Below are positions 1-64,000 of a DNA stretch of 64,000 nt, piece by piece. This DNA comes from Spartobacteria bacterium (GTDB lineage Bacteria; Verrucomicrobiota; Verrucomicrobiia; Chthoniobacterales; UBA6821). The stretch is taken from assembly GCA_947487385.1 (NCBI GenBank), contig CANKWU010000003.1, positions 1-64,000 on the forward strand. The letters run 5' to 3'. The notes under the pieces are model-generated. The model made no database searches. It was not told where the DNA came from and saw nothing but the letters and a program-made list of their open reading frames with translations. The translations under genes and the position numbers were made by a program. Each line of letters begins with the position of its first letter. The stretch's first letter is position 1.

Positions 1-243
1 CCTGGCAAGATCACGCAGATGACCCGGAAGGGACACACGCTGTTCGTCTTCTCAAACCCTCGTAAGAACCTCCTGCTTGTTGGTGGCAATCCCCAGTTCG
101 AGCGCTACCAGCACATCCTCTATTCCAAGGTCGTCATTCCTGATCAGGCCGCCGACAAGGAGGATAAACTGCTGGAGGACGACTATGCTGGATGGGGTGG
201 CATGATGGATCCCTTCTTCGGCGGCCCCATGATGATGTATTGA
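1..243 (+). CDS. C-terminal end of an unrecognised protein (5' truncated by window)
   Basis: The frame is open from base 1 (P-G-K-I-T-Q before the first Met at 19) and ends with TGA at 241-243, so this is probably the tail of a gene that begins outside the window. The visible 80 residues are hydrophilic and end in a Gly/Met-rich stretch (GGMMDPFFGGPMMMY). I recognise no domain. The sequence 'KVVIPDQAADKEDKLLEDD' is charged and likely solvent-exposed. Function cannot be assigned. Confidence 0.55.
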   Translation, partial: PGKITQMTRKGHTLFVFSNPRKNLLLVGGNPQFERYQHILYSKVVIPDQAADKEDKLLEDDYAGWGGMMDPFFGGPMMMY

Positions 244-341
244 TCTCGTAGCATGAGCGCGCCCCACGTCCTTGGCTTCGGCAGTAGTGTGCGCCGTAAT
301 TTTGACGAAAGAACGTAATCTAAAAAGAGAACGTCCGCCCG

Positions 342-373
342 TTGACATCTGATCATTTGAGACTATTAATAGT
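342..373 (+). promoter_or_regulatory. Promoter with palindromic operator for the parS-RES pair
   Basis: A TTGACA box (342-347) is followed after 16 bp by TATTAA (364-369), close to a sigma-70 promoter. A perfect 12-bp palindrome, ACTATTAATAGT (362-373), covers the -10 box, a typical place for autorepression by an antitoxin. The predicted transcription start falls only a few bases before the ATG at 379 and there is no Shine-Dalgarno sequence, so the message may be leaderless. Confidence 0.6.
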
Positions 374-378
374 TTCAT

Positions 379-891
379 ATGAGCACTCTCCTCACCCCTC
401 GTAAAGCCTCCACGAAATCTTCGCGCGCGCGCGTTAGCAAGAAACTCAGATCTTCTGGGGGCCCGACCGGCGGAGTTGTGAGGTTCTGCATCTCTGGATC
501 GAAGGGACCTAAAACACGCTTTTCTCCCGATACGCTGATTCATGAGCTGGAGAAAGGCCTCCCCTTTGCTGAGTTGGACATGCTGCGCACAAGCCTCGGC
601 ATCCCAATGGAATCGCTTGCAGTCCGTGTCGGGATCTCCCGGCCAACCCTCCACCGCCGAAAAGGACAGGGACGCCTGACCAGCGATGAATCTGACCGCC
701 TCGTCCGTTTTGCGCGACTGATGGGTATGGCTGTTCAGGCTCTTGGCACCGAACAGGACGCCCGTGTTTGGCTGGGGTCTCCCCAGCATGGCCTAGGAGG
801 TGCCATCCCCCTTGATTATGCACGCACCGAAATCGGAGCCCGCGAGGTCGAGGATTTGCTCGGCCGTATCGAATACGGCGTCTTCTCATGA
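379..891 (+). CDS. Xre/MbcA/ParS-family antitoxin
   Basis: This 170-aa protein has a helix-turn-helix-like centre (LGIPMESLAVRVGISRPTLH) and the C-terminal MbcA/ParS/Xre toxin-binding region (about residues 110-170, with 'LGTEQDARVWLGSPQHGLGG' and a final short 'EVEDLLGRIEYGVFS' helix). Family knowledge: such proteins bind and neutralise RES-domain toxins and repress their own promoter. It overlaps the RES gene by 4 bp (ATGA), as expected for coupled translation of a type II toxin-antitoxin pair. The first 40 residues are basic and Ser/Thr-rich and are not part of the conserved domain. The upstream palindrome over the -10 box is the likely operator. Confidence 0.9.
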   Translation: MSTLLTPRKASTKSSRARVSKKLRSSGGPTGGVVRFCISGSKGPKTRFSPDTLIHELEKGLPFAELDMLRTSLGIPMESLAVRVGISRPTLHRRKGQGRLTSDESDRLVRFARLMGMAVQALGTEQDARVWLGSPQHGLGGAIPLDYARTEIGAREVEDLLGRIEYGVFS

Positions 892-1370
892 TGATCAGGG
901 CTTGGCGTATCGTTCAGGAGCGCCATGCCGAAGGGGCCTTTTCGGGCGAGGGGGCCAGAAAATACGGCGGCAGATGGAACTCCCGAGGTCGTCTTGCCGT
1001 CTATACTAGTGGCAGCCTCTCTCTCGCAGCGCTGGAAACACTTGTCCATTTGAACCCACCGATTGTCTTGCCCTATCTAGTCTACCCAGTCGAGTTCGAC
1101 ACAAAGCTTGTGCACCATCTTGATCCCGGGGCGCTTCCCGCGAGATGGCGTTCCGAGCCCGTGCCGTCGGCGGTTCAGCACGTTGGAGACCATTGGCACG
1201 AAAAAATGAAGTCCGCCATTCTTGCCGTCCCGAGCGCCATCATTACACAGGAAACCAACTACATCCTAAATCCCTCTCATCAGGACTTCCAAAAGATACG
1301 AATCCGGAAGCCTGATCGTTTCATTCTGGATCCGCGACTTTTGCCGTCGAAAGCTTCACGAAAGAAATAA
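888..1370 (+). CDS. RES-domain toxin (ParT-like)
   Basis: This 160-aa protein matches the RES family: an early Arg segment (RAWRIV), 'GGRWNSRG..AVYTSGSLSLAALETLVH' with the conserved Arg, Tyr and Glu, and a later Ser in 'LNPSHQDF'. Family knowledge: RES toxins resemble ADP-ribosyltransferases and deplete NAD+ or modify metabolic enzymes. The start ATG at 888 overlaps the antitoxin stop; a second ATG follows at 891. The gene order antitoxin then toxin is usual. The catalytic residues appear intact, so the pair is probably functional. Confidence 0.9.
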   Translation: MMIRAWRIVQERHAEGAFSGEGARKYGGRWNSRGRLAVYTSGSLSLAALETLVHLNPPIVLPYLVYPVEFDTKLVHHLDPGALPARWRSEPVPSAVQHVGDHWHEKMKSAILAVPSAIITQETNYILNPSHQDFQKIRIRKPDRFILDPRLLPSKASRKK

Positions 1371-1418
1371 GAGCCTAGGACACTTGGTGTCTGGTTGCGG
1401 TGCTAGGATGGTGCTCCT

Positions 1419-1706
1419 ATGAAAGCACTATTCCTTCTTGGCTTATTAACCGCCGCTCCCCTGCAAGCTGGAGATCTCACGACCACTGTTGCCATTAATC
1501 AGGCACTCGCAACACCCGCCGATGGGATTCCACGCCAGCAGATGATCAGGAACAATTCGCAACTAGCGACTGTCTCAACAGATGGTCGTGGCAGCGCAGT
1601 CATCTTCACCGACCGTGAAGTCATCCACGTCCAACCCAACCCGCTCGGGGGCGTCTCCATGTTCAGCACTGGACCAAATCGCCCTGCATGCAACGTGGAG
1701 AGGTAG
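1419..1706 (+). CDS. Small predicted secreted protein
   Basis: This 95-aa product opens with a signal-peptide-like stretch (MKALFLLGLLTAAPLQAGD) with likely cleavage after LQA. The mature part is about 77 residues with no domain I recognise and a single Cys near the end (RPACNVER). It lies between the toxin-antitoxin pair and repeat copy C; a 9-bp stem hairpin follows the stop immediately. The function is unknown, and it could be a lipoprotein-free periplasmic protein. Confidence 0.55.
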   Translation: MKALFLLGLLTAAPLQAGDLTTTVAINQALATPADGIPRQQMIRNNSQLATVSTDGRGSAVIFTDREVIHVQPNPLGGVSMFSTGPNRPACNVER

Positions 1707-1708
1707 AA

Positions 1709-1740
1709 GATCCGTCCCGGAGATGACCGCTGGACGGATC
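1709..1740 (+). other. Perfect 9-bp inverted repeat after the 1419-1706 gene
   Basis: GATCCGTCC (1709-1717) pairs with GGACGGATC (1732-1740) across a 14-nt loop, three bases after the stop codon. It could end transcription of the small secreted gene, but no T-run follows. It may instead be the 5' hairpin of repeat copy C. Confidence 0.45.
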
Positions 1741-1755
1741 AAGGATTTAAGCTGA

Positions 1756-1833
1756 ACCAAGCTTCTGGGAAGGAGCGCGGTAGATCCCGCGCATGCGGGA
1801 CCCAAAGGGCGACACAGCTTCCCGGGAGGGAAG
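1756..1833 (+). repeat. GGGA-tetraloop structured repeat, copy C
   Basis: Three hairpins in a row: GCTTCT-GGGA-AGGAGC (1761-1776), TCCCGC-GCAT-GCGGGA (1785-1800) and CTTCCC-GGGA-GGGAAG (1818-1833), separated by GCGGTAGA-like and CCCAAAGGGCGAC linkers. The same order, the same GGGA loops and the linker CCCRnnAGGGCGA recur near 16.7 kb and 58.3 kb with different but still paired stem sequences, so the structure is conserved rather than the stem bases. An outer ACC/GGT pair (1756-1758 with 1779-1781) extends the first hairpin. Confidence 0.75.
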
Positions 1834-1863
1834 TGGCGTCAATACTGTTAGGAACAAATCACC

Positions 1864-2406
1864 ATGAAGAGGATGAAGCAAATTGCGGAAAGATTGAGGA
1901 GGCCGGCGATCTGGATCACGGGGATTCAGAAGCGGTTCGGGTTGCCGGTGCTGGAGAGTTATTCCGAAGAGTACGAGGCATTCCTGCGAAAGATCCTGCA
2001 CCTCCGCGTGCTTGGCGTAAGTGAGGAATCTCTTCGTGAGTTCTGGGCCGTCGAGCGGAAGCTCATCGAGGTGCTCCATCTCGATCCGCAGAGCTCTCCG
2101 ACCTGGATGGTGGATGCCTGCGCCGTAGCCGCCGATCCCGATCGTCGCCTGCTCCTCTCCAACATCGACCTCGGATTCATCCTGCCGGCGACAGAACTCC
2201 AGATCGGCTTGAACTTCGCAACCTCCTCCCAAGAACTCTTCGCCGGAAAGGACATGGGCGAGGACGCCCTCAACCTCCTCCAAGACTACCGCGTCCGCCT
2301 TGCCGCGATCCGTTTGGCTGTGGGATCAGACCTCGCTGTTCTGAGAGGAGCTATCAAATGGGGAAAGGGATTGGTTCAGGGGGTTGTTGCAGCTCGCTTG
2401 CAGTAG
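1864..2406 (+). CDS. Hypothetical protein of 180 aa
   Basis: The frame from ATG 1864 gives a well-behaved globular, mostly helical protein (for example 'RRPAIWITGIQKRFGLPVLESY', 'EYEAFLRKILHLRVLGVSEESL', 'TWMVDACAVAADPDRRLLLSNIDLG'). I do not recognise the family. There are no membrane segments and no clear catalytic motif. 'LHLRVLGVSEESLREFWAVER' could be a DNA-binding helical segment, but this is a guess. It sits between two structured repeats just upstream of the type I restriction operon, so it may be a regulator of the island or a passenger gene. Confidence 0.65.
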   Translation: MKRMKQIAERLRRPAIWITGIQKRFGLPVLESYSEEYEAFLRKILHLRVLGVSEESLREFWAVERKLIEVLHLDPQSSPTWMVDACAVAADPDRRLLLSNIDLGFILPATELQIGLNFATSSQELFAGKDMGEDALNLLQDYRVRLAAIRLAVGSDLAVLRGAIKWGKGLVQGVVAARLQ

Positions 2407-2427
2407 TTCACTACAGCTTTTGAACGT

Positions 2428-2547
2428 CACTTTGCTCCCGCAAAGCGGTGCCGGCTTGCAGGTTTGCCTTCGGCAACTTCTCCGCGCCTCTTCCCAGAGT
2501 CTTGGTTCTCTCTCGCCTAGCCCCGCATCCAAACTTCCAAGCCTTAG
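2428..2547 (-). repeat. GGGA-tetraloop structured repeat, copy D
   Basis: Read on the minus strand, it begins AAGGCTTGGAAGTTTGGATG, which matches the start of copy B at 16602. It continues with hairpin CTCT-GGGA-AGAG (2488-2499), then a GCGCGGAGAAG linker like that of copy C, hairpin TTGCC-GAA-GGCAA (2464-2476) and CTTTGC-GGGA-GCAAAG (2430-2445). It fills most of the 224-bp gap before hsdM, where no convincing gene is seen. Compared with copy B it lacks the GGCGT/ACGCC hairpin. Confidence 0.7.
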
Positions 2548-2630
2548 ACTGATGAATAGGTCCTCCCCGCTTCCTCCTCGCCACCTGCCTCTTTGAGCGT
2601 TATCTGTCAGACACCGTTTTTCCTATCCCC

Positions 2631-4184
2631 ATGGCATCCTCTACTGAAAAATCCCTTGAGTCCTGGATCTGGGATGCGGCCTCTTCCATTCGAGGGGCTA
2701 AGGATGCCCCTAAATACAAGGACTACATCCTCCCCCTCATTTTCACGAAGCGCCTCTGCGATGTCTTCGATGACGAGGTGAACCGTATCGCCAAGGAGGT
2801 TGGTTCCCGCAAGAAGGCCTTCCAGCTTGCCAAGGCCGACCACAAGCTCGTCCGCTTCTACCTCCCCTTGGTTCCCGAGGATCCCGATCAGCCCGTTTGG
2901 TCAGTGATCCGAAAGCTCTCCGACAAGATCGGCGAAGACGTCACTACTCAAATGCGGGCCATTGCCCGGGAGAACCCAACCTTGGAGGGCATCATCAACC
3001 GCGTCGACTTCAACGCCACCACACACGGGCAGCGCGACATCGACGACGACCGCCTCTCCAATCTTATCGAAGCGATTAGTACCAAGCGCCTCGGTCTGGA
3101 CGATGTAGAGGCCGACATCATCGGCAAAAGCTACGAATACCTCATTCGCAAGTTTGCCGAAGGGGGTGGTCAGAGCGCCGGTGAGTTCTATACGCCACCT
3201 GCGGTTGGCACCATCATGTCCCGCGTGCTCCAGCCAGAGCCCGGCATGGATATCTACGACCCCACCTGCGGATCTGGCGGCCTCCTGATCAAGTGCGAAA
3301 TCGCTATGGAGGAAGCGTCCAAGGGAAAGAAACGCACCGTCGCCCCCCTCAAGCTCTACGGCCAGGAATCCACCGCCGACACATGGGCCATGGCCTGCAT
3401 GAACATGATCATCCATGACATGGAGGGTCAGATTGAGATTGGTGACACCTTCAAGAACCCCAAGTTAAGGGACAGCCGGGGGAAGCTCCGCACCTTCGAC
3501 CGCGTCGTGGCTAATCCTATGTGGAATCAGGACTGGTTCACCGAGGCCGACTACGACAACGACGAGCTCGAGCGCTTCCCATCTGGCGCGGGATTCCCGG
3601 GGAAATCCTCCGCCGACTGGGGCTGGGTTCAGCACATCCACGCCAGTATGAATGAGACCGGCCGCGCCGCCATCATCTTAGACACTGGAGCCGCCTCCCG
3701 TGGCTCGGGGAATGCCGGGATCAATAAGGAAAAGAGCGTCCGCCAGTGGTTCGTCGACCATGACCTCGTAGAGAGCGTTCTCTACCTCCCCGAGAACCTC
3801 TTCTACAACACCACCGCCCCCGGCATCGTCCTCTTCCTGAACAAGGCCAAGCCCAAGGATCGCCAGGGCAAGGTCTTCCTTGTCAATGCCAGCCAGATCT
3901 TCGAGAAAGGCGATCCGAAGAACTTCATTCCCGATGCAGGTATTACCCACATCGCCGAGACCCTCATCGGCTGGAAGGAAGAGGAAAAGCTCAGCCGCAT
4001 CGTCGATCACGCCGAGCTGAAGAAGAACGACTACAACATCTCCCCCAGCCGTTACATCCATACCAGCGACGCCGAGACCTACCGGCCTATCGCCGAGATC
4101 GTCGAGGAGCTTAACGTCATCGAGACCGAGGCCAAGGAAACGGACAAAGCCCTCAGGGAGATCCTCAAGCAGCTTGGCGTATGA
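2631..4184 (+). CDS. hsdM: Type I restriction-modification system methyltransferase subunit HsdM
   Basis: This 517-aa protein has an N-terminal helical HsdM domain ('SLESWIWDAASSIRGAKDAPKYKDYILPLIFTKRL'), SAM-binding motif I DPTCGSGGLL starting at D210, and catalytic motif IV at about residue 295. The catalytic motif reads NPMW rather than the more common NPPF/NPPY. It methylates adenine in the site chosen by HsdS and is part of the M2S and R2M2S complexes. The stop overlaps the next gene by 4 bp (ATGA). I see no Shine-Dalgarno before ATG 2631. It is the first gene of the defence operon, and its length is normal for the family. Confidence 0.95.
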   Translation: MASSTEKSLESWIWDAASSIRGAKDAPKYKDYILPLIFTKRLCDVFDDEVNRIAKEVGSRKKAFQLAKADHKLVRFYLPLVPEDPDQPVWSVIRKLSDKIGEDVTTQMRAIARENPTLEGIINRVDFNATTHGQRDIDDDRLSNLIEAISTKRLGLDDVEADIIGKSYEYLIRKFAEGGGQSAGEFYTPPAVGTIMSRVLQPEPGMDIYDPTCGSGGLLIKCEIAMEEASKGKKRTVAPLKLYGQESTADTWAMACMNMIIHDMEGQIEIGDTFKNPKLRDSRGKLRTFDRVVANPMWNQDWFTEADYDNDELERFPSGAGFPGKSSADWGWVQHIHASMNETGRAAIILDTGAASRGSGNAGINKEKSVRQWFVDHDLVESVLYLPENLFYNTTAPGIVLFLNKAKPKDRQGKVFLVNASQIFEKGDPKNFIPDAGITHIAETLIGWKEEEKLSRIVDHAELKKNDYNISPSRYIHTSDAETYRPIAEIVEELNVIETEAKETDKALREILKQLGV

Positions 4185-4483
4185 AGAGCGACCTCACCAT
4201 TCTCAAAACCTCCTCCGGACTCGCCGCAGATGTCCGCGGCATGATTGAGCAGGCCCGGGGCCAAGTCGCCCGTATCGTCAACGCAGGCATGACCCTCCTC
4301 TTCTGGCGAGTCGGCAAGCGCATCCAGATCGAAATTCTTGGCAACCAGAGGGCCGAGTATGGAAAGGAGATTCTTGCCACACTTTCGCAAGAATTGAGCC
4401 GGGAATATAGCTCAGGTTTCAGCTACTCGGCTCTCACGCGGATAGCCGTCATGGTGACAGTGCTAAGGGGGATTGGAATATGA
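4181..4483 (+). pseudogene. Truncated YhcG/DUF1016-type N-terminal fragment
   Basis: The 100-aa product matches the N-terminal part of the YhcG (DUF1016) family: 'LAADVRGMIEQARGQVARIVNAGMTLLFWRVGKRIQIEIL...AEYGKEILATLSQELSREYSSGFSYSALTRI'. Full members are about 350 aa and carry a C-terminal PD-(D/E)xK nuclease domain, which is absent here; the frame ends in an unrelated 'AVMVTVLRGIGI' tail. The reading frame itself is intact and coupled on both sides (ATGA at 4181 and 4480), so a shortened functional protein is possible. YhcG genes are frequent passengers of type I restriction loci. Confidence 0.75.
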
Positions 4484-5481
4484 GCAACCTCATCCTCTAC
4501 ACCTCCCCTGATGGGAGTACCCGGCTTGATCTCCGAATCGAAGGACAGACCGTTTGGCTCACCCAGCTGGAAATCGCCGAACTCTTCCAGACCACGAAGC
4601 AAAACATCAGTCTCCATGCTGGTAATATCTTTGAAGAGGGGGAGCTGGCTGAGGTTTCAGTTGTCAAGGAATCCTTGACAACTGCCGCCGACGGAAAGCG
4701 CTACAGAACAAAGCTTTACCACCTCGATCTCATCCTGGCTATTGGCTACCGGGTTCGCTCCCCGAGGGGGGTGCAATTCCGCCAGTGGGCTACCACCCAT
4801 CTGAAGGAGTTCCTCGTCAAAGGCTTCGTCATCAACGACGAGCGTCTCAAGAACCCCGGGGGCTGGGACTACTTTGACGAGCTACTGGCCCGCATTCGTG
4901 ACATCCGGGCCTCCGAGAAGCGCTTCTACCAGAAAGTCCGTGACCTCTTCGCCCTTAGCAGCGACTACAAGACCCGCGAACAGGAGACCCAGCTCTTCTT
5001 TGCCGAAGTTCAGAACAAGCTCCTCTACGCCGCCACCAAACGAACCGCTGCCGAGCTTATCGTCGATCGCGCTGACCCCACACAGCCAAACATGGCCCTC
5101 ACCACCTGGAGCGGCAACCGAGTGAGGAAACAGGATATCCTCATCGCCAAGAACTACCTCACCGCCGACGAAGTCGACACGCTCAACCGCCTCGTCGTCA
5201 TCTTTCTGGAGCAGGCCGAACTCCGCGTCAAACAGCAGCAAGACCTCACCCTCGACTACTGGAGATCCAGCGTCGACCGGATGCTCACCTCCAACGACCA
5301 GCCCCTCTTGGGAGGGGCCGGCAGGATCAGCAACGAGAGCATGAAGACCATCGTGGCGGCCCGCTACGAGACCTTTGACGCACAGCGCCGGGAGAGCGAA
5401 GCCCTGGCCGCCGATGCCGAAGACCTCAAGGCGATTGAAGACCTAGAGAAGGATCTCAAGCGGAAAGGGAAGGGGAAATGA
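4480..5481 (+). CDS. RhuM-family protein
   Basis: The 333-aa product fits the Virulence RhuM family: 'LRIEGQTVWLTQLEIAELFQTTKQNISLHAGNIFEEGEL', then 'KRYRTKLYHLDLILAIGYRVRSPRGVQFRQWATTHLKEFLVKGFVINDERLKN', then a long C-terminal helical region ending in a Lys-rich tail (DLEKDLKRKGKGK). The N-terminus looks like a helix-turn-helix/KilA-N-like DNA-interaction segment. RhuM genes are often inserted inside type I restriction operons; the molecular role is not well established. Start and upstream stop overlap by 4 bp. The last 40 bp are duplicated before the TIR gene. Confidence 0.88.
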   Translation: MSNLILYTSPDGSTRLDLRIEGQTVWLTQLEIAELFQTTKQNISLHAGNIFEEGELAEVSVVKESLTTAADGKRYRTKLYHLDLILAIGYRVRSPRGVQFRQWATTHLKEFLVKGFVINDERLKNPGGWDYFDELLARIRDIRASEKRFYQKVRDLFALSSDYKTREQETQLFFAEVQNKLLYAATKRTAAELIVDRADPTQPNMALTTWSGNRVRKQDILIAKNYLTADEVDTLNRLVVIFLEQAELRVKQQQDLTLDYWRSSVDRMLTSNDQPLLGGAGRISNESMKTIVAARYETFDAQRRESEALAADAEDLKAIEDLEKDLKRKGKGK

Positions 5482-5554
5482 TCAGGAAGATCATCATGAT
5501 GACAACGACGATGACGATCGCCATGGTGACGACGGTAATGGGGAGGATTGTGGA

Positions 5555-5674
5555 ATGAGCTGGGATGCCGCAGAGGTTTCGATAACGGGGGTTTCAGTTA
5601 TTCGAATTTATCGAATAACTGCCGAGGTCGCAGACCTAGAGAAAGATCTGAAACGGAAGGGGAAAGGGAAATGA
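5555..5674 (+). pseudogene. Short ORF containing a duplicated rhuM 3' end
   Basis: A 39-codon ORF starts at ATG 5555 and ends in ADLEKDLKRKGKGK-stop, almost identical to the RhuM C-terminus (DLEKDLKRKGKGK). At the DNA level 5632-5674 copies 5439-5481 with a few changes. Its TGA (5672-5674) overlaps the TIR gene ATG (5671) in an ATGA arrangement, so it may act as a leader that couples TIR translation. The first half contains a perfect 11-bp palindrome. It is probably a remnant of recombination in which the gene following rhuM was replaced. Confidence 0.6.
5595..5621. promoter_or_regulatory. Perfect 11-bp inverted repeat before the TIR gene
   Basis: CAGTTATTCGA (5595-5605) and TCGAATAACTG (5611-5621) flank a 5-nt ATTTA spacer. 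It is AT-rich and lies 50 bp before the TIR start codon in the only sizeable gap (190 bp) of the first half of the operon. It could be an operator or an mRNA hairpin; there is no T-run, so a terminator is unlikely. Confidence 0.5.
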
Positions 5675-6450
5675 AAGCCTTTATCTCTTACTCTCACGAC
5701 GATGCTGAGTTTCTGGAGAAGCTGCATGAGCACTTAGCTGCGTTGAGGCGGCAGACTCTTATCGAAACATGGACTGATCGAGAAATTGATGCTGGTGGCG
5801 TAATTGATGAAGAAATCTCCGCTGCGATAGAAGCTGCCGACATCTTCATCCTTCTCGTCAGTTCCTCGTTTATTAACTCCGATTACTGCTTCAAAAAAGA
5901 GTTTCAGAGAGCGCTAGATAAGCAGAAGGCAGGAAAGGCTCTTATTGTTCCAGTTGTCATCCGTCCCTGCGACTGGAAGATCCCTGAACTCCGGCAATTC
6001 AAAGCCCTTCCGAAAGACGGTATGGCAGTTGATAGCAGGCACTGGCACAATACCGATGAAGCTTTTGCTGATATTGCCAAGGGGCTCCGGAGTCTTCTGG
6101 AGAAGAACCAAAACGAGCCAAAATCCGAGCAAATAAAGCCATCAGGAGATTCCCAATTTGCAGAACCTAGTCTACCGCTAGCAAAGGAGCTCCTTGATCT
6201 TATTCTAAAACATCCAACCCAAGAGGAGCAGGGCCTCACTGAGATTCTGAGAGACAGCCCAGAGGGAGTGCTTTTTCGTGCATTTATTCCCAATACTACG
6301 GCGCGAGGTGAAGCCCCATCGGTAAAGAAGTCACTCTTTGCCCCGGCGGTGGCGGAGCTTATTCGCCTTGGTTGGCTGCTTCAACCCGAAGGAAATCATG
6401 CATTTCGGATTTACGAGCTGAATTCGGAATCACGTAGACCTGCACAATGA
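5671..6450 (+). CDS. TIR-domain protein in the restriction operon
   Basis: I take ATG 5671 as the start because it begins the TIR domain (MKAFISYSHDDAEFLEKL) and follows a GGAAAGGGAA ribosome-binding sequence. The TIR domain spans about residues 1-145, with 'IEAADIFILLVSSSFINSDYCFKKEFQRAL' where E77 is the likely NADase glutamate. Residues 175-259 look like a small winged-helix-like domain ('KHPTQEEQGLTEILRDSPEG...AELIRLGWLLQPEGNHAFRIYEL'). Family knowledge: bacterial TIR proteins consume NAD+ or make cyclic ADP-ribose signals during phage defence. Its stop overlaps the hsdS start, so TIR is co-expressed with the specificity subunit. The function as a backup abortive module is inference. Confidence 0.88.
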   Translation: MKAFISYSHDDAEFLEKLHEHLAALRRQTLIETWTDREIDAGGVIDEEISAAIEAADIFILLVSSSFINSDYCFKKEFQRALDKQKAGKALIVPVVIRPCDWKIPELRQFKALPKDGMAVDSRHWHNTDEAFADIAKGLRSLLEKNQNEPKSEQIKPSGDSQFAEPSLPLAKELLDLILKHPTQEEQGLTEILRDSPEGVLFRAFIPNTTARGEAPSVKKSLFAPAVAELIRLGWLLQPEGNHAFRIYELNSESRRPAQ

Positions 6451-7718
6451 TGAACGGAAAACCATATCCGATTCCCGAGACATGGACAGAATCGTCCATT
6501 GGGAAAACGGTCATCAAAACCAAGCAGCGCGACCCACGAAAGAAGCCCGACGAAGTTTTTAAATATGTCGATGTCTCGGCTGTCTCCAACACATCTTTCA
6601 AAATTACAGACGCTGCGCCTACGCTAGGATCCGACGCCCCAAGCCGAGCACGAAAAGCAATTCAGACTAACGATGTTCTATTCGCAACAGTTCGACCGAC
6701 TTTGAAGCGAATTGCATTGGTCCCTCCAGAATGCAATGGAGCAATAGCCAGCACCGGATATTGTGTTTTGCGTTGTGATAAAACGAAGGTAGAGCCAGGT
6801 TTTCTCTACTCGTTCCTAATTACTGATCACTTCAATGCTCGTATGGCTGGGTTGGAGCGCGGAGCAAGCTACCCAGCAGTTCGAGATTCTGATGTGACCG
6901 CATCATGGATTCCTCTCCCCCCACTCCCCGAGCAGAAGAAGATCGCGGAGATTCTTTCGACGGTGCAGCGGGCGATCGAGGAGCAGGAGCGGATCATTCA
7001 GACCACCACCGAGCTGAAAAAGGCCCTCATGCACAAGCTCTTCACCGAAGGCCTCCGAGGAGAACCCCAGAAACAAACCGAAATCGGCCCCGTCCCCGAA
7101 AGCTGGTCCCCAATCACACTCGGAGAATTGTGTGGAAAGCCTAATGGTGCATTGCAGACAGGCCCGTTCGGTAGCCAGCTTCACAAAAACGAATATCAGG
7201 AAGACGGCATCGCGGTGGTCAACCCGACTCATCTCGCCGGGAACCGTATCAATCACGAAAACGTTCCTCGCGTCAGCGAGCAAGTTGCGCAGCGACTTGG
7301 CAAACACCGCCTTCGGAAGTTTGACATACTGTTCGCCCGCCGGGGAGAGATTGGACGCCAAGGCTTGGTGACCGAAGCAGAGGAAAAGTGGCTTTGTGGA
7401 ACGGGCTGCTTTCTTGTCCGAGCGAGCAAGCCATTCATCGACAATCGTTTCTTGGCGCTCTATTTCGCTACGGATCGACTCGTGAAGTGGCTCTATTCAC
7501 ACGCTGCGGGTGCAATCATGCCCAACCTCAACAACGCCGTGATGCAACGCTTGCCGGTGTTCTATCCGGATCTGGACAGCCAAACCACGATCATCGAAAC
7601 GTTCGCGACGATTGACCAAAAGTTGAGCGCTGCCGAACGGAGACAAACCGCCCTCCAAGACCTCTTCCGCACCCTCCTTCACGAACTAATGACCGCAAAG
7701 ACCCGCGTTCACGAATGA
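6447..7718 (+). CDS. hsdS: Type I restriction-modification specificity subunit HsdS
   Basis: This 423-aa protein has two target-recognition domains, each followed by conserved helices. TRD1 covers about residues 1-155 and ends with 'IPLPPLPEQKKIAEILSTVQ'; TRD2 covers about 215-375, and the C-terminal helices read 'LDSQTTIIETFATIDQKLSAAERR'. It determines the bipartite recognition site of the HsdM/HsdR enzyme. The TRD parts are visibly more AT-rich than the helical spacer (about 6895-7115), as expected when TRDs are exchanged by recombination. It overlaps the TIR gene by 4 bp; a second ATG follows directly at 6450. Confidence 0.93.
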   Translation: MMNGKPYPIPETWTESSIGKTVIKTKQRDPRKKPDEVFKYVDVSAVSNTSFKITDAAPTLGSDAPSRARKAIQTNDVLFATVRPTLKRIALVPPECNGAIASTGYCVLRCDKTKVEPGFLYSFLITDHFNARMAGLERGASYPAVRDSDVTASWIPLPPLPEQKKIAEILSTVQRAIEEQERIIQTTTELKKALMHKLFTEGLRGEPQKQTEIGPVPESWSPITLGELCGKPNGALQTGPFGSQLHKNEYQEDGIAVVNPTHLAGNRINHENVPRVSEQVAQRLGKHRLRKFDILFARRGEIGRQGLVTEAEEKWLCGTGCFLVRASKPFIDNRFLALYFATDRLVKWLYSHAAGAIMPNLNNAVMQRLPVFYPDLDSQTTIIETFATIDQKLSAAERRQTALQDLFRTLLHELMTAKTRVHE

Positions 7719-7735
7719 GCGCTACCCATTAAAAA

Positions 7736-8677
7736 ATGAGCGCGAACTTCCAGAACCCGCCTTCCGGAGCGACAAGGATTAAGGTCCGAAAAACAGCGGG
7801 CGGCATTCATCTATTCAATCGTGCAACAGGCACAAACGTTCTGATCGATGAGATCCGTCCGTCTCCGGCAAATTTCTCGCGAGCACCTCGCCAAGTCTCA
7901 ATCGCTCTGACCAACACCTGCGACCTATCCTGCGAATACTGCTATGCCCCAAAATCCCCAGCCAATCTTCCTCTGGAGGACCTCAAGAGATGGCTTTGGG
8001 ATCTCGATGAACACGGCTCAATCGGCATCGGTTTTGGCGGCGGAGAACCAACACTCTACCCAGCTCTACCCGAAGTCTGCGAATTCGCGACCCGATACAC
8101 CAATCTTGCGGTAACGATTACCACCCACGCACACCGTCTGTCGGCCAAACTCCTTCGAACCCTCGAAGGAAACATCAATTTTGCCCGAGTCAGCATGGAT
8201 GGTGTCGGATCTACCTATGAAGCAAATCGAGGTCGAAGCTTCGACAACCTCATTGGGAGAATTAAGGACCTAAGCAGCCTTGTGCCGTTTGGAATCAACT
8301 TCGTGGTCAATTCAGACACGATCTCGGATCTCGACACGGCAATTGACTTAGCTTCGAAGATGGATGCGCGTGAGTTCCTCCTTCTTCCGGAGCAAGCGAC
8401 ATCATCCCGCCGCGGAATGGACGAGGACACTCGACGAATGTTGACCACTTGGGTTGAAGGATACACGGGAACAGTCCCTCTCTCGGTCAGCGAGGGCGAC
8501 ACTGATGGTCTTCCAACCTGCAACCCGCTGCCACTCGAAACGGGATTAGCTGCCTTTGTGCACATCGACGCCGCCGGGAACCTCAAGCGGACATCCTATG
8601 ATCGATTAGGCGTTGAAATCTCCCAGACCGGAATCATTGCCGCCTTGGAACAACTTAAGAAGGAGTCTGAAATTTAA
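7736..8677 (+). CDS. Radical SAM protein in the defence operon
   Basis: This 313-aa protein carries the [4Fe-4S] motif C62-x3-C66-x2-C69 ('TNTCDLSCEYCYAPKS') and the SAM-binding GGE motif (GFGGGEPTLYP, about 100-110), so it is a bona fide radical SAM enzyme. The C-terminal part ('TCNPLPLETGLAAFVHIDAAGNLKRTSYDR') has the shape of a SPASM/twitch region, but most cluster cysteines are absent. It does not match viperin-type sequences well. It starts 17 bp after hsdS and stops 5 bp before the 131-aa gene. A role in modifying a peptide, nucleotide or partner protein for defence is inference from context. Confidence 0.85.
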   Translation: MSANFQNPPSGATRIKVRKTAGGIHLFNRATGTNVLIDEIRPSPANFSRAPRQVSIALTNTCDLSCEYCYAPKSPANLPLEDLKRWLWDLDEHGSIGIGFGGGEPTLYPALPEVCEFATRYTNLAVTITTHAHRLSAKLLRTLEGNINFARVSMDGVGSTYEANRGRSFDNLIGRIKDLSSLVPFGINFVVNSDTISDLDTAIDLASKMDAREFLLLPEQATSSRRGMDEDTRRMLTTWVEGYTGTVPLSVSEGDTDGLPTCNPLPLETGLAAFVHIDAAGNLKRTSYDRLGVEISQTGIIAALEQLKKESEI

Positions 8678-8682
8678 ACATT

Positions 8683-9078
8683 ATGAAAATCTGGAACGGA
8701 TACGGATCAGAGCACTCGATGAATCTGGTAATGATTGGCCACTTCAAAAGTGAAGATGATGCTAAGAAGACCCAGGAAATCATCGAGAAGCTCTCAGTTG
8801 AGTTGAGCGGAAAGATTGATATCGGCACCAATCAAGAGAATTTCGGAAGTGAAATCCGAGACATTCTGAAAGCCGCGGATTGTTACTTTCTGAGTCCCGG
8901 CGAACTCGAGCATTTTCTTTATGACACTCACACTCGCGTGGAAGGTGACAAGATCATTCTCGAGACTGACGAGACAGAGGTATCTGCGTTCTTCAAACTG
9001 ATGATGTATAAGGGTGCAAAGGTCGAAGTGTATTCCGCTCATCACTACCCAGACGAGCAACAAGATCCTCAAACATAA
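8683..9078 (+). CDS. Conserved-looking 131-aa protein paired with the radical SAM gene
   Basis: The 131-aa product starts MKIWNGYGSEHSMNLVMIGH and looks like a compact alpha/beta protein, acidic overall, with no membrane segment. The opening resembles small proteins that I recall being annotated as a domain of unknown function (possibly DUF6375), but I cannot confirm this. It lies 5 bp after the radical SAM gene and 13 bp before the large NTPase, so the three are probably one functional unit. It might be a substrate, chaperone or inhibitor for either neighbour. Function unknown. Confidence 0.75.
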   Translation: MKIWNGYGSEHSMNLVMIGHFKSEDDAKKTQEIIEKLSVELSGKIDIGTNQENFGSEIRDILKAADCYFLSPGELEHFLYDTHTRVEGDKIILETDETEVSAFFKLMMYKGAKVEVYSAHHYPDEQQDPQT

Positions 9079-9091
9079 AAAGATCCCTCCG

Positions 9092-12000
9092 ATGCCGGCA
9101 CTAGATTGGACAGAATTTGACGCACTCGCGGGGAGTCGAAGCCAAAACTTCGAGAATCTTTGCCGCGGATTGATGCACCTACACGTGGGGAGCTTTGGCG
9201 AGTTTCGTGCACTGAGGAATCAGCCCGGCGTCGAGTTCCACCTGAAGCTAGCTCGAGACTGCTCCAGTCTCGGTTCTCCCCCTCGGTGGTGGGGATGGCA
9301 GTGCAAGGTCTACAAACGCACGGATGCCGGAGACCTATATGCCGCGGGGAAGAAGAATATCGCGGAATCACTTCAAAAAACAAAAACGCACCTCCCAAAA
9401 CTCACGGACTGGGTCTTGTGGACTCCGTTTACGCTCAGCAAGGCTGACCAAAAGTGGTTCAATGAATTGGAAACTGAAATGGAGTTGCACCTCTGGGCGG
9501 AAGAGGAGGTTGATACCTACCTAGCCGGACCTGGCATCATTCTTCGAAGCACCTATTTCGGCGACTTGGTCGCCTCTCCCGAGGAACTCGCGCAACGTCA
9601 CCATGAGGCAGTCCAACCGATCAAGGAGAAATGGTTAGAGCAGGTTCACCAAACAACTGAATCTGAACGAACTCTGAGGCGTATGCTTGGCGAGCCTGGA
9701 TCGTGGAATCACTTGATCGAAACCGGCACGCGCCTTCAAAAGGCTGGCGAGACAATTTCAGAGTTCGCAGCCTCCGCGCACTACGTCTCACAGGAGGTCG
9801 TGCAGAAGTTCGTTCACTCGTGCGTGGCCTTCGCTGAGACGCTACTTCAATTTCACAGAACGCTTGAGGAAGGAGATCTCGATATAATTCGACAACAACT
9901 CACCGAGCGCCAGTCATTGCTCGGTGACGAAGTGAAAGCTACGCCAAGATACCTGCGTAAGCTTGCAGTTCCGATCGCTCTCGACGCGACCAATGCGTTG
10001 CACGACATGCGCATAGCCCAAAGCCTCTTGGATGAAGTCGAGGAATTCTTGGGGGTTGGACTGATTGCTGTTTTGGCTGATGCTGGTGGCGGGAAGACCC
10101 AACTCGCTGCATCAATCACAGCCCCCCAAAGTGCAAGGCCTTCAGGCGTGCTTCTCCTCGGCGGAAAACTTCACCATGGTGGGGACCTCAATGACCTGGC
10201 ACGAAGTTACACTCTCAACGGTAAGCCCCTTGGCGGTTTTGAGCTGCTACTAGCAGCGCTCGATGCTGCGGGGAAGCGATCGAGGTGTCGCCTCCCTCTT
10301 GTTATTGATGGATTGAATGAAGCTGAGAATCCAAAGAATTGGAAAGCTCCTCTCGCGTCCCTCGCTGAAACCGTAAAGGCTTACCCCAATGTTCTTATAG
10401 TGTGTACCTTGCGCACTGGAGAACGCGGACGCGAGCATTCCATGTGGGACAAGACGCCAGCCACAAATGCACGAGAGTCATTCGCTGTAATGTCACTTCC
10501 TGAAGGCATAAGGCGCATTGAAGGCGAGGGATTTGGGGCCGACACCAAGGAAGCGATTAGTAAATACTTTGAGTATTTCAGAATTGATCCGGGAGACGCG
10601 GAGATCCCTCTCGAGTTTCTGCAACATCCGCTTACCCTCCGGATCTTTTGTGAAGTCACCAATTCCGAGCGCCTCGAGATGGTCAATATCGATTATTTTC
10701 CCGCAGCTCTCGCGCCACTATTCACAGAATATGTCGAGCGCTCCGCAACCAGAATCTCTGAGTTGCAGAACTTGAGTTACTCTTACTCCGCAGATGAGGT
10801 TAGGGTGGCAATATACAAACTTGGGTTGTTGTTGTGGGAGCAACAATCGAGGGAAATTGAAGAAAAGAGCTACCGAGATGCAGTTGGGGATGCTGCAAGG
10901 GGATGGAATAGCAGCATTGTCAATCTACTCGCCCAAGAAGGCATCATCTTCCGCAACCCAGGCGATACTCTCGGTGAGTATGTGCTAACCCCGACCTACG
11001 ACGCTCTCGGCGGCTTTATCATTGCAAGTTCTCTGATTGCCAAAAACTCTCAAGACAGATCTTTCACATGGCTGAGTGAGTCGGGTGTTATTGATTCATT
11101 TGGAGGTGAGAACAGCCACGAATTGGCATCCGACATCTTTCGTTCGTTAGTGGCGCTTGCGCCGAGTGAAATGGGCGGCGTGCAGCTATGGAAAGTCGCA
11201 CCTGAACCGTTCAAAAACAGTGCTCTCCGATTTGCAACTGCGCTCGCGCCTGAGTTCCTAGATGGAGAGACGGTCGGTGCTCTACTGAAACTGTTTGAAG
11301 AGAACTCAGAAGAACGGGCGCGGTTCTACTCGCGTCTATACGGAACCAGATCCGCTGTAGCGCATCCGCTAAATGCAGAATTCCTCGACAAGGTTCTCCG
11401 GACTCTTACCCCGGTTGGCGAGAGAGATCTATCGTGGACTGAATGGATCCGCCAAACCAGAAGCGAGCGATTTGCCGATATTCTCGCCTTGGAGAAGAAG
11501 TGGAAATCGCGCCCTACCGATCGAGGAGATTCCGACCAACTACGGCTACAGTGGTTGATGTGGCATCTCACTAGCACCGACCGCGAGCTCAGGGATGTTG
11601 CTACGCGGGCGATCTATTGGTTTGGACGCGGCGACCCTCCAGCTCTGTTTAAAAAAGCGATTAACTCACTGGAAATCAATGATCCTTATGTTCCCGAGCG
11701 AATGATGGCTGCCAGCTATGGAGTGGCTATGTCGCACCAAGTAGGTGTTGAACGCGAGTTATTCGCTTCAGAAGAGTTGCCTAGATTTGCTCGGGAGGTA
11801 TATGGCGCAATTTTTGCGGAGGGCGCCCCTTACTGGACCACTCACATCTTGCTTCGGGAGTATGCGGCCCGGGTAATTGAGATGACCAACCTGCATAGCC
11901 CAGCTCATTTCTCGGCTGAGGAGCTCACAAGATCGACTGCACCTTTCTCAATGTCAGATTTGTCCAATTGGGGGTTGAAGAAGGGTTCGGAGGAAGGGAC

Positions 12001-13369
12001 TTGGGCTTCTTTAGGGCCTTCACCATTACGGATGGATTTCGAAAATTATACCCTTGGTCGATTGACCCCAAATCGAGCGAACTATGACTATGAGCATGAA
12101 GGTTACAAGAATACGAAAGCCCGCATTTTGTGGCGTATTGACCAGCTCGGCTGGTTTTCGGGCAGCTTTGACGAAATTGATAGCCGAATCGCAAGTGATC
12201 AGAATTGGAGGAGATCGTCCAATGATCCGAAGAAGACCGATCGTTATGGAAAGAAGTATTCGTGGATCGCTTACTTCGAAATGGCCGGACTGCTCCACGA
12301 TCTGGGGGTAATTGATCGCACCTATGGGCGTGAGCGAACTTCGGATGTTGATATTGATCCTAGCTTTCCTGAGCGAGTTCTCAAATATAAGCTGTTTGAT
12401 TCTGACCTTCTAGGCTCTCCAGACACGGGTATGGCTGACTGGATTGCAAATGGCGAGCAACCGGATATGGCTCCCTATCTCATGGTTCATTGCATTGGAG
12501 AACATGAAGGTCCGTGGGTAGCCTTGGACGGATTTGTTGTTCAGGAGGATGAACGGCGAGGACGCAGATCTTTCTGCTTTGCCAGGAGTTTCATCGTTGC
12601 GAACGCGAGTTCGGAAGCCTTTCTTGAGAAATTGGCGACTCAAGAGCTTGGAGGGCGATGGCTGCCCGAGAAGCCATCTGTCATATACACCTTCGAAGGG
12701 GAGATCCCTTGGTGTGCAACTTATCCAGCGAATGGCCCAACTGGTTTCTCATTTATCGAAAATGAACGAACCGTAAAGGTTCAGAAATCGCGCACGGAGT
12801 TGTTTCTCGACGACCAGCTGTTGACTGAATCCCAAATGGAATTCCTGAGGCGCAAACTAGTCAACAAAGAGCTTTCTACAGATGTGGGTGGACTTATTGA
12901 CGCTGAAATCGAGAGGATCGAGGCTCGAGAGATTCCGTTCATAGCCAATGAAATCGAACGGGATTTCGCAGAATTTCAGGCGCTTATTCCAGTCTGCGAC
13001 TTCGGATGGGAAGGATATCAAACCTCGGCAAGCGACTCCGGACATGCAGTTACCCTTGCTAGAGAAATAGCTGATGCTCTCGACTTAGTTCAACACCCAC
13101 AAGAGTTCGATCTATTTACCAGAAACGGGGTAAGAGCTTCGTTGAACATTTCTGACCACAGTACCGATTATAACAATAATCAGTCATTCTTCTTCATCAA
13201 CGAAGGTCTCTTGAAGCGTTATCTTGAACAAAAAGACTCCACGCTCATCTGGGCGGTCTGGGGTGAGCGTGAATACTCGTCAAAGCAAGCTAGCGCACTA
13301 TTCCATGGGCCGAATCGGCCTGAGCAAACTCGCGGAGACATCAAATATGTCCGCCGCTTTGACCCATGA
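9092..13369 (+). CDS. Large predicted nuclease-STAND NTPase (Avs-like architecture)
   Basis: I choose ATG 9092 because the upstream ATG (9014) lies inside the preceding gene; this gives 1425 aa. The N-terminal 160 residues look like a PD-(D/E)xK nuclease domain: E48 in PGVEF, then Q70-x-K72 in WWGWQCKVY. A P-loop follows (LADAGGGKTQLA, K335) with Walker B 'LVIDGLNEA' (D406), characteristic of STAND/NACHT ATPases. About 900 C-terminal residues form a long, mostly helical region without a motif I know, the usual position of a sensor. Family knowledge: nuclease-STAND proteins such as Avs detect phage proteins and cut DNA. The stop overlaps the hsdR start (ATGA). Confidence 0.82.
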   Translation: MPALDWTEFDALAGSRSQNFENLCRGLMHLHVGSFGEFRALRNQPGVEFHLKLARDCSSLGSPPRWWGWQCKVYKRTDAGDLYAAGKKNIAESLQKTKTHLPKLTDWVLWTPFTLSKADQKWFNELETEMELHLWAEEEVDTYLAGPGIILRSTYFGDLVASPEELAQRHHEAVQPIKEKWLEQVHQTTESERTLRRMLGEPGSWNHLIETGTRLQKAGETISEFAASAHYVSQEVVQKFVHSCVAFAETLLQFHRTLEEGDLDIIRQQLTERQSLLGDEVKATPRYLRKLAVPIALDATNALHDMRIAQSLLDEVEEFLGVGLIAVLADAGGGKTQLAASITAPQSARPSGVLLLGGKLHHGGDLNDLARSYTLNGKPLGGFELLLAALDAAGKRSRCRLPLVIDGLNEAENPKNWKAPLASLAETVKAYPNVLIVCTLRTGERGREHSMWDKTPATNARESFAVMSLPEGIRRIEGEGFGADTKEAISKYFEYFRIDPGDAEIPLEFLQHPLTLRIFCEVTNSERLEMVNIDYFPAALAPLFTEYVERSATRISELQNLSYSYSADEVRVAIYKLGLLLWEQQSREIEEKSYRDAVGDAARGWNSSIVNLLAQEGIIFRNPGDTLGEYVLTPTYDALGGFIIASSLIAKNSQDRSFTWLSESGVIDSFGGENSHELASDIFRSLVALAPSEMGGVQLWKVAPEPFKNSALRFATALAPEFLDGETVGALLKLFEENSEERARFYSRLYGTRSAVAHPLNAEFLDKVLRTLTPVGERDLSWTEWIRQTRSERFADILALEKKWKSRPTDRGDSDQLRLQWLMWHLTSTDRELRDVATRAIYWFGRGDPPALFKKAINSLEINDPYVPERMMAASYGVAMSHQVGVERELFASEELPRFAREVYGAIFAEGAPYWTTHILLREYAARVIEMTNLHSPAHFSAEELTRSTAPFSMSDLSNWGLKKGSEEGTWASLGPSPLRMDFENYTLGRLTPNRANYDYEHEGYKNTKARILWRIDQLGWFSGSFDEIDSRIASDQNWRRSSNDPKKTDRYGKKYSWIAYFEMAGLLHDLGVIDRTYGRERTSDVDIDPSFPERVLKYKLFDSDLLGSPDTGMADWIANGEQPDMAPYLMVHCIGEHEGPWVALDGFVVQEDERRGRRSFCFARSFIVANASSEAFLEKLATQELGGRWLPEKPSVIYTFEGEIPWCATYPANGPTGFSFIENERTVKVQKSRTELFLDDQLLTESQMEFLRRKLVNKELSTDVGGLIDAEIERIEAREIPFIANEIERDFAEFQALIPVCDFGWEGYQTSASDSGHAVTLAREIADALDLVQHPQEFDLFTRNGVRASLNISDHSTDYNNNQSFFFINEGLLKRYLEQKDSTLIWAVWGEREYSSKQASALFHGPNRPEQTRGDIKYVRRFDP

Positions 13370-16284
13370 AACCCACCGAACACAAAACCGTCCAAGCCAG
13401 GATCCTTGCGTATGCGCAAGAGATCGGATGGACCGTTGTGTCACGGGATGAGTCTGAGAGGCGGCGTAGATTTGACCCAGAGTTACCTCCTGCCGACAGG
13501 GCCAAAAACCGAACCCTCTTCTTCGACGACCTGCTTGATGCCAAGGTGCGGGAGTTCAATCCCCGCTATGCCGAGGCGGAGGGTGCCCTCCTCGGTCAGC
13601 TCCGCCATCTCCACTCTGACATCTACGGCAACCAGGAATTCCTCGACTACCTGCGGAACCGAGGGAAGTTCTACGACCATGAGGAGAAGCGCGAGCGGGA
13701 CCTGATCCTGATCGATTACGAGCATCCCGCCCGCAACACCTACGAGGTCACGGAGGAGTGGGCCTATCACAACGGCCACTACGGGACGCGGGAGGATGTG
13801 GTCTTCCTCATCAACGGCATCCCGGTGCTGGTGATCGAGTGCAAGAACGCCAACAAGGACGAGGCGATTGCCCTGGGGGTGGATCAGATCCGTCGTTACC
13901 ACCGCGAGACACCGGAGCTTTTCATCCCTCAGCAGCTCTTCACGGCCACGGATGCCATCGGCTTCTCCTACGGGGTGAGCTGGAATACGGTGCGGCGGAA
14001 TATCTTCAACTGGAAGCACGAGGAGGTAGGGAAGCTGGAGGAGAAGGTGAAGAGCTTCTGTGCGATCCCGCAGGTGCTGGCCTTCCTGAAGGACTTCATC
14101 GTCTTTGCCGAGAAGGATGAGGAGCTGAACAAATATATCCTCCGCCAGCATCAGACCGGTGCCGTGGAGGCTACCGTAACCCGAGCGCTCGATCCGAAGC
14201 GTACCCGGGGACTGATCTGGCACACGCAGGGGAGTGGGAAGACCTTCACGATGATCAAGGCGGCGGAGCGCCTCTTCCGCGATCCCAGTGCCGATAAGCC
14301 GACGATCTTACTCATGATCGACCGGAATGAGCTGGAGGACCAGATGCTCAAGAACCTCTCGGCGCTCGGCCTGGGTAATCTGGAACACGCCGACAGCATC
14401 ACCCGGCTCAATCAGCTCCTGCGCGACGACTACCGAGGCATCATCGTGACGATGATCCACAAGTTCCGCGATATGCCGGTGGATCTGAATCTCCGGAAGA
14501 ATATCTATGTCCTCATCGATGAGGCCCATCGGACGACAGCTGGTGATCTCGGGAACTTCCTGATGGCAGGTCTGCCGAATGCCACCTTCATTGGCTTCAC
14601 CGGGACCCCGGTCGACAAGACGGTCTATGGGAGGGGGACCTTCAAGACCTTCGGCTGTGAGGATGATCAGGGCTACCTTCACAAATACTCGATCGCCGAC
14701 AGTATCGAGGATGGGACCACACTTCCGCTCTATTACCAGCTAGCGCCCAATGAACTGCTCGTCCCCCACGAAACGCTGGAGAAGGAGTTCCTCTCCCTCG
14801 CTGAGGCCGAGGGGGTGGCGGACATCGAGGAGCTGAACAAGATTCTGGACCGGGCGGTGAACCTGAAGAACTTCCTGAAGGGGAAGGAACGCATCCAGCA
14901 GGTGGCAGGGTTCGTTGCCAAGCACTACACCGAGAATGTGGAGCCGCTGGGATACAAGGCCTTCCTGGTCGGTGTGGATCGCGAGGCCTGCGCCCTCTAC
15001 AAGCATGCCCTCGATCAGATCCTCCCGGCGGAATACTCCGAGGTGGTCTATACGGGGAATAACAACGACTCGGCGCTGCTCAAGGAATTCCACCTCGATC
15101 TGAAGAAGGAGCGGCAAATCCGCAAGAGCTTCGGGAAGCTCGACCAGCAGCCGAAGATCCTGATCGTCACGGAGAAGCTGCTCACGGGATTCGACGCACC
15201 CGTTCTCTACGCCATGTATCTCGACAAGCCGATGCGGGATCACACGCTGCTCCAGGCGATCGCCCGGGTGAACCGCCCCTACGAGAATGAGGCGCAGGTG
15301 ATGGTGAAGCCTCACGGCTTCGTCCTCGATTTCGTCGGAATCTTCGACAAACTGGAAAAGGCCCTCGCCTTCGATAGCAAGGAGATCAATGCGATCGTCA
15401 AGGATCTGAAGCTCCTGAAGGTGCTCTTCCAAGAGAAGATGGAGACGAAGGCTCCGGCCTACCTCGGATTGATCGAGCGGAACTTCAATGACAAGGACAT
15501 CGATACCCTGATCGAGCACTTCCGCGATCCCGAGCGGCGGAAGGAATTCTTCAAGGAATACAAAGAGATCGAGATGCTCTATGAGATCATCTCGCCGGAC
15601 GCCTTCCTGCGGCCCTTCATCGATGATTTCACCACGCTCTCGGCGATCTACGACATCGTCCGCAAGGCCTACACCAAGCGGGTGATGGTAGACCGGGATT
15701 TCCAGAAGAAGACCAATGCCCTAGTGCAAGAGCATGTAGGGGGTTACACCTCCGACGGACCGCTCGACCCGGTGAAGATCGACGCCACCACGCTGGAGCT
15801 CATTAGGAAGAAGCGCGGAGGCGAGGGAACCAAGGTCATCAACCTGATTAAGAGCATCCAGAAGACGGCTGAGGAGGAGAGCGAGGATCCATTCCTAATC
15901 GCTATGGCCCAGCGAGCCCAAGCAGTGCAGGAGAGCTTCGAGCACCGCCAGACGGAAACTGCAGAGGCCCTGGAGTTACTCCTGAAGGAGGTCAGCCTCA
16001 ACGAGGAGAGGAAAAAGGAGCAAGCCGAGAAGGGATTCGATGGACTGACCTTTTTTGTCTACCGAACCCTACTGGATGCCAAGATTGGCAATGCCGAAGG
16101 CGTGAGCCGCAAAATCAAGGAGGCCTTCGTCGCCAACCCCAACTGGAAGCGCAGCGAGGCCTCACTCCGGGAACTGCGAAACAAGGTGACCTTTGCCATC
16201 TTCGCAGAGATGGATGATCTGGATGGAGTGACGAGGATCGTGGATGAACTCTTCACCCTGCTGGCCAAGGCGGATCGGATCTGA
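13366..16284 (+). CDS. hsdR: Type I restriction-modification endonuclease subunit HsdR
   Basis: This 972-aa protein has an N-terminal PD-(D/E)xK nuclease core ('REDVVFLINGIPVLVIECKN'), then a superfamily 2 translocase: Walker A 'LIWHTQGSGKTFTMI', DEAH-type box 'LIDEAHRT', motif III 'GFTGTPVD', 'LLTGFDAPVLY' and 'QAIARVNRPY'. The C-terminal helical domain is complete. It forms the restriction complex with HsdM and HsdS and cleaves unmodified DNA after translocation. It is separated from hsdM by eight other reading frames, an unusual distance. G+C looks clearly higher than in the preceding NTPase gene, pointing to different histories. Confidence 0.95.
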   Translation: MKPTEHKTVQARILAYAQEIGWTVVSRDESERRRRFDPELPPADRAKNRTLFFDDLLDAKVREFNPRYAEAEGALLGQLRHLHSDIYGNQEFLDYLRNRGKFYDHEEKRERDLILIDYEHPARNTYEVTEEWAYHNGHYGTREDVVFLINGIPVLVIECKNANKDEAIALGVDQIRRYHRETPELFIPQQLFTATDAIGFSYGVSWNTVRRNIFNWKHEEVGKLEEKVKSFCAIPQVLAFLKDFIVFAEKDEELNKYILRQHQTGAVEATVTRALDPKRTRGLIWHTQGSGKTFTMIKAAERLFRDPSADKPTILLMIDRNELEDQMLKNLSALGLGNLEHADSITRLNQLLRDDYRGIIVTMIHKFRDMPVDLNLRKNIYVLIDEAHRTTAGDLGNFLMAGLPNATFIGFTGTPVDKTVYGRGTFKTFGCEDDQGYLHKYSIADSIEDGTTLPLYYQLAPNELLVPHETLEKEFLSLAEAEGVADIEELNKILDRAVNLKNFLKGKERIQQVAGFVAKHYTENVEPLGYKAFLVGVDREACALYKHALDQILPAEYSEVVYTGNNNDSALLKEFHLDLKKERQIRKSFGKLDQQPKILIVTEKLLTGFDAPVLYAMYLDKPMRDHTLLQAIARVNRPYENEAQVMVKPHGFVLDFVGIFDKLEKALAFDSKEINAIVKDLKLLKVLFQEKMETKAPAYLGLIERNFNDKDIDTLIEHFRDPERRKEFFKEYKEIEMLYEIISPDAFLRPFIDDFTTLSAIYDIVRKAYTKRVMVDRDFQKKTNALVQEHVGGYTSDGPLDPVKIDATTLELIRKKRGGEGTKVINLIKSIQKTAEEESEDPFLIAMAQRAQAVQESFEHRQTETAEALELLLKEVSLNEERKKEQAEKGFDGLTFFVYRTLLDAKIGNAEGVSRKIKEAFVANPNWKRSEASLRELRNKVTFAIFAEMDDLDGVTRIVDELFTLLAKADRI

Positions 16285-16592
16285 TGAGTGCCTCGGCCAG
16301 AGAGAAGTTCCGCGCCCGTATTCTCGAATGGGCCGCCAAGCTCGATGTCAAAGCCACAGCAATTTACATCCGCCCAATGAAACGAAAGTGGGCCTCCTGC
16401 TCCACAGCCGGGACACTGAGCTTCAACGATGAACTGGTGGGGATGCCTCCCGAGCTGGGGGACTATGTGATCGTCCACGAGCTCCTGCACTTCTCAGTCC
16501 CCAATCACGGCAAACTCTGGAAAAGTCTCATGAGAGCCCATCTGGGTGACTATGAAGTGCTGGAGACCAGATTGAAAAATTTAGCGGCGTAA
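16284..16592 (+). CDS. Minimal DUF45/YgjP-type metallopeptidase-like protein
   Basis: The 102-aa product holds 'RPMKRKWASCSTAGTLSFNDELVGMPPELGDYVIVHELLHFSVPNHGKLWKSLM', the zinc-binding HELLH motif with a downstream His, as in the YgjP/DUF45 (M48-related) family. Family members are commonly about 230 aa; this one is little more than the metal-binding core. Such genes are frequently neighbours of hsdR. Its ATG shares one base with the hsdR stop (TGATG), so it is the last gene of the operon. Whether it is a protease or has another role is not established. Confidence 0.85.
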   Translation: MSASAREKFRARILEWAAKLDVKATAIYIRPMKRKWASCSTAGTLSFNDELVGMPPELGDYVIVHELLHFSVPNHGKLWKSLMRAHLGDYEVLETRLKNLAA

Positions 16593-16601
16593 TAGTACCG
16601 C

Positions 16602-16775
16602 AAGGCTTAGCAAGTTTGGATGCAGGGGAAGGCGCGAGGGGGAAGGCGTAGTAGTCCCACGCCGACCAAGCGGCAACACTGCCCTGCGCCAATACCGATC
16701 CGTGGGAACGGCTGGGATAGCCTAACGCATTGCGTTAGCCCGCGAGGGCGAGACGCGTGGGAACGCGCGAGGCAA
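16602..16775 (+). repeat. GGGA-tetraloop structured repeat, copy B (longest)
   Basis: It begins AAGGCTTAGCAAGTTTGGAT, as copy D does on the other strand. Folded parts: outer stem GCAGGG (16622-16627)/CCCTGC (16682-16687) enclosing GGCGT...ACGCC (16645-16663); CCGT-GGGA-ACGG (16700-16711); CTAACGC-ATT-GCGTTAG (16722-16738); linker CCCGCGAGGGCGAG (16739-16752); CGCGT-GGGA-ACGCG (16754-16767). It fills the 200-bp gap between the operon and secA, where no gene is seen. Confidence 0.78.
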
Positions 16776-16792
16776 AATCCCTAGCCTTCCCG

Positions 16793-19792
16793 CTAGGCAG
16801 TCCGCCCACAACAGGACTTGTATTTTTTTCCACTCCCACACGGGCAAGGATCATTCCTGCCCGCCGTCTTCTGCGGCCTCGGGGCCGGAGCCTTCTGCAT
16901 GGCTTGATCAAAAACCGCTTGGGCTGCCGTTGCAGCTGGTGACTGGGTGCTGTCGGCCTCTCCCTCGTTCGCGTTGAGGCGTCCTTCAGATCCAAGCAAA
17001 TCCTTCTGCATGAGGTGGCGGGGGAGGGAAGCGAGCAACTGCTCAAAGGCCTGGAGGTTTGTGGTGGAGCGGAAGAGGTTGTTCAAGACCTCGTTCTTGA
17101 TGCTCTCCATGAGCTCGACGAACATGGCGTAGGCCTCGGTCTTGTACTCGGTGAGTGGGTCCTTCTGGCCGTAGGCGCGGAGGTAGACGGCCTCGCGGAG
17201 TCCGTCCATGGCGTAGAGGTGCTCCTGCCAGAGTCGATCGACGGCATTGAGGATGACGTACTTCTCAAGGCCCGAGCGAGCGGCCTCGTCCTCGATGGCG
17301 GCCTTGCGGTCGTAGGCTTCCACAAGGGTCTTGGCGAGGAAGGTGCCGTTGGCCTCGATGTCGCGGGTCTCGAAGGCACACTTTGCTGAGGTGAGTCCGA
17401 CGGGGAAGGTGGAGTTCACCCACTGAAGGAGTCCGGCGACATCGGGTTCGGAGTCGCTGCTCTCGGTGGTGAGGAAGGCGGCGACCTTCTTCGGCACGAC
17501 TTCGTTGATCACTTCGTGGATGAGGACGCGGGGATTCTCGGCATCCATGACCTCGTTGCGGTAGCCGTAGATGACTTCACGCTGCTGGTTCATGACGTCG
17601 TCGAACTCAAGCGTCCGGCGGCGCATGAGGTAGTTCCTCTGCTCGACGCGCTTCTGGGCGGTCTCGACGCTCTTGTTGAGCCAGGGATGCTCGAGCTCCT
17701 CGCCCTCCTGCATGCCGAAGGTCTCCATGATCTTGGTCATGCGGTCGGCGGCACCGAAGTTCCTCATGAGGTCATCCTCGAAGCTGATGTAGAAGCGGGA
17801 GCGGCCAGGATCTCCCTGACGGGCGCAGCGTCCGCGCAGCTGGCGGTCGATACGGCGTGACTCGTGGCGCTCGGTGCCGAGGACAAAGAGTCCGCCAAGC
17901 TCGGAGACTCCTTCTCCTAGCTTAATGTCGGTGCCACGGCCGGCCATGTTGGTGGAGATGGTGACGGCTCCACGCATGCCGGCACGCGAGATGATCTCGG
18001 CCTCCTGCATGTGGAACTTGGCGTTCAGCACGGTATGGGGAATGTGTTCGCGCTTGAGCATCCGGCTCAAGACTTCGGATGCCTCGACGCTGGCAGTTCC
18101 AACAAGGATCGGCTGGCCACGACCATGGGAGGCTTTGATCTCCTCGATGGCGGCAGCCATCTTCTCGCGGCGTGTCTTGTAGATGCGGTCGTTCTCGTCA
18201 AGCCGAGCGACTGGCCGGTTCGTTGGAATGACGTTCACGGCGAGGCCGTAGATGTCATGAAATTCGTTGGCCTCGGTCTCGGCCGTTCCGGTCATGCCGG
18301 CGAGCTTCTCGTAGAGGCGGAAGTAGTTCTGGATGGTGATTGTGGCCATCGTCTGGGTCTCCCGATCGATCTGCACTCCTTCCTTGGCCTCGACGGCCTG
18401 GTGGAGTCCGTCGCTCCAGCGGCGGCCCGCCATCTTGCGACCAGTGAAGGTGTCGACGATGACGACCTTGTTCTCCTCGACGACGTACTCGACGTCCTTC
18501 TCGTAAAGGCAGTAGGCCTTGAGGAGCTGGGCGATGTTGTGCATCCGCTCAGCGGAGTGGTCGCAGTGCTGCTGCGCGGCGGCTTTCTTGGCGGCCTTCT
18601 CGGAATCGGAAAGCGTGGCGTCCGTCTCGATGTCGGCGAACTCTGTGAGGAGATCGGGGAGAACGAAGGCGTTCGGATCGTCGGGATTCAGGAAGCTCCG
18701 GCCCATCTCCGTAAGGTCAGCCTCCTGCTGCTTCTCCTCGATGGTGAAGTAGAGCTCTTCCTTGAGTGCGACGAGCGCATCCTTGGAGGTGTCTTGGTAG
18801 AAGGAGAGCTCGGCCTTGTCGGTGAGACGACGAAGTTCGGGATCCTCCATGGCGCGGAGCAGTCCTTTGTTGCGCGGTTGACCGAGCTTCACCTTGAAGA
18901 GGGCCATGCCGGCGGCTTCCTTTTCACCCTTGGCGAGGAGGTCCTTGGCGTCTGCCACGAGCTTGTTGATGAGGGCGGTCTGCTTGCGGACGAGCTGCTC
19001 GACGAGTGGCTTGAAGCGGTCGTACTGATGGGTGGAGACGGTGGCAGGACCGCTGATGATGAGCGGTGTGCGGGCCTCATCGACCAGGATGGAGTCGACT
19101 TCATCGACGATGGCAAAGTAGTGGCCTCGCTGAACCTGCTGCTCACGACTAGTGGCCATGCCGTTGTCGCGGAGGTAATCGAAGCCAAACTCGCTGTTGG
19201 TGCCATAAGCGATGTCGCACTCGTACTGGGCACGCCTCTCCTCGGGGGACTGATCATGCTGGAGAATCCCGGTGCTCAGGCCGAGGAATCCGTAGAGCTG
19301 TCCCATGCACTCGGCATCGCGGCGCGCGAGGTAGTCGTTCACCGTGACCAAGTGGACACCGCGTCCGGTGAGGGCGTTCAGGTAGACGGGAAGTGTCGCG
19401 ACCAGTGTCTTGCCCTCGCCTGTCGCCATCTCGGAGATGCGTCCTTTGTGGAGCACCATGCCGCCGACAAGCTGGACGTCGAAGTGAACCATGTTCCAGG
19501 TGTACTCGTAGTCGCAGACCATGAACTGCATCCCGACCATACGGCGGGCCGCGTTCTTCACGACCGCGAAGGCCTCGGGGAGGATCTCGTTGAGCCTCTT
19601 CTGGAGTAGCACTGGATCTTGGATCTCGGAAAGCTCGTTCTTCCAAGCGGCGGTCTTTTCACGAAGTGCTTCGTCGGGAAGTGCCTGCAGGCTGACCTCG
19701 ATCTCGTTGATCTTGGCGACAAGGGGGAGCATCCGGCGCACTTCGCGCTGGTTCTTCGATCCGACGATTTTTTTTAAGATCCAGTTAAACAT
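16793..19792 (-). CDS. secA: Preprotein translocase ATPase SecA
   Basis: This 999-aa protein is the Sec motor. It has Walker A in 'MATGEGKTLVATLPVYLNAL', the DEAD-type 'IVDEVDSILVDEARTPLI', 'NMAGRGTDIKLGEGV', 'RQLRGRCARQGDPG', and a C-terminal zinc tail 'NDPCPCGSGKKYKSCCG' that binds SecB or ribosomes. It is about 100 residues longer than the E. coli protein, with the extra sequence in the preprotein-binding region ('LVRKQTALINKLVADAKDLLAKGEKEAAG'). It marks the return to core genome. The gene is transcribed toward the defence operon, and a long inverted repeat lies upstream of it. Confidence 0.97.
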   Translation of the reverse strand: MFNWILKKIVGSKNQREVRRMLPLVAKINEIEVSLQALPDEALREKTAAWKNELSEIQDPVLLQKRLNEILPEAFAVVKNAARRMVGMQFMVCDYEYTWNMVHFDVQLVGGMVLHKGRISEMATGEGKTLVATLPVYLNALTGRGVHLVTVNDYLARRDAECMGQLYGFLGLSTGILQHDQSPEERRAQYECDIAYGTNSEFGFDYLRDNGMATSREQQVQRGHYFAIVDEVDSILVDEARTPLIISGPATVSTHQYDRFKPLVEQLVRKQTALINKLVADAKDLLAKGEKEAAGMALFKVKLGQPRNKGLLRAMEDPELRRLTDKAELSFYQDTSKDALVALKEELYFTIEEKQQEADLTEMGRSFLNPDDPNAFVLPDLLTEFADIETDATLSDSEKAAKKAAAQQHCDHSAERMHNIAQLLKAYCLYEKDVEYVVEENKVVIVDTFTGRKMAGRRWSDGLHQAVEAKEGVQIDRETQTMATITIQNYFRLYEKLAGMTGTAETEANEFHDIYGLAVNVIPTNRPVARLDENDRIYKTRREKMAAAIEEIKASHGRGQPILVGTASVEASEVLSRMLKREHIPHTVLNAKFHMQEAEIISRAGMRGAVTISTNMAGRGTDIKLGEGVSELGGLFVLGTERHESRRIDRQLRGRCARQGDPGRSRFYISFEDDLMRNFGAADRMTKIMETFGMQEGEELEHPWLNKSVETAQKRVEQRNYLMRRRTLEFDDVMNQQREVIYGYRNEVMDAENPRVLIHEVINEVVPKKVAAFLTTESSDSEPDVAGLLQWVNSTFPVGLTSAKCAFETRDIEANGTFLAKTLVEAYDRKAAIEDEAARSGLEKYVILNAVDRLWQEHLYAMDGLREAVYLRAYGQKDPLTEYKTEAYAMFVELMESIKNEVLNNLFRSTTNLQAFEQLLASLPRHLMQKDLLGSEGRLNANEGEADSTQSPAATAAQAVFDQAMQKAPAPRPQKTAGRNDPCPCGSGKKYKSCCGRTA

Positions 19793-19873
19793 GAAAAGAG
19801 GTCCCTTTTTTGGAAGGAATCACTAAACCCGAAGGTGATGGCGGGGGCAAGAGAAGCCGAACAGATAAAATAT

Positions 19874-20009
19874 GGAACTCAGAAACTCAGGAACATTGCA
19901 GGCTGGGCATGGAGGTGGCTGCGCAGCTTCAAAGAAGTGTCCCAGTGATGAGTGGGAGATAAGCCTGCCAAATCCCTTCTGGATTTTTTTTCCTGAGTTC
20001 CTGAGTTCC
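19874..20009. repeat. Long inverted repeat with iterated GGAACTCA words
   Basis: The left arm 19874-19893 (two GGAACTCA/GAAACTCA units plus GGAA) matches the reverse complement of the right arm 19990-20009 at 19 of 20 positions. Inside are further short inverted pairs (GCAGGCT...AGCCTGC). The whole can fold as a 136-nt nested hairpin, placed in the gap upstream of secA and downstream of tadA. It is not obviously a terminator. Confidence 0.7.
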
Positions 20010-20022
20010 AAATTATTAATCT

Positions 20023-20538
20023 TCAGCTTTCTGTATTTCTTCGGCGTTCGCCGAAGAAGGTCTTGAGAAGCTGTCCGCTCTGCTCACCAAGCACCCCGCC
20101 AGTGATTTCGCACCTGTGACTGAGTCCCTCCATCTGAAGGATATTAATGCTGCCACCTGCCGCTCCGCCCTTGAGATCATGGCATCCAAAGATGACTCTT
20201 CTGACCCGTGAGTTCACCAGTGCCCCAGCACACATCGGACAAGGCTCCTTGGTCACATAGAGGTCACATTCATTCAGACGCCAATCGCCGATCGCGTTCT
20301 CCGCTTGCGTGATAGCGAGCATCTCGGCATGGGCGGTGGCGTCCTTGAGGGTCTCCACCAGATTTGAGGCGCGCGCGATGATCTTCCCCTCGCGAACGAC
20401 TACGGCACCGATCGGCACCTCCTCAGACTCATAAGCCTTGAGCGCCTGCCGCAGCGCCTGACCCATGAAATAGTCGTCGCTGGTCAGATCAATAATCGGA
20501 TCCTCATCGGCAGGCCCGTCGTGAAAAACGATTTCCAT
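20023..20538 (-). CDS. tadA: tRNA adenosine(34) deaminase TadA
   Basis: This 171-aa cytidine-deaminase-fold enzyme converts A34 to inosine in tRNA-Arg(ACG). The zinc ligands and catalytic Glu are seen in 'ATAHAEMLAI' (HAE) and 'PCPMCAGALVNSRVRRVIFG' (PCxxC). The N-terminal 20 residues (MEIVFHDGPADEDPIIDLTS) extend beyond the usual start; a start at the Met of 'YFMGQALRQAL' would be close to the family norm, so the exact start is uncertain. It lies upstream of secA on the same strand. Confidence 0.93.
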   Translation of the reverse strand: MEIVFHDGPADEDPIIDLTSDDYFMGQALRQALKAYESEEVPIGAVVVREGKIIARASNLVETLKDATAHAEMLAITQAENAIGDWRLNECDLYVTKEPCPMCAGALVNSRVRRVIFGCHDLKGGAAGGSINILQMEGLSHRCEITGGVLGEQSGQLLKTFFGERRRNTES

Positions 20539-20579
20539 GGAATTATCCCTATTCCCTTATTCTACCCATCAACGATTCT

Positions 20580-21230
20580 CTATCCCCGCAGGGCGTGGAT
20601 CTCGGCGGCGCGGTCGGCGGCCTTGAAGATCGAGGTGCCTGCCACCATAACATCGGCGCCGGCTTCACGACAAAGGGCTGCGGTCTTTGCATCGATCCCT
20701 CCATCCACCTCGATCAGGAATCCGAGTCCCAACTCCGCGCGTATACGGTTGGCCTCCCTGATTTTACCAAGCATGTCTGTCATGAAGGGTTGTCCTCCAA
20801 ATCCCGGCTCGACGGTCATGATGAGCAGGATATCAAAGCGGCCAAAAAGCTCGCGGGCCTGATTGAGCGGGGTTCCGGGCTTGATCGAGAGACCGGCTTT
20901 CTTCCCGGCAGCTCTCACCGTATCGAGGGTAATACCAGCATCGTGATTGGCCTCAAGGTGGGAGGTGACAGAGGCAACTCCTGGGATATCCATAAATTGT
21001 CCGATGTATCGGTCGGGGCGCTGAATCATGAGATGAACATCGAGCGGAAGCTCCGTGTGACGCCCTGCGGCTTTAACGATCGGTTCGCCAAAGGAGATGT
21101 TCGGCACGAAATCCCCATCCATCACGTCGCAGTGAATCCAATCCGCTCCAGCGGCCGTCACGCTGGCAACCTCGTCGCCAAGGCAAGCGAAGTTACCAGC
21201 AAGGATCGAGGGTGCGATGAGAGAGCCCAT
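20580..21230 (-). CDS. rpe: Ribulose-phosphate 3-epimerase
   Basis: This 216-aa TIM-barrel enzyme interconverts ribulose 5-phosphate and xylulose 5-phosphate in the pentose phosphate pathway. Diagnostic segments are 'IAPSILAGNFACLGDE', 'IHCDVMDGDFVPNISFG', 'LDVHLMIQRPDRYI', 'LIMTVEPGFGGQPF' and 'EVDGGIDAKTA', which carry the metal-binding His/Asp and phosphate-binding Gly residues. Length is normal. It is 40 bp upstream of tadA on the same strand. Confidence 0.96.
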   Translation of the reverse strand: MGSLIAPSILAGNFACLGDEVASVTAAGADWIHCDVMDGDFVPNISFGEPIVKAAGRHTELPLDVHLMIQRPDRYIGQFMDIPGVASVTSHLEANHDAGITLDTVRAAGKKAGLSIKPGTPLNQARELFGRFDILLIMTVEPGFGGQPFMTDMLGKIREANRIRAELGLGFLIEVDGGIDAKTAALCREAGADVMVAGTSIFKAADRAAEIHALRG

Positions 21231-21271
21231 ATGTATATCTGCTTGTACTGTGGTGAGGTCTAGGCCCTGAA

Positions 21272-22660
21272 CTAAATGTGGATGGCGTGACCGAGTGCCG
21301 CCTCGGTCGCCTCGAAGACAGCCTCGCTGAGCGTGGGATGCGCGTGGATCGTGGAGGCGATGTCGTCGTAGGTGGCTTCCAGCGTGATCGCGAGTCCCAT
21401 TTCGGCGATCATCTCGGTTGCATCAGCTCCGATAATGTGTGCACCGACGAGCTCTCCGTGCGGCTCGTTGAAAAGGAGCTTCACGAAGCCGTCCGTATCT
21501 CCCACGGCCATGGCCTTACCGCTGGCCTGGAACGGGAATTTGCCGATCTTGAGCTTGAGTCCCTTCTCTTTGGCGGCACGCTCGGTGAGTCCGACGCTAG
21601 CGACCTGCGGGTGACAGTAGGTGCATCCGGGGAAGGTGCGTTTGCGGGCAGGTATGCGCTTGCCGAACATTCCTTCAACTGCCTGTACAGCCTCCCAGCT
21701 AGCAACGTGGGCAAGCCATGGAGGGCCAATGATATCTCCAGCCGCATAGACGCCGGGAATGCTGGTTTCGTAACGGTCGTTGACGTCGATATATCCCCGA
21801 TCATCCAATTTGATCGGCGCAGCCCCTCCGGGAAGGAGCGGGGAGACGCCGATTGCAACGAGTGCTACATCAGCGGTGAGGGTTTCATTAGCTTTCCCGG
21901 ATACGGTGATCTTTACTCCCTCCTTGGTGGTCTCGGCTTTCTCGACCTTGGTTGCGGTGAGTAGTCGGATGCCCTGCTTGGTGAGGGATTTCTCCAAGGC
22001 GACGGAGACTTCCGTATCTTCTACAGGGAGGATGTTGGGCATCATCTCGACGACCGTCACCTTGGTGCCGAACGCATTGAAGAAGTAGGCAAACTCAATG
22101 CCAATCGCTCCTGCCCCGATGACGATGATCTCCTTGGGCTGCTTAGGCATGACGAGTGCGTGACGGCTACCGATGACGCTCGAGCCGTTAAAGGCGAAGC
22201 CTGGCATCTCGCGTGTCACAACACCGGTTGCTATCAGGATCTTGGCTGCTGTTAGGCTCTGCTCCTTACCATCCGCTCCCTTGACTTCGACTATGCCACT
22301 CTTGGGAACGCTGGCGTCGCCCGTGATGTAATCGACCTTGTTTTTCTTGAGGAGGAACTCGATGCCACCCGCGAGCTTATCGGCAACTTTGCGCGAGCGG
22401 CCAATGACTTTGTCCCAATCATACTTAAGACCCGTCACCTCCAATCCGAAGTCAGCGGCATGGTGGCCGATGAGGGAATAGAGCTCGGCATTCTTCAGGA
22501 GTGCCTTGGTCGGGATGCAGCCCCAATTAAGGCAGGTGCCTCCGGCGCGCTCTTTCTCGACGACGGCAACACGTTTGCCGAGTTGTGAGGCGCGGATCGC
22601 GCCAACATATCCGGCGGGGCCGCCGCCGATAACGATGAGGTCGTAGGGTGTCGTGGACAT
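21272..22660 (-). CDS. lpdA: Dihydrolipoyl dehydrogenase
   Basis: This 462-aa FAD flavoprotein reoxidises dihydrolipoamide in 2-oxoacid dehydrogenase or glycine cleavage complexes. Seen: FAD motif 'LIVIGGGPAGYVGAIRASQLG', redox disulfide 'GGTCLNWGCIPTKAL', NAD motif 'VIGAGAIGIEFAYFFNAFG', and C-terminal 'HAHPTLSEAVFEA' with the catalytic His-Glu pair. I prefer the ATG at 22660 over the one at 22699, because conserved sequence begins at MSTTPYDLIVIGG. No partner E1/E2 genes are in the window. It is divergent from the STAS gene. Confidence 0.95.
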   Translation of the reverse strand: MSTTPYDLIVIGGGPAGYVGAIRASQLGKRVAVVEKERAGGTCLNWGCIPTKALLKNAELYSLIGHHAADFGLEVTGLKYDWDKVIGRSRKVADKLAGGIEFLLKKNKVDYITGDASVPKSGIVEVKGADGKEQSLTAAKILIATGVVTREMPGFAFNGSSVIGSRHALVMPKQPKEIIVIGAGAIGIEFAYFFNAFGTKVTVVEMMPNILPVEDTEVSVALEKSLTKQGIRLLTATKVEKAETTKEGVKITVSGKANETLTADVALVAIGVSPLLPGGAAPIKLDDRGYIDVNDRYETSIPGVYAAGDIIGPPWLAHVASWEAVQAVEGMFGKRIPARKRTFPGCTYCHPQVASVGLTERAAKEKGLKLKIGKFPFQASGKAMAVGDTDGFVKLLFNEPHGELVGAHIIGADATEMIAEMGLAITLEATYDDIASTIHAHPTLSEAVFEATEAALGHAIHI

Positions 22661-22773
22661 AAGTGGATAGAGATTCCTTGCGTCGAGGCCTTGCGTCAAA
22701 AAGATTCTTGTTCGAAGTCTTCGTGGGCCGATTTGGAAGGAGACTTTTTCCGCACCTTAGTTATCGTAAGTTC

Positions 22774-23124
22774 ATGGAAGTAACCCTGTCTTTGAACGGT
22801 GATATTCCTGTCTTCCATCTGAACGGCAGGCTCGACATGACCACGAGCCCGCTGCTCGAGGAGCGACTCAAGCCCCTGCTGACGGAACCTGGACAGAAGC
22901 TAGTCTTCGACTGTGCGGAGCTTACCTACATCAGCAGTGCGGGACTACGGGTTTTTCTTTCCACGATGCGTCATCTCACAGCCGAGAAGGGGGGCGTCGT
23001 GTTTGCTCGCCTCAGTCCTCCTGTTGCAGATCTTTTCCGGTTGGCGGGCTTGGAGAATCTCTTTCTGATTACCCCAACCCTCGAAGAGGCTGCTAGCAGA
23101 CTCCTGCCGAGTCGAGCAGGCTGA
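22774..23124 (+). CDS. STAS-domain anti-sigma factor antagonist
   Basis: From ATG 22774 the product is 116 aa (MEVTLSLNGDIPVFHLNGRL...) and is entirely one STAS domain. The phosphorylatable Ser lies in 'LTYISSAGLRVFLS'. Family knowledge: such SpoIIAA/RsbV-like proteins bind anti-sigma kinases in partner-switching control. No kinase or phosphatase partner is nearby. An upstream in-frame start at 22663 would add 37 basic residues not typical of the family. It converges on mnmG, ending 9 bp from its stop. Confidence 0.88.
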   Translation: MEVTLSLNGDIPVFHLNGRLDMTTSPLLEERLKPLLTEPGQKLVFDCAELTYISSAGLRVFLSTMRHLTAEKGGVVFARLSPPVADLFRLAGLENLFLITPTLEEAASRLLPSRAG

Positions 23125-23132
23125 GTAAAAGA

Positions 23133-25016
23133 TCAGTCGTTAGCCTGTGGCCGTGCCATAGCGGCTTCTGTTCTCATCCAGACCGAGAGAACCGAGATGT
23201 CGGCCGGCGTGATACCGCTGATCCGCGCGGCTTGTCCCAACGTTCCCGGAGTGAAATCAGCAAGCTTTTGGCGTGCCTCCAGGCGGAGGCTGGGAATGCT
23301 ATCGTAAACAAGTGTCCGCGGAATCTCTGTCTCCTCCTGATTTCGCTGTTTTTCGATATGGTCTTCTTCCCGGCGCAGGTACCCCTCGTACTTGAGATCT
23401 ATTTCCATCAAACTCCAGATTTCGGCGGCATAGCGACTGAAGAGTTCACCGGGAAGCTTTTCCGGCGTGTTCTCGGAACGCTTCATCCACTGAGCTAGCG
23501 GGATTCCCTCGTGAGTAATGGAAGAGGTTTCCTTGCACAGAGAGGCGAGGGAGTTGATCTTGGTCGTGAAGGCCTGCTGTCTGTAATCACAGGCCATTCC
23601 TATCTCTAAAGCCTTGTTGGTCAATCTGATATCACAATTATCTTGCCGGAGACGCAGGCGGTATTCTGCGCGGCTGGTGAACATACGGTAGGGTTCCGGA
23701 GTTCCCCTGGTCACGAGATCATCGATCATGACACCGATGTATGCTTCATCGCGTCTAAGTATCAAAGGCGCTTTTTTCTGAACTTTCAGAGCGGCATTGA
23801 TTCCGGCCATCAGTCCCTGGGCTGCCGCCTCCTCGTATCCGGATGTTCCGTTGATCTGACCTGCAAAATAAAGCCCCTCTATCTTCTTGGTCTCCAGAGT
23901 TGAATGAAGCTGATGTGGTGGACAATAATCGTATTCCACTGCATATCCTGGTCGCAGAATCTCGGCCTTTTCCAGCGCTGGTATGGACCTGATGAACTCG
24001 TACTGAATTTCGTAGGGAAGACTAGTAGAAACTCCGTTTACATAAATCTCCCCAGTATGCCGTCCCTCAGGTTCCAAAAATATCTGGTGCCGGCTCTTAT
24101 CGGCAAACTTCACCACCTTATCTTCAATGGAGGGACAATATCGTGGCCCCACTCCCTCGATCGCTCCTGCGTAAAGAGGTGACTGATGGAGATTGGCACG
24201 GATGATTTCGTGCGTTTGTTCGGTGGTATAGGTGATCCAACAGGGCGTTTGTTCCACATGGAACATTCCTTCATGAAAATGATTCAGCGTATGGAGATCA
24301 TCTTTGTTCCGGCGGATGCTCTCAGAAATATAAGAAAATCGTGGCGTCGGTATTTCTCCGTCTTGACGACTGCACTTTTCAAAATCGATCGATTTGGCCA
24401 GGAGACGACAGGGAGTTCCTGTCTTAAATCTCCCCACTTCAAACCCAAGTTCCTTAAGATGGTCGCTCAGCGTGGACATGGTATCGCCCATCCGCCCTCC
24501 TACTTGAGTCTGCATACCAACATGGAGAAGGCCTCTCATGAAAGTTCCAGTCGTCACGACTACAGCATTTCCTAGAAAACGTAGCCCTAGATTCGTTTCC
24601 ACTCCCGTCACTCGATCTCCCTCGACGATCAATCGTGTGATGTTGGCTTGTTTTAGAGAGAGGTTGGGGAGATCTTCCAAGATCGCCTTCATGCGAAACT
24701 GATAGGCCTTCTTATCACACTGGGCACGAGGAGCACGGACGCTTGGCCCCTTAGAAGCATTCAACATTCGGAACTGAATCCCTGTGGCATCTGTGTTCAA
24801 TGCCATCAGTCCCCCTAAGGCATCAATCTCACGAACCATATGCCCTTTAGCCAATCCTCCAATGGCGGGATTACAGGACATCTGCCCAATCGTGTCTGCG
24901 TTCTGTGTCAGCAGGAGTGTTTGTGCACCAATTCGCGCAGAGGCATGCGCCGCCTCGATTCCTGCATGACCGGCACCAATAACAATGACATCAAAGACGT
25001 TTGGATAAGTGAACAT
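23133..25016 (-). CDS. mnmG: tRNA uridine-5-carboxymethylaminomethyl modification enzyme MnmG (GidA)
   Basis: This 627-aa FAD protein works with MnmE to form cmnm5U34 in tRNA. It shows the N-terminal FAD motif '[21 protein letters not shown]', '[20 protein letters not shown]', and the family signature '[18 protein letters not shown]'; the C-terminal helical part binds tRNA and MnmE. A 16-bp parS-like palindrome is embedded in the frame (24250-24265, encoding MFHVEQ) in a stretch less conserved in the family. A second identical palindrome lies just upstream of the start. mnmG is often near the replication origin in bacteria. Confidence 0.97.
24250..24265. promoter_or_regulatory. parS-like palindrome inside mnmG
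   Basis: TGTTCCACATGGAACA is a perfect 16-bp palindrome that differs from the classical parS TGTTTCACGTGAAACA only at the inner positions. The same 16-mer occurs at 25023-25038. ParB binding is inferred. Confidence 0.6.
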
Positions 25017-25022
25017 ACTTTT

Positions 25023-25038
25023 TGTTCCACATGGAACA
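25023..25038. promoter_or_regulatory. parS-like palindrome upstream of mnmG
   Basis: An exact second copy of TGTTCCACATGGAACA lies 6 bp before the mnmG start codon, at the edge of the AT-rich gap. A degenerate 14-bp relative, TGTTCCATGAAACA, follows at 25148-25161. Confidence 0.62.
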
Positions 25039-25412
25039 TTTTATAAAATTATTATTATAAGTATCTTATAACTTTTTCTCGAGATTTATTAATTGAGGAT
25101 CCTTTTGGGAACAGTTTGAGGATGAATGGTTCGTTCTGTGGCTTCATTGTTCCATGAAACAGGATTTCATCTCTTCGTCCTCAGAGGTTCATTTCTCGTT
25201 CACACGCGGAGACCATAGGTTAGAATGGTGAAATAGAATGGTTTAAATGAGATCCATACCTCTTGTTCACACAATTATTATTATGAAGAGATTGGAAAAA
25301 AGAATTATTTACCAATCCATCCTGTGAACAACCACGAGATGGGGATGATTGTGAAAAGGATTTTGAAGAAATCTTTTAGAGTAGGCTTGAAGCAAATAGA
25401 AAAGAACATCTC
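25039..25412. other. AT-rich intergenic region, candidate oriC-like segment
   Basis: This 374-bp gap has no convincing gene. It opens with a strongly AT-rich tract (about 25039-25095) and contains three DnaA-box-like nonamers: TCGTTCACA (25196-25204), TTGTTCACA (25263-25271) and, inverted, TGTGAACAA (25323-25331). With the parS-like sites and mnmG alongside, this resembles a replication-origin neighbourhood. The boxes deviate from TTATNCACA, and dnaA, parA and parB are not in the window, so the call is tentative. Promoters for the flanking divergent genes must also lie here. Confidence 0.4.
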
Positions 25413-26399
25413 ATGGAAAGTGTATCGTTGAAAAGACCTCAGACGGGAACAAGATCTCTTTTCGTATGGATCTTTGTTGCCTGCTTCCTTTGCTCCCTCT
25501 TGGTGCACCTTCTTTTTCTTGATGAATCAAGGGGCTGGGTTCTTTCAGGATTTTCGGCTGCCAATTACGATACTATCGTTCCGAGAACTTTCCGCATGAA
25601 ACGTGTGGAGATTGATCCCAAAACGCTGAGCGATGTCGATCCAGTCTTGGAGAAAAAGAGTGACCGCACGCCGGTCAAGCTCTCTCAGGATCACCCGATA
25701 AACGACGGGAAGTTTGAAAACCAGGAACAGCTACACGTTATGCAACGGCCCAAAGAAATCGTTGCGGAGATGGGAATGGATAAGATTGTTGGAAAACTTA
25801 CGGAAACGGAAAGCTTCACCTCCAGTATGCTTTCGAAATCATCATCTCTTCCTGAGACGCTACTGGAAACGACGACAAAAGGTGAGAACCCCCGGCTTCT
25901 CCCGAGGAAAGAGGAAGAACGGAAAGAGATTTCTGGAACCATGGAAAAATCCGGACTAGCAGGGCTAGCTAGGGGTAATGGAACAGCAACCAATTTCAGT
26001 AATATCGATGAACTATTGGCCGGAACGGGGACGCTCTCTACGAAAACAGCCCCCATTCTGATGCCTACAGACCTGCTGTTTGAATACGACTCCGACTCCT
26101 TGAGAAAGGAAGCGGCCCTGGCGCTCTCAAAACTCGGTGATCTCATCAGAAAAAATGGACAGGCATCATTTCGTATCGAAGGCCACACCGACTCCTTCGG
26201 AAGCGACAATTACAACGATCAACTCAGCCTCAGGCGGGCTGAAGCGGTAAAAGCTTGGCTGATTCAGAACTCCGGATTGGATGCATATCAAATTACAACG
26301 GCAGGACTCGGAAAGAAACATCTCCTGGCTCCGTCATCCGGGAGCGTCGCAGAGCAACAGCTCAACAGACGCGTTGAGATAGTCATCACCACGGACTAA
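25413..26399 (+). CDS. OmpA-domain envelope protein
   Basis: This 328-aa protein has an N-terminal membrane anchor (about residues 17-35, 'LFVWIFVACFLCSLLVHLLFL'), a long polar linker, and a C-terminal OmpA/MotB peptidoglycan-binding domain (about 210-328): 'DLLFEYDSDSLRKEAALALSKLG', 'FRIEGHTDSFGSDNYNDQLSLRRAEAVKAWLI' and 'NRRVEIVI'. It likely ties the inner membrane to the cell wall. It is followed after 14 bp by glnD in the same direction. The linker has no recognisable fold. Confidence 0.87.
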   Translation: MESVSLKRPQTGTRSLFVWIFVACFLCSLLVHLLFLDESRGWVLSGFSAANYDTIVPRTFRMKRVEIDPKTLSDVDPVLEKKSDRTPVKLSQDHPINDGKFENQEQLHVMQRPKEIVAEMGMDKIVGKLTETESFTSSMLSKSSSLPETLLETTTKGENPRLLPRKEEERKEISGTMEKSGLAGLARGNGTATNFSNIDELLAGTGTLSTKTAPILMPTDLLFEYDSDSLRKEAALALSKLGDLIRKNGQASFRIEGHTDSFGSDNYNDQLSLRRAEAVKAWLIQNSGLDAYQITTAGLGKKHLLAPSSGSVAEQQLNRRVEIVITTD

Positions 26400-26413
26400 A
26401 GGAGAATCTATCC

Positions 26414-29176
26414 ATGGAAGGCATCATCCCTCTGTCAGAACATCGTGCGCGGATTCAGAAGGAAGTCGCACGAAAGCTTGCGGATGTCATCGCATGCGAG
26501 AAGGAATTGCCCTTTGCAAAACTCCAGTCGTTTCGCAAAAAGGAAGAGCATCGCCTGAAGATTTGGCACCGCGGAGGAGAAGGAGGAAAAGAGATTGCGG
26601 GACGAAGAACAGAAATAGTAGACATCCTCATCAGGGAGATTTTTCAATTCGCGACAATCAAAGAATGCGGAGAAAAAGAAATCGCGGGATTTCTGGTCAG
26701 TGCCTTCGGAGGATATGGACGGAGAGAGCTCAATCCCTTTAGCGACGTGGACATCACGTTTCTTCATGCCGGGAACAAGCCTACCGATGCCATGGAGAGG
26801 GTCATCTCCACATGCCTCATGGCTCTTTGGGACTTAGGGTTCAAAGTAGGTCACGCCACGAGATCGGTGAAGGATGCGCTGAATAAAGCAAACACTGATA
26901 TGATGACCAAGACGGCAATGCTGGAAAGTCGCTGGCTGGCTGGAGATAAAAAACTGTTCCAAGAGTTCCGAAGTCGGTTCGAGATCACCTGTGTCACTGG
27001 TAAAGAGAAAGATTACATCGCTTTCCGAATGGATAACCTCAAAGAACTGCGAACGAAGTATGGGACGAGCGTGTTCATGCAGGAACCCAATATCAAGTCA
27101 GGTTGCGGTGGCCTCCGGGACTATCAAAACCTCCAATGGACAGGGATGTTCCATTCCGGAGCCTATACGACAAAGAAGCTCGTGGAGGAAAAAATCCTCC
27201 GTGAGAAGGAGAGAAAGTTACTGGAAGAAGCTCATGACTTCCTCCTGCGTGTCCGTACGGAAATGCATTACCAGACCGGACGTGCCTCAGAGCAACTGAC
27301 TCTCCAACTGCAGGGAAAGGTAGCCACAGCACTGGGCTATCCGGAAAAAAACATCCTCCGTCGCTGCGAGGCCTTCATGAAGGACTACTACGGCCATACT
27401 CGAGCGATTCACCTCATCAGCACCTTGGCCCTCGGGAGAATTCGAGAACAGCAGGGGAGCCGTCAGAGTCTACTAACCAAACTCCTCGGCCGGGGAGAGA
27501 GCATGGACGAACTGGTGATCAGGAACGGGGAACTCTTTCCGAAAGACAGAGATATTTTCAACCGGGATCCAGCGCGCCTCATGCGAGCTTTCCAGATCGC
27601 TCAGACTCGTAACGTCAATTTTTCTGCGGAGCTCGAGGATCTTGTGAAACGGAGACTGAAACTCGTGGATCGCACCTTTCAATACAACAAGGAGAACCGC
27701 ACCGTCTTCCTTTCCATCCTTTCGCGAAAAGGGGAGGTCGGCCGCATCCTCAGGCTCATGCACAATCTCGGATTCCTCGGCAAATACTTGCCGGAGTTTG
27801 AGCCGCTCACCTGCCTCGTGCAGCATGAGTTCTTCCACCGTTACACCGCTGACGAACACACTTTGGTTTGCGTCGAAAAAATCGACGCCCTACTTTTCAC
27901 CAAGGATCAAAAACTCTCCCGGTATCGTAAACTCTTCCGGAACTTCGAAGATCCCGCGGTTCTTTACCTTGCCATGCTACTACATGACACGGGCAAGGCG
28001 GCCAATTCACAGCGTCACGAGGAGGCCAGCGCCGTGGCTGCCCAGCGGGTGGCGAGGAGGCTGCAGCTCAATCCAGCGAGGAAAAAAATGCTGATCTCAC
28101 TCGTCGACAATCATGGTGAGATGAGTGGGCTCGCACGCACTAGGAATGTCGAGGATCCTGCAACGGTGGAGGAGTTTGCAGAAATTATCCGCGACCCCAT
28201 CATCCTGGACGCGATCATGGTGATTACGCTAGCCGACGGCATGGGAACGAGCGACGAGGGTTGGAGCGACTGGAAGGAGCAGATGGTCTGGACGCTCTAT
28301 CACCAGACACGAGCGATGCTGGCTAGTAGCGAAGATTACCGAAAAGAGAAGCAAAAGCGCATGGAAGAGATGAGACGGAAGGTCGCCACCGCGCTACCAG
28401 AAACTTTTGAAGAGGAGACGGCCGCGCAGATTGACCGCATGCCAGATCGCTACTTCCTCACAAAGGATGCCGAGGAAATCTATCGGCACATCCGACTCTT
28501 CCGGCGTTTCTTCGAGCAGGGGCTAAACACCGAAGGACAGAATTTGTCCCCCGTCATTGAGTGGGTCGATCATCCCGAGGTGGGTTATGCTGAAGTCCTC
28601 GTCTGCAGCTGGGATCGCGAGCGACTGCTGGAGCGGATCGCAGCGGCCTTCCTGGAGACAGGGATCAATGTACTCGGCGCCGACATCTTTACGCGAAGTG
28701 ACGATCTGGCACTCGACATCTTCAAGGTTAGCAACCATCGCAACGAACCTCTTCCCAGGGAGAGAGAGCGCAAGATCTTTGAGCAAAAACTCAGCGACTC
28801 CCTCCAGGCACCGGGCAAAAGGCCCGTCCCTTTGCCCAAAACAAAACCGGGGATCCTGACTGATGGGACGACGGGGACAGACGATGAGGAATTGCCTGTA
28901 TGGGTCGTAGTCAACAACAACGCTCATCCTTCCTGCACCATTCTCGAGGTCCAAGCGCCAGACCGTTTGGGACTACTCTATTATTTGCTGAGGGCAATCT
29001 CATATGGCGGCATCACCATCGATTCCGCGCGAATCGCCACGGAGCAGAAAGCTGCGCTGGATGTCTTTTATCTCCGCACCAAGGAAGGAGGCAAGATCGA
29101 GAATCACACGCAGCTTATGCGCCTAGAACGCCGCCTCCGCGCCGCTTCAGCCCGCGCCGGCAATCACAGCAGATGA
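26414..29176 (+). CDS. glnD: PII uridylyltransferase/uridylyl-removing enzyme GlnD
   Basis: This 920-aa bifunctional nitrogen sensor uridylylates and de-uridylylates PII. It has a nucleotidyltransferase motif 'GGYGRRELNPFSDVDITFLH' (about residue 98), an HD domain with 'AMLLHDTGKAANSQRHEEAS' (about 520), and two C-terminal ACT domains (about 730 and 850, 'LEVQAPDRLGLLYYLLRAIS') that sense glutamine. No glnB or glnA is in the window. The stop overlaps the next permease start by 4 bp (ATGA), an unusual partner for glnD. Confidence 0.95.
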   Translation: MEGIIPLSEHRARIQKEVARKLADVIACEKELPFAKLQSFRKKEEHRLKIWHRGGEGGKEIAGRRTEIVDILIREIFQFATIKECGEKEIAGFLVSAFGGYGRRELNPFSDVDITFLHAGNKPTDAMERVISTCLMALWDLGFKVGHATRSVKDALNKANTDMMTKTAMLESRWLAGDKKLFQEFRSRFEITCVTGKEKDYIAFRMDNLKELRTKYGTSVFMQEPNIKSGCGGLRDYQNLQWTGMFHSGAYTTKKLVEEKILREKERKLLEEAHDFLLRVRTEMHYQTGRASEQLTLQLQGKVATALGYPEKNILRRCEAFMKDYYGHTRAIHLISTLALGRIREQQGSRQSLLTKLLGRGESMDELVIRNGELFPKDRDIFNRDPARLMRAFQIAQTRNVNFSAELEDLVKRRLKLVDRTFQYNKENRTVFLSILSRKGEVGRILRLMHNLGFLGKYLPEFEPLTCLVQHEFFHRYTADEHTLVCVEKIDALLFTKDQKLSRYRKLFRNFEDPAVLYLAMLLHDTGKAANSQRHEEASAVAAQRVARRLQLNPARKKMLISLVDNHGEMSGLARTRNVEDPATVEEFAEIIRDPIILDAIMVITLADGMGTSDEGWSDWKEQMVWTLYHQTRAMLASSEDYRKEKQKRMEEMRRKVATALPETFEEETAAQIDRMPDRYFLTKDAEEIYRHIRLFRRFFEQGLNTEGQNLSPVIEWVDHPEVGYAEVLVCSWDRERLLERIAAAFLETGINVLGADIFTRSDDLALDIFKVSNHRNEPLPRERERKIFEQKLSDSLQAPGKRPVPLPKTKPGILTDGTTGTDDEELPVWVVVNNNAHPSCTILEVQAPDRLGLLYYLLRAISYGGITIDSARIATEQKAALDVFYLRTKEGGKIENHTQLMRLERRLRAASARAGNHSR

Positions 29177-31773
29177 TCCAACACCCGCAAGGAAGGATCT
29201 TTTGGAGGGGAAGCATCCGGCCTCTTCTGCTCCACCCGCGTTCGGCAATGCTCAGCATCTTGAGCATCGCGCTTGGAGTGGCCGTCTTCCTAGCGATCAC
29301 GATCGCAAATCGCGGAGCGGTTGAGAGTTTTCACCGGGCGTTTGCGATGATCACGGGAAGCGCCGATCTGGAAATCCGTGGGCATGTCCCTGAAACCCTT
29401 CTCCCCGAGGTGATGAAGATTAAGGGAGTGAAGGCAGCGACACCGCTGATCGAGGCGATGGTGACCCTACCTGATTATCCCGGCGAGTCGCTCCACCTCG
29501 TCGGGCTCGATCCATTCACAGCAGCAGGCTTGCTCTTGCTCTCACCATCTTTCGGATCACCATCTAAAGCCCCAGAAGGAGAAGAGGGGGGGGGCCTCGT
29601 GGAATGGCTGGGGGACGATTCAGGAATAGCAGTGCTACGGGATTTTCCCGAACGGCACCATCTCAAGCAGGGTGATCAGATAGGTCTTCAGGGAGCAGGA
29701 CCATCCCGTCGCCTCATCATGCGCCACATTATCCGCACGGATGACGCGACTGCAGAAGGTCGCGGAGGAGTCGCTGCGCTCGATCTGGCAGCGGCGCAGG
29801 AGTGGGTGGGAGAGCCTGGTTATCTGAGCGCCATCCTGATCAAGCTGCGCTCTCCGGGTGAGAAACAGGGTGTCATGACACTGCTTCAGCGGCTTGTTCC
29901 CGCAGATGTGACGGTGCAGTCGCCTGCACGAAGAACCCAGCAGGTCGACATCATGCTCGCGGCATTCCGTCTGAACCTCACTGCGCTAAGTCTTGTCTCT
30001 CTGATGGTCGGTATGTTCTTTGTAGGCAATTCCGCCGCCGCGTCCGTGGTTCGCCGCCGCGTGTCGCTTGGGATTCTTCGAGCTCTCGGGACCAGCAGGC
30101 CGATGATTCTTGCAATGGTGCTTGTGGAAGCCGCGCTCAGCGGCTTGATCGGATCCCTCATCGGCATTCTGGTTTCACCACTGATCGCCGGGATTCTGGC
30201 TGCACCGGTTGCGCAGACCGTGACGGCTCTTTATCTTCCGGTCGATGCCCACGGTGGCTGGCCCTCCCTGATGGAAGCTATAGCGGGAATGGTTGCAGGA
30301 ATTCTGGCCGCTTTGGTGGCGGCATGGATACCAGCCCGACAGGCGGCTTCGGTCGACCCCACGAAGGTCCTCCATCCGGGAACAGCACCGGAGATTTTCC
30401 CCATGCCCGCACTACCGCTGGCACTCTGCGGGGTGGGGGTTCTTCTGCTCGGCTTATTCTGCTCACTCGGCGCACTCTTCGGAGGGTTGGCACTGCTTGG
30501 ATTTGGCGCTGCGTTTTTTGTCCTGGCAGGGTTTTCGCTGATGGTCCCGATGGTGGCCGTAGCAGCGGCTGGGCTTTTACGAAGGCTCTTAGCCCGACCC
30601 CTCTTGACACGAGGAGCCATCCTGAGGATTGCCCTCGAACAGACCATGCGCTCTCTTCATCGGACGGCCCCGACGATTTCAGCCCTTGCCGCTGCCGCCG
30701 CAATGACGGTGGGGATCAGTGTCATGATCCATTCCTTCCGCGGGAGCGTGATTGCCTGGACGGGGCGGACATTGACGGCCGACCTGTTCATCGCACCTGC
30801 TGCCAATGAGCTGTTGGGACTTGAGCACACGATGCCCGAAACCGCGGCTGCGTGGTGGAGGAAACAGACTGCTGTTTCTGCCGTGGGAACTTTCCGCGAG
30901 GTGGAGGCCCGCAGTGTTGAGGGAGCGCAGGTGACGCTTGGCGTGGTCTCGGGGCCAGCACGTGGATCCATCGACTTTCTTCATGGCCATGGGGCAGAGA
31001 AAACGAGGGTGCTGGAGCGAGGTGAGGGAGTGGCGCTTTCCGAGAGCCTGGGACGCCGCCTGAAACTCGGCCCCGGCGACAAGCTGGTTCTTTCCGCACC
31101 AAACGGGCCCCTGACGCTTCCCGTGATCGACCTCTACCGAGATTACACACGCGATCGAGGCATCGCGATGATTGGCGCGGATTATTTTGCCAAGGTCTGG
31201 GGGGCCAAAGGGGTGCACTCCCTCGCGATCGAGTTTACTCCCGGAACTCCGGAAAAGATGCGTGATGAAACCAGTGCCACCTTTTTCTCCGTCTTTGGAG
31301 GCAAGGAGGCATTCATCTGCTACAGCAACCAGGCACTGAAGAGCCGCATCATCGATATCTTCAACCAGACCTTTGCGGTGACGGCTGTGCTCAAAACCAT
31401 TTCGATAGCCGTCGCTATCGGTGGGGTAATGCTCACGCTCGGCATTCTGGTCATGGAAAGGACACGCGAGTTGGGGGTGCTCAAGGCCATAGGCGCTTCA
31501 CGAGGGCAGATTGTCCGTGCCATGCTAGCCGAGGCTTCGCTGATCGGTTTGCTGGCGAGTCTCGTGGGGATTCTAAGTGGGGCAGCCCTTGCCTTGGTGC
31601 TGACTTGGGTAATCAACAAGGCCTTCTTCGGATGGAGCATTGATCTTGCTTACCCGTGGCGCGATATCGCGCTTCTTCCTCTATGGATGACGGCGGCAGC
31701 TCTCGTGGCTGGATTGGTACCCGCCCTCCGTGCGGCAACTCTACCACCAGCATCGTCGCTCAGAATGGAATGA
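29173..31773 (+). CDS. FtsX-type ABC transporter permease (two FtsX domains)
   Basis: From ATG 29173 (overlapping the glnD stop) the protein is 866 aa, with an N-terminal TM segment ('MLSILSIALGVAVFLAITIANRG'), a MacB-like periplasmic region, a first FtsX domain (about 260-400), a second TM set (about 410-470), another periplasmic region and a last FtsX domain (about 740-866, 'VMLTLGILVMERTRELGVLKAIGASRGQIV'). Such LolC/E- or YbbP-like permeases move lipids or lipoproteins with a separate ATPase. No ATPase gene is adjacent. A strong hairpin terminator lies 170 bp downstream. Confidence 0.88.
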   Translation: MIQHPQGRIFWRGSIRPLLLHPRSAMLSILSIALGVAVFLAITIANRGAVESFHRAFAMITGSADLEIRGHVPETLLPEVMKIKGVKAATPLIEAMVTLPDYPGESLHLVGLDPFTAAGLLLLSPSFGSPSKAPEGEEGGGLVEWLGDDSGIAVLRDFPERHHLKQGDQIGLQGAGPSRRLIMRHIIRTDDATAEGRGGVAALDLAAAQEWVGEPGYLSAILIKLRSPGEKQGVMTLLQRLVPADVTVQSPARRTQQVDIMLAAFRLNLTALSLVSLMVGMFFVGNSAAASVVRRRVSLGILRALGTSRPMILAMVLVEAALSGLIGSLIGILVSPLIAGILAAPVAQTVTALYLPVDAHGGWPSLMEAIAGMVAGILAALVAAWIPARQAASVDPTKVLHPGTAPEIFPMPALPLALCGVGVLLLGLFCSLGALFGGLALLGFGAAFFVLAGFSLMVPMVAVAAAGLLRRLLARPLLTRGAILRIALEQTMRSLHRTAPTISALAAAAAMTVGISVMIHSFRGSVIAWTGRTLTADLFIAPAANELLGLEHTMPETAAAWWRKQTAVSAVGTFREVEARSVEGAQVTLGVVSGPARGSIDFLHGHGAEKTRVLERGEGVALSESLGRRLKLGPGDKLVLSAPNGPLTLPVIDLYRDYTRDRGIAMIGADYFAKVWGAKGVHSLAIEFTPGTPEKMRDETSATFFSVFGGKEAFICYSNQALKSRIIDIFNQTFAVTAVLKTISIAVAIGGVMLTLGILVMERTRELGVLKAIGASRGQIVRAMLAEASLIGLLASLVGILSGAALALVLTWVINKAFFGWSIDLAYPWRDIALLPLWMTAAALVAGLVPALRAATLPPASSLRME

Positions 31774-31944
31774 TAGAGAAGAGTGTAAAAGGGGATCTCA
31801 AGGGTATTTCTGGCAGTAGCAGGAAAAAATGCAGAAAAACCAAGCTTTCGCAGAAAAAACAGAAAAACTTTTAAAGAAATCCCTTGCCGAAGGGTGAAAA
31901 GCTTATAAGTTTGACTTATCGAAAGATTGTTCTGGGGGGAACAG

Positions 31945-31984
31945 CAGGCCGTCGTACTTAATGGTGCGGCGGCCTGTATTTTTT
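31945..31984 (+). terminator. Rho-independent terminator
   Basis: A 13-bp stem (31945-31957 with 31964-31976, a few G-T pairs) with a TTAATG loop is followed by TATTTTTT. It lies 172 bp after the permease stop, leaving room for a 3' UTR or a small RNA upstream of it. Confidence 0.85.
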
Positions 31985-32070
31985 AGAGCGATAGCATTCT
32001 CTCGCATCATTTTCACGGGCCAACCGGGCCAGGAGCAGGCATACTCTGTTAAACACCGCTCCGATCCACT

Positions 32071-35000
32071 ATGCCGCCCCGATATAAAAATCCCGAGGAC
32101 TCGGAGCACCCACCAGCCATGTCGGGAACGCCCACGGCATGGCGAACGCTGGCCTTACTTGCTCTAGTACTCTCCTGCTGGTTTTTCTTCAAGCCGTTGT
32201 TCTGTGGAGTATTACGGGTCGGTCTGGCGGTGGCTACATGGGGATCCGGAGGGGTGTTGCACATGGAACAGCTATCACTCTCAGAGGAAGGATGGATCGA
32301 AGCCCGGGGTGTTACATGGCTTTTAGGCCCCCCCGATCACCGAAGCAGCATCAAGTCTGACTGGGTCGGTGTGCACCTCGTCTCATTGATACAACTCCTT
32401 CATTTCTCGGAGCGTGAATCGCACGGGATCGTGCAGGAGATTATGACAGGCAAGACCAAGGTGCTGCTTGATACCCGATCGAGCATGCAGGCCGGAAAGA
32501 TGCCCAAGAATCACCCCTTGTGGGGGATGAAGTCGTTTCTGCGCCCCACTCTGTTTTTGCCATCGTCCTCCTGTACCATCGGATCCACCGATGTGGTCAT
32601 GATCGGAGATCATTATCGGTTGGCCTTGAATGGACTGATTCTTCGATTGCCCGATCGGTGGGCCGGAAGGATTTCTTATGCCGCCGGATCGTTGGATATA
32701 GGCACCTGGCACCACATTCTTCCAAAGGCCTCGGCGCCGGCATCATGGGAGGCTGGTGTCGTTCGTCTTGGCGAACTGGATCTGGGACAGGAGCTCCTCC
32801 TCAAGGAGGGGTCTCTCCGACCCATGGGCGATAGCCTCGACTTTGGCATCCAGGGAACTGTTGGCCAAGGTATTCTAAGGGGTGACGGCACCTTCGGAAC
32901 AGCCATGGATCCCTATCATCTCGAACTGACACTTGTCGGTGAAGATCTGGCACTGAAGGCCTTCCACGAATGGATTAAGGATGAAAAAAAGGCAACCGGT
33001 GTCATCAGCCAAGCCCGCTTTACGTTCCGAGGTGATCCCTCCAACCCAGTGGATGCTGATAGCTCTTTGCGCCTGATCGCCCGCGACTTCCATTGGGAGG
33101 GGAAGGGGTGGGAGTCGCTCCGGTTGGCAGCGACGCTGACGGGTCGCAATCTCACCCTTTCGGAACTCCTTCTACAGCAGAAGGAGAATCAAGTCACGGC
33201 ATCGGGACAAAGCCATCTTCCGGCAGATTGGCGTGCAGCGCTTCGGGCTCCGTTTACCGCGAAATTTCACGCTGAGTTGGAGGATGCCAGTGCACTAGCG
33301 GCACTAGCGGGTCCCCAATTTACACAATTAGGTGGTGGATTAATTGTTGAGGGAGAGGTTCAGGGTTCCGAGAACAAGGCGGAGGGTTACTGCAATCTCA
33401 TCGGTACTGGCATGACTATTCGGAAGTTGCCGCTAGACTGGGTTAAAGGGCGCATGATCTTTGCCGGCGATCAGACCAAGGTGCAATCTCTGGAAGCATG
33501 GAGCGGGCGAGATCATCTGATACTCAGCGGGAATGTCGCCAACAACCGCCCCCATGCCTACAAAGCCGAAGCCGAAGCCGAAGTCCGAGACCTGACCAAG
33601 CGGCTCTCCCAATTGGGAATTACCACAGCATCGGTTATAGGAGCTGGAGGAGTGAAATTCCACTGGCAGGGAGAGGGCGACGCAGGCACTCACACCGGAT
33701 CATTTCAGGCCCAGGTTAACGGATGGGTGAGCAAGTGGACGACCACCGGCATGTCCGGAGCCTTTGAGGGAATTTATGCGCCGGGGAAAGTCGAGCTCTC
33801 CAAGGCTGACTTCAAGCAGGAAGATCTGACGTTGGCGCTGAAGCTTTCGGCAACGACCAACGCCTTTCGAGCCACGGCTATCTCGGCAACACGGCCAGGC
33901 AAGTCATTGCCTTTGGTAAAGGGAGATCTTCTGCTCCCGATCAATACACCGGAATTCTGGCAGAGCGGTGACGCGCTCAAGACCATCGCGATGGACGGGC
34001 CGCTGGAGATCAACCTTGCCCTTCAGGGGATAAAGGCCGAAGAAATCGCGGGGCTGTTTGGACAGCAAATTCCTTTTGTGGGAACTCTGGAGGGATCGAT
34101 CGCAGCGAAGGGAACGCCCGCAAAACCTATCCTCCACGCCGCGTTGGGAATCCGCAGATTTTCACCAAAGCTGGGCGGGCCTACGGCGGATCTTTCCGTC
34201 TCCATGGAAGCCGGGCAAGGGAAAGCCAAGGCGACGCTCGTTCAGGAACCAGCATCATCTTCCCCATTGGACGTGGAGTTGGAGATGCCGCTTTCGTTGA
34301 TCAACGATCAAGGGAACCTACGATTCGGGGATACTGATCAGCCAATCCGAGGATCTGCATCCTTTCAGCATGTCCCCCTGGATGGGTGGGCCAGCCTACT
34401 GAGGCTGGAGGCATGGCCTCTTAAGAAGGCCCGCCTAGATGGGAAAATCCGTCTCTCCGGAACTTGCCGACAGCCTGTCTCTGAAGGCGCCTTACTTCTT
34501 GAGGCGGATGAGGGGTATCTCTTCGGTCCACACCTGTTAGAACATGTTTCCTTACCCATGACGCTTTCCTCATCGAAGGTAATGCTCGGCCCCGGAAGCG
34601 CCGTTTACCGTGAAAAGCCGATAACGCTTTCCGGAGAAGCTACCTGGGAAAAATCTCCTTGGAAAGGTGGTATCCATCTGACAGGGAAGGATCTACCCAT
34701 GACGTTTGACGGCGGCTTTGGTGCGCTTGCGGATGCGGACCTACTCCTGGGAGTCACCAGCGCTCAAACGCCCGTGTTGAGTGGATTGCTAAGGCTCCAT
34801 GGGCTCGTTGGAGCACTGCGTGCCAAGCTGACACCCGCCTTTGCACCCCCTGGATGTAATTTATCCCCTCCAGTGGGAAAGATCGCACAAGAGCAAAAGA
34901 CTGAAAACGGTTTTAAAAATCTACAGATCGACCTTTCACTTAAAACCGACGGCTTGGTCATGCTTGATCATGGATCAGACGCCAGCCTAGCCGTTGATGT

Positions 35001-35457
35001 GAAAGCAGGGGGTCCAGCTCGTGCGCCTGCATTTACAGGGACAATTGACATGCGGAATCTAGACCTCATGCTTCCCAGCGGCAACTTTGTCGTTCCGCAA
35101 GGTCGCGTGGTCTTGGAGACCTCTCGTGCCCTGCTTTCGAGGGACACGGCGTATGGACTGACCGAAGAAGGCTTCTGCGCGCTCTCCTTCGGTGGAACGC
35201 TCTCTAACCCGGCGATAGCTTTTGAAGGGGGTCCTTTGGTTTGTGCCCCGGATCTCGTGATGACCATGGCCAGCGCCCCAAAGCAGAAAACGAGTCTCTT
35301 TGTCCAGGCAGCATCGTGGAGCCGGCAGACGCTTCTGTTTCCCCTTCCTGCGGCGAAATGGGCTACCTCGCGTCTGGGGGACTTCGAATCGGCCGCCCTT
35401 GGGTTTTATGGCTCGCCCTGGATATGGAACCTCTCGTGGAGAGGAAGCACCCAATAA
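32071..35457 (+). CDS. TamB/AsmA-like large envelope protein
   Basis: This 1128-aa protein has an N-terminal TM anchor (about residues 24-48, 'WRTLALLALVLSCWFFFKPLF') followed by long beta-rich repeats typical of AsmA/TamB/YdbH proteins ('GEDLALKAFHEWI', 'LTGRNLTLSELLLQQ', 'FTGTIDMRNLDLMLPSGNFVVPQGRVVLE'). Family knowledge: these proteins bridge the periplasm and move phospholipids to the outer membrane. A BamA-type partner is not in the window. A parS-like 16-mer lies in the coding sequence near the 5' end (32255-32270). The C-terminal end does not show the full DUF490 signature, so the exact subfamily is uncertain. Confidence 0.78.
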   Translation: MPPRYKNPEDSEHPPAMSGTPTAWRTLALLALVLSCWFFFKPLFCGVLRVGLAVATWGSGGVLHMEQLSLSEEGWIEARGVTWLLGPPDHRSSIKSDWVGVHLVSLIQLLHFSERESHGIVQEIMTGKTKVLLDTRSSMQAGKMPKNHPLWGMKSFLRPTLFLPSSSCTIGSTDVVMIGDHYRLALNGLILRLPDRWAGRISYAAGSLDIGTWHHILPKASAPASWEAGVVRLGELDLGQELLLKEGSLRPMGDSLDFGIQGTVGQGILRGDGTFGTAMDPYHLELTLVGEDLALKAFHEWIKDEKKATGVISQARFTFRGDPSNPVDADSSLRLIARDFHWEGKGWESLRLAATLTGRNLTLSELLLQQKENQVTASGQSHLPADWRAALRAPFTAKFHAELEDASALAALAGPQFTQLGGGLIVEGEVQGSENKAEGYCNLIGTGMTIRKLPLDWVKGRMIFAGDQTKVQSLEAWSGRDHLILSGNVANNRPHAYKAEAEAEVRDLTKRLSQLGITTASVIGAGGVKFHWQGEGDAGTHTGSFQAQVNGWVSKWTTTGMSGAFEGIYAPGKVELSKADFKQEDLTLALKLSATTNAFRATAISATRPGKSLPLVKGDLLLPINTPEFWQSGDALKTIAMDGPLEINLALQGIKAEEIAGLFGQQIPFVGTLEGSIAAKGTPAKPILHAALGIRRFSPKLGGPTADLSVSMEAGQGKAKATLVQEPASSSPLDVELEMPLSLINDQGNLRFGDTDQPIRGSASFQHVPLDGWASLLRLEAWPLKKARLDGKIRLSGTCRQPVSEGALLLEADEGYLFGPHLLEHVSLPMTLSSSKVMLGPGSAVYREKPITLSGEATWEKSPWKGGIHLTGKDLPMTFDGGFGALADADLLLGVTSAQTPVLSGLLRLHGLVGALRAKLTPAFAPPGCNLSPPVGKIAQEQKTENGFKNLQIDLSLKTDGLVMLDHGSDASLAVDVKAGGPARAPAFTGTIDMRNLDLMLPSGNFVVPQGRVVLETSRALLSRDTAYGLTEEGFCALSFGGTLSNPAIAFEGGPLVCAPDLVMTMASAPKQKTSLFVQAASWSRQTLLFPLPAAKWATSRLGDFESAALGFYGSPWIWNLSWRGSTQ
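32255..32270. promoter_or_regulatory. Near-perfect parS-like site in the TamB-like gene
   Basis: TGTTGCACATGGAACA differs by one base from the palindromic 16-mer at 24250 and 25023. It lies 7 kb from them, and ParB sites commonly cluster over several kilobases. Confidence 0.45.
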
Positions 35458-35465
35458 AAAATCTT

Positions 35466-36347
35466 ATGGAAAGCATGACAGGACATGGCCGTGGAAGCGC
35501 TCAGGCGGAAGGGTGGCTAATCACCGCGGAGTGTGCCTCGGTAAACCGGAAAGGGATCGAGATCGCCATCTCTCTCCCAAAGCCCCTTTCAACGCTTGAG
35601 CCAAAACTGCGGGAATTGATTCAGAAAAGAATCGGCAGAGGGCGCATCAACGTCTCAGTTTCCCTCGAGAATGCCGCAGGGCCCGATAATTCCCAAGGCG
35701 TCGTTGACTGGCAAGCTGCACGCCGAATTCTTCAGGAGCTCCAGGTCCTTCAGACAGAGCTCAATCTTCCTGGTCAGATCTCCCTGGAACTCTTGCTCCA
35801 GTCCCCCGGAGTTTTTAGAAACGGGATGGAGCAGACGCCTGACCATGATGCGCTCTTGCCTGCTCTGCAGATCGCACTCAACCAAGCGCTGGATCGGATG
35901 ATCATGATGAGAAAGAAGGAAGGAGCGCACCTCGTCGCAGACTTACTCAAGCGCATCAAGCTGCTCGAGGGCTCAGCAAAGGCTATCCGCGCCCGCGTTC
36001 CTGCCGTATTGCGCCTTCGACGCGATCATCTGAAGACGCGCATGGAAGAGTTGGGAGTACCATTGCCAGCAAATGATCCTGCGCTCGCAAGGGAGCTGGC
36101 CTTCATGGCCGAGCGCAGCGACATCACTGAGGAGTTGACGCGACTGGAGAGTCATTTCATTCAGTGCAGAGAATCGCTGAACGGCACCGAGCAGGCCGGC
36201 AGGACGCTCGAGTACCTGGCCCAGGAGATGTTCCGGGAATTCAACACACTCGGAAACAAAGCGGGGGATGCCTCCATCTCCCAACGGGTCGTGCAATCCA
36301 AGGCGGAACTTGATAGGATCCGCGAACAGGTAGCCAACCTCGAGTAA
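35466..36347 (+). CDS. yicC: YicC family endoribonuclease
   Basis: From ATG 35466 (MESMTGHGRGSAQAEGW, the family's typical start) the product is 293 aa. Signature segments are 'AECASVNRKGIEIAISLPKPLSTLEPKLRELIQKRIGRGRINVSVSLE' and, at the end, 'LEYLAQEMFREFNTLGNKAGD', the conserved YicC C-terminus. The family cleaves RNA and affects stationary-phase survival. It lies 8 bp after the TamB-like stop and 5 bp before gmk, the common yicC-gmk pairing. A longer in-frame start at 35241 lies inside the upstream gene and is rejected. Confidence 0.93.
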   Translation: MESMTGHGRGSAQAEGWLITAECASVNRKGIEIAISLPKPLSTLEPKLRELIQKRIGRGRINVSVSLENAAGPDNSQGVVDWQAARRILQELQVLQTELNLPGQISLELLLQSPGVFRNGMEQTPDHDALLPALQIALNQALDRMIMMRKKEGAHLVADLLKRIKLLEGSAKAIRARVPAVLRLRRDHLKTRMEELGVPLPANDPALARELAFMAERSDITEELTRLESHFIQCRESLNGTEQAGRTLEYLAQEMFREFNTLGNKAGDASISQRVVQSKAELDRIREQVANLE

Positions 36348-36352
36348 TCCGC

Positions 36353-36988
36353 GTGAATCATCCTTCCCATCACTTTCTTCGCTCCGGCATCCTGTTTGTC
36401 ATTTCAGCACCTTCGGGTGCCGGAAAGACCACACTTTGCACGGCCCTTCGGCAGAAGCCCGATTTTGTTTGGTCCGTTTCCTGCACGACGCGCGCACCGA
36501 GATCCGGGGAAGTCGAAGGGGAAGATTATCATTTTCTTTCCCGCGAAGAATTTACGAGGAGGCTCGAGGCGAACGAATTTCTCGAACATGCCGAGGTTCA
36601 TGGTAACCACTACGGAACGCTGAAGGGACCTGTGATCGAGAATCTCAAGAACGGCATCGATGTCCTCCTCGACATCGACACTCACGGCGTTGACAACATC
36701 CGCGCCTGTGGAGATCCGATCATCCTCCAGGCACTGGCCGATGTCTTCATCATGCCGCCCGCGCTCGATGAGCTTCGCCGGCGGCTCTTGCGCCGTGGCA
36801 CGGAGACGGCCGAGCAGGTCGAGCTTCGGATGAGCAATGCAGCCCGCGAGATGGAATGCTGGCGTGATTACCGCTACACGATCATCAGTGGGTCGATGGA
36901 AGAGAATATTGAGAAGTTCAGGGCTGTCATGCGAGCAGAGCGCTATCTCAGCCGCCGCATGAGCGTTGTGAAGGGAGAAAAAGCATGA
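36353..36988 (+). CDS. gmk: Guanylate kinase
   Basis: This 211-aa enzyme phosphorylates GMP to GDP. It has P-loop '[17 protein letters not shown]', '[23 protein letters not shown]' (GMP binding) and '[20 protein letters not shown]'. The start is a GTG at 36353; an internal start nearer the P-loop is possible, because family members usually have a shorter leader than [12 protein letters not shown]. It overlaps coaC by 4 bp (ATGA). Confidence 0.95.
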
Positions 36989-37584
36989 GCAGTCTAGCGC
37001 CGACATCCAAGATTGCGGGGAAAACAATCGTCCTTGGCGTGACCGGATCGATCGCCGCTTACAAGTCAGCAGAGATCGTGAGTCAGCTCCTCAAGGCGGG
37101 CCACGAAGTCTTTGTCGTGATGACTCGCAGAGCAACGGAATTCGTCACACCCCTCACGCTTGCGACGCTCTCACGCAATCCCGTGCTCTGCGATCTTTCT
37201 GAGGAAAATTCAACAACTTGGAAGCCCGGCCACATCGAGTTAGCGGATCGTGCCGATCTCCTCATGATTGCCCCAGCAAGCGCGAACACGATCGCACGAC
37301 TAGCGCATGGATTTGCAGATGATGCGTTGGGAGCCGTTGCATTAGCGACGCGTGCAGCACTTCTCATCGCGCCGGCTATGAACGGAAAGATGTGGGATCA
37401 TCCGGCGACGCAGGAGAACGTGGAAACATTGAGAAGACGTGGAGCCTCACTTGTGGGGCCTGCGGAAGGCATACTTGCCTGCGGCTATGAAGGCCCGGGA
37501 AGGCTGGCTGAGGTGACAGAAATACTAAAGAGCGCGGAGAATATTCTCTCAGCCGGCAGATCATCGGAAAGTTTTCCGAGGTAG
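36985..37584 (+). CDS. coaC: Phosphopantothenoylcysteine decarboxylase (CoaC domain only)
   Basis: This 199-aa HFCD-fold flavoprotein decarboxylates 4'-phosphopantothenoylcysteine in CoA synthesis. Seen: '[19 protein letters not shown]', catalytic His in '[29 protein letters not shown]', '[12 protein letters not shown]' and '[14 protein letters not shown]'. Most bacteria fuse this to the CoaB synthetase; here the protein stops right after the CoaC domain. The CoaB activity must be encoded elsewhere. It closes the yicC-gmk-coaC operon. Confidence 0.93.
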
Positions 37585-37620
37585 CAGAAAATATTCCGCG
37601 AGAATTTTTCAGAAAAGCGG

Positions 37621-37672
37621 TTGACGCACAACATCGGGCGACTTATTCACATTCATCAGTGACTTATTCACA
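37621..37672 (+). promoter_or_regulatory. Promoter region with two perfect DnaA boxes
   Basis: TTATTCACA occurs at 37643-37651 and 37664-37672, each within a longer GACTTATTCACA direct repeat (the first begins CGACTT), 21 bp apart (two helical turns). Both fit the DnaA consensus TTATNCACA. A TTGACG (37621-37626) with TATTCA 17 bp later would place the first box on the -10 element, so DnaA control of the histone-like gene is plausible. Confidence 0.5.
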
Positions 37673-37719
37673 AACCTTTCACAAGACCCGCGCCTGCGGA
37701 ACAAAGGAGGTGGATTGAA

Positions 37720-37965
37720 ATGCCTATTAAGAAAAAAGCACCCGCTAAGAAAGTGGAAAAGAAGGCCCCAGCAAAAAAAGCCGTCGCAAAGAAGGCTCCG
37801 GTAAAGAAGGCCGTTGAAAAGAAGGCCCCAGCAAAAAAAGCCGTCACAAAGAAGGCTCCGGTAAAGAAGGCCGTTGAAAAGAAGGCCCCAGCAAAAAAAG
37901 CCGTCGCAAAGAAGGCCCCAGTAAAGAAGGCTGTTGAAAAGAAAGCCGTCGCAAAGAAAAAGTAA
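37720..37965 (+). CDS. Lysine-rich histone H1-like repeat protein
   Basis: This 81-aa protein consists almost only of K, A, P, V and E in repeats of the type [19 protein letters not shown] (20 aa, 60 bp in DNA, about three units). It is extremely basic and probably disordered, like bacterial histone H1-like (Hc1/AlgP-type) tails that bind DNA. A strong AAAGGAGGTGG ribosome-binding site lies 6 bp before the ATG, suggesting high expression. It is monocistronic, with a strong terminator 40 bp after the stop. Repeat number may vary between strains. Confidence 0.85.
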
Positions 37966-38006
37966 GTCCCTCCCGCCGGAGCAATATTTCGGCGACGAGC
38001 TAGAAC

Positions 38007-38043
38007 TTGGGGGAAGCGCCATAAACGCTTCCCCCAATTTTTT
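38007..38043 (+). terminator. Rho-independent terminator of the histone-like gene
   Basis: A perfect 12-bp stem, TTGGGGGAAGCG (38007-38018) with CGCTTCCCCCAA (38026-38037), has a 7-nt loop and is followed by a T-run. Confidence 0.93.
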
Positions 38044-38113
38044 CCTTCATCAGAGTCTTGAGCTCCATCGTTCCCTCCTCGACCACATTCTATTACTCCG
38101 CTAAATTTTGTTG

Positions 38114-38869
38114 ATGGAAGAACTTCTAATTACGACCGCGCGCGATGCGGCACTCGCCGCCGGGGGAATGATCCGAGGCCACTTTGAGAGGGAACTAAAT
38201 GTCGACTCCGCCGAGGCGCACGATATAAAGCTCGAACTCGACCGCCGCTCCCAGGCCCTCATCGAGTCGCTCATCTTAGGCATTTTCCCGGACCATGCGA
38301 TCTATGGGGAAGAGGGAATCCATGGAGACCAGAGCGCACCGGACCAATGGATCATCGACCCGATCGACGGAACGGTGAACTTTTTCTACGGCATCCCACA
38401 TTTTGCCGTTTCGATCGCCCATCGACGGAACGGGGTCATCACGACAGGTGTTATTTACCAACCGATGACCGACGAGCTCTGGATCGCCTCCCGTGCCACG
38501 GGTTCTGTCACGCTGAATGGTCGTCCTATCAAGGTGAGTGGCCGTACCAAGCTCTCCGATGCGATCGTTGCTGTCGGAGTCTCAAAGACGGAAGCCGCCA
38601 TCGAGAAAGGTCTCCCCATTCTCGGAGAGATGATGCGCTCCGCGCGAAAGACCCGCATGATGGGCAGCGCCGCACTCGATATTGCCTATGTGGCGAGTGG
38701 CCGTCTCGACGCCTACATTGAGAGTCAAATAAGCCTCTGGGACATTGCGGCGGGCATGCTGATGGTCGAACTCGCCGGAGGGAAGGTCGACCTCAGGCCC
38801 CATGACACCGTCCCGGACAAATACTCCTGCGTCGCCTGCGGCGGTGGAATTTCGTTCGACCATCTTTAA
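38114..38869 (+). CDS. Inositol monophosphatase family protein
   Basis: This 251-aa phosphatase has the metal-binding signatures 'IYGEEGIHG' , 'WIIDPIDGTVNFFYGIPHFAVSIA' and 'SLWDIAAGMLMVELAGG'. It probably hydrolyses inositol 1-phosphate or a related sugar phosphate (SuhB-like). I choose ATG 38114 over two TTG codons at 38108 and 38111. It precedes ispF on the same strand. Confidence 0.92.
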   Translation: MEELLITTARDAALAAGGMIRGHFERELNVDSAEAHDIKLELDRRSQALIESLILGIFPDHAIYGEEGIHGDQSAPDQWIIDPIDGTVNFFYGIPHFAVSIAHRRNGVITTGVIYQPMTDELWIASRATGSVTLNGRPIKVSGRTKLSDAIVAVGVSKTEAAIEKGLPILGEMMRSARKTRMMGSAALDIAYVASGRLDAYIESQISLWDIAAGMLMVELAGGKVDLRPHDTVPDKYSCVACGGGISFDHL

Positions 38870-38873
38870 ATCT

Positions 38874-38900
38874 TGCGCAAAGGCGCAGAGACGCAGAGAA
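38874..38900. repeat. Iterated CGCAGAG-type repeat, single arm
   Basis: Three 8-bp units (GCGCAAAG, GCGCAGAG, ACGCAGAG) lie between the IMPase stop and the ispF start. The same word is iterated in both arms of the inverted repeat at 42343-42432. Confidence 0.6.
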
Positions 38901-38926
38901 CCCCAGCATCAAGCTCCAATCAACCA

Positions 38927-39439
38927 ATGCCCAAACCTAAGATCACCCGCAGCGGCATCGGATATGATGTGCACAGGCTTGAGCAGGGTCCACATGGACG
39001 CTTGCTGGTGCTCGGAGGAGTGCCCTTCCATCATGATCAGGGACTGACGCTCGCCGGTCATTCCGATGCCGATGTGCTCTGTCATGCGATTGCGGATGCC
39101 CTCCTTGGTGCGGCGGGCCTGCAGGATATCGGTCACTATTTTCCAAATACCGACGCCTCCATCAAGGACATCTCCAGCTTGGAAATCTTGCGCCGTGTCT
39201 CAGCCATCATTGCTGATAACGGAGGCACGATCATCAATGTTGATTCCACATTGGTTGCCGAGGAGCCTAAGATCAGTCCCTATGTTCTGGAGATGAGAGA
39301 GAAGATTGCCGGAGCCCTGGGACTCGACACATCGCGAGTGGGTGTTAAGGCAACCACCAACGAGTGTTTGGGATTCTTGGGACGCGGCGAAGGGATCGCC
39401 GCGCTTGCGACGTCTTCCGTGGAGACGCCTTCCGATTAG
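38927..39439 (+). CDS. ispF: 2-C-methyl-D-erythritol 2,4-cyclodiphosphate synthase
   Basis: This 170-aa enzyme of the MEP isoprenoid pathway has zinc-binding 'IGYDVHRLE' and 'HSDADVLCHAIADALLGAAGLQDIGHYFPNTD', and the C-terminal 'KATTNECLGFLGRGEGIAALA'. I choose ATG 38927; an upstream frame to 38873 runs through the CGCAGAG repeat and is unlikely to be coding. It is followed after about 20 bp by cysS. No ispD is fused or adjacent. Confidence 0.95.
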   Translation: MPKPKITRSGIGYDVHRLEQGPHGRLLVLGGVPFHHDQGLTLAGHSDADVLCHAIADALLGAAGLQDIGHYFPNTDASIKDISSLEILRRVSAIIADNGGTIINVDSTLVAEEPKISPYVLEMREKIAGALGLDTSRVGVKATTNECLGFLGRGEGIAALATSSVETPSD

Positions 39440-39460
39440 TCCTTTAATCGAATCGTGTCG

Positions 39461-40873
39461 ATGGCAAGCGTTCATATACTCAACACCCTCTCCCGGTCAC
39501 TCGAGGAGATCACTCCCCAGGAGCGAGAGGGGAAGACCCTTTCCCTCTACACCTGTGGTCCGACGGTTTACGCCTACGCCCATATCGGGAACTTCCGGGC
39601 CTACGTGTTTGAAGATTTGCTCCAGCGTCATCTCCAGGAACGCGGGTTCCTCGTTCGCCGCGTGATGAATCTCACCGACGTCGATGACAAGACGATCCGT
39701 GGTGCCCATGCGGCCGGGATCGCGCTAGCGGATTACACAAAGCCTTTCAAGGAGGCCTTCTTCGAGGACTTCCGTACCCTCCGCCTGCAGGAAGCTGAGG
39801 CCTATCCCTGTGCAACCGCTCCCGATCAGATCGCACGGATGATCGCAATGATCGGGACGCTCCTGGAGAAGGGGCATGCTTACCAAGTCGAAGATGGGTC
39901 GGTTTATTTTCGCATCGCCTCTTTTCCGAATTACGGAAGGCTCGCCCACGTCGATCTTGAGAACCAGCGACCGGGCCAACGCGTCGCCAGCGACGAATAC
40001 GACAAGGAGGCAGTCGCCGACTTCGCTCTTTGGAAGTCATGGGTCGCTGAAGATGGATCTGTCGGCTGGGAGAGTCCTTGGGGCAAAGGTCGTCCCGGAT
40101 GGCACATCGAGTGCAGTGCCATGGCGACCGGCCTGCTCGGCGAGACCATCGACATCCACTGCGGCGGAGTCGACAACATCTTCCCCCACCACGAAGCCGA
40201 GATCGCGCAGTGCGAGTGCGCGGGAGGCAAGCCCTTTGTCCGGTACTGGATGCACTGCGCTCACCTGATGGTTGAGGGTTCCAAGATGGCGAAATCATCG
40301 GGGAATTTCTTCACCCTCCGTGATCTCTTGGAGAAGGGATGGACCGGTCGTGAAGTCCGCTATGCCTTGATCTCCGTCCATTATCGGGGTGCGCTTAACT
40401 TCACCTTTGACGGCCTCGCGGCTGCACGCACTGCACTCGGGCGTCTTGATGCCTGGCGTGAACGCCTGATTGAGACTGCCGGATTAGAAAACACTGCCGA
40501 GTCAACGGATCCCTCAACCGAAGGATTCTTTGCCGCGCTTGATGATGATCTGAATATTTCCAGTGCGCTGGGCGTTCTCTTCGAGACCCTCCGTGAGAGC
40601 AATCGGCGGATGGACCAGACGGGTGAAGGTGCCCTGACGCCGTCACAAGCCCGTGGATTACTGAACTGGCTTGCCCGCGTCGACGGAGTCCTGGCCTTGG
40701 AACCTGACGCGGTCGCCATAATCCCATCAGAAGTAGAAGAGCTGGTCGCCGCCCGAGCTGCCGCCCGTAATGCGAAGGAATGGCAGAAGAGCGACGAGAT
40801 CCGCGATCAAATCACCGGACTCGGCTGGACAGTCAAAGATACGAAAGAAGGGCAGAAAATAATCAAAGCATGA
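39461..40873 (+). CDS. cysS: Cysteinyl-tRNA synthetase
   Basis: This 470-aa class I synthetase has zinc ligand Cys in 'LYTCGPTVYAYAHIGNFRAY' (with the HIGH-type HIGN), 'WHIECSAMATGLLGETIDIHCGGVDNIFPHHEAEIAQ' and KMSKS-type 'GSKMAKSSGN'. The C-terminal DALR/anticodon domain is present. The start may be ATG 39461 or GTG 39455. Length is normal. ispF-cysS linkage is common in bacteria. Confidence 0.96.
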   Translation: MASVHILNTLSRSLEEITPQEREGKTLSLYTCGPTVYAYAHIGNFRAYVFEDLLQRHLQERGFLVRRVMNLTDVDDKTIRGAHAAGIALADYTKPFKEAFFEDFRTLRLQEAEAYPCATAPDQIARMIAMIGTLLEKGHAYQVEDGSVYFRIASFPNYGRLAHVDLENQRPGQRVASDEYDKEAVADFALWKSWVAEDGSVGWESPWGKGRPGWHIECSAMATGLLGETIDIHCGGVDNIFPHHEAEIAQCECAGGKPFVRYWMHCAHLMVEGSKMAKSSGNFFTLRDLLEKGWTGREVRYALISVHYRGALNFTFDGLAAARTALGRLDAWRERLIETAGLENTAESTDPSTEGFFAALDDDLNISSALGVLFETLRESNRRMDQTGEGALTPSQARGLLNWLARVDGVLALEPDAVAIIPSEVEELVAARAAARNAKEWQKSDEIRDQITGLGWTVKDTKEGQKIIKA

Positions 40874-40876
40874 TTC

Positions 40877-40946
40877 ACAGGGATGAAGGGGATTAAGGAG
40901 ATGAGAAGATAATTTTTCCTATCCCTTTTATCCCCTTCATCCCTGT
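40877..40946. repeat. Long inverted repeat with ACAGGGATGAAGGGGAT arms
   Basis: A perfect 17-bp pair (40877-40893 with 40930-40946) extends into imperfect pairing of purine-rich GGGAT/GGGGAT words (AAGGAGAT...ATCCCTTTT). It lies between cysS and the acetyltransferase gene and ends 12 bp before the next start codon. Confidence 0.72.
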
Positions 40947-40958
40947 AAGGTTTTACAC

Positions 40959-41645
40959 ATGTTTGCCCCTGAAGATTTCCTCGATCTCGACCGTACCGAG
41001 CATAGTGTCATCTTCGAGAATGTCACTCATGTCTGGGAGGCACTGGCCAAGATCTCGACCTATCTCCAGTTCCGCCTTAAGCCCGGCATTTATGGCAAGC
41101 TAATAGGCAAGCCGTTCATCAGCGGAGCGGTCTATATCGGAGCCGGTACCATCATTGAGCAAGGAGCCATGATCAAAGGTCCCGCATGGATCGGCGAGGG
41201 GTGCGAAATCCGCAATGGCGCCTACATCCGTGAGAATGTCGTCGTTGGCAACGGCGTCGTTCTCGGCAACTCCTGCGAGTTCAAGAACTGCCTCATCTTC
41301 GACGAGGCACAGATCCCACACTTCAACTACGTCGGGGACTCTATCCTGGGTCACAAGGCGCATCTCGGTGCCGGAGCCATCCTCTCCAATGTCCGCCTCG
41401 ACCATCAGCTGGTCACCGTGAAAACCGCCGAAGGAATCATTCCGACGGGCCTTCGGAAGTTCGGTGCCATCGTCGGAGACCGTGCCGAAATCGGTTGTAA
41501 TTCTGTGCTCAGCCCGGGATCGATTATTGGACGAGATACGATTCTTTATCCGAATACGTCCTGGAGGGGAGTGCTGCCGGAGAATTCCATCGGCAAAATG
41601 GAGCCGCAGTCTTTGCGTATCGTCCCCCGCCAGTCTCGCGACTAG
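40959..41645 (+). CDS. Left-handed beta-helix acyltransferase (GlmU C-terminal-like)
   Basis: This 228-aa protein has hexapeptide repeats ('IGAGTIIEQGAMIKGPAWIGEGCEIRNGAYIRENVVVGNGVVLGN') and a GlmU-type segment 'IPHFNYVGDSILGHKAHLGAGAILSNVRLD'. It likely acetylates a sugar 1-phosphate or nucleotide sugar. The nucleotidyltransferase domain of GlmU is missing, so it would need a separate partner or has another substrate. Stand-alone proteins of this kind occur in PVC and Bacteroidota genomes. Confidence 0.82.
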   Translation: MFAPEDFLDLDRTEHSVIFENVTHVWEALAKISTYLQFRLKPGIYGKLIGKPFISGAVYIGAGTIIEQGAMIKGPAWIGEGCEIRNGAYIRENVVVGNGVVLGNSCEFKNCLIFDEAQIPHFNYVGDSILGHKAHLGAGAILSNVRLDHQLVTVKTAEGIIPTGLRKFGAIVGDRAEIGCNSVLSPGSIIGRDTILYPNTSWRGVLPENSIGKMEPQSLRIVPRQSRD

Positions 41646-41733
41646 GGAGCGCTTTTCTTTAAGCGCTGTGCGTTGTTGCCGTTCGGTCGGCGTAGGATTA
41701 CGACGCCTTCTTTTCCGCGCCTAGGTGCAACCA
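41646..41733 (-). repeat. Partial copy E of the structured repeat
   Basis: Read on the minus strand, TAGGCGCGG...GAAGGCGTCGTAATCC TACGCC GACCGAACGGCAACA matches copy B positions 16630-16678, including hairpin GGCGT/ACGCC (41689-41707). The three GGGA-loop hairpins are missing; instead an AGCGCTT/AAGCGCT hairpin (about 41647-41667) follows. The rest of the gap to folA (41734-41850) shows nothing I can name. Confidence 0.6.
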
Positions 41734-41850
41734 TGGGGTGGTTAAATAAATTAGACACAAATATTTTTGAACAACTCAGGTGAGAGCAGAGAGATCTAGC
41801 GGCGCTTCGAGGAACTGAGCTAGAAGCTGATTTGCCTAAAAGTCTACAGC

Positions 41851-42315
41851 CTAAGAGCCTTGCGTTGCACAATACTTCCACACTGAGAAGTCGTTGGTTT
41901 CCAGAACTTTAGTTCCTGAATCGAACTGTGATTCGAATTCGGGGAAGCGGGTGTCGCCATCGATCGTTCTGGGGACTTTGGTGACGAAGAGTTCCTGCAC
42001 TCTGGGGAGGAGGAGCCGGTAGATCTCCTCACCGCCAATGACAAAGAGGTCCCGTCCATCGGTGGGTTCTTTCAGATCATCGAGGGAGCGGATGACGGTG
42101 ACGCCGGAAGTGTCAGGCATGGTGCGGGAGAGGACGATATTTTCCCGCCCGGGGAGCGGTTTGCCGATCGACTCGTAAGTCTTCCGCCCCATGAGGATCG
42201 CATGCCCCATGGTGGTCGCCTTGAAGAACTTGAAATCCTCGGGGAGATGCCACGGAATCGTGCCGGCATTTCCGATCACTCTATTTTCCGCCATGGCGAC
42301 GATAGCTTTGATCAT
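41851..42315 (-). CDS. folA: Dihydrofolate reductase
   Basis: This 154-aa enzyme reduces dihydrofolate with NADPH. Seen: 'IVAMAENRVIGNAGTIPWHLPEDFKFFKATTMGHAILMGRKTYESIG' with the catalytic acidic residue in the LPED segment, and 'LFVIGGEEIYRLLLP'. It lies downstream of thyA on the same strand, forming the thymidylate cycle pair, but the 138-bp gap between them holds an inverted repeat. Confidence 0.95.
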   Translation of the reverse strand: MIKAIVAMAENRVIGNAGTIPWHLPEDFKFFKATTMGHAILMGRKTYESIGKPLPGRENIVLSRTMPDTSGVTVIRSLDDLKEPTDGRDLFVIGGEEIYRLLLPRVQELFVTKVPRTIDGDTRFPEFESQFDSGTKVLETNDFSVWKYCATQGS

Positions 42316-42342
42316 CTGGGAAAAAGGAAAACTGCAGATTCT

Positions 42343-42432
42343 CGCGCAGAGACGCAGAGACGCAGAGATGGAGAAAAAGAAGGAGATTCAAAGGCTTGCC
42401 CGAAAACCCTGCGCCTCTGCGCCTCTGCGGGG
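42343..42432. repeat. Inverted repeat with iterated CGCAGAGA words
   Basis: Left arm 42343-42367 holds three 8-bp CGCAGAGA-type units; right arm 42409-42432 holds the complementary CTCTGCG units (42415-42421, 42423-42429). The loop is 41 nt. It occupies the thyA-folA gap and could act as a processing or attenuation structure between the genes. Confidence 0.72.
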
Positions 42433-42453
42433 AATATTTTTGGACCGCGCATT

Positions 42454-43248
42454 CTAAACAGCGATCGGAGCCTTGATCGCGGGGTGGGGGTCGTATCCTT
42501 CCAAAGTGAAGTCCTCGTAGCGGAAATCCTCTAAGTTCTTCACCCCGGGATTAAGTAGCATCTGCGGGAGAGCTCGAGGTTCGCGGGAGAGTTGTTCGCG
42601 GGCCTGATCCAGATGGTTTACGTAGAGGTGAAGGTCGCCGAAGGTGTGGATGAATTCCTTCGGTTTAAGACCACAGACTTGTGCGATCATAAGCGTCAGC
42701 AAGGCGTAAGAGGCGATGTTGAAGGGGACGCCGAGGAAGAGATCGGCACTGCGCTGGTAGAGCTGGCAGCTGAGTTCGCCGTTCGCGACGTAGAACTGCA
42801 CGAGGGCATGGCAGGGGGCCAGAGCCATTTTGTCAATTTCCCCGGGATTCCAGGCGCTGATGATGTGGCGGCGGCTGTCAGGATTCTTTTTCAGATCCTC
42901 GATGAGACGCGTGATCTGATCCACGGTTGCTCCCTCAGGGGTGCGCCATCGACGCCACTGGGCGCCGTAGACGGGACCGAGGTCGCCGTTCGCATCAGCC
43001 CATTCGTCCCAGATGGTGACGCCGTTTTCCTTGAGGTAGGCGATGTTGGTATCACCCTTGAGGAACCAGAGCAGCTCGTGGATGATCGAGCGAAGGTGGA
43101 GTTTCTTGGTGGTGAGCAGGGGAAATCCCTTGGTCAGGTCGAAGCGTTCCTGCGCGCCGAAAATGGAGAGCGTTCCCGTGCCGGTTCGGTCTTCTTTCCG
43201 TGTCCCGTGGTCGAGGACGAGGTGGAGAAGGCGGTGGTACTGGATCAT
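42454..43248 (-). CDS. thyA: Thymidylate synthase
   Basis: This 264-aa enzyme makes dTMP from dUMP using methylene-tetrahydrofolate. Seen: '[18 protein letters not shown]', '[22 protein letters not shown]', catalytic Cys in '[14 protein letters not shown]', and '[22 protein letters not shown]'. ATG 43248 begins at the conserved [15 protein letters not shown]; longer frames upstream are in hisI. It lies 16 bp after hisI. Confidence 0.96.
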
Positions 43249-43264
43249 CGGGACGGGTGATCGA

Positions 43265-43651
43265 CTACGCTTTGTAAACGCTGTCGGGACTGAAGAGAGG
43301 CTCTTCCTGCGGTGGAAGGTCGTTCCCGGTCTTGTCGAGCTCGACATAGAAGCAGCTCGCAAATCCGGTGTGGCAGGCACCGCCGTGCTGCTCCACCTCG
43401 AAGAGGAGGGTGTCGCGGTCGCAATCGACGAACCAACGCAGGATCCTCTGCGTGTGGCCGCTCGACTCTCCTTTCTTCCAGAGCTTCCTGCGGGAGCGGC
43501 TCCAGTAGTGCATGTAGCCGGTCTCAACGGAATGCTTGAGCGAGTCCTCGTTCATCCAGGCCATCATGAGCACGCGCCCGCCTTTCTCGGCGCTCTCCTG
43601 AACAATGGCTGGAATCAGGCCGCGGTCATCGAATTTGAGATTCAAGTCCAT
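43265..43651 (-). CDS. hisI: Phosphoribosyl-AMP cyclohydrolase
   Basis: This enzyme of histidine synthesis opens the purine ring of PR-AMP. Seen: '[51 protein letters not shown]', metal ligands '[26 protein letters not shown]'. I favour ATG 43651 (128 aa, beginning [11 protein letters not shown]), the usual start of the domain. In-frame ATGs at 43744 and 43795 would add up to 48 unconserved residues and overlap the divergent gene at 43748. There is no fused HisE domain. Confidence 0.92.
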
Positions 43652-43747
43652 CAGCTCATTTCGGAGAGACGGCGCTTCCGGGGCAAGAAGATTCTCGATT
43701 GCAGATTCTCGGTTGCGGAGTGGCGTTAGTTTCAGGAGGATCATTCC

Positions 43748-44983
43748 GTGGTTATCACATCCAACAAACCCACGGCACCCATCCTTCCCTCCCATCGTTT
43801 CTATGAGGAAGCACCGGAAATGATCTCCCTACCCTTGGTGGAGTTGCTAAACCATCTTCCGGCTTCATTCCGCAAGGAAACATCTGCCGAAGAATTGAAC
43901 GGCCGTACGGTTGCCCTGCCTTGCCGTGATTTGCTAGCAGGAAATACGCCGCGTCTCTCTCTCGGCCAGCTCAACGATCTTCTGCCCGAGTTTGTGATGG
44001 TGCCCGAGGGTGGAGACCATTCGCAAAAGCTGAATCTACCTGCGGGATGGGTGGCGCTTTACTACCAACTGGTGACGCGGTTTGAGGAAATCGTTCTGGA
44101 AAAGCAGCATGCCCCGGTGCCTGCCACCTCGGTGAGTGAACCCCTGGCCTCCGAGGAGAGTGACAAAAAACCAGAGCTGGGCCTGGTGATCGAAGGCGAA
44201 GTAATCACCACAAAACCTGCCGAAGACTTTTCAATGATGGAAAGGCAGAGCGCTGAGGCATCTGCGAAAACTGAGGCTGCGCAGAACGAGGCTCCGGCAG
44301 TGGTCCTGGAAGAGTCTCCGAAAGGGGCCCCGGAAGCACTTCTGGCAGCGGTTCCGGAAGAGCCCCCAGTTCCTCCGCTAAAACGAGGCTTCTTTGCTTC
44401 GTTGCCGATCTTTCAACGGAATGCACCCGTGAAGCCGGTGGCCGAAGAGGATCGCCTTGCTCTCAGCACAACTTCTGCGCCCGCACCTGAGGATTCCAAA
44501 AATCTGGCTCTTGAGCCCCTTTGGAAGCTCGATCCCCTAGATCAGATTGCCGATCCCTTGGCGCTACAGGCCCTCTTCATGACCGAGGAGAAACTGACCA
44601 TGGATCGTGTAATCTCTATGGCTGGCCAGCTTCCGGGACTGCGGGCCTGTATCCTTGCTCATGGGGATAAGGTGGTTTGCGCCTCAAACACTTCTCCCGG
44701 AAGCGATCTTCAAACCCTGAGCGGGCAGGCGATGACCATGCTGACCCAGATCCGGGAGTCCTCTTCCAAGATGGGTCTTGGGAATGTGTCCGGGGTAACG
44801 CTCCACGCAGAGCAGGGAGCGCTGAGTTTTCTTCACAACAACGAGCTCTGCCTGCTCGTCCTCCATGCAGATCGGGGCTTCATTCCAGGGGTAAGCGAAC
44901 GCCTCCAGCAAATGCTGTATCACCTCTCCCGCGCCGAGGCCTTGCCAAGTGGTTCCTCCGCACAACAGAGCCTGCCCATTTGA
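43748..44983 (+). CDS. Protein with C-terminal roadblock/LC7-like domain
   Basis: This 411-aa protein has an N-terminal part (about 1-120) with 'MISLPLVELLNHLPASFR', a low-complexity Glu/Ala/Pro linker (about 120-270), and a C-terminal region 'MDRVISMAGQLPGLRACILAHGDKVVCAS...' that looks like a roadblock/LC7 domain. Such domains regulate small Ras-like GTPases of the MglA type, often in motility or polarity. No GTPase gene is adjacent. It is divergent from hisI and precedes exbB. Confidence 0.65.
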   Translation: MVITSNKPTAPILPSHRFYEEAPEMISLPLVELLNHLPASFRKETSAEELNGRTVALPCRDLLAGNTPRLSLGQLNDLLPEFVMVPEGGDHSQKLNLPAGWVALYYQLVTRFEEIVLEKQHAPVPATSVSEPLASEESDKKPELGLVIEGEVITTKPAEDFSMMERQSAEASAKTEAAQNEAPAVVLEESPKGAPEALLAAVPEEPPVPPLKRGFFASLPIFQRNAPVKPVAEEDRLALSTTSAPAPEDSKNLALEPLWKLDPLDQIADPLALQALFMTEEKLTMDRVISMAGQLPGLRACILAHGDKVVCASNTSPGSDLQTLSGQAMTMLTQIRESSSKMGLGNVSGVTLHAEQGALSFLHNNELCLLVLHADRGFIPGVSERLQQMLYHLSRAEALPSGSSAQQSLPI

Positions 44984-45062
44984 GAGCCGGAAGCAGGTCC
45001 ACCCTATAAACCTACAACCTTTAACCTTTTGAATGCTTTCAACCTGCAACTAGTATTTTTCC

Positions 45063-45698
45063 ATGCTTGAACTCTTGCAAAAAGGCGGACCCCTCATGTG
45101 GATCATCCTGCTCTGCAGCGTGGTAGCGCTGGGGGTCTTCTTCGAAAGGCTGATCTTTCTCCACAAAGCTTCGATCAGGGTTGGAGAACTGCTCGGCGGA
45201 CTTGCGCTGTTGATTCATAATGGCCGCGTCGACGAGGCGCTCGCAGAGTCCTCTGCGAGTCATGGCCCGGTGGCCCGCGTTCTGCAGGCTGCGCTGCTGA
45301 GACCAAGCGCCGAGCGGAGCGTTCTGCAGTCGTTGACCACCGACGCGGCTATCTTGGAGATTCCGAAGCTAGAGCGGAATTTACCGATTCTTGCGACATT
45401 GACTTATGTCGCGCCGCTTTTCGGCCTTCTCGGTACGATCCTCGGCCTATTGGATGCTTTCTTGATTCTTTCCTCACACGGCGGCTATGCAACGGCCGCC
45501 GAACTTGCTCAAGGTGTCTACCAGAGCATGCTCGACGCGGCGGCCGGCCTTGGCGTGGCCATCCCCGCTCATATCGGACACAGTTATCTGACCGCAAGGG
45601 TGAATGACATCATTCATGACATGGAGAGAGCCGGAATAGAGATCGTGAACCTGCTTGTGGATGCCGCCGAAGGGCAGGATCCCCCCGCCAACGAATGA
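45063..45698 (+). CDS. exbB: ExbB/TolQ-type proton channel protein
   Basis: This 211-aa protein has TM segments at about 11-30, 115-140 and 155-180 and the family motif region 'LPILATLTYVAPLFGLLGTILGLLDAFLIL'. With ExbD it uses the proton gradient to energise TonB-dependent transport. It overlaps exbD by 4 bp. The upstream gap carries repeated AACCT words and no clear ribosome-binding site. Confidence 0.92.
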   Translation: MLELLQKGGPLMWIILLCSVVALGVFFERLIFLHKASIRVGELLGGLALLIHNGRVDEALAESSASHGPVARVLQAALLRPSAERSVLQSLTTDAAILEIPKLERNLPILATLTYVAPLFGLLGTILGLLDAFLILSSHGGYATAAELAQGVYQSMLDAAAGLGVAIPAHIGHSYLTARVNDIIHDMERAGIEIVNLLVDAAEGQDPPANE

Positions 45699-46096
45699 GG
45701 CTTCCTCGCAGCAAAGGAGCGGGAGATGCGCTGCTGCTGATGGCCCCAGCCCTCAGCACGTTGTTGAGCCTGGTTTTTTTCGTACTGCTGGGAGGTTATT
45801 TTATGCTCCAGCCGGGAATCGCGCTGAAGGTCCCCGACTCACCGTTTCTACTTCTCCCCCAGCAGGATCCCCAGGTGGTCAGCGTGACGGGGGCCCCGCT
45901 GCCGCAGATCTATTATGACCGTCAGGTGGTCACCGCGGAGGAATTGGAGACATCGCTTCGTAAGGCAGCAAGAACCCGAAGTTTGATCATCAAGGCTGAC
46001 CGGCTAGCCCCCTATGATCTCTTACTGCAAATAATGACGATTGGTGCACGCTGTGGTTTCACCATTGTCCTTGCCACCGGCTCAGGACCTTCATGA
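45695..46096 (+). CDS. exbD: ExbD/TolR-like protein
   Basis: This 133-aa protein has one N-terminal TM segment (about 14-38, 'LLLMAPALSTLLSLVFFVLLGGYFML') and an ExbD-like periplasmic part 'VVTAEELETSLRKAARTRSLIIKADRLAPYDLLLQIMTIGARCGF'. The conserved proton-carrying Asp of the ExbD TM segment is not visible: the equivalent stretch reads MAPALSTLLS. That could mean altered energy coupling or a divergent family member. It is translationally coupled to its neighbours on both sides. Confidence 0.82.
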   Translation: MRLPRSKGAGDALLLMAPALSTLLSLVFFVLLGGYFMLQPGIALKVPDSPFLLLPQQDPQVVSVTGAPLPQIYYDRQVVTAEELETSLRKAARTRSLIIKADRLAPYDLLLQIMTIGARCGFTIVLATGSGPS

Positions 46097-46932
46097 CGCG
46101 ACGGATCCCCTTGTTACCTAAGGGCCCCCTTGCCTCTAGGGAGCTGAGAGAGTTGGCCCACTTAGCCCAACTTGCCTTTGAATGGCCGATCCGTCAGGCA
46201 CCACGGCTGATGCTTCCCCTATGCATTCTGGGCGCGGGCATCCTGCAGACCCTCATGGTGGTTCTCTTCTCGATCAGCTATCGGGTACCTTCCGAGAAAA
46301 TACCTGATGCCCCGCTGTTCTACTTCCTGCCGCCTGACAGTAAAGCCGCACATCAGTTGGCTCCTTGGCTTGAGGGTAATGATCCAAGGATATTTTCTCC
46401 CCTCCGTGCCATACGGGGGGCTGCCCCTTCACTCCCACCGCTGAAATACAGGCCAAGTTACGAAGAACCGCCCCCCGCCCTGCTTCCTCTCCGCAAGGAG
46501 TCCTCCCGCGTGCTGGAGCCGCCTCTGCCACCGCTGTCAGCACCAATCCAGCGAGTGACCTATGGGGAGATGAAGTCAGCGTCATCGTTCACGGCGGGCG
46601 TGACCGGCGCGCACACCTCCACCGTCGTCCAGTGGGAAGACGAGCTTTCAAAACTGCAACCGCTGGAAAGCACTCCTCTCTCTTCTGGTCCAGTCGCTGC
46701 GGCGGGGGCGGTCCATCCCACACTCTATGAAGTCGGCGTCAATCCCGAGGGGATACCCTTGCACTGCGTTTTGATGGAATCCTCTGGTGACCCGGCCAGC
46801 GACGAGGTCGCGCGGATCTGGATCATGGGACGTCGCTTTCGGCCCCGGCAAAGCTCCTTATCTGCCGAGGCCATGACCTGGGGACGCGTCCTTGTACTCT
46901 GGGGTGCATCTGCTAACTCTCCTAAGCCATGA
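46093..46932 (+). CDS. TonB-like energy-transducing protein
   Basis: This 279-aa protein has a cytoplasmic N-terminus, one TM segment (about 38-60, 'LMLPLCILGAGILQTLMVVLF'), a Pro-rich periplasmic stretch ('PPLKYRPSYEEPPPALLPL', 'LEPPLPPLSAPI') and a short C-terminal region ('GVNPEGIPLHCVLMESSGDPASDEVARIWIMGRRFRPR') that resembles the TonB C-terminal domain. Position directly after exbB-exbD supports this. Sequence similarity to known TonB is weak. Confidence 0.65.
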   Translation: MTRRIPLLPKGPLASRELRELAHLAQLAFEWPIRQAPRLMLPLCILGAGILQTLMVVLFSISYRVPSEKIPDAPLFYFLPPDSKAAHQLAPWLEGNDPRIFSPLRAIRGAAPSLPPLKYRPSYEEPPPALLPLRKESSRVLEPPLPPLSAPIQRVTYGEMKSASSFTAGVTGAHTSTVVQWEDELSKLQPLESTPLSSGPVAAAGAVHPTLYEVGVNPEGIPLHCVLMESSGDPASDEVARIWIMGRRFRPRQSSLSAEAMTWGRVLVLWGASANSPKP

Positions 46933-47168
46933 TCCCCATCACGCTTTCGTGGTTTGTCTGCGTCTATCTTGCCCTTTTTCTTGCGGGTGTTTTGATCCTC
47001 TGGATAGGTTACGAAATTATCCGCAAGCGCCATGCCAACATCATTGCGCGCGGCCGCATTTTTTGCAGGATCTGCGGTTCGCGGTACACAGACCAATCCA
47101 GAGCCGATCTTCTCCGCTGCCCCGTCTGCGACAGCTTGAACGAGCGTTCAGGCCCGAAGTATTTCTAG
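46929..47168 (+). CDS. Small membrane protein with zinc ribbon
   Basis: This 79-aa protein has one TM segment (about 5-27) followed by CRICGSRYT...LRCPVCDS, a four-Cys zinc-ribbon pattern. Its start overlaps the TonB-like gene stop (ATGA), so it is the fourth member of the exb cluster. The function is unknown; it could be an assembly factor for the complex. Confidence 0.75.
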   Translation: MIPITLSWFVCVYLALFLAGVLILWIGYEIIRKRHANIIARGRIFCRICGSRYTDQSRADLLRCPVCDSLNERSGPKYF

Positions 47169-47207
47169 CCAGAAGCCTGACGCCTCAATAGGGAACAAGA
47201 GGAAAAC

Positions 47208-48635
47208 ATGGCTCGTTCTCAGAAAGGATCCCGCCACTGGTACTGGCTCACCCCACTGATTCTCGTTTCGGCTGCGGTGATGGTGCTGTTGGCGCTGGTT
47301 GTAAGTTGGCTGGAGGGAGAAAAATTTCGCTCTATGGTTGAACAGAAGACGACTGACAAGCTTCACGCAAAGGCAGAACTGGCTCCTGTCCACTGGGCTT
47401 GGATGGCCCTTACTTCGGGGAGCCTTCGGGTTCTTGGATCCGCTGAGACAACGCTCAAGAGCATCGAGTCGAGCGGCGTGCGTGCACGACTGCGCCCCTC
47501 AGCCCTTCTTCAGGGAAGCATAGTTGTTGAGGAGATTGCCCTCGAGCGAACCGTGATCCATCTCGGTGCTGTGACCGCAGTCGAAAGCGAGGTTATTCCC
47601 GCGGTCGTGGAGAAGGACGACGCGCTTCCCAAATGGCTCCCCGTGCAGTTCGTGGTTGAGAAAATTCATAGTGCCACGGCCGATGTGCTGATCGAGCAAC
47701 CCAACGGTGGATCGGTTGACATTCTGGAAACCAGCTTGGACTCGGAGCCTGAGGGCGAGCAGATCCGCTTCGAAGCCCATGGGGGGCGATTGGTGAGTGA
47801 GCGCTTTCCTGACCTGAAGATCTCCATCGAAACAATCCGATGCCGATTCTCCCCCGAAGGGCTCGATCTCACGGGCGCCGATCTTTCCTTTCCGGGCGGG
47901 GGGACCCTTCGTCTGCGGGGAAGCTTTCCCAGCAACGGAACGGAATCACGTCTGAAAGGTCATTGGGAGAACGTCAACTTGGTTACCTTGATGCCGGCAC
48001 TCGAGGGAAAAGTCGTGGGCACGCTGGAAGGGCAAGGAGAGGCAGCTTGGGGTCGTGATGGGATCAAAAGCATTGCCGGCACTGTCAGCGCTCACGATGT
48101 CACCAGTGACAAGATTCCGACCTTGGATAGGTTGGCGCTGTTAACAGGCATGGATCAATTCCGTCACCTTCCGCTTCAAGAGGCACACGCAACTTTTTCG
48201 GGAAATTCAGAACGGACCATCTGGAGTAATGTGGTTCTTGAATCCAAAGGCCTGCTGAAATTCACCGGAGATGCAGAGGTGAGCCGAGAGGGATCACTCC
48301 GGGGGACTTTTCAGGTCGGGATAACCAAGCGGATTGTCGATATGATCCCCTTTGCCGGCCAGATTCTAGGCGTCAACGAGCATGATGGCTATCTTTGGAC
48401 CCCGATGATTGTCGGGGGGAGTCTTTCCAATCCCACGGAGGATCTCTCCCCACGACTCGCCATGGCGCTCGTCAGCCGCGCCGAAGGAGTCGTTAAGGAG
48501 GGAGTCAAAGAAGGGTTGAACATCCTGGGCATCAAGGAGCTGTCGGCAACCAATATGCCGTCAACGAATGCCATCGAAACGCTCGAACAGGGTGCTGGGA
48601 AAGTTCTCGATACCCTGGGCGGTTTTCTTAAGTAG
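47208..48635 (+). CDS. AsmA-like envelope protein
   Basis: This 475-aa protein has an N-terminal TM anchor (about 13-33, 'PLILVSAAVMVLLALVVSWL') and repeated beta-rich segments ('GSLRVLGSAETTLKSIES', 'LDLTGADLSFPGGGTLRLRGSFPS', 'GNLVLESKGLLKFTGDAEV'-like), as in AsmA-type lipid-homeostasis proteins. The C-terminus 'DLSPRLAMALVSRAEGVVKEGVKEGLNI' is amphipathic. It follows the exb cluster by 40 bp and converges on miaA with an 8-bp overlap of coding ends. Confidence 0.7.
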   Translation: MARSQKGSRHWYWLTPLILVSAAVMVLLALVVSWLEGEKFRSMVEQKTTDKLHAKAELAPVHWAWMALTSGSLRVLGSAETTLKSIESSGVRARLRPSALLQGSIVVEEIALERTVIHLGAVTAVESEVIPAVVEKDDALPKWLPVQFVVEKIHSATADVLIEQPNGGSVDILETSLDSEPEGEQIRFEAHGGRLVSERFPDLKISIETIRCRFSPEGLDLTGADLSFPGGGTLRLRGSFPSNGTESRLKGHWENVNLVTLMPALEGKVVGTLEGQGEAAWGRDGIKSIAGTVSAHDVTSDKIPTLDRLALLTGMDQFRHLPLQEAHATFSGNSERTIWSNVVLESKGLLKFTGDAEVSREGSLRGTFQVGITKRIVDMIPFAGQILGVNEHDGYLWTPMIVGGSLSNPTEDLSPRLAMALVSRAEGVVKEGVKEGLNILGIKELSATNMPSTNAIETLEQGAGKVLDTLGGFLK

Positions 48636-49566
48636 GGGTGTCGCCCCCGCGTTCCGAGTCGGATGATTTGAGGAGACGCAAGGCTTCCTGAAACGACGTT
48701 TCGGAATTGATAAAAAGACTCAGGTTCAACTCTGGAAAATCATGTTGGCCGTTGAACCAGGTCATCTGCCGCTTGGCGTAGCGCCGAGTTGCAGAGCTGA
48801 TGGCAGTGATCGCATCATCTCGGCTGATCTCGGCACGAAGGAGCGCTCGGATCTCGCGCAGACCGAGCGTCATTGAGGCTGTCGGTCCAACGGTTTCCTC
48901 CGGAAGCGAGGCGACTTCGTCTTCGACACCGCGATCGAACATCGCCCGGACATTCGCCTCAATACGCGTGTTCAACTCCTCCCGATCACGCGTGATGAGC
49001 AGCGAGGTGATGCCAATTGGCTGGGGTGTTTTTCCCGTGCGCGAGGCAGCAAGTGGCTTGCCGGTCATGAGGACAATTTCCAGAGCACGCGCGACGCGGC
49101 GACGGTTCGCCAGATCCAGAGAACTCGTGGCGGCAGGGTCGAGGGCTTGTAGACGAGCGACCAGTTCCGGGAGCGGGAGGGCTTGGAGTTCCGCGCGCAG
49201 CACGTGGTCGCCAGTGGGGAGTTCCTGAAGGCCGCCAAGTAGAGCCTTGAAATAAAGTCCTGTTCCGCCAACCACGATCGGCCGTTTGCCACGTGCGACA
49301 ATATCATGGATGGCGGGCATCGCCTCACCCAGATAGCGTCCAGTATCATAAGCCTCTGACGGATCGACTGATCCGATCAGGTGATGGGGAATGAGCTTCC
49401 GGGCTGCATCCAAGGGCTGGGCTGTCAGGATGGGGAGGCCTGCGTAGATTTGAAATGCATCAGCGCCAACAATCTCAGCATCAAGAACCTCGGCAAGCCG
49501 AAGAGAAAGATCGGTTTTGCCGGCCCCGCTAGGGCCGGCAATAAGAATGGTTTCCGCAGGAAGCAA
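48628..49566 (-). CDS. miaA: tRNA dimethylallyltransferase MiaA
   Basis: This 312-aa enzyme adds dimethylallyl to A37 of tRNAs reading UNN codons. Seen: P-loop 'ILIAGPSGAGKTDLSLRLA', 'IVGADAFQIYAGLPILTAQP', 'PIVVGGTGLYFKALLGG' and 'SATRRYAKRQMTWF'. Motif DSxQ appears here as DAFQ. Its 3' end overlaps the convergent AsmA-like gene by 8 bp. Confidence 0.95.
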   Translation of the reverse strand: MLPAETILIAGPSGAGKTDLSLRLAEVLDAEIVGADAFQIYAGLPILTAQPLDAARKLIPHHLIGSVDPSEAYDTGRYLGEAMPAIHDIVARGKRPIVVGGTGLYFKALLGGLQELPTGDHVLRAELQALPLPELVARLQALDPAATSSLDLANRRRVARALEIVLMTGKPLAASRTGKTPQPIGITSLLITRDREELNTRIEANVRAMFDRGVEDEVASLPEETVGPTASMTLGLREIRALLRAEISRDDAITAISSATRRYAKRQMTWFNGQHDFPELNLSLFINSETSFQEALRLLKSSDSERGGDTPT

Positions 49567-49599
49567 GGAAACAGAGACCGATGAGAACCGAAAAACTAA

Positions 49600-50265
49600 C
49601 TAGGCTGCTGCTGCCTCGGACGGCGTGGAAGTTCCCGAAGTTTCCGAAGCTTCCGCCGTGTCGCGTCGCTCGGAGCGCTCGCTGCGGCTCTCGGCCACGG
49701 CCTTGGCGCCGCTGACCACGAGCTTACGGGTCATGTATTCCTTGTCATGAAGCTCGGCAACGGCCCTCTTAGCCTCCTCGATGGAAGAGAGGGTGACGAA
49801 TCCGAATCCCTTGGAGCGTTGCGTTTCGCGATTGCACACCACTTCGACGTTCTGAACGGAGCCAACGCCACTGAAGAGCTCGAGCAGGTCGCTCTCACTT
49901 GCATCGAACGAGAGGTTGCCGACATAGACGCGCGGGGTGGTCACCTCAATGCGCTCAGGCTTCCGAGATTGACGGGGAGATGAACTCTCGCGGCGCTCGG
50001 ATTGCGCGCCACGTGGCGTGCGTTGGGGTTGGCCGGTGGCTGCGGGCTTCTTTTTGCCACTCAGACCGAGGAAAGAAAGAAGCTTTGCAAAGAAACCCTT
50101 CTTTTGGACGGATGGACGGTTTGACGCGTGACTGCGCAGGCGTTCCTCGCCACGAGGACTACCCTGAGCGGTTTTGCTGTAGCTGGATTTGGATCCGGAT
50201 GAGCGGCGGCGACCGCCACCGCCACTGCGGGAACGACCACCGGTAGGTGAATAATTTGAGGACAT
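49600..50265 (-). CDS. RNA-binding protein with one RRM
   Basis: From ATG 50265 the product is 221 aa: a basic Ser/Gly/Arg-rich N-terminus (residues 1-100), then one RRM with RNP2 'RVYVGNLSFDA' and RNP1 'KGFGFVTLSS' (about 105-185), and an Ala/Ser/Thr/Glu tail. Bacterial RRM proteins of this type are common in cyanobacteria and PVC bacteria and often respond to cold. It is followed by miaA on the same strand. The 5' flank of over 400 bp is unusually long. Confidence 0.88.
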   Translation of the reverse strand: MSSNYSPTGGRSRSGGGGRRRSSGSKSSYSKTAQGSPRGEERLRSHASNRPSVQKKGFFAKLLSFLGLSGKKKPAATGQPQRTPRGAQSERRESSSPRQSRKPERIEVTTPRVYVGNLSFDASESDLLELFSGVGSVQNVEVVCNRETQRSKGFGFVTLSSIEEAKRAVAELHDKEYMTRKLVVSGAKAVAESRSERSERRDTAEASETSGTSTPSEAAAA

Positions 50266-50677
50266 GATATGTGTTGTGATAAGGGATCCCTGCGATTCGC
50301 GGCCCGGGACACGTGACCGGGGGTGACGGGGATCAGGACTGTGATGTATCGTTGCGTTTTGTGTTGGTGCCCGGGCGACTCGTTGATCGTAGCCTCCAGT
50401 GTGTCCCGTCCCCTGACTCTTGCGAAAAGGGGCGTGGAGGAGGCTGTTCCGGCCGTTCAATGCCGGGGGAGGTAGCGGAAAATCCGCACCACCTTGCGAC
50501 GGTCGCCGAAATCGGACAACACTCTCTCTCGCACCGAAGAGGCTCCTAGACAAGGCAAATCGGTGGCAAGGGAAGCGCTGAATAAATCCCATGAGGGCCG
50601 CTGCAGAGGATGGGTTGTTTTCCAAGCCGGTGATTTTAGATGCAACTATTTAGCCAATGGGGTGTTTATAAATATGA
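50266..50677. other. 412-bp divergent intergenic region
   Basis: This gap separates the RRM gene (leftward) from the gene at 50678. Open frames here look like noise (Arg/Pro-rich). I see G+C-rich stretches with several short hairpins but no RNA gene I can name. A long 5' leader for the RRM gene is possible. Confidence 0.5.
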
Positions 50678-51694
50678 ATGATCTCTCTTCTCGTCGCCTT
50701 ACCCAGACGGCAGCTTTATCTGGGGATCATCGCCCTGCTGCTGGCCTTCATCCTGATCGCCCGATGGATTGGCAATTGGGGACTGGTGACAATCCATGCA
50801 AAGGATCAACCTCTTGCCAAGGTGATCGCCTCGATCGCCCGTCAAGGGGGCGTCCGCATCGAAAGCTCGCTCGACCCTTCTAGTCCGGTGACCATAAACG
50901 TAGTCAAGGTAACGCCCGTCGAGGCATTGGACAAACTAACAATGGTGACCGAATCCGGGTGGCGTGTCGTCTACCTGGCCGCGCCTACCAAATCAGCAAT
51001 CAATGAAGCTCTCCTTTCGCTTAACGGTACGGGCAAGATCGAAAACTGGACCACCAACTATTACCCGGGGCAAGTGGGATTCTGGGGAGCTGATTATGGG
51101 CATGTTATTGATCCCCGGTTTCTCTCCATTACCTTGGAGGGGCCGGATCCCGATCTAGGAAAACTGCTCGATGAGGCCGCGCAAAAAAGCGGGGTGATGA
51201 CGGCTCTTCCCAAAGATTGGAGACCTGCCGTCGCAACGCTTCCGAAGTCGGGCGCGCTTGGCAAGGTGATTCCCTCCCTGATCAAGAGTGAACATGGCAA
51301 AGTCGCTGCCTTCCTCTATCTTGCGGAGCGTCCCCGTCGATTGGGCGACGACCAAAACCAGCAGGCAGAGTCCTCACGCGGTTGGGAGAGGATGAACCCG
51401 GAGTGGTGGGAGCAACGCCAGAGGGCTCAGATTGGGCTCCTTCCTGCACCCGAACAGGAAGAAGCTAAGAAAAAAATGGCTGAAAGGAATACGCTTTTTG
51501 CCGAAATGCAGGGGCTCACGCGCGAACAACGAAGAGCAAAATGGCAGCAGATGATGTCCAATCCCGACACACTCCTTCAGATGCAGGATCAACTGCTTCT
51601 ACGCCAGACAAAGCGGACACCTGAGCAGCAAATCAGCCGTGCGGTTGACTACATCAATCGCAAAGCTGCGGCCCAAGCCGCGCAAGGACACTGA
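50678..51694 (+). CDS. Membrane-anchored protein with STN-like domain
   Basis: This 338-aa protein has an N-terminal TM segment (about 10-32, 'RQLYLGIIALLLAFILIARWI') followed by 'HAKDQPLAKVIASIARQGGVRIESSLDPSSPVTINVVKVTPVEALDKL', which looks like an STN/secretin N-domain. The C-terminal third is charged and helical ('EEAKKKMAERNTLFAEMQGLTREQRRAKWQQMM'). It lies 2 bp before a prepilin-like gene, suggesting a link to type II secretion or pilus function. The specific role is unknown. Confidence 0.65.
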   Translation: MISLLVALPRRQLYLGIIALLLAFILIARWIGNWGLVTIHAKDQPLAKVIASIARQGGVRIESSLDPSSPVTINVVKVTPVEALDKLTMVTESGWRVVYLAAPTKSAINEALLSLNGTGKIENWTTNYYPGQVGFWGADYGHVIDPRFLSITLEGPDPDLGKLLDEAAQKSGVMTALPKDWRPAVATLPKSGALGKVIPSLIKSEHGKVAAFLYLAERPRRLGDDQNQQAESSRGWERMNPEWWEQRQRAQIGLLPAPEQEEAKKKMAERNTLFAEMQGLTREQRRAKWQQMMSNPDTLLQMQDQLLLRQTKRTPEQQISRAVDYINRKAAAQAAQGH

Positions 51695-51696
51695 TC

Positions 51697-52257
51697 ATGA
51701 AGGGCTGCACCGCATTCACCATCATCGAGCTACTGGTCGTCATTGCCATCATCGGCATGCTGGCGACACTAATGCTTCCTGCCATTGAAAACTCCCTTCA
51801 GAAAGGGAAACAGGCGAAATGCATCAGCAACCTTCGCCAGATCGGGGTCTCTGTGCAGCAATATGTCGCTGACCCGGACAATAACCAACAGTTCCCTCCG
51901 ATCTACTACGTGAGCAACTCAACGACAGCTCAAGCAGCTACTAGCGGTACTCAGGGTACAAATACACTGCAACCCCTTGCCTGCCTCTCCAACTATGGTG
52001 TGACGCTGGCGCTCCTCACGTGCCCAGGAGATGCATCACCCGATCCGAACTACGGTAGCTATATATGGTCTCCCGTGGCTCAGGGAGACACGCCTCAAAA
52101 CTTCGTTTACTATGGACGGGGTCAGGTCTTCACAATTAACAATCTGAGCCGGGTGGCTATTTGCTACGACAAAGGCTATCTACATCCCGGCGGATCGATG
52201 GGCACGGGCAGCTTCGATGTGCTTCGCGCTGACGGCCATGTGGATACCAAGCCGTAA
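51697..52257 (+). CDS. Type IV prepilin-like (pseudopilin) protein
   Basis: This 186-aa protein has a class III signal sequence, 'MKGCTAFTIIELLVVIAIIGMLATLMLPAI', with cleavage expected before Phe; Ala rather than Gly precedes the cleavage site, as often in PVC bacteria. The rest has a pilin-like globular part ending 'FDVLRADGHVDTKP', the terminal DG pattern of the DUF1559-like/H-x9-DG prepilins abundant in Verrucomicrobiota. It follows the STN-like gene by 2 bp. Confidence 0.9.
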   Translation: MKGCTAFTIIELLVVIAIIGMLATLMLPAIENSLQKGKQAKCISNLRQIGVSVQQYVADPDNNQQFPPIYYVSNSTTAQAATSGTQGTNTLQPLACLSNYGVTLALLTCPGDASPDPNYGSYIWSPVAQGDTPQNFVYYGRGQVFTINNLSRVAICYDKGYLHPGGSMGTGSFDVLRADGHVDTKP

Positions 52258-52273
52258 GTTGCTGATGGGGTGA

Positions 52274-52313
52274 GAGGGGCGTGGTTACAATATACCAAGC
52301 CCCTCGCCTCTTT
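52274..52313 (+). terminator. Likely terminator after the prepilin gene
   Basis: GAGGGGC (52274-52280) pairs with GCCCCTC (52299-52305), with an inner GGT/ACC pair, followed by CGCCTCTTTAT. It lies between convergent genes, so it may serve both. The T-run is short. Confidence 0.5.
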
Positions 52314-52339
52314 ATGGCTTCGCGGTTTGAATCGCTTCC

Positions 52340-53347
52340 CTAGACTTCTTCCTCTCCGCGCAGATTGCGGCCCATAAGGGATTTCATCCCTGCCGCCGGA
52401 GTTTTCAGACCCTGAAGAAGGGCTGAGACCTCGTCGATGATCGGAGTCTCCACGGAGAGACGTCCGGCGGCAGCTTGTGCGCTGAACGTTGTCGGGACTC
52501 CTTCCGCCACCATGCTACCCATTGATGAGATAATCGATTCGAGAGACTCTCCCTGACCGAGGCGGAATCCCACCTGATGGTTACGGCTGCGCGGACTGAA
52601 GCAGGTGACCATCAGATCGCCAATCCCACTGAGTCCACCGAAGGTCTCGCGGCTCCCTCCCATGACCATGCCGAGTCGGGTCATCTCAGTAAGCGATCGG
52701 GTCACCAGACCAGTCCGCGCGTTTTCACCCAGACCGAGGCCGTCGGAGACACCAGCTGCGATTGCGAAGATATTCTTGAGTGCGCCACCGAGCTGGATTC
52801 CCCGGACATCACTGCTCGTGTAGGCGCGGAAACTCGTCCCAACGAACAGCTCCTGCACGCTCAGAAGCTTAGCGGCATCATCACATCCGATGACTCCAGC
52901 CGCTGGAATGCCACGGGCGATCTCACCAGCGAGATTCGGCCCGGAGAGAACGGCGATCGTGGCCGAGGGCATCCCTTCAGCAATGACCTGACTCATGAGA
53001 AGTCCTCTTTCCAATTCGATACCCTTGGTGCAGGAAACAAGAAGCGGGTTGCGGTCTCCGCAGACTGCCGCGAGTTGCGAGGCGATCACCTCCAGATATC
53101 TCGAGGGAATTGCCAGAAAGAGAATATCGGATTGCGCCGCCGACAAGAGATCCGCTGTGGGCTTGATCGTGGAGGGCAACACCACCCCGGGGAGATACTT
53201 TGTATTGATTCCCTCACGGACCATGTTTTCCACATGAACCGGATCATGACCCCAGAGTCGGATTTCTCTGTCTGAACGAGCTAGGAGAAGGGCCAAAGCC
53301 GTTCCCCATCCCCCTGCACCGAGAACGCTAACGGTAGGATTGATCAT
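52340..53347 (-). CDS. gpsA: Glycerol-3-phosphate dehydrogenase [NAD(P)+]
   Basis: This 335-aa enzyme makes sn-glycerol 3-phosphate for phospholipids. Seen: NAD motif 'VLGAGGWGTALALLLARSD', 'PLLVSCTKGIEL', 'LSGPNLAGEIARGIPAA', 'VRGIQLGGALKNIFAIAAGVSDGLGLGENAR' with the catalytic Lys, and 'ETFGGLSGIGDLMVTC'. It overlaps plsY by 4 bp, so both steps feeding phospholipid synthesis are coupled. Confidence 0.96.
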   Translation of the reverse strand: MINPTVSVLGAGGWGTALALLLARSDREIRLWGHDPVHVENMVREGINTKYLPGVVLPSTIKPTADLLSAAQSDILFLAIPSRYLEVIASQLAAVCGDRNPLLVSCTKGIELERGLLMSQVIAEGMPSATIAVLSGPNLAGEIARGIPAAGVIGCDDAAKLLSVQELFVGTSFRAYTSSDVRGIQLGGALKNIFAIAAGVSDGLGLGENARTGLVTRSLTEMTRLGMVMGGSRETFGGLSGIGDLMVTCFSPRSRNHQVGFRLGQGESLESIISSMGSMVAEGVPTTFSAQAAAGRLSVETPIIDEVSALLQGLKTPAAGMKSLMGRNLRGEEEV

Positions 53348-53994
53348 GGGTTTGTGGGTCCCATCTTCTTCTCAAAGCGGGGCTCGGTTCCTGCCCGCAG
53401 ACGGGAGATGTTCGAGCGGTGACGCCAGATGGCCAGCACGCACATAAGAAAGGCCACGAGCAGCGTCAGCCAGTCAGAACAATGCATGAAATAAAGGATG
53501 GAGACGGAGAGCGGGACGGCAATGGCCGCTGCGATAGAGGCCACGGAAACATAGCGGGTGATGCGGAAGAAAAGAAGCCACGAGCCAAGGCAAAATAGAA
53601 AGGCCCCGATTCCGAAGAGCCCGACGATCACGCCTGCAGAGGAGGCAATCCCCTTCCCCCCCTTGAACCCCAGCCAGACAGGAAAGCTATGACCGAAGAG
53701 TGCGCAGAGTGCCGCCAAAGCTCCTGGTAAGGAGGCGGGGTTCACCCCGATGGAGCGACCCCACGCAAGCGCCAGCAGGACGGGAAGCAAACCTTTCAGA
53801 AAATCGAGGAAGAAGACCGCATAGCCCCATTTCTTGCCAAGCACGCGAAGCACATTGGTCGCCCCGATATTGCCACTTCCCTTGGTACGGATATCGATAC
53901 CGCAGATCCGTCCGGCGATGAACCCGAACGGGATCGAGCCGAGCAAGTAGGAACAGTTTGCAATCAAGAACCAGGGAGCAAGCGTGGAAAGCAC
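53344..53994 (-). CDS. plsY: Glycerol-3-phosphate acyltransferase PlsY
   Basis: This 216-aa membrane enzyme transfers acyl from acyl-phosphate to glycerol 3-phosphate. Seen: 'SYLLGSIPFGFIAGRI', 'DIRTKGSGNIGATNVLRVLGK' (substrate motif), 'GHSFPVWLGFKGGKGIASSAGV' and five to six TM segments. The product gene gpsA follows with a 4-bp overlap. Confidence 0.95.
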   Translation of the reverse strand: MLSTLAPWFLIANCSYLLGSIPFGFIAGRICGIDIRTKGSGNIGATNVLRVLGKKWGYAVFFLDFLKGLLPVLLALAWGRSIGVNPASLPGALAALCALFGHSFPVWLGFKGGKGIASSAGVIVGLFGIGAFLFCLGSWLLFFRITRYVSVASIAAAIAVPLSVSILYFMHCSDWLTLLVAFLMCVLAIWRHRSNISRLRAGTEPRFEKKMGPTNP

Positions 53995-54039
53995 CCATGG
54001 ATCTCATCATCCGAGGCGAACGGAACAAGAATAAAAAGG

Positions 54040-54154
54040 TGCGTGGGAACGCAGCTTAGTCATGCCGCAGGCAGTCCGAGACCTCAGCGAGGATGGTTGA
54101 CCCGGGAGGATCGCCAAAGAAAAGGGCTCTACTCGGAGGGACATCGTTCCCTCC
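54040..54154. other. Hairpins upstream of msrB
   Basis: TGCGT-GGGA-ACGCA (54040-54053) has the same loop as the structured repeats, but the linker CCCRnnAGGGCGA and further GGGA hairpins are absent, so I only call it a possible decayed copy. GGAGGGA-CATCGT-TCCCTCC (54135-54154) is a perfect 7-bp stem 19 bp before the msrB start and could affect its expression. Confidence 0.4.
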
Positions 54155-54172
54155 CCGTGCTATGATCTAAGC

Positions 54173-54742
54173 ATGATCCTTCGTCATCTCTTGCCCGTGG
54201 CCCTCCTGCTTTCTATGGTTCCATTCATGTCTGCACAGTCGCCTTCCAAAGATATCAACACAGTCGCCGTCCGTCTGATCGGCTCAGATGGCACTCCCGG
54301 ACCAGTCGTCCAGAGTCCCCGCGTTGTAAAGACCGATGCCGAGTGGGAGAAGCAGCTTGGACCTGCCGTCTACCGCGTTCTCAGGGCCAAGGGGACCGAG
54401 GCTCCCTTCTGCGGCAACCTGCTCGATAATCACAAGGATGGCGTCTACTTCTGCGCCGGGTGCAGATTGCCTCTCTTTGCCTCCAGTTCCAAGTTCAACT
54501 CCGGCACTGGCTGGCCGAGTTTCTACCGGCCTTTTGCCAAGGAAAACATCACCGAGATCCGCGATGGAACACTCGGCATGGTCCGCACCGAGATCGTCTG
54601 TGCACGCTGCGGCGGCCACCTCGGCCATGTCTTTGACGATGGTCCGGCTCCGACCGGCCTGCGCTACTGCCTCAACTCTGCTGCCCTGACCTTCAAGGAC
54701 GAAGCCGAGGTGAAGAAGATGGGTGCTGAAGCTGCCCGCTGA
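54173..54742 (+). CDS. msrB: Exported peptide-methionine (R)-S-oxide reductase MsrB
   Basis: This 189-aa protein carries a signal peptide (MILRHLLPVALLLSMVPFMSAQ) and a complete MsrB domain: zinc Cys pairs 'YFCAGC' and 'CARCGGHLGHVFDDG', 'FNSGTGWPSFYRPF', and the catalytic Cys in 'GLRYCLNSAAL'. It repairs oxidised methionine in periplasmic proteins. It is followed after 7 bp by the VIT1-like transporter gene. Confidence 0.94.
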   Translation: MILRHLLPVALLLSMVPFMSAQSPSKDINTVAVRLIGSDGTPGPVVQSPRVVKTDAEWEKQLGPAVYRVLRAKGTEAPFCGNLLDNHKDGVYFCAGCRLPLFASSSKFNSGTGWPSFYRPFAKENITEIRDGTLGMVRTEIVCARCGGHLGHVFDDGPAPTGLRYCLNSAALTFKDEAEVKKMGAEAAR

Positions 54743-54749
54743 CCCCTCA

Positions 54750-55439
54750 ATGAGGCACGCCGAGTTCCACCTCACTCATCGTGTTGGATGGCTTCGAGCT
54801 GCCGTGCTAGGTGCAAACGACGGGCTGCTTTCTACGGCCAGTCTGATTGTCGGCGTTGCAGCAGCAGAGGCGAGCCGAGGCAGTGTGCTAGTCGCCGGGG
54901 TTGCCGGACTTGTAGCAGGCGCCATGTCGATGGCAGCCGGAGAGTATGTCTCCGTGAGTTCGCAGTCCGACACGGAACAGGCCGATCTGGAGCGAGAACG
55001 GACCGAACTTGCCAGCGATTTCGAACATGAACTTGCGGAGTTGGCTTCGATCTACGTGGAGCGGGGACTTGATCAGGGCCTTGCGGATCAAGTGGCCAAG
55101 CAGCTGATGGCAAAAGATGCCTTGGGAGCACATGCTCGTGACGAACTCGGGATTTCTGAAGCCTTTAGTGCCCGTCCTTTGCAGGCAGCATTAGCCTCCG
55201 CTGCGACCTTTGCAGCGGGTGCAGCGATGCCGTTGCTGGTTGTGCTTATTGTGCCTCACAATTGGATTGCCTGGTCGGTGTCGGGTAGCTCCATGATTTT
55301 CCTTGCCATCCTTGGCGCGCTCTCGGCCTACGCGGGGGGTGCTCCGCTTCTCGGTTCCATTATACGTGTTACCTTCTGGGGCGCGCTAGCCATGGCCCTG
55401 ACTGCCGGGGTGGGAGCACTAGTCGGCAAGCCTTTGTAA
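54750..55439 (+). CDS. VIT1/CCC1-family metal transporter
   Basis: This 229-aa protein begins 'MRHAEFHLTHRVGWLRAAVLGANDGLLSTASLIVGVAAAE', the typical VIT family opening, with 'AGAMSMAAGEYVSVSSQSDTEQADLERE' and TM segments in the N- and C-terminal thirds (five in total). Family members export Fe2+ or Mn2+. I use ATG 54750 because conserved sequence starts there. Pairing with msrB suggests a shared role in oxidative or metal stress. Confidence 0.92.
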   Translation: MRHAEFHLTHRVGWLRAAVLGANDGLLSTASLIVGVAAAEASRGSVLVAGVAGLVAGAMSMAAGEYVSVSSQSDTEQADLERERTELASDFEHELAELASIYVERGLDQGLADQVAKQLMAKDALGAHARDELGISEAFSARPLQAALASAATFAAGAAMPLLVVLIVPHNWIAWSVSGSSMIFLAILGALSAYAGGAPLLGSIIRVTFWGALAMALTAGVGALVGKPL

Positions 55440-55496
55440 ATTATTGAGGGAGGTGTCGTGGTGCCTGTATCCTGTAGCCCCTCCCAAGTTACACTC

Positions 55497-55991
55497 TTAG
55501 GCTGAGAGCCACTCCAGATGGCATGATAGCATCACATCCTGGTTAAAATGGAAATACCCCTTGAAGGTTTTGCCCTCGAGCATTCCAGGCAGCCAATACT
55601 GATCATCCTGCCACATGTCGAGGTAGGGAATCGCTGAAGTTTCCATCCAATGAGGGATGGCTTCGTCTGTCTCGACGGGCTCTCCGATGCAATCTTCGGC
55701 GGTAAAAACGACACAATGAAGCGCTAGTCCGTCGACAAACTGGAAGTGAAGCTCTCCGCGCTCCGAGAGATTCAGAGGCGTGATACAGAGTTCCTCCTGA
55801 GTCTCGCGGATTGCGGCTTCAAGGGGGGTTTCGCCGGGTTCTAGGCGACCACCGGGTCCATTGATCTTTCCCGCACCGAGACCGCGCTTTTTCCTGATCA
55901 TGAGGATCTGCTTATCCCTTAGTACAAAGCAGAGCGCGGCCTGCATCGTTGGCTGCCAGTTCTGCCAGAAGGAGGGGTCGTGGGGGTCCAT
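55497..55991 (-). CDS. Nudix hydrolase (8-oxo-dGTP diphosphatase-like)
   Basis: This 164-aa protein contains the Nudix box 'GGRLEPGETPLEAAIRETQEEL', with 'INGPGGR' just before it. The family sanitises oxidised nucleotides; the overall sequence ('ALCFVLRDKQILMIRKKRGLGAGKINGPGG') resembles MTH1-type enzymes. I choose ATG 55991 (MDPHDPSFW); an in-frame start at 56033 would add 14 residues. It is convergent with the VIT1-like gene. Confidence 0.9.
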   Translation of the reverse strand: MDPHDPSFWQNWQPTMQAALCFVLRDKQILMIRKKRGLGAGKINGPGGRLEPGETPLEAAIRETQEELCITPLNLSERGELHFQFVDGLALHCVVFTAEDCIGEPVETDEAIPHWMETSAIPYLDMWQDDQYWLPGMLEGKTFKGYFHFNQDVMLSCHLEWLSA

Positions 55992-56168
55992 GGGGTGGGT
56001 GGAGAGTTGAAGCGGTGAAAATCTACCGCACAAGATTGAGCGGATGAAATAATACTTTCTAACGCTTCATGGTGCTAACTTTTTTAACCCATGCAGGTGC
56101 CGAATGTCGCTGCATTGTCACAAATCCTCCCTTGACCTCGCCATTAGACATCGCACCATAGAGTCTTC

Positions 56169-58241
56169 ATGGAAAAAGGGCATCACACTCACTTTATCAA
56201 CCGCGGTCTGAGCTGGCTGGAGTTCAATCAGCGTGTGCTTGAACAGGCTCTCGACAAAGAGAATCCGCTTCTGGAGCGGCTGAAGTTCCTCTGCATCGTG
56301 AGTTCAAACCTCGATGAGTTCTTCGAGGTTCGCGTGGCTGGTCTGAAGCAGCAGGTGCAGATGAACACGGTCGCCCTTGCCCCGGACGGCATGTCACCGA
56401 AGTCCGAACTGGCCGCGATCGCGAAGCGTGCCCGCAAACAGGTCGACGATCAATACCGTTGCTGGAATGAGGAGATCGAGCCTGGTCTCGCGGCCGAGAA
56501 CATCAAATTTCACAATTTCCCGGATGTTCCCGAATCGGAGTATGCGCATTTCGAGAAGTTCTTCCATGACCGGATTTTTCCAGTGCTCACGCCGCTGGCG
56601 ATTGACCCCTCCCATCCCTTTCCACAACTCCTCAACAAGAGCCTGAACATCATCGTTCATCTCGAGGGAGAGGAGCTAAATACCGACCTGGCTGTCGTGC
56701 AGGTGCCAAGAATCCTGCCGCGCGTTGTTCCCTTTGCCAACCAGACCGACGAGCAGGGACACGACTTTGTCCTCCTGGGTAGCATCATCAAGCACTACGT
56801 GGGAACCCTCTTCCATGGGGTCAAGGTACTCGGGGCCCATCTCTTCCGTGTCACCCGTAACAGCAATCTCTACATCGACGAGGAGGAGGCCGAGAATCTC
56901 CTGCACGCGATCGAGGAGGAGCTACGCCACGTGAACCGTGGTGCTGCCGTGCGGCTCGAGGTGCAGGATGACTGCCCGGACGAGGTGGCCAATCGTCTGC
57001 TGGAGATCTTTAATCTCAGTCACGGCGATCTCTACCGGCACGAGGGACCCATTAATCTCACCCGCCTGATGCCGCTGGCCATCTCGATCGACCGGCCCGA
57101 TCTCCGCGACAAGCGCTTCACCCCCGCGACTGTTGTTTCCTTGAACGAAGAGGCCGACATCTTCTGGCATATCCGCAAGGGCGATATCCTGATGCAGCAC
57201 CCCTACGACAGCTTCCAGACTGTCCTTGATTTTCTCGGGCAGGCCGCCGAGGACCCGCATGTCCTGGCCATTAAGCAGACTCTCTACCGTACCAGCTCTG
57301 ACTCCCCGCTCGTCGCCTCGCTGATCCAGGCAGCGCAGAATGGCAAGCAGGTGACGGTCATCATCGAGCTGAAGGCCCGCTTTGATGAGGCAGCCAATAT
57401 CAAATGGGCCCGACTTATGCGCGAGGCCGGCGTCAATGTCATCTACGGCATCGCAGGGCTCAAGACCCATGCGAAGGCCATGCTGGTCGTCCGTCAGGAG
57501 GGGGAGATCATCCGCCGCTACGCTCATCTCGGAACTGGCAACTACCACCCCTCCACCGCTCGACTCTACACAGACCTTGGTTTACTCACCGCGCGCGAGG
57601 AACTCACTTCGGACGTGGCGACCATGTTCAACATCCTCACAGGTGTCTCCAAGTTCCCGGGCATGAGGGAGCTCCTGATGGCCCCCTACGACTTGAGGGA
57701 AGGGATGATCCACCTCATCGATCTTGAGATCGAACACGCGAGGGCGGGGCGCCCCGCCGCGATCTTTGTGAAGATGAATGCACTCGTGGAGGAGAGCATG
57801 ATTGAAGCGCTTTACCGCGCTTCCCAGGCGGGTATCAAAGTGCAGCTCTTCATCCGTGGCATCTGCTGCCTGCGTCCCGGCATCCCAGGGGTCAGCGAGA
57901 ACATTGAAGTGCGGAGTCTGGTCGGGCGTTTTCTGGAGCACAGCCGCATCATTCGCTTTGAGAACGGAGGTGCTCCCGAGATCTACCTCGGCAGCGCCGA
58001 CTGGATGCCTCGCAATCTCTTCCGCCGGGTCGAGACCGGCTTCCCGATTCGCAACCCACGCGTTCACGAACACATCGAGGAGATTATATCCTGGTTCTGG
58101 AAGGATAACGTGAAGGCTCGCGTCATGGACTCAGAGGGCCACTATCACCTGCGTCCCGTGGGGGGAGAGAGGTTCAACGCTCAGGAAGAATTCGTTGCCG
58201 ACTCCCAGCGCCGCCGCAAGGCAAAGCCACCCGTGGTATAG
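56169..58241 (+). CDS. ppk1: Polyphosphate kinase 1
   Basis: This 690-aa enzyme makes polyphosphate from ATP. Seen: N-domain 'FINRGLSWLEFNQRVLEQALDKENPLLERLKFLCIVSSNLDEFFEVRVAGLK', 'IKQTLYRTSSDSPLVASLIQAAQNGKQVTVIIELKARFDEAANI', phosphorylated-His segment 'GLKTHAKAMLVVRQEG', 'YAHLGTGNYHPSTARLYTDLGLLT' and C-terminal 'IRGICCLRPGIPGVSENIEVRSLVGRFLEHSRI'. Length is normal. No ppx gene follows. Confidence 0.97.
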   Translation: MEKGHHTHFINRGLSWLEFNQRVLEQALDKENPLLERLKFLCIVSSNLDEFFEVRVAGLKQQVQMNTVALAPDGMSPKSELAAIAKRARKQVDDQYRCWNEEIEPGLAAENIKFHNFPDVPESEYAHFEKFFHDRIFPVLTPLAIDPSHPFPQLLNKSLNIIVHLEGEELNTDLAVVQVPRILPRVVPFANQTDEQGHDFVLLGSIIKHYVGTLFHGVKVLGAHLFRVTRNSNLYIDEEEAENLLHAIEEELRHVNRGAAVRLEVQDDCPDEVANRLLEIFNLSHGDLYRHEGPINLTRLMPLAISIDRPDLRDKRFTPATVVSLNEEADIFWHIRKGDILMQHPYDSFQTVLDFLGQAAEDPHVLAIKQTLYRTSSDSPLVASLIQAAQNGKQVTVIIELKARFDEAANIKWARLMREAGVNVIYGIAGLKTHAKAMLVVRQEGEIIRRYAHLGTGNYHPSTARLYTDLGLLTAREELTSDVATMFNILTGVSKFPGMRELLMAPYDLREGMIHLIDLEIEHARAGRPAAIFVKMNALVEESMIEALYRASQAGIKVQLFIRGICCLRPGIPGVSENIEVRSLVGRFLEHSRIIRFENGGAPEIYLGSADWMPRNLFRRVETGFPIRNPRVHEHIEEIISWFWKDNVKARVMDSEGHYHLRPVGGERFNAQEEFVADSQRRRKAKPPVV

Positions 58242-58267
58242 TAATAAGAACGCTCCCTCAACGAGAA

Positions 58268-58289
58268 GGAGTGGAGCGGGTAGAGGGAA
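58268..58289. repeat. Duplicated tRNA-Gly 3' end, left copy
   Basis: These 22 bp are identical to 58419-58440, which covers the 3' end of the tRNA-Gly gene (with CCA) and part of its T arm. The copies are 151 bp apart and enclose structured-repeat copy A, as left and right attachment sites would. Confidence 0.7.
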
Positions 58290-58362
58290 CACCGAGTGCC
58301 GGGAGGCACGGTGTAGATTGACCGAAGGTCAACCCGTTAGGGCGAGGGTCGTGGGAACGACC
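58289..58362 (+). repeat. GGGA-tetraloop structured repeat, copy A
   Basis: Hairpins: ACACC-(GA)-GTGCC-GGGA-GGCAC-GGTGT (58289-58314), TTGACC-GAA-GGTCAA (58318-58332), linker CCCGTTAGGGCGAG (58333-58346), GGTCGT-GGGA-ACGACC (58347-58362). The architecture equals that of copies B and C, with compensatory changes in all three stems. The 5' section seen in B and D is missing. It lies between the duplicated tRNA ends. Confidence 0.78.
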
Positions 58363-58422
58363 AAGTCAATCGAACCGATCGTGTTTAGAAAACGATTAAC
58401 CCTCCTAAAACGAAAGGTGGAG

Positions 58423-58496
58423 TGGAGCGGGTAGAGGGAATCGAACCCTCATGGCCTGCTTGGAAGGCAGGAACTTTACCACTAAGCTATACCCGC
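58423..58496 (-). tRNA. tRNA-Gly (anticodon TCC)
   Basis: The minus strand reads GCGGGTATAGCTTAGTGGTA..., a complete cloverleaf: 7-bp acceptor stem (58490-58496 with 58427-58433), anticodon stem-loop CCTGC-CTTCCAA-GCAGG with TCC anticodon, T arm with GGTTCGATTCC, discriminator T and an encoded CCA (58423-58425). Its 3' 22 bp are duplicated at 58268-58289. Confidence 0.96.
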
Positions 58497-58554
58497 ATGA
58501 ACTAAAGAATTTTTACCACAGACCCAAAGAGGGGTCAACCCACGACATGCCTCC

Positions 58555-58746
58555 CTACTTGGAAGCCTCTGCCTGGGTCTGAATACCAGCCCGCTCCAGC
58601 GCCTCGCCGAACTGCTCCGAGGCCTGGGTATTTAACGCGGATTGGTGGCCCTTTGATCGCAGAAAGACGACTTCTGCGATTAATGCGCCTAGCAAAAGCA
58701 AGCCCGCCACAATAAGCACCTCGGGTTTTAGGAAGTACCGCTTCAT
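58555..58746 (-). CDS. Small single-pass membrane protein
   Basis: This 63-aa product (MKRYFLKPEVLIVAGLLLLG...) has one TM segment at about 10-28 and a polar C-terminus with Gln/Glu/Ala (SEQFGEALERAGIQTQAEASK). It is followed by tRNA-Gly on the same strand. I do not recognise a family. Confidence 0.55.
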   Translation of the reverse strand: MKRYFLKPEVLIVAGLLLLGALIAEVVFLRSKGHQSALNTQASEQFGEALERAGIQTQAEASK

Positions 58747-58884
58747 GGTGTGCGACCATTTGGGAAGGCGGGCACAAAATCTACGATTGGCATGGAAACT
58801 CTTTTAAGGAGTCCTTCGGGCTTATCCAAGCAAGCAATTGGCGCGGGATGTCCGACTCCCTCAAGGGCGAAGCTAAGAAGATGT

Positions 58885-58914
58885 CCAGAAACCACAATAT
58901 ATAGTGGTTTCTGG
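58885..58914. other. Perfect 11-bp inverted repeat upstream of smc
   Basis: CCAGAAACCAC (58885-58895) pairs with GTGGTTTCTGG (58904-58914) over an AATATATA loop. It lies 89 bp before the smc start in a divergent promoter region (58747-59002) and might be an operator. No T-run follows, so a terminator is less likely. Confidence 0.55.
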
Positions 58915-59002
58915 CAGCTATAGCCCCAAGCTGTTGTGTTTTTTATTGTGATTCGGTACCAATTAAGGATAGGTTTGAATGCCCCCATCCACCTCTTTTT
59001 CC

Positions 59003-62000
59003 ATGTATCTTCAATCACTCGAACTGATCGGATTCAAGTCCTTTGCCCCCAAGACAACCCTGCGCTTTCATCGAGGTGTCACGGCAATTGTCGGCCCGAA
59101 CGGCTGTGGCAAATCAAACGTGCTGGATGCCATCCGATGGGTGCTTGGAGAACAGTCGGCCAAGGCTCTGCGTGGCGGAGAGATGGCAGATGTCATTTTC
59201 AACGGAACCGACACACGCCAGCCCCACAACATGGCCGAGGTATCCATGACCTTCGCGGAGTGCGAGCAGGAACTAGGGGTCGAGTGGAACGAAGTCCGCA
59301 TCACCCGCCGCGTCTTTCGTGACGGCAAGTCTGAGTATCTGATCAACGGCACCCCCTGCCGGCTCAAGGACATCCACAATCTCTTCATGGACACCGGCAT
59401 CGGCCGGAGCGCCTACTCCATCATGGAGCAGGGGCGCACGGCGCAGCTGCTCAACAGCCGCCCCGAAGACCGACGCGCCATCTTCGAAGAGGCTGCCGGC
59501 ATCACGAAGTACAAGGCGCAGAAGAAGGAGGCACTCCGCAAGCTGGAGTACACCGAGTCGAACCTTCTCCGTGTCTCCGATATCATCAAGGAGGTGAAGA
59601 GGCAGATCGGCTCTCTTCAGCGCCAGGCCGGCAAGGCACGACGCTACCAGTCCCTCATGGAGGACCTGCGCGTTCTCGACACCCATCTATCCCACCGCAC
59701 CTACCTCGACCTTGAGCGCTCGATCACCGAGGTCGCCGAGCAGGTGGAGAAGAGCGCCGATGCTCGTGCTCTCTATGAGCGTGAGATCGGCGAGCAGGAA
59801 CTCGAGGTTGCCGGGGCCAGGGAGCAAGTCACCACACTCGATGCCGAGAACGCGGGTGCACGAGACAGCCTGCAGACCCTGCGCAACAGAATCTTCTCCG
59901 GTGAGAACCGCATCGAGACGAACGCGGAGCGTTGCGGAGAGTTCCGCGAGATGGGGATACGCGCCCGTGCCGATATCGAGGCCACGCATTTACGCATCCG
60001 CGAGCAGGAAAACGAGATTGAGCAGACGGATGCGCAGATCACCTCGTTACTCGAGGTTCTCCGTGGAGAGGAAGAGCTTCTTCAGGCAGGTGCCGCACGC
60101 CTCCAGCAGGCGCAGCAGGAGCGTCAATCAGCCGAGCAGGAGACCGAGTCGCTCACCGGGCGTCTTCACAGTCTTGAGAACCGCCTCACTGATGTTCGCG
60201 GTGAGCTATCCACCGCCAGCGCCCGACGCGATGCCGAGAGGTCGCGCTCCCTACAGCTCCAGGAGCAAGTTTCCGTCGCCGGCCTTGCCGTGACGACTGC
60301 TGCAACCCGTGCGGAACAGACGGGAACGGCACAGGCCTCTACCCGCGCCTCCCTGGATGCGGCCGAGCAGGAGCTTCTCGCCGCGCAGCAGGGGCACGAC
60401 GACTCGCAGAGTGCCCGCCAGATCGCAGAGACCGAATGGAACACTGCGGTCAAGCAGCTCTCCGAGCGTGAGCACCGGCTGGAAATACTCCTCCAGCTCG
60501 AGCGCGAGGGCGAAGGTCTCGGCGAGGGAGCGCAGGCCATCCTGCGCGGCCTAGACCGACCCGAGTTCTATCAAGCCGGCATTCTCGGCACATTGGCCTC
60601 GTTGGTCGAGGTGCCTCCCGTTGAAATTCCCGCGATCGAGGCTGCTCTGGGAGCCGCCAGCCGAGCCATCGTCTTCGCAGATGCGGGGATGGCAGAATCC
60701 GCACTCCAGACGCTGCGAGAGGCCGTCCAAGGACGTGCATCCGTGGTTGCCAGTGACCTGCTTCCGATTCCTCCAACGCACGGGCAAGAGCTTCCTGAAG
60801 GAGCCATTTCCTGGGCTGCGGATGTCGTCCGCGCCACCGGATCCGCACACGGACTGATCGCACGCCTTCTTGAGGGAGTGGCCATCGTGCCCGATCTCCA
60901 GACTGCCTTCCGCCTCAAGCGGGTGTATCCCGGCATTGCTTTCGCGGCACGCACGGGAGAATTCATTGCACGCGATGGCGTTGCCCATGGCGGTGCCACA
61001 GGTGAGGCGACCGGATCCGCACTGCTTCGCCGCTCCCAGATTGCCACGCTCGAAAGGGAGGTATCGGTGATGCGCGAGAACGTGAATCATTTGTCGCTTG
61101 TCCGGGAGGGGGCTCTGGCCTCCCTCGAAGCAGCTGTCACCCGTCTGCGCGACGCCCGAGAAGTTCTTGGCAATACTCAGGGTCTTCTCGCTGCCGCCCA
61201 GGCTGACAACCTCCTTGCAACCCGGGAGCTGGAGAATGCGCGTCACCGCCATGAGTCTCTCGACGGGGAAATTTCCTCCTTGCAGGAACATATCCAGCTT
61301 CTTGAAGCGCAGATTGCCGATCGGGAACAGCAGCTCGAGACAGCCACGCTGGAGCTCAATGCCGCACGCGAAGAGCGGTCTGCTGCCAGCTCCAGGATTT
61401 CTTTCCTTCGGGATGCCGAGACGGCTGCTGCAAGCGATCTTGCCGAGGCGCGCCTGCGCGTGGCCACCGAGCGTCAGCGCCAGCAGTCGCTTGCAAACCA
61501 GCGCGCACCCATGGAGGCCCGTATCCGGGAGCTTGCCGAGACGATCTCGGCCCGTGAACGCGACACCATGACGCACGAGGAAAAAATCAAGACGCTGGAA
61601 GCCGAGTCGACCGGACTTGCCGAGAGCGTGGAGACCTGGAAAATCGAAAGCGCCGAAGTCGAGGCCCGTGTGCTGGAGTTAGGTGTACGCCGTGCCGAAC
61701 TGCAATCCGGCGTCGAGGCGTTGGAAATCGCCCTGCGTGGGGCTCGTAAAAACCTCTCTGATTTACAGGATAACCGCTCCAAGAACGAGGTTCGCCTTGC
61801 CGAGCTAAGGCTCCGCGCCGAGTCGATCCGCGACCATGTCTCCCGCCGCTACCAGCTCGATCTTGCTGGATTTGAGCCTGACCGCTACGCCCTGCTCAAG
61901 GCCGTGGCCCAGCAGAGGGAAAAGGAGCGCCGCGCCGCCCTTCCCGAGTCACGAGATCCGACGACCGAAGGGGAGGTTCCTTCCAATGAAAATCCCGAAG

Positions 62001-62812
62001 AGGTCACGGTTGAGGTGGTTCAGGCGACTTACCCAATGAGCGGTCCCATCCCTGCGGAAATCCCGTGGGAGCGGATCGAGATGGTTGTTGCCGAGCTGAC
62101 CGAACGCGCTGACTCGATGGGGCCCGTGAACCTAGATGCCATCCAGGAATACGATGAGCTGGAGGAACGCTACAAATTCCTTGAACAGCAGAACAACGAT
62201 CTGATCAACGGCAAGGCTGAGCTGATGGAGGCGATCGCCCGAATCAATAAAACGACCAAGGAGCTCTTCTCGGAGACTTTCGAGAAGATCCGCGTGAACT
62301 TTTTGGAGATGTTCACCCAGCTCTTCGGCGGCGGTAAGGCGAACCTCCTCCTCATGGATGAGAGCGATCCGCTTGAAAGTGGCATTGAGATCATCGCAAG
62401 TCCTCCTGGCAAGAAGCTCCAGAGCATTTCTCTCCTCTCTGGCGGCGAGCGCACAATGACGGCGGTGGCCCTGCTCTTCGCGATCTACATGGTGAAGCCC
62501 TCACCCTTCTGTGTGCTCGACGAGATGGACGCTCCTCTCGACGAATCCAACATCGGGCGCTTCATCAAGCTGCTCGACCGTTTCATCGGCCAAAGTCAAT
62601 TCATGGTCATCACTCACAATAAGCGCACCATGTCGCGCGCCGACTCCCTCTACGGCGTCACCATGGAGGAGCGCGGCATCAGCAAGCTCCTGAGCGTCAA
62701 GTTCACCGGCCGGGACGAGCAACTACCGCCAGCCGCCGCTACGAACAGCACCCTGCGCGACGAGACTCTGGAAACGGCTCCCGTTGGTGTAACGGAGGAG
62801 ATTGAAGGATAA
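59003..62812 (+). CDS. smc: Chromosome segregation protein SMC
   Basis: From ATG 59003 (MYLQSLELIGFKSFAPKTTL, the family start) the protein has 1269 aa: Walker A 'IVGPNGCGKSNVLDAIRWVLGEQS', long coiled coils (about 170-500 and 660-1020) around a hinge (about 515-650, 'GILGTLASLVEVPP'), and C-terminal signature 'LLSGGERTMTAVALLFAIYM' with Walker B 'FCVLDEMDAPLDESN'. It compacts chromosomes with ScpAB and is loaded by ParB at parS. scpA/scpB are not in the window. It may be co-transcribed with the cvpA-like gene, apart from the hairpin between them. Confidence 0.96.
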   Translation: MYLQSLELIGFKSFAPKTTLRFHRGVTAIVGPNGCGKSNVLDAIRWVLGEQSAKALRGGEMADVIFNGTDTRQPHNMAEVSMTFAECEQELGVEWNEVRITRRVFRDGKSEYLINGTPCRLKDIHNLFMDTGIGRSAYSIMEQGRTAQLLNSRPEDRRAIFEEAAGITKYKAQKKEALRKLEYTESNLLRVSDIIKEVKRQIGSLQRQAGKARRYQSLMEDLRVLDTHLSHRTYLDLERSITEVAEQVEKSADARALYEREIGEQELEVAGAREQVTTLDAENAGARDSLQTLRNRIFSGENRIETNAERCGEFREMGIRARADIEATHLRIREQENEIEQTDAQITSLLEVLRGEEELLQAGAARLQQAQQERQSAEQETESLTGRLHSLENRLTDVRGELSTASARRDAERSRSLQLQEQVSVAGLAVTTAATRAEQTGTAQASTRASLDAAEQELLAAQQGHDDSQSARQIAETEWNTAVKQLSEREHRLEILLQLEREGEGLGEGAQAILRGLDRPEFYQAGILGTLASLVEVPPVEIPAIEAALGAASRAIVFADAGMAESALQTLREAVQGRASVVASDLLPIPPTHGQELPEGAISWAADVVRATGSAHGLIARLLEGVAIVPDLQTAFRLKRVYPGIAFAARTGEFIARDGVAHGGATGEATGSALLRRSQIATLEREVSVMRENVNHLSLVREGALASLEAAVTRLRDAREVLGNTQGLLAAAQADNLLATRELENARHRHESLDGEISSLQEHIQLLEAQIADREQQLETATLELNAAREERSAASSRISFLRDAETAAASDLAEARLRVATERQRQQSLANQRAPMEARIRELAETISARERDTMTHEEKIKTLEAESTGLAESVETWKIESAEVEARVLELGVRRAELQSGVEALEIALRGARKNLSDLQDNRSKNEVRLAELRLRAESIRDHVSRRYQLDLAGFEPDRYALLKAVAQQREKERRAALPESRDPTTEGEVPSNENPEEVTVEVVQATYPMSGPIPAEIPWERIEMVVAELTERADSMGPVNLDAIQEYDELEERYKFLEQQNNDLINGKAELMEAIARINKTTKELFSETFEKIRVNFLEMFTQLFGGGKANLLLMDESDPLESGIEIIASPPGKKLQSISLLSGGERTMTAVALLFAIYMVKPSPFCVLDEMDAPLDESNIGRFIKLLDRFIGQSQFMVITHNKRTMSRADSLYGVTMEERGISKLLSVKFTGRDEQLPPAAATNSTLRDETLETAPVGVTEEIEG

Positions 62813-62868
62813 TTAATTTGGAAATCAGAAAGACAGGTCCTGAGAAAAAACTTTCCCCCCACCCCAAG

Positions 62869-62902
62869 GAAGCGGCACAGGATTGATTTCCTGCGCCGCT
62901 TC
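62869..62902 (+). terminator. Hairpin between smc and cvpA-like gene
   Basis: GAAGCGGC-A-CAGG (62869-62881) pairs with CCTG-C-GCCGCTTC (62890-62902) around an 8-nt loop, followed by TTCATTCT. It is 57 bp after the smc stop and 17 bp before the next start codon; it may be an attenuator or partial terminator. Confidence 0.55.
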
Positions 62903-62918
62903 TTCATTCTGGGAACTC

Positions 62919-63896
62919 ATGATTATCGAAGGCTCCGCCCAGTGGCAGCAGTACATCTTTATCGCCGCAACGATTTTCCTGATCTGGGAACTCTGGCGCG
63001 GCTGGCGACTCGGAGCTGTACGCGGTCTCCTGAGGTTGGCGGCCTTGTTCTGTGCCTGGATCGGAGGTACGACGGCTGCGGGAGCCACGGGGACGGTGGT
63101 CGCATTTTTCTCAAAGGTTCCGCCACTAATTGCCCCGGGCGTCGCCGGGCTGACTGTAGGAATCGGTATCTATGTCGGCATCTCGATCGTCGCCGGTATT
63201 CTTTTTAAGAGAACGGAGGATCATTCGGGAGTGATCCGGCTCGGCTTTGGTCTGGGTGGCGCCGTTTGCGGAGTGATCTTCGGCATCCTCTTTCTCTGGG
63301 CTGGGATCACATTGATTAGGGGCATGGGTGCCCTCGGGGAACTCCGTGTCGTCCAAGCTCGGAATGAGGGGCGGTCACTCGCCACGGAAAACACGGCGCT
63401 TTTCCTGATCAAACTGAAGGAATCACTGGAAATCGGCGTTACTGGCCAGACGTTGAAGAAGGCAGATCCGCTGCCGACGGCCTTCTACGATAATATTGTG
63501 AAGATCTCCATGGTGGCAGGGTCGCAAGAGGCCATCGAGCGCTTCGTGCAGTATCCCGGGACACTGAAGATCATCGCCAATCCCAACATCACAGCGCTGA
63601 TCCAAGATCCCGCCCTGGAAAAAGCCGCCGAGAAAAAAAACATCCTGCCTCTCTTGCACAACAAGCATGTGCAGGCGGCAGCCAATGATCCTCAGTTACT
63701 TGCTCAACTCAAAGAGTTCGACCTGACTGGAGCGCTCAATTACGCCCTGGAACCCCCTGTCCCCGTCCGGCATAGCCTGCCGATCCAACCCATCAAGCGG
63801 GCCCATTCCGGCGATTCTCCGAACTCGCATCACCGCAAATCACACGCTACAAACACCTCTTCACAGACCATCACGACTCCCGGCATCGCCAACTGA
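62919..63896 (+). CDS. CvpA family membrane protein
   Basis: From ATG 62919 the protein has 325 aa. The N-terminal 150 residues hold four TM segments ('YIFIAATIFLIWELWRGWRLGAVRGLLRLAALFCAWIGG', 'GVAGLTVGIGIYVGISIVAGILFKR', 'GLGGAVCGVIFGILFLWAGITLIRG'), as in CvpA. The C-terminal part is cytoplasmic or periplasmic and helical, with a Ser/Thr/His-rich tail. The CvpA family is linked to colicin V production and envelope integrity; the role here is unknown. It is 17 bp upstream of gatB. Confidence 0.82.
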   Translation: MIIEGSAQWQQYIFIAATIFLIWELWRGWRLGAVRGLLRLAALFCAWIGGTTAAGATGTVVAFFSKVPPLIAPGVAGLTVGIGIYVGISIVAGILFKRTEDHSGVIRLGFGLGGAVCGVIFGILFLWAGITLIRGMGALGELRVVQARNEGRSLATENTALFLIKLKESLEIGVTGQTLKKADPLPTAFYDNIVKISMVAGSQEAIERFVQYPGTLKIIANPNITALIQDPALEKAAEKKNILPLLHNKHVQAAANDPQLLAQLKEFDLTGALNYALEPPVPVRHSLPIQPIKRAHSGDSPNSHHRKSHATNTSSQTITTPGIAN

Positions 63897-63912
63897 AAAA
63901 GACTACAACCCT

Positions 63913-64000
63913 ATGAGCACGGAATACAGCGTAACGATCGGACTTGAAGTCCATGCCCAGTTAAAAACCAAGAGCAAGATGTTCTGCGGATGCAAGGTCG
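63913..64000 (+). CDS. gatB: Asp-tRNA(Asn)/Glu-tRNA(Gln) amidotransferase subunit B (start only)
   Basis: The 29 visible codons read MSTEYSVTIGLEVHAQLKTK followed by SKMFCGCKV. 'IGLEVHAQLKTKSKMFC' is the classic GatB N-terminus. The gene runs off the window. GatB is part of GatCAB, which amidates misacylated Glu-tRNA(Gln) or Asp-tRNA(Asn); gatA and gatC are not seen here. Confidence 0.93.
   Translation, partial: MSTEYSVTIGLEVHAQLKTKSKMFCGCKV

Follow-up and report, generated by a model that had tools for sequence, protein, structure and literature searches.

A conserved trio of genes for a radical SAM enzyme, a DUF6375 protein and an Avs2-like nuclease-STAND receptor, with a probable role in anti-phage defence

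Results and Discussion

Organization of the locus

The DNA analyzed here (the window) is a stretch of 64,000 nucleotides from a Spartobacteria bacterium (contig CANKWU010000003.1 of assembly GCA_947487385.1). It carries three genes in the same orientation which encode a radical SAM enzyme (rSAM), a DUF6375 protein and a large nuclease-STAND receptor (Table 1). The initial annotation of this DNA had described three open reading frames separated by 5 and 13 bp, and on re-reading both the coordinates and the gaps were correct. It had also placed the trio inside a type I restriction operon, which was confirmed by the flanking genes: the trio is embedded in a type I restriction-modification (R-M) operon with hsdS upstream and hsdR downstream, and the hsdR start overlaps the receptor stop in the sequence ATGA. 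A TIR protein, RhuM and a DUF1016_N fragment are encoded between hsdM and hsdS. The motifs named in the annotation were present and conserved, the rSAM cysteines C62, C66 and C69 (CxxxCxxC) in 39/39 copies and the receptor residues E48, K335 and D406 in 34/34.

Table 1. Position of the trio, of its motifs and of the neighbouring genes in the window
Feature	Position	Strand	Remarks
hsdM of the host type I R-M operon	2631-4184		
hsdS, upstream neighbour (context, outside the trio)	6447-7718	+	PF01420; equal arrangement in L008
rSAM gene	7736-8677	+	313 aa; CxxxCxxC at 62/66/69; GGGEP at 101-105
DUF6375 gene	8683-9078	+	131 aa; PF19902, 2e-42
Receptor gene, Avs2-type nuclease-STAND	9092-13369	+	1425 aa from the ATG at 9092; PADLOC PDLC02164 (Avs2), 2.4e-106
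Receptor N-terminal PD-(D/E)xK nuclease-like domain	9092-9646	+	E48, Q70-x-K72; profile match to Avs4 8dgf, 9e-7
Receptor Walker A GGGKT, residues 332-336	10085-10099	+	G332, G334 and K335 in 34/34
Receptor Walker B region DGLNE, residues 406-410	10307-10321	+	D406, L408 and E410 in 34/34
Receptor C-terminal sensor region, residues 950-1425	11939-13366	+	profile match to C-terminus of Avs2 9o4e, 1.1e-24
Invariant RYGKKY in the receptor C-terminal sensor region	12242-12259	+	
hsdR, downstream neighbour (context)	13366-16284	+	TIGR00348, 4.5e-144

Conservation of the three-gene unit

The distribution of the trio was determined by scanning the genomes of 84,980 species with an alignment of DUF6375, the survey pattern being DUF6375 residues 6-14, which gave 71 loci. 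An rSAM gene was found directly upstream of DUF6375 in 70 of these 71 loci, and in 66 of the 69 loci with enough downstream contig DUF6375 was followed by the receptor gene, gene order and orientation being unchanged. The rSAM and DUF6375 genes overlapped by 4 bp (ATGA) in 57 of about 76 loci. All 16 DUF6375 matches on plasmids adjoined an rSAM gene, and these 16 records were the only ones with rSAM matches. In a set of 244 cyanobacterial genomes, only 3 gave matches to rSAM or DUF6375 or strong matches to the receptor, and these were the same 3 for each gene. The co-occurrence of the three genes is far beyond chance. Their pairwise protein distances were correlated (receptor-rSAM 0.75, receptor-DUF6375 0.75, rSAM-DUF6375 0.62; Mantel p=0.0005), and the rSAM, DUF6375 and receptor genes form a fixed, conserved unit.

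A survey of gene neighbourhoods, to look for co-occurrence outside hsd loci, had been proposed with the annotation, and it found the trio conserved with almost all of its loci lying outside hsd operons. The hsdS-trio-hsdR setting was shared by the window and two close relatives (L008 and G005); it was absent from the other loci searched, only a handful of which had recognisable hsd relatives nearby. In this setting the trio resembles defence genes that are embedded in a type I R-M operon, whereas elsewhere it is independent of the hsd arrangement.

A few loci were incomplete. DUF6375 stood alone in one MAG (L058), a Halomonas locus (L034) had an interrupted rSAM ORF adjoining intact DUF6375 and receptor genes, and two loci (L071 and L077) carried rSAM and DUF6375 with no receptor. 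The last two, together with the partnerless Avs2 receptors found elsewhere, would suit an explanation in which rSAM and DUF6375 constitute a module of their own, such as a toxin-antitoxin pair or a second defence system, that merely travels with the receptor. We consider this very improbable, because receptors of the trio clade never occurred without both partners in any sample. L071 and L077 moreover look like remnants or binning artefacts, since a transposase-like ORF lies just downstream in L077 and L071 is a MAG.

Identity and phylogeny of the receptor

The receptor had no Pfam match of its own. Its match to the PADLOC Avs2 model covered residues 2-958, and all 34 trio receptors (34/34) matched PADLOC Avs2 models; against the NCBIfam Avs2 equivalog NF041813 it scored 267.4 bits, below the cut-off of 1000 bits. 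When residues 1-185 were used as a profile, they matched the nuclease domain of Avs4 (8dgf, residues 1-113 against 1-102) as well as the N-terminal ends of solo Avs2 receptors (for example L101, 2e-11); beyond this N-terminal domain, profile comparison detected no similarity to 8dgf. The STAND part matched the solved Avs2 structure 9o4e with an E-value of 2.6e-85, and the last third of the receptor matched the C-terminal region of the same structure. The protein thus has the tripartite layout of effector, STAND NTPase and C-terminal sensor, and the Avs4 nuclease-domain match and the conserved Walker A and B motifs bear out the earlier reading of the 1425-residue protein as a nuclease-STAND receptor. 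As judged from these matches, the receptor is a divergent Avs2 (AVAST type 2) protein with an Avs4-like PD-(D/E)xK N-terminus, a STAND NTPase and an Avs2-like sensor.

The annotation had further put the trio forward as a candidate for an undescribed system. This claim stood only for the combination of rSAM, DUF6375 and receptor, which is not described in the literature or family libraries searched. The trio as a wholly undescribed system had to be given up, since the receptor belongs to the named Avs2 family, as seen from its PADLOC and 9o4e matches, and the trio is better regarded as a variant of AVAST type 2. Solo Avs2 genes are single-gene sensors.

Conservation of the nuclease residues was uneven. 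E48 was found in 34/34 trio receptors, Q70 in 32/34 (S in the other 2), and position 72 was K in 28 receptors with R in the other 6, suggesting that some receptor copies may not cut DNA. Solo Avs2 receptors mostly read DAGVE, whereas the D before GVE is Q44 in the trio clade.

Receptors scoring above 1000 bits against the receptor profile had both partners in 76/76 cases (duplicates counted), and 18 Avs2-like receptors below 630 bits had neither rSAM nor DUF6375. A tree was built from 83 receptors. In it the trio receptors nested with Avs2, and all 65 partnered receptors (65/65) formed one clade with full SH-aLRT support, indicating that the partnered receptors have a single origin. The nearest relatives of this clade were L092 and L124, which are partnerless and have a different N-terminus; the clade itself is more secure than this placement of its sisters, since the tree was a quick one and the outgroup branches are long. 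The trio receptor therefore shares with Avs2 (PADLOC Avs2, NF041813, 9o4e) a PD-(D/E)xK N-terminus, a STAND NTPase and a related sensor, and differs in that the solo Avs2-like genes examined have no partners whereas every receptor of the trio clade is accompanied by rSAM and DUF6375. What is new here is this AVAST type 2 clade with its obligate rSAM-DUF6375 pair, a whole Avs2-type clade that is inseparable from the two genes; what was known is the Avs2 receptor family.

Distribution, horizontal spread and role in defence

The trio was found in at least a dozen phyla. It occurred on plasmids of Vibrio, Deinococcus and cyanobacteria, those of Vibrio being conjugative, and on the chromosome in 26 of 5,426 complete E. 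coli genomes. Each of the three E. coli loci that were inspected had a site of its own, close to tRNA-Phe, tRNA-Thr or tRNA-Asn, with integrase genes. Within taxa the trio was rare: 3 of 289 genomes in the phylum of the window, 2 of 247 in the class of the actinobacterial copy, and 1 of 247 and 1 of 369 in the classes of the Sphingobacterium and Pseudomonas copies, respectively, the single positive in each of these two being the centre genome itself. Phyla were mixed inside the trio-receptor clade. A Vibrio plasmid copy lay amid Shewanella and Psychrobacter copies with nearly identical receptors, and Micavibrio, alphaproteobacterial and Desulfobacula copies clustered together. The trio has spread by horizontal transfer.

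A phage or prophage origin of the trio was considered and rejected, since DUF6375 was absent from the phage records searched and a motif scan of viral contigs gave no DUF6375 match. The exception was one IMG/VR contig (L122) with a full trio, which was reached via the rSAM search.

Open reading frames flanking the trio at 16 loci included components of Kiwa, Hma, MADS, type I and type II R-M, Dpd, PARIS (AriA) and Old, a list that is descriptive and does not measure enrichment. The trio very probably serves in anti-phage defence. Its presence on plasmids and tRNA islands would also be expected of a unit that guards a mobile element against plasmids or controls the excision of a prophage or island. 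Such a role is highly improbable, given the homology of the receptor to the Avs2 and Avs4 phage sensors and the parts of type I R-M, Kiwa and PARIS among its neighbours.

The radical SAM enzyme

The rSAM protein matched PF04055 with an E-value of 6.9e-14. Its AF2 model (pLDDT 91.5), together with Foldseek, indicated a partial TIM barrel. The closest protein was SkfB both by profile (2.5e-18) and by fold (4.2e-17), followed by fold by SuiB and then by viperins, so that the enzyme looks most like the RiPP maturases. Like SkfB and SuiB it has a small partner protein encoded next to it. It differs from them in that no auxiliary-cluster cysteines are conserved, the only cysteine in its C-terminal half being C262 (21/39), and in that the partner is a folded domain of 131 residues, not a short leader-core peptide. 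No Pfam RRE match was found, and the N-terminus forms three strands in the AF2 model. Since the enzyme has no recognised RRE or SPASM cluster, its reading as a peptide maturase rests on similarity.

A second set of similarities points to the viperins. The top PADLOC match of rSAM was pVip (7.3e-19, residues 54-199), and viperin structures aligned with the rSAM model with a TM-score of up to 0.78, normalised by target, and an rmsd of about 3.2-4. The antiviral pVip is likewise a radical SAM enzyme of similar size and fold. These matches, and a weak match of DUF6375 to a CARF_PIN model (0.005), would be expected if rSAM made a small molecule, such as a viperin-like chain terminator or signal, which DUF6375 binds, stores or detects and which either triggers the receptor or is a product from which the receptor is protected. 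We regard such a product as improbable. Against the curated viperin model NF038283 rSAM scored 50.8 bits, well short of the cut-off of 180; the position of the lysine in the viperin FKxN strand, which we take to bind the triphosphate, is Gly186 in 39/39 copies; and E-x-L is read at what is presumably the position of the viperin RWK motif. SkfB and SuiB, moreover, scored better than the viperins. Unlike pVip, rSAM thus falls below the curated cut-off and does not have the triphosphate-binding lysine positions, and its membership of the viperins was rejected on the score and the Gly at the lysine position. The likeness to SkfB and SuiB and the missing FKxN lysine favour a protein or peptide over a nucleotide, and the substrate is probably a protein or peptide rather than a small molecule.

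The DUF6375 protein as the candidate substrate

The AF2 model of DUF6375 (pLDDT 82.5) showed a beta-alpha-beta-beta-alpha-beta, ferredoxin-like fold with extra helices, in which most of residues 1-9 had a pLDDT below 50. No PDB structure matched this fold below 1e-3 and no match was found among viral structures. Since the fold is ferredoxin-like, DUF6375 was rejected as an RRE or a CARF-like domain.

The N-terminal tail carries the motif MKIWxGYGSEHS. Because the survey pattern itself consisted of residues 6-14, conservation of the tail was re-measured on copies found in other ways: in 11 copies found independently of the motif the first 14 residues were the most conserved part of the protein, with a mean identity of 0.86 against 0.59 overall. 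The copies missed by the motif scan in which the tail was kept include L128, which breaks the pattern. The fold would put the tail at the same edge as the last strand's conserved end (S118, H120). Strong conservation of a flexible tail, in a protein encoded beside a radical SAM enzyme, would suit a site of modification. Alternatively, E10, H11 and H120 could form a ligand site, or the tail and H120 a ligand or metal site.

Small standalone proteins encoded beside radical SAM genes are usually substrates or partners. Modification of the receptor itself or of its N-terminal domain, to which DUF6375 would recruit the enzyme as an adaptor, the change being needed for folding, assembly or sensing, is an explanation that we hold to be unlikely. 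In its favour, the three genes are inseparable and co-evolve, the receptor correlating more closely with each partner (0.75) than the partners with each other (0.62), and 29 near-invariant residues of the trio receptors, several of them within or close to the NTPase and helical regions, differ from solo Avs2. Nothing specific, on the other hand, marks the receptor as a substrate. Its strongest motif, RYGKKY, was rejected as the modification site because it also occurs in the partnerless sister receptors L092 and L124 and hence is not a signature of an rSAM target. For DUF6375 as the specific substrate of rSAM we see about an even chance.

A model for the action of the trio

The anatomy of the receptor, with its N-terminal, STAND and C-terminal matches to Avs4 and Avs2, suggests that it works like Avs2. 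The receptors Avs1-4 detect packaging proteins of phages and cleave DNA through their nuclease effectors (PMC12931631). By analogy, the C-terminal region of the receptor would sense a phage protein, which may be the terminase, and the STAND domain would then drive ATP-dependent assembly of the receptor, upon which the PD-(D/E)xK domain would cut DNA and the infection would be stopped. The N-terminal nuclease domain is common to Avs4 and the trio receptor, whereas the portal-protein trigger of Avs4 is not expected for the latter. A nuclease effector with Avs2-like sensing is a likely description of this receptor.

The preferred substrate, DUF6375, would be modified by rSAM, probably in its flexible tail or along the conserved edge next to it (W4, G8, E10, H11, S12, S118, H120), and the receptor would require the modified protein as a partner that either licenses it or keeps it inactive. 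Since the three genes form a fixed unit across phyla, the receptor probably depends on a chemical modification. We therefore propose, with a probability of roughly 0.5, that the trio is a mobile anti-phage unit in which rSAM-modified DUF6375 controls an Avs2-type receptor.

The NLRs of animals and plants have their bacterial relatives in the AVAST receptors, and we know of no described bacterial immune receptor of the AVAST kind that needs such a modification. The broader proposal, that the competence of a STAND receptor depends on a modification installed by rSAM on a dedicated small partner, is more tentative and falls a little short of an even chance; it would be the first instance of radical chemistry that licenses or restrains an innate immune receptor. 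If rSAM modifies either the partner or the receptor, control of the receptor by post-translational modification could be tested directly in E. coli, a natural host of the complete unit in which the receptor copies are annotated as 'hypothetical protein'. DUF6375 would then gain a function, and radical SAM enzymes a substrate of a new type.

The literature searched held no mention of DUF6375 and no pairing of Avs2 with a radical SAM enzyme; the supplements of subscription AVAST papers and bioRxiv lay outside this search, and a passing mention there is possible. A radical SAM effector has been described in a different conflict system, of the vWA-MoxR/FtsH kind (eLife 2020, PMC7159879).

Defence-type genes within the hsd operon

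Since a DUF1016_N fragment, RhuM and a TIR-domain protein all lie in the hsd operon of the window, a single R-M operon embeds several defence-type genes (table below). The true start of the TIR-domain protein is likely further downstream, at MKAFISYSHDD. By eye, the two ORFs adjoining the R-M operon have the appearance of an Xre/MbcA - RES toxin-antitoxin pair.

Features in the window and at two trio loci of other genomes
Location	Feature	Remarks
window 379-891 and 888-1370	ORF pair	4-bp overlap
window 4181-4483	DUF1016_N fragment	
window 4480-5481	RhuM	
window 5548-6450	TIR-domain protein	ThsB-like, 5.4e-42
L138:20425-22713	762-aa protein, E. coli MLI107	4-bp overlap with receptor gene
L034:9048-10004	rSAM, Halomonas sp. 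A40-4	frame interrupted

The trio and related receptors in other genomes

Conjugative Vibrio plasmids (L007 and relatives) carry the trio, and qnrVC6 and dfrA resistance genes are also present on the L007 plasmid. In the Halomonas strain the DUF6375 and receptor frames remain open. The 762-aa protein gene of E. coli MLI107 is possibly an optional fourth gene of the trio; its product appears by eye to be Mrr-like at the N-terminus (GPDDGIDG...LQAKHY).

Effectors seem to be swapped frequently among Avs2 sensors. Sphingobacterium encodes a second Avs2-like receptor (L120) about 12 kb away from its trio (L053), and the N-terminus of this receptor reads like that of a trypsin-type protease (GTGSGIL...FTAKHC). 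Another Avs2-like receptor, L117, begins with RTIRIFLSSPGD and resembles DUF4062 in this region. The partner-less sister receptor L124 is located on an IMG/VR contig, and the ORFs downstream of it look, on visual inspection, like type I R-M genes.
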